From a virus: a DNA stretch of 23,553 nt. The position numbers were made by a program, and so were the translations under genes. Where the stretch lies: the IMG/VR virus record IMGVR_UViG_3300037963_000712, positions 1 to 23,553 of that record, one strand, 5' to 3'. Each line of letters starts with the position of its first letter. Position 1 is the stretch's first letter. Positions 1-23,553 of this stretch are shown piece after piece. Below the pieces are notes generated by a model, which saw nothing but the letters and a program-made list of their open reading frames with translations, had not been told where the DNA came from and did not search any database.

Positions 1-185
1 GTATTGAAATTAAAAGCCATACATACACCAAGTGCTTCATCATATTTAAAACCATACGCTTCACAAGTTTGTTTATTAGCTAATAAATCTGAATTTGTAC
101 CATCAGTAAAAAATACTTGTCCTGAAGGTGCTATATTTTCAGGTCTTAATGTATATCCATTTAATATTTGATTTGCTTTTGCCAT
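1..185 (-). CDS. Virion/tail-associated protein, 5' part only (runs off window)
   Basis: The minus-strand frame opens with ATG at 185-183 and stays open to the window edge for 61 codons, so the C-terminus is missing. Its ATG shares one base with the TAA of the preceding 922-residue tail gene (TAATG), which implies translational coupling. The visible part begins MAKANQILNGYTLRPENIAP and includes a two-Cys stretch around residues 42-57 (TCEAYGFKYDEALGVC). I do not recognise the family. Its position directly after two large tail genes suggests a tail-tip or fibre-related protein, which is inference only. Confidence 0.6.
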   Translation of the reverse strand, partial: MAKANQILNGYTLRPENIAPSGQVFFTDGTNSDLLANKQTCEAYGFKYDEALGVCMAFNFN

Positions 186-2953
186 TAGTTAAGTAATATA
201 AATTCAACAGTTGATAATGCGTTTGGTTTATAGTCTATTTTATTTACTCTAAATTGTCTATTTTTTATAGTAACAATATCATAAAATTTAAAAGTGTTTA
301 TATCTGCTGGTGTTAAATTAACTTTAGCAGTCATAATTCTAGTATTAGGATTGTACAAGTGTTCATAATAAGGCGCATAATATGTACTAAACAAATTATC
401 AGTAGGACTAAAACCTATAAGTAATTGACAAATACCAAAATTTATATCTGTATCATTACTATTAGATGTTACTGTATCTGTATGCGACATTAATAAATAT
501 GTAGTTCTTGCACTACCCTCTAATTCATAATCTTGCGATTTAACACCATTATCTATTAATATTCGTGGCATATTCTCAAAACCTTCAAAACCTTCTTCTC
601 TATTACCTGAATATATTACAGGTGCATAAAAATTAGGAAAATTACTTTGTATAGGTTTTATTACAGTTGCTGCAAAACTTTCAGCTACTATTTCTTCTTC
701 ACCTGATAATAGTGTATAATCACCTTGTATAAATGTTTGACTACCATATAAAAAACCACTAGATGAATTTTTATATTTATTAAATGCAAAATCATCATCA
801 TCTTCTGCATACTTAAATATAGTTTTTCTTACTAATTCTAATGGTTTTAAGTTTGTATCTTTTATATCTAATTTATAAGTCCAATCTAATTGACTTGGTG
901 TAACAACAGTAGGGTTAAAGCCAAATATATCTTCATAAGGTTCAATAAGTATATTATTAGGATTATCAGGATCGGCAATAGTAACTAAATTAAACATAGT
1001 CATTACACTTTTGAAAAAATCCCATTGTCCTAAATCACCACGTAAAGTATTTAATAATATTCCTGATGTTAAATTTGTTGAAACAATAGAACTAAAATAT
1101 TGTACATAAGTTCCTTGATTAAATGAAAATATTTCACCTTGTCTTATTTTATTAGATACATCTGATTTAAATTGTATTTCTATTAGTTCTGTATTGTTTA
1201 AGTTTACTTGTATTTGTCCTTGCCAAAGAAATTGTGGTGGATTAGGTACACCTGAAAATGCAGGTATTGATATTACACCTGAATAAGCTACTTGTGAACC
1301 TGCTGCTAATATTTGTGCTTCTAATAATCTTGAACTTGATGTATCAGTATTTTCAAAATATATACTATAATTAAGTGTTACAAAATTACTATTTACGTTA
1401 GATATGTATTGATGTGTTGCAGTATCATATAAAGCAGGTAAATTACCAACTAAAGGTAAACTATATAATTCTATATTACTATAACTTGTAGTTGCAAAAT
1501 TTGATACAGGTGATGCTGGATTTTCAGGAAAGCTACCTGCACCACTTGCAGTTGCATTTGTAACATTTGTAGGTGCATTTCCATTACCCCAATTAAAGTC
1601 CATAAATAAACTACCAAAAAATGAACTATCTATAAATGCACTTGTATAATCATAACCTGCTTCACTAATTATGTTTCTTATTATATATTGTAATTTTATA
1701 AATGGTCTATATACGTTTGATATGTGGTCTATAACAGGTTTACTTCCTGTACAATCAATGTTACCAGTCCAATCTACAAAAGGATATTTTAATACATCAG
1801 TTGTTGTATCACCTGATGAACCTGCAAAAGAACCTGAACCTAAAGCAAAATCTAATACTAACCCACCTGTAAAACTTGCTTCTACATTTGTATAATTATA
1901 TTGATGATCTAATTCTGTAAATACATTTGTTAAATCTCTAAATGTTTTAGTTTTTAATACATCTGCTAATGCTACTGTTTCAGAATATAGATTTACATTG
2001 TAACTTATTTCATTGTCTTTTTCTACTATCTCTATTAATCGTAAAGAACCTTCAAATATAAGTACACCATTTTCTTTTAAAGCTGCTTTAGTTTGTACAT
2101 AAGGGTTAAAATCATAAACATTAGATATGCTTTTTGTAATCTCAAATATATGTGTAAAAATTCTGTTGTTTCTTTTGGTATTAGGTAAATCAAAATCTTT
2201 AGAATAGCTTTGTGTTTTTTCTGCAACATTAGTAAAATCATCAACACTTAATGTTAATGGTATATCTTGTTCTTGGTATAAATCACAAATAACTTGTCCA
2301 TCTGATAAATCAGTAGGTGTTAATGGTACTGATGTAGGACTTTCGCTTATTGATATGCTTTTTACTACAAAATTTGCATTTATATTATCTAAATATGCTA
2401 TTATTAATTGCATATTTGTTGCAGTTGCAGTAAAATCTTGAATTGATATACCACTAGCTGAAGGTGTTAAGACAAAAGGAGATGTTCCACCATAATTACC
2501 TACATAATTATTTGTTCCTGAACCTGTACCACCAATTACAAAACTTCCTGCTGGTGTATATCCTGTATGGTCTATTGTAATTCTATAAAGTTGTCCTATT
2601 GTCAAATTAGTGAGCATTTGACCTACTCCACAAATACTAATTCTAGTAGGACTAGGTGTTGCTGATGAATAAAAAGTTATTTGACCATTACCTAATAATG
2701 GTTGATTTGTTTGATTGTTATGTCCAGCTGATGTTGTTGCAAAACCTACCCAATTACCTGAATTAAATAAAGCACTTGCAGCTACTGTAACAGCGTAAGT
2801 ATATGATGTAGATGAAGCACTACCATTAACATCTTGATAAGCAGTCAAAGGACTACTAAATTGGTAATTACTTATATATTCAGTAAATACAGGTACATTA
2901 TTATAAGAATAACCATTTGTATTTTGTGGATATAATATTAATTGTGTACTCAT
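185..2953 (-). CDS. Large tail-associated structural protein (922 aa), tail tip/baseplate candidate
   Basis: This is the longest gene in the window and starts with ATG overlapping the preceding stop (TAATG). Residues 1-210 are Ser/Thr/Gly/Asn-rich and beta-like, including a stretch around 118-140 (TIGQLYRITIDHTGY) reminiscent of carbohydrate-binding beta-sandwich repeats. From about residue 220 the sequence changes to a more compact part (DIPLTLSVDDFTNVAEKTQS, then KDFDLPNTKRNNRIF) of a type I associate with tail proteins of Bacteroidota phages. The C-terminal 200 residues are again ordered and end ...RVNKIDYKPNALSTVEFILLN. No signal peptide or transmembrane helix is visible. The tail role rests on size, composition and neighbours. 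A receptor-binding role for the N-terminus is possible but not shown. Confidence 0.6.
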   Translation of the reverse strand: MSTQLILYPQNTNGYSYNNVPVFTEYISNYQFSSPLTAYQDVNGSASSTSYTYAVTVAASALFNSGNWVGFATTSAGHNNQTNQPLLGNGQITFYSSATPSPTRISICGVGQMLTNLTIGQLYRITIDHTGYTPAGSFVIGGTGSGTNNYVGNYGGTSPFVLTPSASGISIQDFTATATNMQLIIAYLDNINANFVVKSISISESPTSVPLTPTDLSDGQVICDLYQEQDIPLTLSVDDFTNVAEKTQSYSKDFDLPNTKRNNRIFTHIFEITKSISNVYDFNPYVQTKAALKENGVLIFEGSLRLIEIVEKDNEISYNVNLYSETVALADVLKTKTFRDLTNVFTELDHQYNYTNVEASFTGGLVLDFALGSGSFAGSSGDTTTDVLKYPFVDWTGNIDCTGSKPVIDHISNVYRPFIKLQYIIRNIISEAGYDYTSAFIDSSFFGSLFMDFNWGNGNAPTNVTNATASGAGSFPENPASPVSNFATTSYSNIELYSLPLVGNLPALYDTATHQYISNVNSNFVTLNYSIYFENTDTSSSRLLEAQILAAGSQVAYSGVISIPAFSGVPNPPQFLWQGQIQVNLNNTELIEIQFKSDVSNKIRQGEIFSFNQGTYVQYFSSIVSTNLTSGILLNTLRGDLGQWDFFKSVMTMFNLVTIADPDNPNNILIEPYEDIFGFNPTVVTPSQLDWTYKLDIKDTNLKPLELVRKTIFKYAEDDDDFAFNKYKNSSSGFLYGSQTFIQGDYTLLSGEEEIVAESFAATVIKPIQSNFPNFYAPVIYSGNREEGFEGFENMPRILIDNGVKSQDYELEGSARTTYLLMSHTDTVTSNSNDTDINFGICQLLIGFSPTDNLFSTYYAPYYEHLYNPNTRIMTAKVNLTPADINTFKFYDIVTIKNRQFRVNKIDYKPNALSTVEFILLN

Positions 2954-4425
2954 TATCCTACTTGTAATCTATTAGTTTTGTTTCTTTCTATCTCTATTGT
3001 ATATTGTATTAACTTATCATTTGCTCTTGTTTTTCTTGTATAGCTAGAACTTGTTACTAATACAGGTTCTACATATTTGTTTATTTTTGATGTAGTACCT
3101 GATCCTGTATCGTTAGCATCAAAATCTTTAATTATATATACTTCAGGACTTGTAAATAATTGTTCTAACCAAATGCTATCTAAATCACCTAGAAAATCAG
3201 TATTAAGTTGTAATCTTTCTTTTGCATTAACTCTAAAATTTTTCATACCGCCCTTATAAGAATAAGGTTTGTATGTAACTTCATTCCAAGTACCACCTAA
3301 TTGTGTATATGTAGTTTTATTAGTTGTTACACTTCTTGTGTTTTTCATAGTAAATGTGAAGTAATCCCATGCACCATGTTTATTTAACCATGCTAATCTT
3401 GTAGTTTCATATCCAAAGCTACTATCACATATTATATTAACTGTATATAGTTGTGTAACTGCATTATTGTTACTATCAAATGCTTGTAAAGTATAATAAG
3501 ATATTTGTGCTAAATTACTTTGAAAAGCTGTATTCCAACCTCTTAGATTTGCAGGATAAGCACCAAAAAATACTAATTTAGTATCTGCAAATTGTGTGCC
3601 TAAATTACCTGTACCACCCTCATCACCTACTGCATTATTAATGTTTTGGTCAATACCTAGTTGTGAACCTGTACTATCATACATTTTTAGTATTACTTTT
3701 TCTACTAAATTATTGGCTGCTGGTAAACCACTTGGTGATGTTTCAAAACTATATGATGCTGGATTAAGTTGATTAAACATAGCAAATGTACCATAATCTA
3801 CTGTTCTTGCATTTAGTGTTGTAGGACAATCAGTTAAGAATTTAGATGTATTAGAATTAGGTATATATTTAAAATTATCTAAATCATATCCAAAATTATT
3901 AGTTAATGCACCTGTTTGTAATTCATCAGTAGGAAATAAAACACCATTGTATATTAAATATTGATTTTCCCAAACTAATTGTCCACTATCTATTATAGTG
4001 TTTGTTGTTGTATCTAAATATTCTACATAAAAATATACTGCTAAAAATTTAGTAGAATTTACACCTAAACTAAATCTATCTTGTATATGTATTGGAAATT
4101 TATTATATGTTCCTAATTGATTACCTTTAAATGATGAACTTGTAGCTAAACCTATATTTTGTTCTGTTGCTAAATTATCAGAACTTACATAGCTTTCTAC
4201 TATTGGTCTTAAATCAAATATACCTGAACCAGCATTATTAGGTGTTGTTTTTAATGTAGCTGCTAATGGTGATATTGTACCTGCATCATCATATAATACT
4301 ACTTCTGCTTTGTATTTAACTCTTGTTTGCGCTGCTACTATAACAGGATCACTAACTGCAAATATTATTTTTTGTCCTGCTGATAATAATTTATATAATG
4401 GTTTTTGTACTATTGTTAATGCCAT
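2953..4425 (-). CDS. Tail structural protein (490 aa), function not assigned
   Basis: ATG start two bases after the stop of the upstream gp10-like gene. Its stop overlaps the start of the 922-residue gene by one base. The protein opens MALTIVQKPLYKLLSAGQKI and is rich in beta-forming and Asn/Thr residues, with no membrane helix. Residues 70-80 (IFDLRPIVESYV) look like a short helical motif between two beta-rich parts. Co-transcription with neck-like and tail genes and the matching composition suggest a virion component, perhaps of the tail tip. I cannot name a domain, so the structural call is inference from context and composition. Confidence 0.5.
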   Translation of the reverse strand: MALTIVQKPLYKLLSAGQKIIFAVSDPVIVAAQTRVKYKAEVVLYDDAGTISPLAATLKTTPNNAGSGIFDLRPIVESYVSSDNLATEQNIGLATSSSFKGNQLGTYNKFPIHIQDRFSLGVNSTKFLAVYFYVEYLDTTTNTIIDSGQLVWENQYLIYNGVLFPTDELQTGALTNNFGYDLDNFKYIPNSNTSKFLTDCPTTLNARTVDYGTFAMFNQLNPASYSFETSPSGLPAANNLVEKVILKMYDSTGSQLGIDQNINNAVGDEGGTGNLGTQFADTKLVFFGAYPANLRGWNTAFQSNLAQISYYTLQAFDSNNNAVTQLYTVNIICDSSFGYETTRLAWLNKHGAWDYFTFTMKNTRSVTTNKTTYTQLGGTWNEVTYKPYSYKGGMKNFRVNAKERLQLNTDFLGDLDSIWLEQLFTSPEVYIIKDFDANDTGSGTTSKINKYVEPVLVTSSSYTRKTRANDKLIQYTIEIERNKTNRLQVG

Positions 4426-4427
4426 AT

Positions 4428-4976
4428 TTATACTGTTGTTTTATACATATTTGAAAATGCAGTTGTAACATCTTCTTTAATTGCACCTAAAAGACCTACT
4501 CCAAATCTATCTAAACCTAATCCTAATGGTCTTTGAAAAAAACTTGTGCTTTTAATTCCATCTCTTTTTATTTTACTTGCTATTAGATATGCTAAAGATT
4601 TATTACTAATAAACCTACCTGTTTTTTTATCTCTACCTTTTATTCTTCTTGCACTAATCCATTTTGCTAATATACTTGTAGGTGGCATTTTATTTGTGTA
4701 TTTAAAAGGACTTTCTACCTTTCTACCATCATACGTTGTAAAGTTTTGTATTTTCTTATTACCACTTACACCTTTATCTACAAACGTACCATAATTTAAC
4801 ATATAAAACTCTACATCATAACTACTACCTTGTTGTTTTAGTTTAAACTTAATAGAATTGTATAAATCTTTAGATACGTTTTTTCTAGCTTTAGTTAAAT
4901 TTGTTCGTGCTTGTTTTACTACATATTTACCAAAACTTTCTAAATATCTTTCTATATTATCAAAAGATTGTGCCAT
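4428..4976 (-). CDS. HK97 gp10-like neck / head-tail joining protein
   Basis: A basic protein of 182 residues. The layout fits the HK97-gp10-like/tail-completion family: an N-terminal helix rich in Lys and Arg (ARTNLTKARKNVSKDLYNSI, about residues 24-43), a beta strand with Y-x-V-x-F (YDVEFYML), then the typical 'G..vdkG' turn (NYGTFVDKG, about 61-69) and a C-terminal K-S-L-A-x-L-I-A-x-K-I helix before TSFF. Proteins of this family sit at the head-tail interface and help attach or complete the tail. The start overlaps the previous stop by one base (TAATG). The family assignment is by motif memory, without an alignment. Confidence 0.6.
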   Translation of the reverse strand: MAQSFDNIERYLESFGKYVVKQARTNLTKARKNVSKDLYNSIKFKLKQQGSSYDVEFYMLNYGTFVDKGVSGNKKIQNFTTYDGRKVESPFKYTNKMPPTSILAKWISARRIKGRDKKTGRFISNKSLAYLIASKIKRDGIKSTSFFQRPLGLGLDRFGVGLLGAIKEDVTTAFSNMYKTTV

Positions 4977-5425
4977 TAAACAAGTCCTGCAAATATTTCT
5001 ACTTGTACATCTGTTGATGCTGCTGGTCTTACTTGTACACTTGTTATATCTTCTAATGTACCAAATGCAGGTGATGTATCAGTTTCACCTATTGCAACTT
5101 CTTCACCTTGAAATAATATGTGTGATGCACCTGCTCTTACTGTTACTTGATAATTAGTATTTGTAGTTATAAATGCTAATTTTATATCTTGATCTGCACT
5201 TAGATTTGTTACTCTAAGATATTTACAGTTTTCTACATCTAATGCACCTGCTGATGAATGAGGTGTTGAACCAAATACTGCAATAGTTGTTGTATTAGAA
5301 TGCGCACAAGTTAATATACGTTCAAATACATCTACTATACCTGTTGTAGTTATAGTGTTTGTAGTACCTCTTACTGCACCATTTAATGTTACATTTTCAG
5401 TTAATGTTGTTGTTAAGTCTGCCAT
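4976..5425 (-). CDS. Small beta-rich virion protein candidate (149 aa)
   Basis: This protein of 149 residues is dominated by Thr, Val, Ala and Ser and starts MADLTTTLTENVTLNGAVRG. It looks almost entirely beta, with no helix-rich stretch, signal peptide or membrane segment. Residues 85-110 (DIKLAFITTNTNYQVTV, then a Gly-Ala turn and HILFQGEE) look like paired strands as in small phage decoration or tail-tip proteins. It lies between the 118-residue gene and the gp10-like gene in one tight operon. I do not recognise the family. A structural role is inferred from composition and neighbours. Confidence 0.5.
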   Translation of the reverse strand: MADLTTTLTENVTLNGAVRGTTNTITTTGIVDVFERILTCAHSNTTTIAVFGSTPHSSAGALDVENCKYLRVTNLSADQDIKLAFITTNTNYQVTVRAGASHILFQGEEVAIGETDTSPAFGTLEDITSVQVRPAASTDVQVEIFAGLV

Positions 5426-5428
5426 AAT

Positions 5429-5785
5429 TTATTTTTTTTCTTTATCTATTTGTTTTAATTTACTAATTGCCCAATTAATACCACTAGAACCACCCCAAGC
5501 ATCCCACATTAAACCACCACATCCTTCACTATAAGGTACATCTTTATTTTGTTGATGTCTTTTAAATGAAGCCATACGTGCTATTGTATCTCTACTTATT
5601 GGTTTTCTATCTGCTAATTGTGCTGATCTTGTCCAGCCTACTCTTGTACCACAATCACTACCATTTTCTTCCTTCCATTTTCTTGCACGTTTAGCATTGT
5701 TAGTTGCTGCTTGTGGATAATCTGTATAGCTTTTTAACTCTATACTTATTGCTTCTAATTTTTCTAATAGTTCATTATAATCCAT
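5429..5785 (-). CDS. Stand-alone conserved phage domain (YPxAA..NAKRARKWK..TRVGWTRA)
   Basis: A protein of 118 residues. An N-terminal helix is followed from residue 22 by a distinctive block: YPQAATNNAKRARKWKEENG, then CGTRVGWTRSAQLADRKPIS, then RDTIARMASFKRHQ, and near the end GGLMWDAWGGSSGINWAISK. I have seen this arrangement (helix, 'G..vG..RA..L', 'iS..Ti.RM.sF..H', 'W..WGG..G..Wa') in many phage proteins, often attached to head-maturation or portal-linked polypeptides. I know of no firm biochemical function. Here it is an independent cistron among neck and tail genes, which is unusual. The pattern is strong; the role is unknown. Confidence 0.6.
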   Translation of the reverse strand: MDYNELLEKLEAISIELKSYTDYPQAATNNAKRARKWKEENGSDCGTRVGWTRSAQLADRKPISRDTIARMASFKRHQQNKDVPYSEGCGGLMWDAWGGSSGINWAISKLKQIDKEKK

Positions 5786-5843
5786 AAGTTATTTTTGGTG
5801 GTATTAGTTGTATTGTTAATTTGCCTATTTTAAATTTTATCAT
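5775..5843 (-). CDS. Possible 22-residue ORF bridging two tail genes
   Basis: ATG at 5843-5841 overlaps the TGA of the upstream 163-residue gene (ATGA). The frame reads MIKFKIGKLTIQLIPPKITY plus GL, then stops 11 bases inside the next gene. It fills almost all of the only gap in this stretch and uses codons typical of the window. It could be a real peptide, or simply a coupling leader that carries ribosomes to the next start. Confidence 0.35.
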   Translation of the reverse strand: MIKFKIGKLTIQLIPPKITYGL

Positions 5844-6331
5844 TTTCCTATAAATGTATCAGTCATTGGTATATCACAAGTTTGGAAGCTATTTTGTACT
5901 GTTATACCTAAATTAAATACCCATCCTGTTACTGATTGATCAAATCGTTCTTTAAATGGTTCTAACGTATAATCACCTTCTGCAAAATATACAGGTGCAT
6001 TAATATCTAATGCTAATTGTGCTTGCCATTTAGAATTACTTAATATACCTATAATATCTATACATATTTGTAATACATCACTATATACTTCTTGTTCATT
6101 ACTACCATCAGGTTCTACTAAGTCCATTATAAACACTTGAAAGTTATATACTAATTCAGTTCTTCTTGTTGTTACATTTACAGGGTTTAGGTGCATTAAT
6201 GGATATAGTGTATTCTTTTCTAAATCTATATCAAATATATCACCTACTGTTGTTGTGCTTATTTGTAAATGATTTGTACCTAAATTTTTTAGTGTATCTA
6301 TTACGTTGTTATACGTTTTATTATTGACCAT
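5840..6331 (-). CDS. Neck/tail-terminator-like phage protein (163 aa)
   Basis: A protein of 163 residues starting MVNNKTYNNVIDTLKNLGTN. The pattern is an N-terminal helix, then DIFDIDLEKNTLYPLMHLNP (about 31-50), then a strand-rich part with YNFQVFIMDLVEP (about 62-74) and a helix QEVYSDVLQICIDIIGIL (about 80-97). An alpha/beta protein of about 160 residues just before a gp10-like protein is what one expects of a tail-terminator or head-closure protein. It belongs to a type I remember from Bacteroidota phages but cannot name. Its start overlaps the end of the -1 frame extension of the upstream chaperone-like gene by 11 bases. Confidence 0.5.
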   Translation of the reverse strand: MVNNKTYNNVIDTLKNLGTNHLQISTTTVGDIFDIDLEKNTLYPLMHLNPVNVTTRRTELVYNFQVFIMDLVEPDGSNEQEVYSDVLQICIDIIGILSNSKWQAQLALDINAPVYFAEGDYTLEPFKERFDQSVTGWVFNLGITVQNSFQTCDIPMTDTFIGK

Positions 6332-6575
6332 TTATTTTTACTTTTGTTGTACTTTCTAAATCTGTTTCATAACTAAGCCAAGTAAATGCTTCTAATAAAT
6401 TTAGTTTAGTTATTGTTTCTAATTTACTTATATCTCCATTACACAATCTATACATTATGCCAAAGTAACCCCATTTTTCTGCAAAACTTTGTCCTTTATC
6501 TCTTTCTCCATTTGTGTCATAGCTTGCGTTAAATATAATGGCAAAATCTTTAGTAATTCGCTTCCTAAATGATAA
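6321..6575 (-). CDS. -1 frame extension of the tail-chaperone-like gene (GT-type product)
   Basis: Starting right after a phased T TTT TTT heptamer in the 213-residue gene, the -1 frame stays open for 84 codons and stops at 6321-6323, past the frame-0 stop at 6455. It includes FAEKWGYFGIMYRLCNGDIS and LNLLEAFTWLSYETDL, which read like a real folded domain. With residues 1-174 of frame 0 it would give a 258-residue fusion. By my hand count, G or C at codon position 3 is about 10 of 41 in the -1 frame versus 14 of 39 in frame 0 over the overlap, so the -1 frame looks at least as coding. This matches the G/GT arrangement of tail assembly chaperones. An alternative start is the ATG at 6455 (TAATG with the frame-0 stop), giving 44 residues. 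Confidence 0.6.
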   Translation of the reverse strand, partial: LSFRKRITKDFAIIFNASYDTNGERDKGQSFAEKWGYFGIMYRLCNGDISKLETITKLNLLEAFTWLSYETDLESTTKVKINGQ

Positions 6576-7096
6576 AAAAAAACCATAGCACCTTGTACAT
6601 CTTCTGCTTTCATCTTCTTAAACAATTCTGCCCTGACATCAATATTACCACTATATGCTTCAATACTATACTTATCATTTCTTTGTTCTACTATTGGTCT
6701 ATATAAAACTGCCATAATTTGTGGCATAAATTTCTCTACACCTAATTTTATGTAATGTTCTATATCTGCCCATTCACCTAATGTTATATCTTCTAAATTA
6801 GGATGAAAACCAAACTTTTGATCCTCTACCTTAATTATTCTTCTTAACTTGCTTTTAGATAGTTTTTGTAATTCGCTTAGTTTTGTAAGTATTAATGCAA
6901 CATCTTGTATTCCTAACTCATTTATTAACTTTTTAGGTATATCTGATAATGCACTTATTGTTTCTAATGCTTCTTTACTTCTACTACCTTTATGTAAATT
7001 TACTAACTTAACCCATTTTTCAACTGTAACATCTGACCAGCTTTTTATTAAGTTAAAGGTTTTTACCTTACCTTTTTTCCTAACATTTATTTTCAT
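6455..7096 (-). CDS. Tail assembly chaperone-like protein (G-type product)
   Basis: A mostly helical, Lys/Leu-rich protein of 213 residues starting MKINVRKKGKVKTFNLIKSW. It contains a W-x-D-V-T-V-E-K-W-V motif early on and DITLGEWADIEHYIKLGVEK in the middle (about 103-122), a layout I associate with tail assembly chaperone or related helical assembly proteins of Bacteroidota phages. Towards the end, AMVFFYHLG (about 170-178) is encoded across a run of nine T residues that allows -1 slippage. Such chaperones coat the tape-measure protein during tail assembly and are absent from virions. No tape-measure gene is visible in this window, so the name remains provisional. Confidence 0.5.
   Translation of the reverse strand: MKINVRKKGKVKTFNLIKSWSDVTVEKWVKLVNLHKGSRSKEALETISALSDIPKKLINELGIQDVALILTKLSELQKLSKSKLRRIIKVEDQKFGFHPNLEDITLGEWADIEHYIKLGVEKFMPQIMAVLYRPIVEQRNDKYSIEAYSGNIDVRAELFKKMKAEDVQGAMVFFYHLGSELLKILPLYLTQAMTQMEKEIKDKVLQKNGVTLA
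6575..6581 (-). promoter_or_regulatory. Probable -1 programmed frameshift site, T TTT TTT
   Basis: On the coding strand the frame-0 codons are GTT TTT TTT TAT. The heptamer T TTT TTT is therefore exactly phased as X XXY YYZ, the canonical -1 slippery form. It lies inside a run of nine T residues (6574-6582). The -1 frame after it is open for 84 codons and the frame-0 stop is 40 codons away. I did not find an obvious stem-loop directly downstream by eye. Confidence 0.55.
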
Positions 7097-7126
7097 AATT
7101 ATATATAGAAAAAATTAATATTTAGT

Positions 7127-8329
7127 TTACTGTACAAAATACTTACCATAATTAGGATTATCTAAATGGTAAATTACGTTGTATCTTATAGCATCAATAG
7201 CATGATTGTAAGCATCTACATATAGTTTAGAACCTTTATCTGCATATACATAGTTGTTAAGTTCTTTTGCAATATTAGTTGCTTCAGGGCATACAACTAA
7301 TTCATAATCTTGCATTCTAGTTATACCACTTTCTATTGTACCTTTTTTTACAGGTTTTATATTTACTCCTAAGTGTTTTAAATCTTCTATTAATCTAGGT
7401 TCTGCGCTATCAGCTATAATAAGTTTATTATCTACTTTATCTAATACTATCTTAGCCAATTCATGTGACTTTAAACCATTCTTGTATATATGTTCTTTAA
7501 CATACATTTTCTTTTTCTTTTTATCAATAGCTACTTCTATTAAACTATCAGGATCAACACTAAATCCAAAGTCCATACCACAAGATGTTTGTAATCCATC
7601 AGGATTAAATTGTCCTATTGTCCAATTATCAAACACTACACCTTCTGCTTTATCAAGCCAACCACCAAGTATTTTGTGTTTATACTTTTTTATATTACGT
7701 TCTTTTATAGTCTTAATACGCTCTAGGAAGCTCTTAGAGAGGTTTTCTTTATTGTCTAGGTATGTACTATGGATATAACATACATTGTCTTTAACGCCAT
7801 TAAAACCAGCTTCTACACCTTTATCTTGAAAAAATCTATTGTATATCCAATGTTCTTTAGTAACAGGATTAAGTATTAGTATAATTCTATTTTGCACATT
7901 TTTCTCTCTAATACTTAAATCAATAGTATCAAATATATCTTCATCAATTAGTTCTTCTGCTTCATCTAATACCCAACAAGATATTCCTTGTAATGATTTT
8001 AAACTTGCAGTTTGGTTACCTGCTGATGTTTTAATACCTCTAAATAGTATATCAGATTTATTACTTAGATTTAATACTTCTGCTTTGTTTATACTAAATA
8101 TATTTTCAAAACCTAGTAATGTTATTTTTTCTAAAAATTCAGGTATAATAGATAAATGTGCTGATACCATTGTATATCTTGTAAACAATACCCTAATGTT
8201 TTTACTCATTGTGAGTAATGTTAGAAATACTGTTACTGCAAATGATTTACCTGATCCTCTACCACCTGTTATTATATAATAACGTGCATCAGAATTAAAT
8301 AGTAATTTATATTTATTGTTTAGTTTCAG
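7127..8329 (-). CDS. terL: Terminase large subunit (DNA-packaging ATPase/nuclease), non-ATG start
   Basis: Packaging motor protein of the Terminase_3 (PBSX-like) type. From the first in-frame ATG (8209) the protein would lack Walker A, yet the frame stays open upstream and encodes IITGGRGSGKSFAV. The only plausible initiator before the in-frame TAG at 8335-8333 is CTG at 8329-8327, giving 400 residues, the normal family length. In that numbering Walker A is at 22-29, Walker B is WVLDEAEEL with the catalytic Glu, and the coupling region is ILNP. The C-terminal RNase H-like nuclease carries acidic residues in CGMDFGFSVDPDS, LIIADSAEPR and YNHAIDAIRY. The CTG lies 17 bases inside the end of terS. 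A +1 frameshift from terS near CAA TAA, or a sequence error, are alternatives to a CTG start. Confidence 0.85.
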   Translation of the reverse strand: MKLNNKYKLLFNSDARYYIITGGRGSGKSFAVTVFLTLLTMSKNIRVLFTRYTMVSAHLSIIPEFLEKITLLGFENIFSINKAEVLNLSNKSDILFRGIKTSAGNQTASLKSLQGISCWVLDEAEELIDEDIFDTIDLSIREKNVQNRIILILNPVTKEHWIYNRFFQDKGVEAGFNGVKDNVCYIHSTYLDNKENLSKSFLERIKTIKERNIKKYKHKILGGWLDKAEGVVFDNWTIGQFNPDGLQTSCGMDFGFSVDPDSLIEVAIDKKKKKMYVKEHIYKNGLKSHELAKIVLDKVDNKLIIADSAEPRLIEDLKHLGVNIKPVKKGTIESGITRMQDYELVVCPEATNIAKELNNYVYADKGSKLYVDAYNHAIDAIRYNVIYHLDNPNYGKYFVQ

Positions 8330-8585
8330 TTTCTACAAAGTTTATTATAGGCATATTAATACTTTCATCATTTGTAGTTACATCTACTCTTTGTTGTGGT
8401 TTACCATAAAAGTATTCAAAAAATAACTTTACTGCCCATTGTTCTTTTTTCTCTAAACCTTGTTTTAGTGAATTTAATGCCATACTGTTCATAGGTGTTA
8501 AATTCTCTATTAACTTTTGTTCTTCTGATTTGCTTTTACGACCAGCACCTTTTCTAGCACCACCATTGTTTATTCGTTTATCCAT
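8313..8585 (-). CDS. terS: Terminase small subunit-like protein
   Basis: A protein of 90 residues beginning MDKRINNGGARKGAGRKSKS. The NGGARKGAGRK opening is the hallmark basic N-terminus of many phage terminase small subunits and related DNA-binding proteins. A helical part follows (PMNSMALNSLKQGLEKKEQW) and then FFEYFYGKPQQR, as in small subunits that recognise DNA and recruit TerL. I chose ATG at 8585 over an in-frame TTG at 8609, because the TTG sits inside a palindrome upstream. The gene directly precedes and overlaps terL, which supports the call. Confidence 0.7.
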   Translation of the reverse strand: MDKRINNGGARKGAGRKSKSEEQKLIENLTPMNSMALNSLKQGLEKKEQWAVKLFFEYFYGKPQQRVDVTTNDESINMPIINFVETETKQ

Positions 8586-8596
8586 AATTGAAAAAG

Positions 8597-8628
8597 ATTG
8601 ATTAATCAATTCTATATTATATTATAGA
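8597..8628 (-). repeat. 14-bp palindrome plus adjacent hairpin upstream of terS
   Basis: Bases 8597-8610 (attgattaatcaat) form a perfect palindrome. Directly beside it, 8611-8616 (tctata) and 8623-8628 (tataga) pair around a 6-base loop. Both lie in the 45-bp gap between the ninB-like stop and the terS ATG. They may be an operator, a TerS recognition site or a processing hairpin. In AT-rich DNA the hairpin alone would not be significant. Confidence 0.35.
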
Positions 8629-8630
8629 AA

Positions 8631-9014
8631 TTATTTATATTCATTTGGTAACATTAATCTTATGTTTAATTCACTCAATGCCCATATTCGTATATTTTCT
8701 GTATATATCTCAAATGCTTTAGTATTCATTCTTGCAGTACTATTAACTGTTTGTAGTCCTACTGTTTTATTGTTTACTTCTATACTTGACCATTCACTTG
8801 CAAATTTAACTTTTAGTGTATCGTGCATTTCATCATTAAAGTACCCAAGTTCTTCAGCTAATACTTGTACTATACATTTCCAATAATAATTGTTCTGCAT
8901 CATTGATCTATTGTTTTTTTGTTTCTTAACCTCAACTGTATAATCACTACCTAATTCTTTAAGATAGTTTATCAGACTTTGCTTATCTTTATTATCCTTT
9001 ATTACAAACTTCAA
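8631..9014 (-). CDS. ninB: NinB-like recombination protein
   Basis: A protein of 127 residues. Around residues 36-50 it carries RSMMQNNYYWKCIVQ, followed by LAEELGYFNDEMHDTLKVKF, which matches the R..(Q)N..YW...(4 helical turns)..G....D..H..LK pattern of the NinB/Orf family from lambdoid phages. Those proteins assist recombination mediated by phage exonuclease/annealing systems. The start is TTG: no ATG exists before residue 38, and TTG overlaps the TGA of the methyltransferase gene (TTGA), as in other coupled pairs here. A ninG-like gene lies in the same operon, which supports the assignment. Confidence 0.6.
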   Translation of the reverse strand: MKFVIKDNKDKQSLINYLKELGSDYTVEVKKQKNNRSMMQNNYYWKCIVQVLAEELGYFNDEMHDTLKVKFASEWSSIEVNNKTVGLQTVNSTARMNTKAFEIYTENIRIWALSELNIRLMLPNEYK

Positions 9015-9628
9015 AATATTCTTTTTTGTGCTTTATGTTGTTCTATTCGTTTTATAGCTGCATTATAATACTCATTATCTAATTCACAAGCAGTCAATTC
9101 AAAACCTAAATTGTGACAAGCTATTGCTATAGAACCACTACCTAAATGAGTATCTAGTATTTTATCACCTTTTTTAGCATAATTTATTAATAACCATTCG
9201 TATAAAGAAACAGGTTTTTCGCAAGGGTGTATATCTGCACCTCTTAACTCATTGTATTTATCTGTATTACTCCAGTCATATCTATAAAAATCTACTTTTT
9301 TTAATCTGCTATAGCTTGCTATTTCGCATTTACTCATATTAGGATGTCTTACATCTTTAAACCAAACTATCGCTCCACCTTTGTCGTTAAAACAATTATA
9401 ATAATTAGCACCCCATATAATCCGTTCTTTACTCACTCTTTTTAATTCTTTAAAATATTCTTTATTTGGTATTGTGTCGTTCCATTCAACTTTATCAAAT
9501 TTTCCATTAATTCTATTTTGTGGTATAAAATTACCAATTCCATAAGGCGGATCTACTATTGCTAAGTCAAAATAGTTATCCTCATACCTAGCCATTAACC
9601 TCATATTACATTCGTTAGTTATGTTCAT
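9011..9628 (-). CDS. DNA amino-methyltransferase (N6-adenine or N4-cytosine type)
   Basis: A S-adenosylmethionine-dependent DNA methyltransferase of 205 residues. The catalytic motif IV DPPYG is at 26-30. The AdoMet-binding motif I equivalent (ILDTHLGSGS, about 157-166) comes after it, so the motif order is of the beta class. HPCEKP (134-139) is the typical motif X-like element just before. The protein is short, with little space for a target-recognition domain, which is common in phage versions. It may protect phage DNA from host restriction. The target sequence cannot be read from the protein. The start overlaps the upstream stop (TAATG). Confidence 0.88.
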   Translation of the reverse strand: MNITNECNMRLMARYEDNYFDLAIVDPPYGIGNFIPQNRINGKFDKVEWNDTIPNKEYFKELKRVSKERIIWGANYYNCFNDKGGAIVWFKDVRHPNMSKCEIASYSRLKKVDFYRYDWSNTDKYNELRGADIHPCEKPVSLYEWLLINYAKKGDKILDTHLGSGSIAIACHNLGFELTACELDNEYYNAAIKRIEQHKAQKRIF

Positions 9629-9882
9629 TATTTAAAATCTTCATTAACACCTCTTTCTCCTATTAGTTTTTCTTTTGCACTATCCCATAGCATATCTCTT
9701 TTTTTGCTTAATGTAGGTTCTGTTCTTATTAGATCAGGCATTCCTTCAGCTATTTCACTTTCCATATACTTACCACAATCACATAATGCTTCTTTTACTA
9801 CCCATCTTCCTTCCCTTAGTACAATAGTAGATTTACTTATTTCTTTTTCTACTTCACCACATTCACATTTATATAAAGTCAT
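9628..9882 (-). CDS. Small zinc-ribbon-like protein (84 aa)
   Basis: Starts MTLYKCECGEVEKEISKSTI with a CxC pair at residues 6-8 and a second CxC at 34-36 (EALCDCGKYMES). The four cysteines could bind one zinc ion in a ribbon. It continues EGMPDLIRTEPTLSKKRD. The start forms an ATGA overlap with the upstream DUF3310-like gene, and the stop shares one base with the methyltransferase start. This is a recognisable small conserved type in Bacteroidota phages, but I know no function for it. Confidence 0.6.
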   Translation of the reverse strand: MTLYKCECGEVEKEISKSTIVLREGRWVVKEALCDCGKYMESEIAEGMPDLIRTEPTLSKKRDMLWDSAKEKLIGERGVNEDFK

Positions 9883-10103
9883 TTCTTGTTCTTTATTTTA
9901 TCTAATTCAAACTCTAAATGATTTATAGCTTTTTCTATACACTCTATTGGTGTTTTGTGTTTGTTTTCTGCTCTTAACAAATATGTTACAGCATTACCTA
10001 CATTATAACTTAAATTATAATCTTCTATAATTTTACGTGCTTCATAACCATATACTTTACCTATATAGTAATTAGGTATTTTTAATTTTTTCTTGTTCTT
10101 CAT
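9879..10103 (-). CDS. DUF3310-like protein
   Basis: A protein of 74 residues. The central block YNVGNAVTYLLRAENKHKTP followed by IECIEKAINHLEFEL (about 33-67) matches the DUF3310 pattern, Y..GNai.YL.RA..K....E.i.KA..yL. The family is widespread in phage genomes and is often found near replication genes. A nucleotide-metabolism role has been suggested for the T7 relative gp1.7, but I would not assign one here. A-rich bases precede the ATG, and the N-terminal end lies within the preceding small membrane ORF (32-base overlap). Confidence 0.65.
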   Translation of the reverse strand: MKNKKKLKIPNYYIGKVYGYEARKIIEDYNLSYNVGNAVTYLLRAENKHKTPIECIEKAINHLEFELDKIKNKK

Positions 10104-10224
10104 ATTTCTTTAAATTTTCTTTGAGTTTGTGCATTTCATGTAAATCAGCTCTATATTCTAAATAACTTATAATAATAAATGCAAACACAAAAAACCCTAC
10201 TATTATTCCAAAAAATATACTCAT
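10072..10224 (-). CDS. Small single-helix membrane protein (50 aa)
   Basis: ATG at 10224 overlaps the TGA of the preceding small ORF (ATGA). Residues 2-21 form an uninterrupted hydrophobic helix (SIFFGIIVGFFVFAFIIISY). It is followed by a charged tail (LEYRADLHEMHKLKENLKKY) that looks like a short cytoplasmic coiled coil. The last 32 bases overlap the start of the DUF3310-like gene. This is an N-in/C-in uncertain bitopic protein, and I know of no homologue. Coupling on both sides makes translation likely. Confidence 0.5.
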   Translation of the reverse strand: MSIFFGIIVGFFVFAFIIISYLEYRADLHEMHKLKENLKKYEEQEKIKNT

Positions 10225-10346
10225 TTGTTTTTGTTTTTAAATTTCATTAATAAATATCCTAATATTGGTGTACCAAATAACAAAGTTAATAAACTTGGAT
10301 GAGGTTCACCACATAATCCTGTTGCGTGTCTTAAAAATTCTATCAT
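10221..10346 (-). CDS. Small membrane protein (41 aa)
   Basis: ATG at 10346 overlaps the TGA of the Cys-rich gene (ATGA), and the stop overlaps the next small ORF by four bases. The sequence starts MIEFLRHATGLCGEPHPSLL and then has a hydrophobic segment (LLTLLFGTPILGYLLM, about 19-34) and a Lys/Asn-rich end. The short soluble start with a GLCGEPHPS turn looks specific and not random. Function unknown; membrane association is inferred from the hydrophobic helix. Confidence 0.55.
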   Translation of the reverse strand: MIEFLRHATGLCGEPHPSLLTLLFGTPILGYLLMKFKNKNK

Positions 10347-10741
10347 TTGTATAAATTATAAATATCTTTTATTCCATTTAAACAACTACTTAAACAACTA
10401 CTACAATTAGTACCTGTACTATAATTAGTTTGATATATTGTATTGTATAGTTCTATCATTCTTTTTTTTACTTCTTGATTTTTTGCTCTACCATTTTTTA
10501 TATCAGGATATACTTTTTTTACTTCTTCTATTATTTCTTCAGGTAATCCTTCAGGTGTTTCTATTGTTGTTGTTTTATTCCAATATTTTTCAGGACAAGC
10601 CATTGGTGCTAATCTTGCTTTGATTTTCATAAAACATAAACATCTTTTACATTGTCCTGTTGGTTTAAAATAATATATACAACTTCTGCATATATCTAAT
10701 CTATCTTTATATACTTCATCTGTTGTAAAAAATCTATTCAT
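10343..10741 (-). CDS. Cys-rich zinc-binding-like protein (132 aa)
   Basis: The N-terminal half carries ICRSC (17-21), then QCKRCLCFMKIK (about 30-41) and MACPEKYW (about 47-54), giving CxxC...CxxCxC...CP, a likely zinc site of the kind seen in small phage proteins ending in 'CP..kW'. The middle is acidic and helical. The C-terminal end has a second Cys cluster (NCSSCLSSC). It is tightly coupled to the sigma-like gene upstream (8-base overlap) and to a small membrane ORF downstream. A nucleic-acid-binding role is possible but not shown. Confidence 0.6.
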   Translation of the reverse strand: MNRFFTTDEVYKDRLDICRSCIYYFKPTGQCKRCLCFMKIKARLAPMACPEKYWNKTTTIETPEGLPEEIIEEVKKVYPDIKNGRAKNQEVKKRMIELYNTIYQTNYSTGTNCSSCLSSCLNGIKDIYNLYK

Positions 10742-11285
10742 TTACTAATTCTTTTTTCAATATAGTTCTTACTTTATCTATTGTAGTATATAAGCTATTT
10801 CTACTTATTTTTGTTTCTTTAGCTAAACTATCTAATGTATGTCCTTCATAATATAATTCAAATACTTTTTTATCGTACCAATGTAACTTATTTAGTTCTG
10901 CTTCTATTCTTTGTATCTTTTGTTCTTTAATATCTTCTTCTACTTCTTGTGCTATATTATATATACTTTTGTGAAAATTCTTTTGTGTTGTAGTTGTTTT
11001 GTAACTTAAATTTATAAGGTTAGCATAATACTTTTTATACTTGTAATAATATGCTGATCTTTTACTTGTTAATGCTCTTTTTAAAGCAACTGCACCATAT
11101 TTTAATAATCCTTCTTCACCATCTCTTAAATATATATCTTTTAATACTTGTACGTTCATTTGCATCAGATACAAGAAAAGTTCTTGTACACTATCATCTA
11201 TTTCGTTTTTATCTTTTGTATATAAACCAGCAATATCTTCATATTTAGGTAATAGTTTTGCTAATATGTTATATATATCATTCAT
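10734..11285 (-). CDS. Sigma-70-like transcription factor
   Basis: A protein of 183 residues. The N-terminal half is helical with an acidic/aromatic stretch (DDSVQELFLYLMQMNVQVLK, about 30-49), and a central basic and Tyr-rich part (RSAYYYKYKKYYA) follows. The C-terminal 50 residues look like sigma region 4: LHWYDKKVFELYYEGHTLDS, then LAKETKISRNSLYTTIDKVR, i.e. a helix-turn-helix with the S-R-x-S recognition-helix start. Region 2 is less clear. In this setting it could direct RNA polymerase to later phage genes. This regulatory role is inference from domain and position. Confidence 0.65.
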   Translation of the reverse strand: MNDIYNILAKLLPKYEDIAGLYTKDKNEIDDSVQELFLYLMQMNVQVLKDIYLRDGEEGLLKYGAVALKRALTSKRSAYYYKYKKYYANLINLSYKTTTTQKNFHKSIYNIAQEVEEDIKEQKIQRIEAELNKLHWYDKKVFELYYEGHTLDSLAKETKISRNSLYTTIDKVRTILKKELVNE

Positions 11286-11634
11286 TGTAAGGTTCTAATT
11301 TTTCTATTTTCTCTACTACATCATGCAGCATTTCATTTATTAAAACTCTATATGAATTTACTAATGTTTTATTTCTTTTCGTTTCTATTGCAGCTAAAAA
11401 GCCATTTGTCATTACAGATAGATTAATTGGCAATATCATTAACCAATCCCAATAATTATTTTCTTTTGTGCTTTTACCATAGTTGTTATGATATTCTACA
11501 ATTAAATCAAACACTTGGTTGTAATTTTTCCATCTTACATCATTTGATACATCTTTGACAAATTCTTTTATCATTGTAATATAATTGCTAACTATAACTT
11601 CATGTTCTTTGTTAGCATATATTATTTTTTTCAT
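11278..11634 (-). CDS. Hypothetical helical protein (118 aa)
   Basis: Starts MKKIIYANKEHEVIVSNYIT. It is predicted to be mainly helical with aromatic residues (NNYGKSTKENNYWDWLMILP in the middle) and no cysteine cluster. A segment LMILPINLSVMTNGFLAAIE (about 65-84) is moderately hydrophobic but contains polar residues and is unlikely to span a membrane. It lies directly before the sigma-like gene with an 8-base overlap, so it is in the same transcription unit. I do not recognise it. Confidence 0.5.
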   Translation of the reverse strand: MKKIIYANKEHEVIVSNYITMIKEFVKDVSNDVRWKNYNQVFDLIVEYHNNYGKSTKENNYWDWLMILPINLSVMTNGFLAAIETKRNKTLVNSYRVLINEMLHDVVEKIEKLEPYNE

Positions 11635-11638
11635 ATCT

Positions 11639-11646
11639 CAAATATA
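11639..11646 (-). promoter_or_regulatory. Possible Bacteroidota -7 box (TATATTTG)
   Basis: TATATTTG lies on the minus strand a few bases before the ATG at 11634, in one of the few gaps of the early region. It fits TAnnTTTG. A TTG is present upstream, but at only about 14 bases, shorter than the usual spacing. If used, the transcript would be nearly leaderless. The match could be chance in such AT-rich DNA. Confidence 0.3.
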
Positions 11647-11655
11647 AAAAATTAT

Positions 11656-12069
11656 TTAATCAATTCCTTTTTCTTTTTTTAAGTTATTAACAAGTGCCTT
11701 ATAATATCGTATATCTTCTTCATATTCAATCCTAATTTTCTTAATAGTAGTTTGTGCTAAAAATTCTAATTCTTTGCTTGTACCATCACCATATTTAGCA
11801 TTTATATTTAAACCAAACTTCCATTGTTCCCCTTGCTTGAAAATATTACAGCCACTACATTGGACTTGGCAATTCCATTCATTCCATCTTGTTGCATGAT
11901 GCCTTCTACTTTGAAAGTGTCCACATTGTAGTTTTTTATAATGATCTATTTTACCACAAGTAAAACATTGTGCTATTCCTTGTGATGTAGCTTCTCTTAA
12001 TCTAATATACAAGCTAAACCACTTATCAAGCTCTTTTTTTAATTTACTTATAGGTTTTTTAGTACTCAT
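11656..12069 (-). CDS. ninG: NinG/Rap-like recombination nuclease
   Basis: A protein of 137 residues with the NinG (Rap) layout: KELDKWFSLYIRLREA (about 12-27), CFTCGK with C35/C38, LQCGHFQSRRHHATRWNEWN (about 47-66), and QCSGCN with C71/C74, followed by QWKFGLNINAKYGDG. The four cysteines would bind zinc, and the GHF..R...tRw..N part is the HNH-like core. Lambda Rap is a Holliday-junction and branched-DNA endonuclease active in phage recombination. The start overlaps the upstream gene's stop by 11 bases. Assignment by several family motifs in the right order. Confidence 0.85.
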   Translation of the reverse strand: MSTKKPISKLKKELDKWFSLYIRLREATSQGIAQCFTCGKIDHYKKLQCGHFQSRRHHATRWNEWNCQVQCSGCNIFKQGEQWKFGLNINAKYGDGTSKELEFLAQTTIKKIRIEYEEDIRYYKALVNNLKKEKGID

Positions 12070-12430
12070 CGTATTTACCTATTACATAAGGTTTATTATT
12101 TTTTTTTGGTATTTCACAACTCATTTTTATATTATATCCTAATTTTGCTTTCATTTTATTTTGTTGTGTAGTTTGTCTTTCTTTATACAATTCACCTCTT
12201 AAGTGTTCATTTTCTTCTTGTACCTTTCTTCTCATTCTAGTTAGTCCTTCTGCATTGTGCAATTTGTTTTGTGATAACATAACTAAAAATTCATGTGCAG
12301 TAATTTGTTTTGTGTCTATACCTCTTGTTTTTAATTCGTTTGTCCAAAACCTACATTTTAGTTTTGCATCACTATCTCTTAGTTGTGGACTTTGTTCTAA
12401 TAATGTTTTTATAATTTCTTTTGTTTTCAT
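12059..12430 (-). CDS. Conserved phage hypothetical protein (123 aa)
   Basis: Helical and charged. The N-terminus reads MKTKEIIKTLLEQSPQLRDS, followed by KLKCRFWTNELKTRGID, then FLVMLSQNKLHNAEGLTRMR and RKVQEENEHLRGELYKERQ (about 68-86). The 'LRDSD.KL...W..EL...........L..gkL...e...R.RRK.QE....LRG..Y' pattern is one I remember from small phage proteins located close to replication or recombination genes. No activity is known to me. It lies between the C5 methyltransferase and ninG. Confidence 0.55.
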   Translation of the reverse strand: MKTKEIIKTLLEQSPQLRDSDAKLKCRFWTNELKTRGIDTKQITAHEFLVMLSQNKLHNAEGLTRMRRKVQEENEHLRGELYKERQTTQQNKMKAKLGYNIKMSCEIPKKNNKPYVIGKYDEY

Positions 12431-12432
12431 AA

Positions 12433-13092
12433 TTAAAATAAATTTGTTTGTTTTACGTTTTCTTTTTTTGTAATTCCTAGCATTGTTTCAAATATTGTTT
12501 TACCAGCTTCATAATCAACTAAATTTCTTGCTATTTTGTCAACTCTTTGTTTGCCTTTATATTTAGTAAAGTCAAAATCGTGAAATTCAATTAACTTTTT
12601 TAATTCATCTTTTCCCTGACCAAATTTTACCTTTCTATTACTTAACACATATGGCAAATTAAAATTAGTCCAATATAAATGCCTATGCCTTTTATATGCT
12701 GGTATTAATGGCTCATAGTAAGGTATAACATTTTCAACTACATATTTACCTTTAAATCTTGCGTCTGCACCTTTTACAACAGTTTCTAATAATATTATTT
12801 CTTCATATAATTTCATATCAGGATATTTAGTTTCATATTTGGTATTCCAACCTCTTGCTCTACTATGAGTAGGACAAGGTGGTGAACTCCAAATAAAATC
12901 ATATTCTTTGTAATGATCTAATAAATATTGATGTGCATCTGCTATTATTACTTTATCATTAGGGAATCTTTCTTGATATAATCTAGCACATTCTTCATCT
13001 AATTCTACTGCTGTTACTTCTATATCTTCTTTTACTTCATTCCATTTGTATCTATTACCACCAAGACAAGCATATAAGTTTAATATTTTCAC
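12433..13092 (-). CDS. DNA (cytosine-5) methyltransferase-like protein
   Basis: A protein of 219 residues. Motif I is LNLYACLGGN (4-13). The catalytic motif IV is SSPPCPTHSR (69-78) with the PPC loop. Motif VI is VVENVIPYY (118-126). This is the C5 methyltransferase order. The target-recognition region is short and the protein is about two thirds of the usual length, like many single-domain phage versions. The start is GTG, overlapping the upstream TGA (GTGA), since there is no better ATG before motif I. It could methylate phage DNA against restriction. Together with the amino-methyltransferase at 9011-9628 the phage would carry two DNA modification chemistries. Confidence 0.85.
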   Translation of the reverse strand: MKILNLYACLGGNRYKWNEVKEDIEVTAVELDEECARLYQERFPNDKVIIADAHQYLLDHYKEYDFIWSSPPCPTHSRARGWNTKYETKYPDMKLYEEIILLETVVKGADARFKGKYVVENVIPYYEPLIPAYKRHRHLYWTNFNLPYVLSNRKVKFGQGKDELKKLIEFHDFDFTKYKGKQRVDKIARNLVDYEAGKTIFETMLGITKKENVKQTNLF

Positions 13093-13457
13093 TTTAATAA
13101 TTTTTTAAGTTCTTGATAATAAGGTACTTCTGCTGCTGGTTTGTTTAATGTATGTACTTCATAATATGCTTGATCTATAACTTTCTTATGTGCATATACC
13201 CATTTATAAAAAGTTCTTATATTTAAAAAAGGTTCATCTTTACCAAATCTTACACCTAATCTAAAAGCATCTTGTATTTGATATAGGTATAAGTTTTTAA
13301 ATCTATTTTCTTTTATAAGATCACTAGCAAATATTTTAGATAAAGCTGCCATTGTTTTGCCATCTGTTTTGTGTCCTATTTCTACTGATGTAATACTAAC
13401 TAAATCATATATTTTTAATGATAGTTCTTTTAGATTATATTCTTTTATTTGTTTCAT
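13089..13457 (-). CDS. Phage replication-module protein, unassigned (122 aa)
   Basis: A helical protein starting MKQIKEYNLKELSLKIYDLV. The central part (TMAALSKIFASDLIKENRFK, then LYLYQIQDAFRLGVRFGKDE) is followed by FLNIRTFYKWVYAHKKVIDQ. The 'L.lyqI..AF..G.r.....f..irt...W' arrangement resembles small proteins encoded beside phage replication initiators, possibly helicase loaders. It is coupled to the HTH protein upstream (ATGA) and to the C5 methyltransferase downstream (GTGA). A loader role would be a guess. Confidence 0.5.
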   Translation of the reverse strand: MKQIKEYNLKELSLKIYDLVSITSVEIGHKTDGKTMAALSKIFASDLIKENRFKNLYLYQIQDAFRLGVRFGKDEPFLNIRTFYKWVYAHKKVIDQAYYEVHTLNKPAAEVPYYQELKKLLK

Positions 13458-14053
13458 AATAATTCTTTTCCTTTTAAATATTCATCTATTTGACTATCTA
13501 TTTTAGATACTGTTTGTTTAGGTCTATCCCACTTCTTTTGATTTTTTGACCAGCGCAATAATCTTAATTTTATTTCAAATGTACTTTGTTTTTGGTATCT
13601 CATTTTCTTTTTACCTTCAGTCCAATAATTAATAAAATCTTCTAACATATCTTTTGGATAATCAAAAGTCATAACTTCAGCAATAAATTTTTCTTTAGTT
13701 ATATTTATATTACTTGTATTATTAATACTTGTATTATTCTCTTTGCTTATTTTGTATATAGACCTATCATCATTTTGGACTATACCTATCTTTCTTTTAA
13801 TCACTTGTTTTTTTTCATTACGTTCTACTTCTATATTTATAAAACCTAATTTATTTAAATCACTAATCCATCTACTTACTGTATTTTTACTAACTCCATA
13901 CAAATCAGCAAAGTAATTATTAGCTGCATAACAATACCCAAGTTTACCACTTAATGCAGTTATTTCACCATATAATAACTTAGCATTAGGTTTTAAACTA
14001 GAATACCTTACATCTGCTGGTATAATTGCATAATAATTAGGTTTATCCTTCAT
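13454..14053 (-). CDS. Helix-turn-helix replication initiator-like protein
   Basis: The N-terminal half (about 1-85) is a winged helix-turn-helix: YYAIIPADVRYSSLKPNAKL, then LYGEITALSGKLGYCYAANN, then YFADLYGVSKNTVSRWISDL and a KLGFINIEV wing with basic strand. This is the standard N-terminal domain of phage O-like or DnaD-related replication proteins. A Lys/Asn linker follows. The C-terminal part (FDYPKDMLEDFINYWTEG, 128-145) looks like the DnaD/DnaB2-type tail that contacts replication partners. It is coupled with the DnaA-IV-like gene upstream. A transcription-regulator role is less likely given the C-terminal part. Confidence 0.7.
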   Translation of the reverse strand: MKDKPNYYAIIPADVRYSSLKPNAKLLYGEITALSGKLGYCYAANNYFADLYGVSKNTVSRWISDLNKLGFINIEVERNEKKQVIKRKIGIVQNDDRSIYKISKENNTSINNTSNINITKEKFIAEVMTFDYPKDMLEDFINYWTEGKKKMRYQKQSTFEIKLRLLRWSKNQKKWDRPKQTVSKIDSQIDEYLKGKELL

Positions 14054-14561
14054 AAGTTTTATAATCTATTTTATGATCGTATTTTTCAAATGCTTTTTTT
14101 ATAGTATTTATATCTCTTTCAAAATTAAAAACACCTACAAAAAATTCATGTTTATATTTACCACAAGTAACTGTAATTGTAATATCAGGTGCTTCACAAT
14201 AAATTGTTTTAATTTTACTTACAATATTAGTAAATTTATTTTTATGTAAAATTTTACGCTTTTTATTTCCTTTTAATAGCTTTGCAAATGCTTCATCATA
14301 TTTATCTTGGTATATTTTCCAACCATCATAATTGTTTTCATGATTTCTCATATAATGGTTCATACTTGTTCTATCTCTGTTAATACGTTTTGCAACTTTT
14401 ACTTTATGTATTCCTAAATGTTTCATAGATAATACACAAGCTATTTGTCTAGCTAAATTTAGTTCAAATTTTCTGCTTCTTGTTTTTAATAATTTATAAT
14501 CTACATTACAAACTTTGCTTGTAATATTTAATACTCTATCTATTTTTTGTAATTCATTCAT
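14043..14561 (-). CDS. Protein with DnaA domain IV-like DNA-binding motif
   Basis: A protein of 172 residues. Residues 5-75 read like DnaA domain IV: IDRVLNITSKVCNVDYKLLK, then SRKFELNLARQIACVLSMKH, then a helix ending in INRDRTSMNHYMRN. The R-x-x-x-x-x-ARQ helix and the RDRTSMNH element (62-69) correspond to the DnaA-box-recognising R...aRqia...l and R-D-H-T-T-V-x-H parts. No AAA+ domain is present. The C-terminal 70 residues (TITVTCGKYKHEFFVGVFNF and more) are unlike DnaA. The stop overlaps the HTH replication gene by 11 bases. It could bind DnaA-box-like sites at an origin or regulate host initiation, both inferred. Confidence 0.65.
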   Translation of the reverse strand: MNELQKIDRVLNITSKVCNVDYKLLKTRSRKFELNLARQIACVLSMKHLGIHKVKVAKRINRDRTSMNHYMRNHENNYDGWKIYQDKYDEAFAKLLKGNKKRKILHKNKFTNIVSKIKTIYCEAPDITITVTCGKYKHEFFVGVFNFERDINTIKKAFEKYDHKIDYKTYEG

Positions 14562-14578
14562 AATTAAGTGTTTAAAAA

Positions 14579-14659
14579 AAGAGGTGTAGTACCAAGTTGT
14601 AAAATTAATTTTATGTTAATACTAATTTCTGTTGTTGTTTATCAATATCTACACCTCTT
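14579..14659 (-). terminator. 11-bp perfect stem, 59-nt loop, followed by T run
   Basis: Bases 14649-14659 and 14579-14589 are perfectly complementary (minus-strand 5' arm AAGAGGTGTAG, 3' arm CTACACCTCTT). The 3' arm is followed on the minus strand by TTTTT. It lies between the ssb-like stop (14665) and the next ATG (14561). The stem and T run look like an intrinsic terminator. The 59-base loop is much larger than normal and contains a 12-base palindrome (14601-14612), so a structured RNA or attenuator is possible. Confidence 0.6.
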
Positions 14660-14664
14660 ATAAT

Positions 14665-15102
14665 TTAAAATGGTAAATCATCTGTATTTTCGTTTGACTT
14701 ACTTTTATCTTCTTTCATAATAAACTCTATCATTTTTTCTGTTGCTATAAATACTTCTTCTAAACTAGCTTCAGCACCTTTAAGATATTCTACTGCTGTT
14801 TTTAATGTACTTTGTCTTATAATTAATCTTTGTCTATCAGGGTTTTCAGCAGCACCTTTTGTAAAAGAATAATTATCTTTATTGTAATATGGTTTAATTT
14901 TAGGAAATTTACCATCTACAAATTCATATTGCACTTCTTCACCTACAACAAATTTTTCTTGATCTTTTGTTTTAGATGAGTATTCACCTACATTTCCATT
15001 TTCCATTTCTACTTCAAATTTGTAGAACGTACCACCAAATTTACTATCCCAAGTACCATTTGCTTGTACACTTTTTACTTTACTTGTTTTTAATAACGCC
15101 AT
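14665..15102 (-). CDS. ssb: Single-stranded DNA-binding (SSB-like) protein
   Basis: A protein of 145 residues. An OB-fold-like beta N-terminus (about 1-75: LKTSKVKSVQANGTWDSKFG, then TFYKFEVEMENGNVGEYSSK, then VVGEEVQYEFVDGKFPKI) is followed by a helical part and an acidic tail. It ends DDLPF, which matches the D-D-x-P-F tip that SSB proteins use to recruit partners. Single-stranded DNA binding would serve replication and the NinB/NinG recombination genes downstream. The divergent OB part is unlike E. coli SSB, so the call rests on the fold pattern plus the tail. Confidence 0.7.
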   Translation of the reverse strand: MALLKTSKVKSVQANGTWDSKFGGTFYKFEVEMENGNVGEYSSKTKDQEKFVVGEEVQYEFVDGKFPKIKPYYNKDNYSFTKGAAENPDRQRLIIRQSTLKTAVEYLKGAEASLEEVFIATEKMIEFIMKEDKSKSNENTDDLPF

Positions 15103-15144
15103 TTTTATATATTTAATATTTATTGTTTTTTAAGGTAAACAATT

Positions 15145-15402
15145 TTAACCTTTATATCTTTCTTCATCTTGTCTAATTTCAAGATAGTTTTCTCTTTCTT
15201 TAGCTTCATATTCTCTTTCTTCTATTTCTTCACATTCATAACCACATTCAGAACATACTCTATCTATTGCTTCTGCACCTTCTCTGCATTTACTACAAAA
15301 AGCACTATCATCATAATATCTAGCTGAACAACAATTACTTACTTCTTCATCTAATTGTTCTATTTCAGCACCACAACAATTACTTACATAATAACTACAC
15401 AT
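15145..15402 (-). CDS. Small double zinc-ribbon-like protein (85 aa)
   Basis: Starts MCSYYVSNCCGAEIEQLDEE. Cysteines pair as NCCGA (8-12), NCCSA (23-27), FCSKC (35-39) and VCSECGYEC (49-57), enough for two zinc sites. The C-terminal 28 residues are acidic and Glu/Arg-rich, suggesting a helix. The SNCCGA/SNCCSA near-repeat suggests internal duplication of a zinc knuckle. The ATG lies 8 bases inside the end of the upstream membrane-protein gene. I cannot name a function. Confidence 0.6.
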   Translation of the reverse strand: MCSYYVSNCCGAEIEQLDEEVSNCCSARYYDDSAFCSKCREGAEAIDRVCSECGYECEEIEEREYEAKERENYLEIRQDEERYKG

Positions 15403-15685
15403 AATACATTACTATTTTTGTTATAGCTACAACAACAGTAACAGTTGCTACTGCTAATGCAATATTTACTATATCATTATACATTTCATCTTTTAGGTTT
15501 ATAATATCATAATCTTCATAGTTATTAGCAAACCATGATACATCATAACTATAATATTTATCTCCTATATGTTCGTATGTTACTTTTCTTTGTTTAGTTG
15601 CTCTTTTTAGTTCAAAGAACTTTTTGTACTGTTCATTGTTAAATATATGAACTGCTTTTGTTTTCTTGTTAATTAATTTATACAT
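15395..15685 (-). CDS. Early gene, C-terminal membrane-anchored protein (96 aa)
   Basis: Starts MYKLINKKTKAVHIFNNEQY, a basic soluble part with aromatic residues, then an acidic Tyr/Asp-rich middle (YDVSWFANNYEDYDIINLKD). Residues 72-94 form one hydrophobic helix (IVNIALAVATVTVVVAITKI), so it may be tail-anchored. The 17 bases cattttcttatttttat at its start (15683-15699) are identical to those at the start of the next upstream gene (15873-15889), which shows a shared A-rich initiation region. Function unknown. Confidence 0.55.
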   Translation of the reverse strand: MYKLINKKTKAVHIFNNEQYKKFFELKRATKQRKVTYEHIGDKYYSYDVSWFANNYEDYDIINLKDEMYNDIVNIALAVATVTVVVAITKIVMYYV

Positions 15686-15695
15686 TTTCTTATTT

Positions 15696-15875
15696 TTATA
15701 TTCCTTTGTTTAGTATTTCTTGATTTTTTCCTATTTGTTCAAATAATTCTTTTTTATGTTCAGGAGTTAATCCTGTTCCTTTATTAAACCAATCTATTAG
15801 TGAGTTATTTAATTCTTGTAGGTTCTTTAAGAATATTATTCTTTCTTGTTGTTTTTCCGTGTGTGTGTGTTTCAT
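15696..15875 (-). CDS. First early gene after the candidate promoter (59 aa)
   Basis: A charged helical protein, MKHTHTEKQQERIIFLKNLQ, with the middle ELNNSLIDWFNKGTGLTPEH. I place the start at ATG 15875, preceded by the A-rich AATAAGAAA. An in-frame TTG at 15914 is ruled out because it would overlap the -7 box (15904-15911), and the ATG at 15899 would lie at or before the expected transcription start. A small host-takeover role is typical for first early genes, but nothing in the sequence shows it. Confidence 0.55.
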   Translation of the reverse strand: MKHTHTEKQQERIIFLKNLQELNNSLIDWFNKGTGLTPEHKKELFEQIGKNQEILNKGI

Positions 15876-15903
15876 TTTCTTATTTTTATTGTTAAACATG
15901 GTA

Positions 15904-15911
15904 CAAATATA
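15904..15911 (-). promoter_or_regulatory. Candidate early promoter, -7 box TATATTTG
   Basis: TATATTTG on the minus strand matches the Bacteroidota -7 consensus TAnnTTTG. About 19 bases upstream is ATTATG, a weak version of the -33 TTTG. It lies in the largest uncoded gap of the window and faces the early genes, about 30 bases before their first ATG (15875). Confidence 0.5.
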
Positions 15912-15939
15912 CAATAAAATTAATTACTAACATAATTTG

Positions 15940-15978
15940 GTTAGAAAGTTATTAACAATTATAATGTTAAGAAAGTTA
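15940..15978 (-). repeat. Direct repeat upstream of the early promoter, possible operator
   Basis: gttagaaagtta (15940-15951) and gttaagaaagtta (15966-15978) differ by one extra A and lie 26 bases apart, just upstream of the -7 box at 15904-15911. Spacing of about two and a half helix turns would suit a DNA-binding regulator. The second copy overlaps the end of the 24-residue ORF. Confidence 0.35.
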
Positions 15979-16050
15979 TATAAATGTTGCTAATATAATA
16001 AGTACAAATGCCCATACTATTATTATAGGTAATTGATGCTTAGGTTTCAT
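15976..16050 (-). CDS. Small membrane peptide (24 aa)
   Basis: ATG at 16050 shares one base with the TAA of the metallophosphoesterase gene (TAATG). The peptide begins MKPKHQLPIIIVWAFVLIIL and ends ATFI: a short basic start, then one hydrophobic helix. It closes the late operon, just before the early promoter. It may be a lysis accessory or small membrane peptide. Coupling and the clean helix support translation. Confidence 0.45.
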   Translation of the reverse strand: MKPKHQLPIIIVWAFVLIILATFI

Positions 16051-16772
16051 TATAAAGGCATTAAAAGGTTTATAGGTGTAGTACCACCAAGAATAACGCC
16101 ACAAGCAATAGCAGGTTTTTTACCACGTTTAGCATAAGCCATAGCATAACTATCGTGGTCTATACCACAACCTACTTGCATTCCAAATACTCTAAAGTTT
16201 TGTCCAACGTATGTTTCACAATAAACTTGTGTATGTAAATGACCCTGTACTGTGTTCATCATATCAGCACGACATTTAGTTCTTGCAGTTCCTGCTTCAC
16301 CATGAATATATTGTACACCATCTATTTCTAATCTATCTACAAAGTTCCAATTAGGTACTTCTAATACTTCTTTATATGATTTTATCCATTTACTTGGTAT
16401 TAATGATGTTTGTGCTTTCCTCATAATCATTCTATCATGATTACCTAAAACTACATTAGCTTTTGGAAATGCTTTATACCAACGTGCTATTCTTTTTATA
16501 GCTACTTCTAATTCTTGTTTACCTGTATATTCAGCTTCTATATCTATTTCATGAAAAGAACTATAATGATTATCTACTATATCACCAATAAAAACTACTT
16601 CGTTACAGTTCCAAGTTTCATATTGTTCAATACACCAATCTAAATATCCATCTAAACAAAATGGTTCATGAAGGTCACCGATAACTAGAACATTTCTAGT
16701 TTCGGTTTCCCTCATTCTTTTTAGTGCCGCTATCTCATGCGGTTTTAATCTGTATCTATTATTTCTTTGCAC
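16050..16772 (-). CDS. Calcineurin-like metallophosphoesterase
   Basis: A two-metal phosphoesterase of 240 residues with all family motifs: IGDLHE (D33, H35), FIGDIVDNH (D64), VVLGNHD (110-113), YIHGE (H157) and GHLH (H178, H180). These fold into a beta-sandwich active site that cleaves phosphomono- or diesters. The start is GTG, 14 bases inside the end of the upstream membrane protein. The substrate is not visible. Its position in the lysis/late region, away from replication genes, is unusual. Nucleic-acid or cyclic-nucleotide cleavage (including counter-defence) are possibilities only. Confidence 0.85.
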   Translation of the reverse strand: MQRNNRYRLKPHEIAALKRMRETETRNVLVIGDLHEPFCLDGYLDWCIEQYETWNCNEVVFIGDIVDNHYSSFHEIDIEAEYTGKQELEVAIKRIARWYKAFPKANVVLGNHDRMIMRKAQTSLIPSKWIKSYKEVLEVPNWNFVDRLEIDGVQYIHGEAGTARTKCRADMMNTVQGHLHTQVYCETYVGQNFRVFGMQVGCGIDHDSYAMAYAKRGKKPAIACGVILGGTTPINLLMPL

Positions 16773-16953
16773 TATCAGCTATACCTTGACCTATTACAAG
16801 TGCTATTATAGAGTATAATATAGATTGTGTTTCTTGTGGATCAAGTCCAAATTGTTCATGCAATAGTTGTACAATAATACCTGCTATTGTGTACCATGCT
16901 TTTTTTGATTTTAAAATTTTACCAATTAGAAAGTTTTTTAGTAATTCGTTCAT
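16759..16953 (-). CDS. Two-helix phage membrane protein, holin-like candidate
   Basis: A protein of 64 residues, MNELLKNFLIGKILKSKKAW. Two hydrophobic segments (about 20-36, YTIAGIIVQLLHEQF, and 45-58, ILYSIIALVIGQGI) are separated by a short polar turn with D-P-Q-E. It ends in a basic tail (ADSAKK). Size, topology and position next to the endolysin fit a holin, which would open the membrane for the endolysin. Some proteins of this type in Bacteroidota phages are annotated only as hypothetical. Confidence 0.55.
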   Translation of the reverse strand: MNELLKNFLIGKILKSKKAWYTIAGIIVQLLHEQFGLDPQETQSILYSIIALVIGQGIADSAKK

Positions 16954-16984
16954 ATAATTTAATTTAGTTAATACTCAAAGTTAT

Positions 16985-17347
16985 TTAATTATAAAGCCAT
17001 ATAACATCTTGGTCTTTATCTTTATCAACATCACAATGTATAAAAGTCTTAGCTATACCAATTCTATTAATACCTACATCTAATAATGATTTTACTATTA
17101 GTCCTCTATCTCTACTACCAATAGCTTGTATATCTGCTGCTAAACCTTTTGTATGTGATGAACCAACACGCCCACCAACTTTTTTATTCCATTCTTCTGT
17201 TCTATAACCACTATTAATTTTAAAAGGTACACCAGCATTACCTCGTGCATAATCAAGTTTTTCAATAAATTTTTTATTCATTTTATTACCTGATCCTATT
17301 ACATCAGGACTATCAAATTCTTTAATATTAAAATATTTAAAGTCCAA
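16985..17347 (-). CDS. M15 family zinc peptidase, endolysin
   Basis: A peptidoglycan-cutting D,D- or L,D-type peptidase. The catalytic zinc motifs are present: SSHTKGLAADI (S-x-H-x-x-G-x-A-x-D) and the C-terminal FIHCDVD (H-x-D). The upstream part, with FKYFNIKEFDSPDVIGSGNK and INSGYRTEEWN, is typical of the domain. I prefer the TTG at 17347, because homologues begin at about this position and the 27 residues before it, up to an ATG at 17428, use about 60% G/C at third positions and overlap a better ORF. If that ATG is used, the protein has 147 residues. It would need a holin to reach the cell wall. Confidence 0.85.
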   Translation of the reverse strand: MDFKYFNIKEFDSPDVIGSGNKMNKKFIEKLDYARGNAGVPFKINSGYRTEEWNKKVGGRVGSSHTKGLAADIQAIGSRDRGLIVKSLLDVGINRIGIAKTFIHCDVDKDKDQDVIWLYN

Positions 17348-17348
17348 A

Positions 17349-17480
17349 TTATATGTAGTGAATTTTTGACACCTTAACCCCTTTAACTTCATGTACAAAT
17401 TCTTTACGTACTTTAACAACTTGTTCATCTTGTTTTTTGTATTTAGGGTTTCTGCTATTCAGCTTGTTTTTTTTCGCCAT
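17349..17480 (-). CDS. Small basic ORF overlapping the endolysin 5' end (43 aa)
   Basis: ATG at 17480, reading MAKKNKLNSRNPKYKKQDEQ followed by VVKVRKEFVHEVKGVKVSKI and HYI. Its codon third positions are about 20% G/C (5 of 25 counted), like the rest of the phage, whereas the overlapping frame used for the extended endolysin is about 60%. It stops one base before the preferred endolysin TTG. It overlaps the end of the holin-like ORF upstream. A basic small protein with no recognisable domain. Confidence 0.5.
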   Translation of the reverse strand: MAKKNKLNSRNPKYKKQDEQVVKVRKEFVHEVKGVKVSKIHYI

Positions 17481-17622
17481 ACTTTACAAATTTATATATA
17501 CTAAATGCTATTGCTAAAGTCAATGATATTAGTGTTAATATTTCGTTTACCTCAACTAAACTAATACCTATTGCAGTACCATTAGCTAGCGTTACTTGTG
17601 CGGTGTCTTGTATTTCTTTCAT
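17455..17622 (-). CDS. Single-helix holin-like protein (55 aa)
   Basis: ATG at 17622 with the reading frame open to TAG at 17457-17455. It begins MKEIQDTAQVTLANGTAIGI and continues SLVEVNEILTLISLTLAIAF with one hydrophobic helix (about 28-44), then a basic tail (SIYKFVKYGEKKQAE). A short N-terminal soluble part, one membrane helix and a charged C-terminus resemble small single-span phage holins or Rz-related proteins. It sits just upstream of the endolysin, which supports a lysis role. I know it by pattern only. Confidence 0.55.
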   Translation of the reverse strand: MKEIQDTAQVTLANGTAIGISLVEVNEILTLISLTLAIAFSIYKFVKYGEKKQAE

Positions 17623-17704
17623 TCTTCTTTTTATTATCCTTACTCTTAATGTAAGTTTTTAATTTTATTTTATTTACTTCTTTTACTTTGTAATACTTTT
17701 TCAT
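17582..17704 (-). CDS. Possible small basic ORF (40 aa)
   Basis: ATG at 17704 overlaps the TAA of the connector-like gene (TAATG). It encodes MKKYYKVKEVNKIKLKTYIK and continues SKDNKKKNERNTRHRTSNAS. It is Lys/Asn/Arg-rich and lacks a hydrophobic core. The last 41 bases overlap the holin-like gene. Coupling supports translation, but composition is low-complexity, so it may only act as a leader. Confidence 0.4.
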   Translation of the reverse strand: MKKYYKVKEVNKIKLKTYIKSKDNKKKNERNTRHRTSNAS

Positions 17705-18273
17705 TAGTAACTAATATCAGGTGTTAAGAAATTTCTTAATCTTAATTTAGTATCTTGTTGTGATGGTCTTTCTAAATTCATTCCTGCATAAAAAGCATTT
17801 TTATCAGGTGATATATCTTCACCACCATCATTTGTACTGTATTCTGGATAGCTAGATGTGTTGTTTCTAAGGTGTTCAATTAACCTTTCTGTATAGTATT
17901 CAGCAGTATTTCTAACTTCTTCTCTAAGGTGTTGCGCTTCCTCTGTACTCAACGCTGTACCTGTTTCTGATGTCTTAGCATAGATGTTACCATTTTCGAC
18001 CTTAAAACGCAAAAACGGTATGCAATGATAAAATGCCCAATTAGGTAACATATCACCTATATATTCATCTACAAGTGTTTTATATACTCCTGTTAATGTA
18101 CCAGCAGTAATATCTGCTTCTAATTTCTTATATAGATCTGTTCCAAGTTTTGGTTCTACATATAACTTTTGCGCTTGTCTTACATAAGGTAAAAGTAAAT
18201 CAATATCTACATTCATATTAATTGCAGTACTTTCTTTTAGCTTATTTTCTGATATAAATAAAACGTATGCCAT
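17704..18273 (-). CDS. Head-tail connector-like protein (189 aa)
   Basis: A helical protein of 189 residues, starting MAYVLFISENKLKESTAINM. It contains LLPYVRQAQKLYVEPKLGTD (about 27-46), GDMLPNWAFYHCIPFLRFKV and a long helical segment before the C-terminus, LRLRNFLTPDISY. This is the layout of a head-completion/connector family (DUF6712-like) seen in Bacteroidota phages, and it lies just after the portal gene, two bases after its stop. Connector proteins join the portal ring to the neck. The family name is from memory. Confidence 0.6.
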   Translation of the reverse strand: MAYVLFISENKLKESTAINMNVDIDLLLPYVRQAQKLYVEPKLGTDLYKKLEADITAGTLTGVYKTLVDEYIGDMLPNWAFYHCIPFLRFKVENGNIYAKTSETGTALSTEEAQHLREEVRNTAEYYTERLIEHLRNNTSSYPEYSTNDGGEDISPDKNAFYAGMNLERPSQQDTKLRLRNFLTPDISY

Positions 18274-18275
18274 AA

Positions 18276-20429
18276 TTATCTCTTTTTAATAAAACCTTTA
18301 TTTTTCATTCTTTTTGGTGGCTTTGCTACTTTTACATTATTTTTCTTTGCAGTAAACCCTTCACTTCTTGCTTTAGTATAACCTATTATATCTGCATCTT
18401 CTATTTTAGTTGTTTTAGATACACCTAATGTAGTTTTGTATATTTGTCTTAGCCAAAAATGATGGCAATTACCACCGCCTTTATAAAGCCATATAGAATA
18501 AGTATCTGCACCACCTTTACCCCAACCTTTATTTACAGGCATTTTTGACATTCTAATAATATCTTCTTTACGATACACTTTTTTTGCACCCATCATTTGT
18601 CTGCAAAAATCTCTTTTTTTACCTGACTTTCTAGTTAAAAATTCATCTTCAGCATATACATAACGTACTCTATAATAATCGTATGTTTTTTTAGATATAC
18701 CATCTTGTTCTGACTTTCTACTTGGTAATGCTTTACCTGTACTTGCTAATTGTATTTTTTCATCTACTAAATCATTTAGCATATTTTCAAAATCAAATTC
18801 AGCGTGTTCATCACCTACTTTTTCTTCATGTATCAATTCACAATCTTCAGGTATATCTTCTCCAAATTCTTCTATAAATTTTGTTAATTCTAAATTTTCT
18901 TTTTCTGCTTTTATAGGTACACAATTAGGTACTTCTCTACCATCTTTAATTTTTGTACCTATTGCTTCATATCCTGGCTGACATGGATTAGGTGTAATAA
19001 ATTCTTCTTTACAATTACAATCTAAATTAGTTATTTGTTCATGATCTTTACATGGCATATAAACTGTTTTACCATCTAATGTGTGTTCATGATAACCCTT
19101 ACACCCTAATCTTTTTGCTTCTGCTTCTGCTTCTTCTTTTGTATCAAATAAAGGTAAATCTATTTCACCATCTTTACCTTCTGTTACCATACTACCTACT
19201 TTTGCAAAATCTTCTCTTACATTTACTTCTTCATTTAATGGTGGTAAACCCATTTCTTCTCTTAGTTCATCTTCTGTTAAAACACCTTTTAAATCTTCTG
19301 ATGTAAATTGTACTGTAATAGGTTTGAGTTGTACAAAACTAATAGGCATATCCATATTATTAACTCTAAACAGTTTTCTAAGCACCTTAATTATGTGATT
19401 TTGATATGGTTTACATACTGTATTTAAGTAATAATTAGCAGCACTATTAAGTTCATCTACATTACTACCTAAACCTGTTTCGTTCTTAATACCCATAAGC
19501 ATTGGTGATGTTACTCTATGTGCGGTGAGTATGTTTTGTACTAATAACTCTTGTAAAGCTAAATATTGCTTATCTGCATTACTTACTGCAATAGGTGTAA
19601 TTTCAGGTACTCTATTTCTATCTTCACTAAACGTTAGTACAAATCTACCTGAACTTTCACTACCTGTAAATTTTTCTTTTAAACTATTCTCTATTTGAAA
19701 ACGTTCTTCTTGTGTAGGTACACCATTCGCAAAAGATATAAAATAAGAACCACTAAACCCATTAGATATATTATTAAGGTGATATTCTGATACTTTTTGA
19801 TCTATTAAACTCCAATTATTACCTGCTAAATAATCAGGTGTAAAATAACTATTCATATTAGGTGAATAAAGACCTGTATAAAGTATTTGGTTTGCTGATG
19901 TTCTATCATTTACATTAAATGCTGGTACTCTATAAGGTTTGTTTATTCTTGTATTACTCCAATCTGCACTTACATAATATGCACATACTTTACCCATAGC
20001 ATCAGGTTTTTCTGCTCTAATTTTTTCAACAGGTATATGATATATTTCTGCTATTTGTGTTCTATCTTTACTCCATATAATATTTAAAGCAAATGCACCT
20101 TGTAATTTAAAATCAAAAGATACCTTTTTAATTAATTCATGTAAAGTTTCATTAGAATTAGGATTAGCCATAAATTGCTTTAGCTTTACCATAGCATCTA
20201 AATTACGATCATCTTCATCATCTATTACTATATCTTCACCTGCAATTAATTCGCTTGTAGCATTTATTATAGCTGCATTAGTAGAACTGTTGTAGTACAA
20301 ATCAATCAAAAATTGTGGGTATAAATTTCTCCAATTTTCAGTACCATATTCTATATAATCTTTACCACGAACTTCTTGTACTTGTGGTGCAGTTTGTGCT
20401 GATAAATCAATATTAATAATTTCTTTCAT
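18276..20429 (-). CDS. Portal protein with a Cys-rich C-terminal extension
   Basis: A protein of 717 residues. The first 400 residues show the portal pattern: WRNLYPQFLIDLYYNSSTNA, AGEDIVIDD, then FALNIIWSKDRTQIAEIYHI, and the crown/stem helices LQELLVQNILTAHRVTSPML. From about 430 comes an extension with an acidic part containing CKGYHEHTLDGKTVYMPC and DCNCKEE, then a 140-residue domain near the end (YDYYRVRYVYAEDEFLTRKS, GGGNCHHFWLRQIY, from about 575). That last domain is not part of standard portals; its role is unknown to me. I chose ATG at 20429, two bases after the previous stop, because the TTG at 20450 lies within the preceding gene. Confidence 0.85.
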   Translation of the reverse strand: MKEIINIDLSAQTAPQVQEVRGKDYIEYGTENWRNLYPQFLIDLYYNSSTNAAIINATSELIAGEDIVIDDEDDRNLDAMVKLKQFMANPNSNETLHELIKKVSFDFKLQGAFALNIIWSKDRTQIAEIYHIPVEKIRAEKPDAMGKVCAYYVSADWSNTRINKPYRVPAFNVNDRTSANQILYTGLYSPNMNSYFTPDYLAGNNWSLIDQKVSEYHLNNISNGFSGSYFISFANGVPTQEERFQIENSLKEKFTGSESSGRFVLTFSEDRNRVPEITPIAVSNADKQYLALQELLVQNILTAHRVTSPMLMGIKNETGLGSNVDELNSAANYYLNTVCKPYQNHIIKVLRKLFRVNNMDMPISFVQLKPITVQFTSEDLKGVLTEDELREEMGLPPLNEEVNVREDFAKVGSMVTEGKDGEIDLPLFDTKEEAEAEAKRLGCKGYHEHTLDGKTVYMPCKDHEQITNLDCNCKEEFITPNPCQPGYEAIGTKIKDGREVPNCVPIKAEKENLELTKFIEEFGEDIPEDCELIHEEKVGDEHAEFDFENMLNDLVDEKIQLASTGKALPSRKSEQDGISKKTYDYYRVRYVYAEDEFLTRKSGKKRDFCRQMMGAKKVYRKEDIIRMSKMPVNKGWGKGGADTYSIWLYKGGGNCHHFWLRQIYKTTLGVSKTTKIEDADIIGYTKARSEGFTAKKNNVKVAKPPKRMKNKGFIKKR

Positions 20430-20431
20430 AA

Positions 20432-20650
20432 TTAATCTTCTTGTGTCCAATCAGGACTGTTAAGTATTTGCATTATACCATCATAATCATATAATGTTTT
20501 ACCTTCTAAAAATCTTGGTGTATCACCTTCAAATTTAAGTAAAAATTTTGTATTTGAGTTGTTATACCTAATAGTGTTTGCTGATGTTTCTAATACTTCA
20601 TCAAAATTTACACTATCTAATTCTTCTGTATTTAATATTGTATAATTCAT
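20432..20650 (-). CDS. Small phage protein before the portal gene (72 aa)
   Basis: Acidic and compact: MNYTILNTEELDSVNFDEVL, then a strand region (FLLKFEGDTPRFLEGKTLYD) and an acidic end (NSPDWTQED). It sits 3 bases after the LamG-like gene and 2 bases before the portal. It may be a virion or assembly accessory protein. No recognised domain; the regular alternation of charged and hydrophobic residues suggests a folded protein. Confidence 0.5.
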   Translation of the reverse strand: MNYTILNTEELDSVNFDEVLETSANTIRYNNSNTKFLLKFEGDTPRFLEGKTLYDYDGIMQILNSPDWTQED

Positions 20651-20653
20651 ATT

Positions 20654-21352
20654 TTAAACTATTGGTACTTGACTACTCCAAGTAGGTGTATTTACTAATA
20701 TTGCATTATTATCACTTCTGCTACCATCAAATCCTATTGTGCCATTACCTTCATCAAACTTGTAATAAGCTACTAAATTATCTGAATTAGTTAAATCTAT
20801 TGGTTCTTGTCCTGAAATATATACATCACTTAAACTTTTTACTGCTGAAAATAAACCTATATGTGCTACTTTACCATGCAAGTAATTACCATTCAATGTG
20901 TTTTGTCCTATCATAGAATTTGCAAAAGTACCTGTAAATGTACCACTAAATGTATTTACAACTGCTGAACCACCATCTACATAAAGTTCTATTCTTGTTG
21001 GTGTCCATGTTGCTAATAAATGGTGAAATTGTCCATCACCCTCAAAATCTACTGCTTGTGATGCTAATTTTGTTGAACCACCTAATCTATATGCAATTCT
21101 TAATTCTTCAGAACCATTATGATAAAACACATTAACATAGTTGTTACTATCTACTCTAGCTTGCCAAATAGTTGAACTTGTACTTGTAGTATCTATTGTA
21201 AACCATACACTACATGAACCTGCTTGTCCATTGTATAGTGTTTTACTTTCAGTTAGATCAATGTATTCATCCGTACCATTCATATCAACAGAATATATAT
21301 TATATCCTGTTTTAGTATTATTAATGCTATTACCTAATTTTAATCCTAACAT
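20654..21352 (-). CDS. LamG/concanavalin A-like lectin-fold virion protein
   Basis: A protein of 232 residues. It shows the Laminin-G-3 jelly-roll pattern: YSVDMNGTDEYIDLTESKTL, then SCSVWFTIDTTS, ..IAYRLGG.., DGQFHHLLATWTPTRIELYVDG (about 108-129), and near the end GKVAHIGLFSAVKSLSDVYI with NLVAYYKFDEGNG. These are the standard G-E-D-Y-V, W-H, L-Y-V-D-G and Y-K-F-D-E motifs of the family. Such domains bind sugars or surfaces. A role in virion decoration or adsorption is inferred from its place among structural genes. There is no signal peptide. Confidence 0.8.
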   Translation of the reverse strand: MLGLKLGNSINNTKTGYNIYSVDMNGTDEYIDLTESKTLYNGQAGSCSVWFTIDTTSTSSTIWQARVDSNNYVNVFYHNGSEELRIAYRLGGSTKLASQAVDFEGDGQFHHLLATWTPTRIELYVDGGSAVVNTFSGTFTGTFANSMIGQNTLNGNYLHGKVAHIGLFSAVKSLSDVYISGQEPIDLTNSDNLVAYYKFDEGNGTIGFDGSRSDNNAILVNTPTWSSQVPIV

Positions 21353-21355
21353 ATC

Positions 21356-21628
21356 TTATGTTGTAGGTCCTTCATAATAACCTATACCAATACCTGATGT
21401 TAAAGTTATTGCAGTTATATTCATAAATAAAGTAGTACCTGCTGGTAATGTAGTTTGTAATGCACTTTCACCTGTCGCATCTGCTACTGTTATAGAACTA
21501 ACTACTGATGTTACAGGAAAATATACACAATACCAATCTTTACCTGTTTGTGCAGCAGTAGTAAATATTTCTGTACTACCATTTTTACCTAATTGTTCTA
21601 CTAATAATTGTTGTACGTTTTCTATCAT
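21356..21628 (-). CDS. Small beta-rich virion protein (90 aa)
   Basis: A protein of 90 residues, starting MIENVQQLLVEQLGKNGSTE. A short helix is followed by Val/Thr/Ile-rich strands (WYCVYFPVTSVVSSITVADA) and a Thr/Gly-rich C-terminal part (TLPAGTTLFMNITAITLTSG). This resembles small trimeric spike or decoration proteins of phages, which carry a helix and then beta strands. It is 11 bases after the 371-residue gene and 3 before the LamG-like gene. The role is inferred from composition and place. Confidence 0.5.
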   Translation of the reverse strand: MIENVQQLLVEQLGKNGSTEIFTTAAQTGKDWYCVYFPVTSVVSSITVADATGESALQTTLPAGTTLFMNITAITLTSGIGIGYYEGPTT

Positions 21629-21639
21629 TTTTTTAATTT

Positions 21640-22755
21640 TTATTGTCCATAATATATATAATTTGTTCCTGCTGGTTCTTCATGCTCCTTATATGTTACT
21701 TCTTTTAATGTAGTGTCTTTTTGTGATATATACATTTTACCTTCTGTTACTTGTCCTTGTAATACATAAAATTGTGGATTAGTTGTTACAGATGAAGCAC
21801 CATATATAGCTGAAATAAACGCATTACCTGTTTTTAGTGGTGTACCACCTGTACTGTTTAAAGCGTTGTTAGAAGCTAATACAATAGCTATACCATAGTA
21901 ATCTGATGGGTTTTTTACAGGTCTAATATTTAGTGTTGAACCTACTATTGTACCACCACCTACAGCACCACCTGTTTGATTATATTGTTTACACTCTACT
22001 AAATTTGCTGCCAATGTAGGATTGCCAATTTGCGCAAAAGAATGTGATGTGGTTTGTGGTACTGATGTTATATTAGTAACTTGTACTTCAGTTGCACCAC
22101 CTACTGAAAAACCATAAGAATGTCCAACAGGCATTTTAGATACAATATCAAATGTTATACCTGTTGATGTTTGTACTACATTTTGAATTTCTACAAATCT
22201 TGTATTATCAGCTTGTGCAGTATCTGTACCTACTAAAAATGCACCGTCAAAAATAACATCATTACAAGTGTTTTTTATATCCATATTATATGTTCCTGCT
22301 GATAACCTATCTATTTCTTGTGTATAGACATCATTTTTACCTGTTAAATCTTTTGTATATATTTCTGTTGCTGATGGATCTTCTACAATAACTTTACCTA
22401 AAACTCCTGCACTTGTAGGTGGTAATGTATTGCAATTATAAGATACACTACCTGCTGAATATTGTGTTGTAAGTTCATATACGTTATAATCATAATAACC
22501 AACAGGTAAAGCTATAAATTGTCCTAAAAACATATCAGGACTTGTATTTTTCGGTGTTAATGTACCTGTTGTATATCTATCATCTACATTAATCTTTAAT
22601 AAATAAGTATATACTACACTACCTGACATATCATTAGTTATTTCAAATAGTAAAGCTACTTGTGTTTTTGCAACACTTGTATCTATTCTATTATCTTCTG
22701 TTGATATGTATACACTCTGTTCTGTATTTGGTGTAGTGTAATCTAATTGTATCAT
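21640..22755 (-). CDS. Beta-rich structural protein (371 aa)
   Basis: A Thr/Val/Asn-rich protein, starting MIQLDYTTPNTEQSVYISTE, with no helix-rich part. I see at least two sections: 1-150, strand-rich with FLGQFIALPVGYYDYNVYEL, and a C-terminal part with YYGIAIVLASNNALNSTGG and the end KEHEEPAGTNYIYYGQ. It is the first gene after the strong terminator at 22794-22821. Position between capsid-type and portal-type genes suggests a virion protein, perhaps a head decoration or fibre component. No domain is assigned. Confidence 0.55.
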   Translation of the reverse strand: MIQLDYTTPNTEQSVYISTEDNRIDTSVAKTQVALLFEITNDMSGSVVYTYLLKINVDDRYTTGTLTPKNTSPDMFLGQFIALPVGYYDYNVYELTTQYSAGSVSYNCNTLPPTSAGVLGKVIVEDPSATEIYTKDLTGKNDVYTQEIDRLSAGTYNMDIKNTCNDVIFDGAFLVGTDTAQADNTRFVEIQNVVQTSTGITFDIVSKMPVGHSYGFSVGGATEVQVTNITSVPQTTSHSFAQIGNPTLAANLVECKQYNQTGGAVGGGTIVGSTLNIRPVKNPSDYYGIAIVLASNNALNSTGGTPLKTGNAFISAIYGASSVTTNPQFYVLQGQVTEGKMYISQKDTTLKEVTYKEHEEPAGTNYIYYGQ

Positions 22756-22793
22756 ATTATAATATAGAAAATTGTAGAATTTATTTGTATTCT

Positions 22794-22821
22794 AAAAAAA
22801 AAGGTGGTATAAAACCACCTT
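22794..22821 (-). terminator. Intrinsic terminator after the 200-residue virion gene
   Basis: On the minus strand AAGGTGGT and ACCACCTT pair perfectly over 8 bp with a 5-base loop, followed by TTTTTTT. The symmetric sequence on the plus strand runs aaggtggt (22801-22808) and accacctt (22814-22821) with an A run at 22794-22802. It lies 37 bases after the stop of the upstream gene. Confidence 0.85.
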
Positions 22822-22857
22822 AATTAAGAAAATATATAAAAACACTAATGTTAGAGT

Positions 22858-23460
22858 TTATGATATTACAATTCCACCTGGTATATCAAAATCTGAATTG
22901 TCAAACGGTGTAGTATTATAATCTGCAACTATTTGCATTGGGGTTTCTTCCATACCATCAAAAGTCCAAGAATAACCGTTGTGTGAATCAAAACTACTTC
23001 CGCTTAAATTAGTTCCACTATTTAAACGCATACCGTTTCTTAAACCCATTCCAACTATAACGTGATGTCCAGTATCATTTAATTGATTTAGCGCAGCAAA
23101 TACAATTAATTTACTTAATGCTAATAATCTTACTTGGTTTTGGTCAGCAGTAGATAATTGATTTAGTTTTAAAGTAATTTGTGGTGTGTAGTGTATAGTC
23201 CCGTTTTCGCTCGAGCCAACAATACTTTCCGTCAAACTGCTTTCACCACGTGGTACAGTATAACGATATAAAGATTTACCAGTTAACATATTAATATCTG
23301 TTATAGAACCAGTATTAGTTATTATACCAGTACCAAATACTTCACCAGTTGTTGCATTTTTAGTAAATTCATCATAAACTCCAAAATAAACGTATTTTAT
23401 ACCACCTGCAATTCTATCACATTGTAGTTCCCTTCCTTTTGTTAAACTTGTACAAGCCAT
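22858..23460 (-). CDS. Probable major virion protein, tail-tube candidate (200 aa)
   Basis: Starts MACTSLTKGRELQCDRIAGG, followed by IKYVYFGVYDEFTKN, and ends in a beta-like part with NGYSWTFDGMEETPMQIVAD. I remember this opening (MACxSLxxGR...C...GGIK.VYF) as a recurrent structural protein of flavobacterial phages; the pattern and size suit a tail-tube protein, but I am not certain. The gene sits alone between two hairpins, and it has more G/C codons than its neighbours (for example GGC TCG AGC GAA AAC GGG), as is common in highly expressed genes. An A-rich leader precedes the ATG. Confidence 0.6.
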   Translation of the reverse strand: MACTSLTKGRELQCDRIAGGIKYVYFGVYDEFTKNATTGEVFGTGIITNTGSITDINMLTGKSLYRYTVPRGESSLTESIVGSSENGTIHYTPQITLKLNQLSTADQNQVRLLALSKLIVFAALNQLNDTGHHVIVGMGLRNGMRLNSGTNLSGSSFDSHNGYSWTFDGMEETPMQIVADYNTTPFDNSDFDIPGGIVIS

Positions 23461-23482
23461 ATTTATTTATTTTTAAAGTTAA

Positions 23483-23506
23483 GGTAGAGGTTTTTACACC
23501 CCTACC
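23483..23506 (-). terminator. Weak terminator or processing hairpin
   Basis: On the minus strand GGTAGGGGT pairs with ACCTCTACC (9 bp with one G-T pair, 6-base loop), 13 bases after the stop of the partial upstream gene. It is followed by TTAACTTTAAAAATA, not a strong T run, so read-through is likely. It separates the two virion genes. Confidence 0.5.
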
Positions 23507-23519
23507 ATATTCTAGTTTA

Positions 23520-23553
23520 TTATGATTGTCTTACAATATCTGCACCTACACCA
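23520..23553 (-). CDS. C-terminal end of an upstream virion gene (capsid candidate)
   Basis: The minus-strand frame that fits the context ends GVGADIVRQS followed by TAA at 23522-23520. Only 11 codons including the stop are in the window. Its position before the 200-residue virion gene, with a hairpin after it, is compatible with the major capsid gene. The identity cannot be shown from ten residues. Confidence 0.35.
   Translation of the reverse strand, partial: GVGADIVRQS

Follow-up and report, generated by a model that had tools for sequence, protein, structure and literature searches.

The locus examined here raises two questions: whether a single viral gene yields two nested proteins through a change of reading frame at a run of Ts and, if so, whether it is the ribosome or the RNA polymerase that slips there. 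The stretch of DNA analysed (termed here the window) comprises the first 23,553 nucleotides of virus record IMGVR_UViG_3300037963_000712, which has 29,345 bases in all; the G+C content is 28%.

One gene and two reading frames

Codons 172 to 174 of the 213-residue ORF read GTT TTT TTT and are followed by TAT, which creates a run of nine Ts (T9). An earlier note on this DNA had proposed the heptamer T TTT TTT, in the X XXY YYZ phase, as the slip site; this heptamer is indeed the phased core of the run, so that its position and phase stand, but the run length had been under-read as seven. Beyond TTT TTT the -1 frame encodes 84 residues (LSFRKRITKDFAIIF...TDLESTTKVKINGQ), which yields a fused product of 258 residues; translation thus confirms the extension and both product sizes given in the note. 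The features are listed in Table 1. The tail unique to the short product is less conserved, and the position of its stop drifts among relatives.

Table 1. Coordinates, within the window, of the recoding gene, its slip site and its neighbours
Feature	Position	Strand	Remarks
Frame-0 ORF, short (G-like) product, 213 aa	6455..7096	-	residues 1-174 common to the long product
T9 slip run, GTT TTT TTT T	6574..6582	-	9 or 10 Ts wherever a relative has both domains
T TTT TTT heptamer	6575..6581	-	X XXY YYZ phase; within T9
-1 frame extension (T-like domain), 84 codons	6324..6575	-	stop codon 6323-6321; all-helical by prediction; homologue of the C-terminal region in single-ORF relatives
Frame-0-only tail of the short product	6455..6574	-	residues 175-213 plus stop; overlaps the -1 frame
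Next gene, 163 aa	5840..6331	-	ATG overlaps the -1 frame end, not the frame-0 end
Terminase large subunit	7127..8209	-	upstream neighbour

A first scan, with the frame-0 protein as query, returned 29 loci, 26 of which span the slip site; in all 26 the T9 has the same phase and the -1 frame is open and falls into one length class, and the frame-0 stop drifts among them. Profile scans found more than 500 relatives per query, in metagenomic loci, of which the best 80 per query were fetched. A search for the two domains that made no assumption about a T run recognised both of them in 230 loci, every one of which shows the transition from frame 0 to frame -1 together with at least nine Ts: 215 have T9 in phase 1, 8 have T9 in phase 0 and 7 have ten Ts (T10), and runs of seven or eight are absent from these 230. 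Elsewhere on that strand of the loci, outside the gene, runs of nine or more Ts occur once in 380,051 bases; hence the presence of such a run at one and the same place in 230 of 230 loci goes far beyond chance. Neither stops in the -1 frame nor a broken T run, the findings that the earlier note would have counted against its claim, occur in any relative.

Because homopolymers are prone to error and single-ORF relatives exist, a sequencing or assembly error in a gene that truly occupies one frame might be suspected. However, the same run length recurs in hundreds of independent assemblies and in the isolated phages P12024S and P12024L; two registers and the T10 variant keep an identical frame relation; and frame 0 stays open for 80-150 nt past the run, rather than ending as a random frame would. 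This explanation was rejected as exceedingly improbable, being in practice already refuted by the recurrence of the run in independent assemblies, isolates and variants.

Once sequences 97% alike had been removed, 118 remained, in all of which the -1 frame is open and both frame 0 and frame +1 are closed; in 115 of them the -1 stop and the ATG of the following gene overlap, by 1 to 23 bases. Among 70 members with equal stop distance, the pairwise residue difference is 0.47 in the -1 frame versus 0.55-0.62 in frame 0.

The -1 region could, alternatively, be a small gene of its own that starts at the ATG within TAATG at 6455 and is translated by coupling, without any frameshift. In its favour, sequences whose frame 0 stops late have TAATG or TGATG at that stop (113 of 113 with the commonest spacing), and the annotation of P12024S gp39 treats the region as a separate gene. 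But the conserved -1 residues FFL.FR, F..IF and F..KW are encoded upstream of this ATG, every sequence keeps the -1 frame open as far back as the T run, the frame-0 stop lies about 42 nt ahead of the ATG in about a quarter of them, and the ATG is placed differently in P12024S; moreover, single-ORF relatives have both parts joined, and a Shine-Dalgarno-like site was seen in 3 of 86 sequences only. A separate gene is thus very unlikely and was rejected on the strength of the conserved upstream residues, the open frame and the scarcity of Shine-Dalgarno-like sites. As an observation in its own right, the Met codon of the -1 motif GVMYRL is preceded almost exclusively by GTA, GTG or ATA (window 6455-6459 and relatives), and TAATG or TGATG is therefore present even where frame 0 stopped upstream; the persistence of this pentamer possibly reflects an extra initiation site or a codon constraint.

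The isolated Nonlabens phages P12024S and P12024L carry CTT TTT TTT TAT at the same place and in the same register, with a protein identity of 25-28%; annotation treats the extension in them as a hypothetical ORF of its own. Other homologues, of 259-301 residues, consist of one ORF: those of Flavobacterium phages 23T, 2A and laban6-1, Cellulophaga phage Ingeline, Polaribacter phage Leef, Bacteroides phage BT-TP2 and Mea-Yong924-1 (listed under Microcystis). These single-ORF relatives are of the phrog_25418 type. In hhalign the profile of the fused product matches them along residues 93-241, a span that includes the slip point (Prob 96.8, E 2.6e-10), and the extension alone does so with E 1.1e-4. 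Hence the extension is an old and genuine part of the protein family, and it is the marine clade that is marked by a layout in two frames.

Given the frame transition, the conservation of the run, the coding character of the -1 frame and the homology to uninterrupted relatives, this gene is almost certainly a programmed recoding gene.

Two further observations concern individual relatives. Flavobacterium phage 6H (KC959568, 10352-10927) has a broken single-ORF homologue, in which about 35 bases where the domains join depart from the 23T sequence and the C-terminal domain lies in another frame, unlike the homologues of 23T and 2A, which are intact; this is either a true variant or a sequencing error. 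Contig PAPR01000004.1, binned in an alphaproteobacterial (Pseudooceanicola) metagenome-assembled genome, has the same gene with T9 and represents either a misbinned phage contig or an unexpected host. The relatives as a whole suggest that the window phage is kin to phages of marine flavobacteria.

Polymerase or ribosome

Transcriptional slippage is favoured here, as moderately probable, over -1 ribosomal frameshifting. According to this reading, the majority of transcripts would contain nine Us and be read in frame 0 to yield the 213-residue protein; RNA polymerase, slipping on T9 (where the rU:dA hybrid is uniform), would add one U to some of the transcripts, any other change that sets the -1 frame being equally allowed; and ordinary translation of the extra-U transcripts would produce the 258-residue fusion with its conserved helical C-terminal domain. 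The ratio of short to long product would then be set by T9.

The evidence that bears on this lies in the length of the run, which occurs in three registers at nine to ten Ts: GTT TTT TTT T, CGG/AGG TTT TTT TTT G, and CTT TTT TTT TTC. In the main register the two Ts beyond the heptamer sit in Val/Leu and Trp/Tyr codons. In the second (CGG or AGG, TTT TTT TTT, then GCT or GTT) both of the old flanks are lost, and the run, shifted two bases further downstream, again has nine Ts. In the third (CTT TTT TTT TTC TAC) the last wobble position is C, a change that by itself the ribosome would accept, but the preceding codon is now TTT, which makes a run of ten. On a 118-tip tree built from the upstream part of the protein, parsimony implies about ten register changes, a number that recombination could inflate. 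Because at least nine Ts are kept across all three registers and T7 or T8 is unseen, even though a heptamer needs only seven, polymerase slippage is the preferred reading. The RNA-DNA hybrid of bacterial RNA polymerase spans 9-10 bp, and nine As or Ts suffice for its efficient slippage in vivo (PMC5009743); typical slippage sites are homopolymers of eight or more (PMC3711429). A conserved A/T homopolymer of about nine or more at the frame transition, the mark of transcriptional realignment, is what this gene family displays.

Ribosomal frameshifting on U UUU UUU, in which the Phe tRNAs of the P and A sites would re-pair one base back, is a serious rival, though a somewhat improbable one. It fits the fact that all loci contain a phased X XXY YYZ heptamer (with T or C at the wobble position, every run holds a valid T TTT TTT or T TTT TTC); P2 E+E' slips on the similar T TTT TTG (GGTTTTTTG); and within a set of 52 sequences, all 42 that have Val ahead of the run spell it GTT, versus about 31% GTT generally, as X = T demands. 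The heptamer rule does not account, however, for a run that holds to nine or more Ts in each of three registers, and is silent as to why T TTT TTC is confined to cases in which one more T codon makes up the run. Nor did pseudoknot-free folds of the 37 nt on the upstream side and the 75 nt on the downstream side reveal a stimulatory RNA structure in excess of synonymous shuffles (mean z of -0.18 upstream and -0.23 downstream), a result that at most hints against a ribosomal mechanism; some chaperone frameshift sites lack stimulators. Two points count against the polymerase: amino-acid constraint could explain the two extra Ts of the main register, and all experimentally studied frameshifts of tail chaperones are, to our knowledge, ribosomal. 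Both mechanisms could act together. Of the slippage originally proposed at the heptamer, comparison upholds the site of recoding and the -1 extension, whereas the conservation of nine or more Ts across three registers points more to the polymerase than to the ribosome as the slipping agent.

Around the slip site there is a modest rise in synonymous conservation. One subclade commonly has a short hairpin, AGTGC...GCRYT, that abuts the run on its 5' side (relatives, about 6583-6600) in a terminator-like layout; it is absent from the window and no stronger than in synonymous shuffles.

The balance tips slightly towards a marine phage clade in which polymerase slippage on T9, in place of ribosomal frameshifting, sets the proportion of two tail-assembly-type proteins, and which either split a one-ORF gene or never fused it. 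The group is very widespread at sea, with more than 500 loci in one viral collection, and its C-terminal domain is systematically misannotated or missed. The site has evolved in step with the length of the homopolymer and not with the ribosomal heptamer, and relatives carry the same protein in one ORF, so that both the identity of the slipping machine and the need for a second product are directly testable by setting the cultured P12024S and P12024L against Ingeline or 23T.

Neighbourhood and a possible role in tail assembly

Downstream of the 163-residue gene lie further late genes. A tape-measure-like gene (record positions 27059-28516; phrog_9483 match, E 1e-11) is several genes away, across the ends of the record. 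A near-identical direct repeat of about 120 bases, found at window positions 1-130 and at the record end (L033, ~5925-6046), suggests a circular or permuted genome. Two further ORFs deserve mention: the portal ORF (18276-20450; 724 aa), with a long C-terminal part and a DUF3721 match, is larger than usual portals; and a capsid-like ORF (L033, 213-1112), matching the virion structural proteins of phrog_1623 (E 4e-7), holds ambiguous residues (XXXX) that correspond to an assembly gap in the record.

A role as tail assembly chaperone is plausible but unproven: the nested short and long products might act as a pair in the manner of lambda G and GT. This reading is suggested by the two nested products, the late-gene neighbourhood, the helical domains and a sub-threshold similarity to PF10109 (Phage_TAC_7; tail chaperones E, 41 and 14). 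As in G/GT-type genes, the slip site is near the end of the first ORF and is followed by an open -1 extension conserved in relatives. The gene in the window lacks, however, the usual G/GT position, after the major tail protein and immediately before the tape-measure gene; the Ingeline homologue stands two genes upstream of its tape-measure gene. Thus the layout that the earlier note likened to G/GT is retained, but membership of a known chaperone family is not supported by a significant match or by an adjacent tape-measure gene.

The alignment with chaperone families that the note had called for failed to place the protein. PF10109 is the commonest weak Pfam match (7 of 53 homologues, best E 0.012), all scores staying below its curated cut-off of 25 bits, and hhalign of the family profile with P2 gpE alone gave no match. 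Against Pfam the window protein itself matched nothing beyond NOP5NT (E 0.09), and searches of Pfam, NCBIfam, PHROGs and PDB sequences produced no named function. AlphaFold models are weak (pLDDT 57 and 59); with these as queries, solved structures gave no usable match, and predicted viral proteins returned uncharacterised relatives only.

Comparison with known systems

One comparison is with the single-ORF relatives of phrog_25418, which have the same two domains in the same order, with homology over both, but which undergo no frame change and encode the full-length protein only.

Phage lambda G/GT, the frameshifted tail assembly chaperones, is the textbook case of ribosomal recoding, and such chaperones were reportedly surveyed by Xu et al. 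in 2004. The gene described here shares with lambda the derivation from one late gene of a short product and, by a -1 frameshift, a long one, a slip near the end of the first ORF, a helical extension and a tape-measure gene in the genome. It differs in having no detectable sequence relation to G/GT, a longer first ORF, a T9 homopolymer in place of GGGAAAG, and a position several genes from the tape-measure gene. Phage P2 E/E+E' (PF10109) is similar in its T-rich slip site, its -1 shift and its two products; it is dissimilar in that its slip site is T6G, its first ORF is 91 residues long and scores well on PF10109, and its tape-measure gene is directly downstream of the chaperone gene.

The literature searched contained no tail assembly gene that uses polymerase slippage. 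Among genes that do rely on slippage of RNA polymerase are Thermus dnaX, Shigella mxiE and spa13, and some IS transposases. Like the gene in the window, these have a run of nine or ten As or Ts within the coding sequence and two length variants. They have no need of an RNA stimulator, and here no structure stronger than in synonymous shuffles was detected. They are, however, cellular or IS genes, whereas here the run is found within a phage gene of putative tail type.
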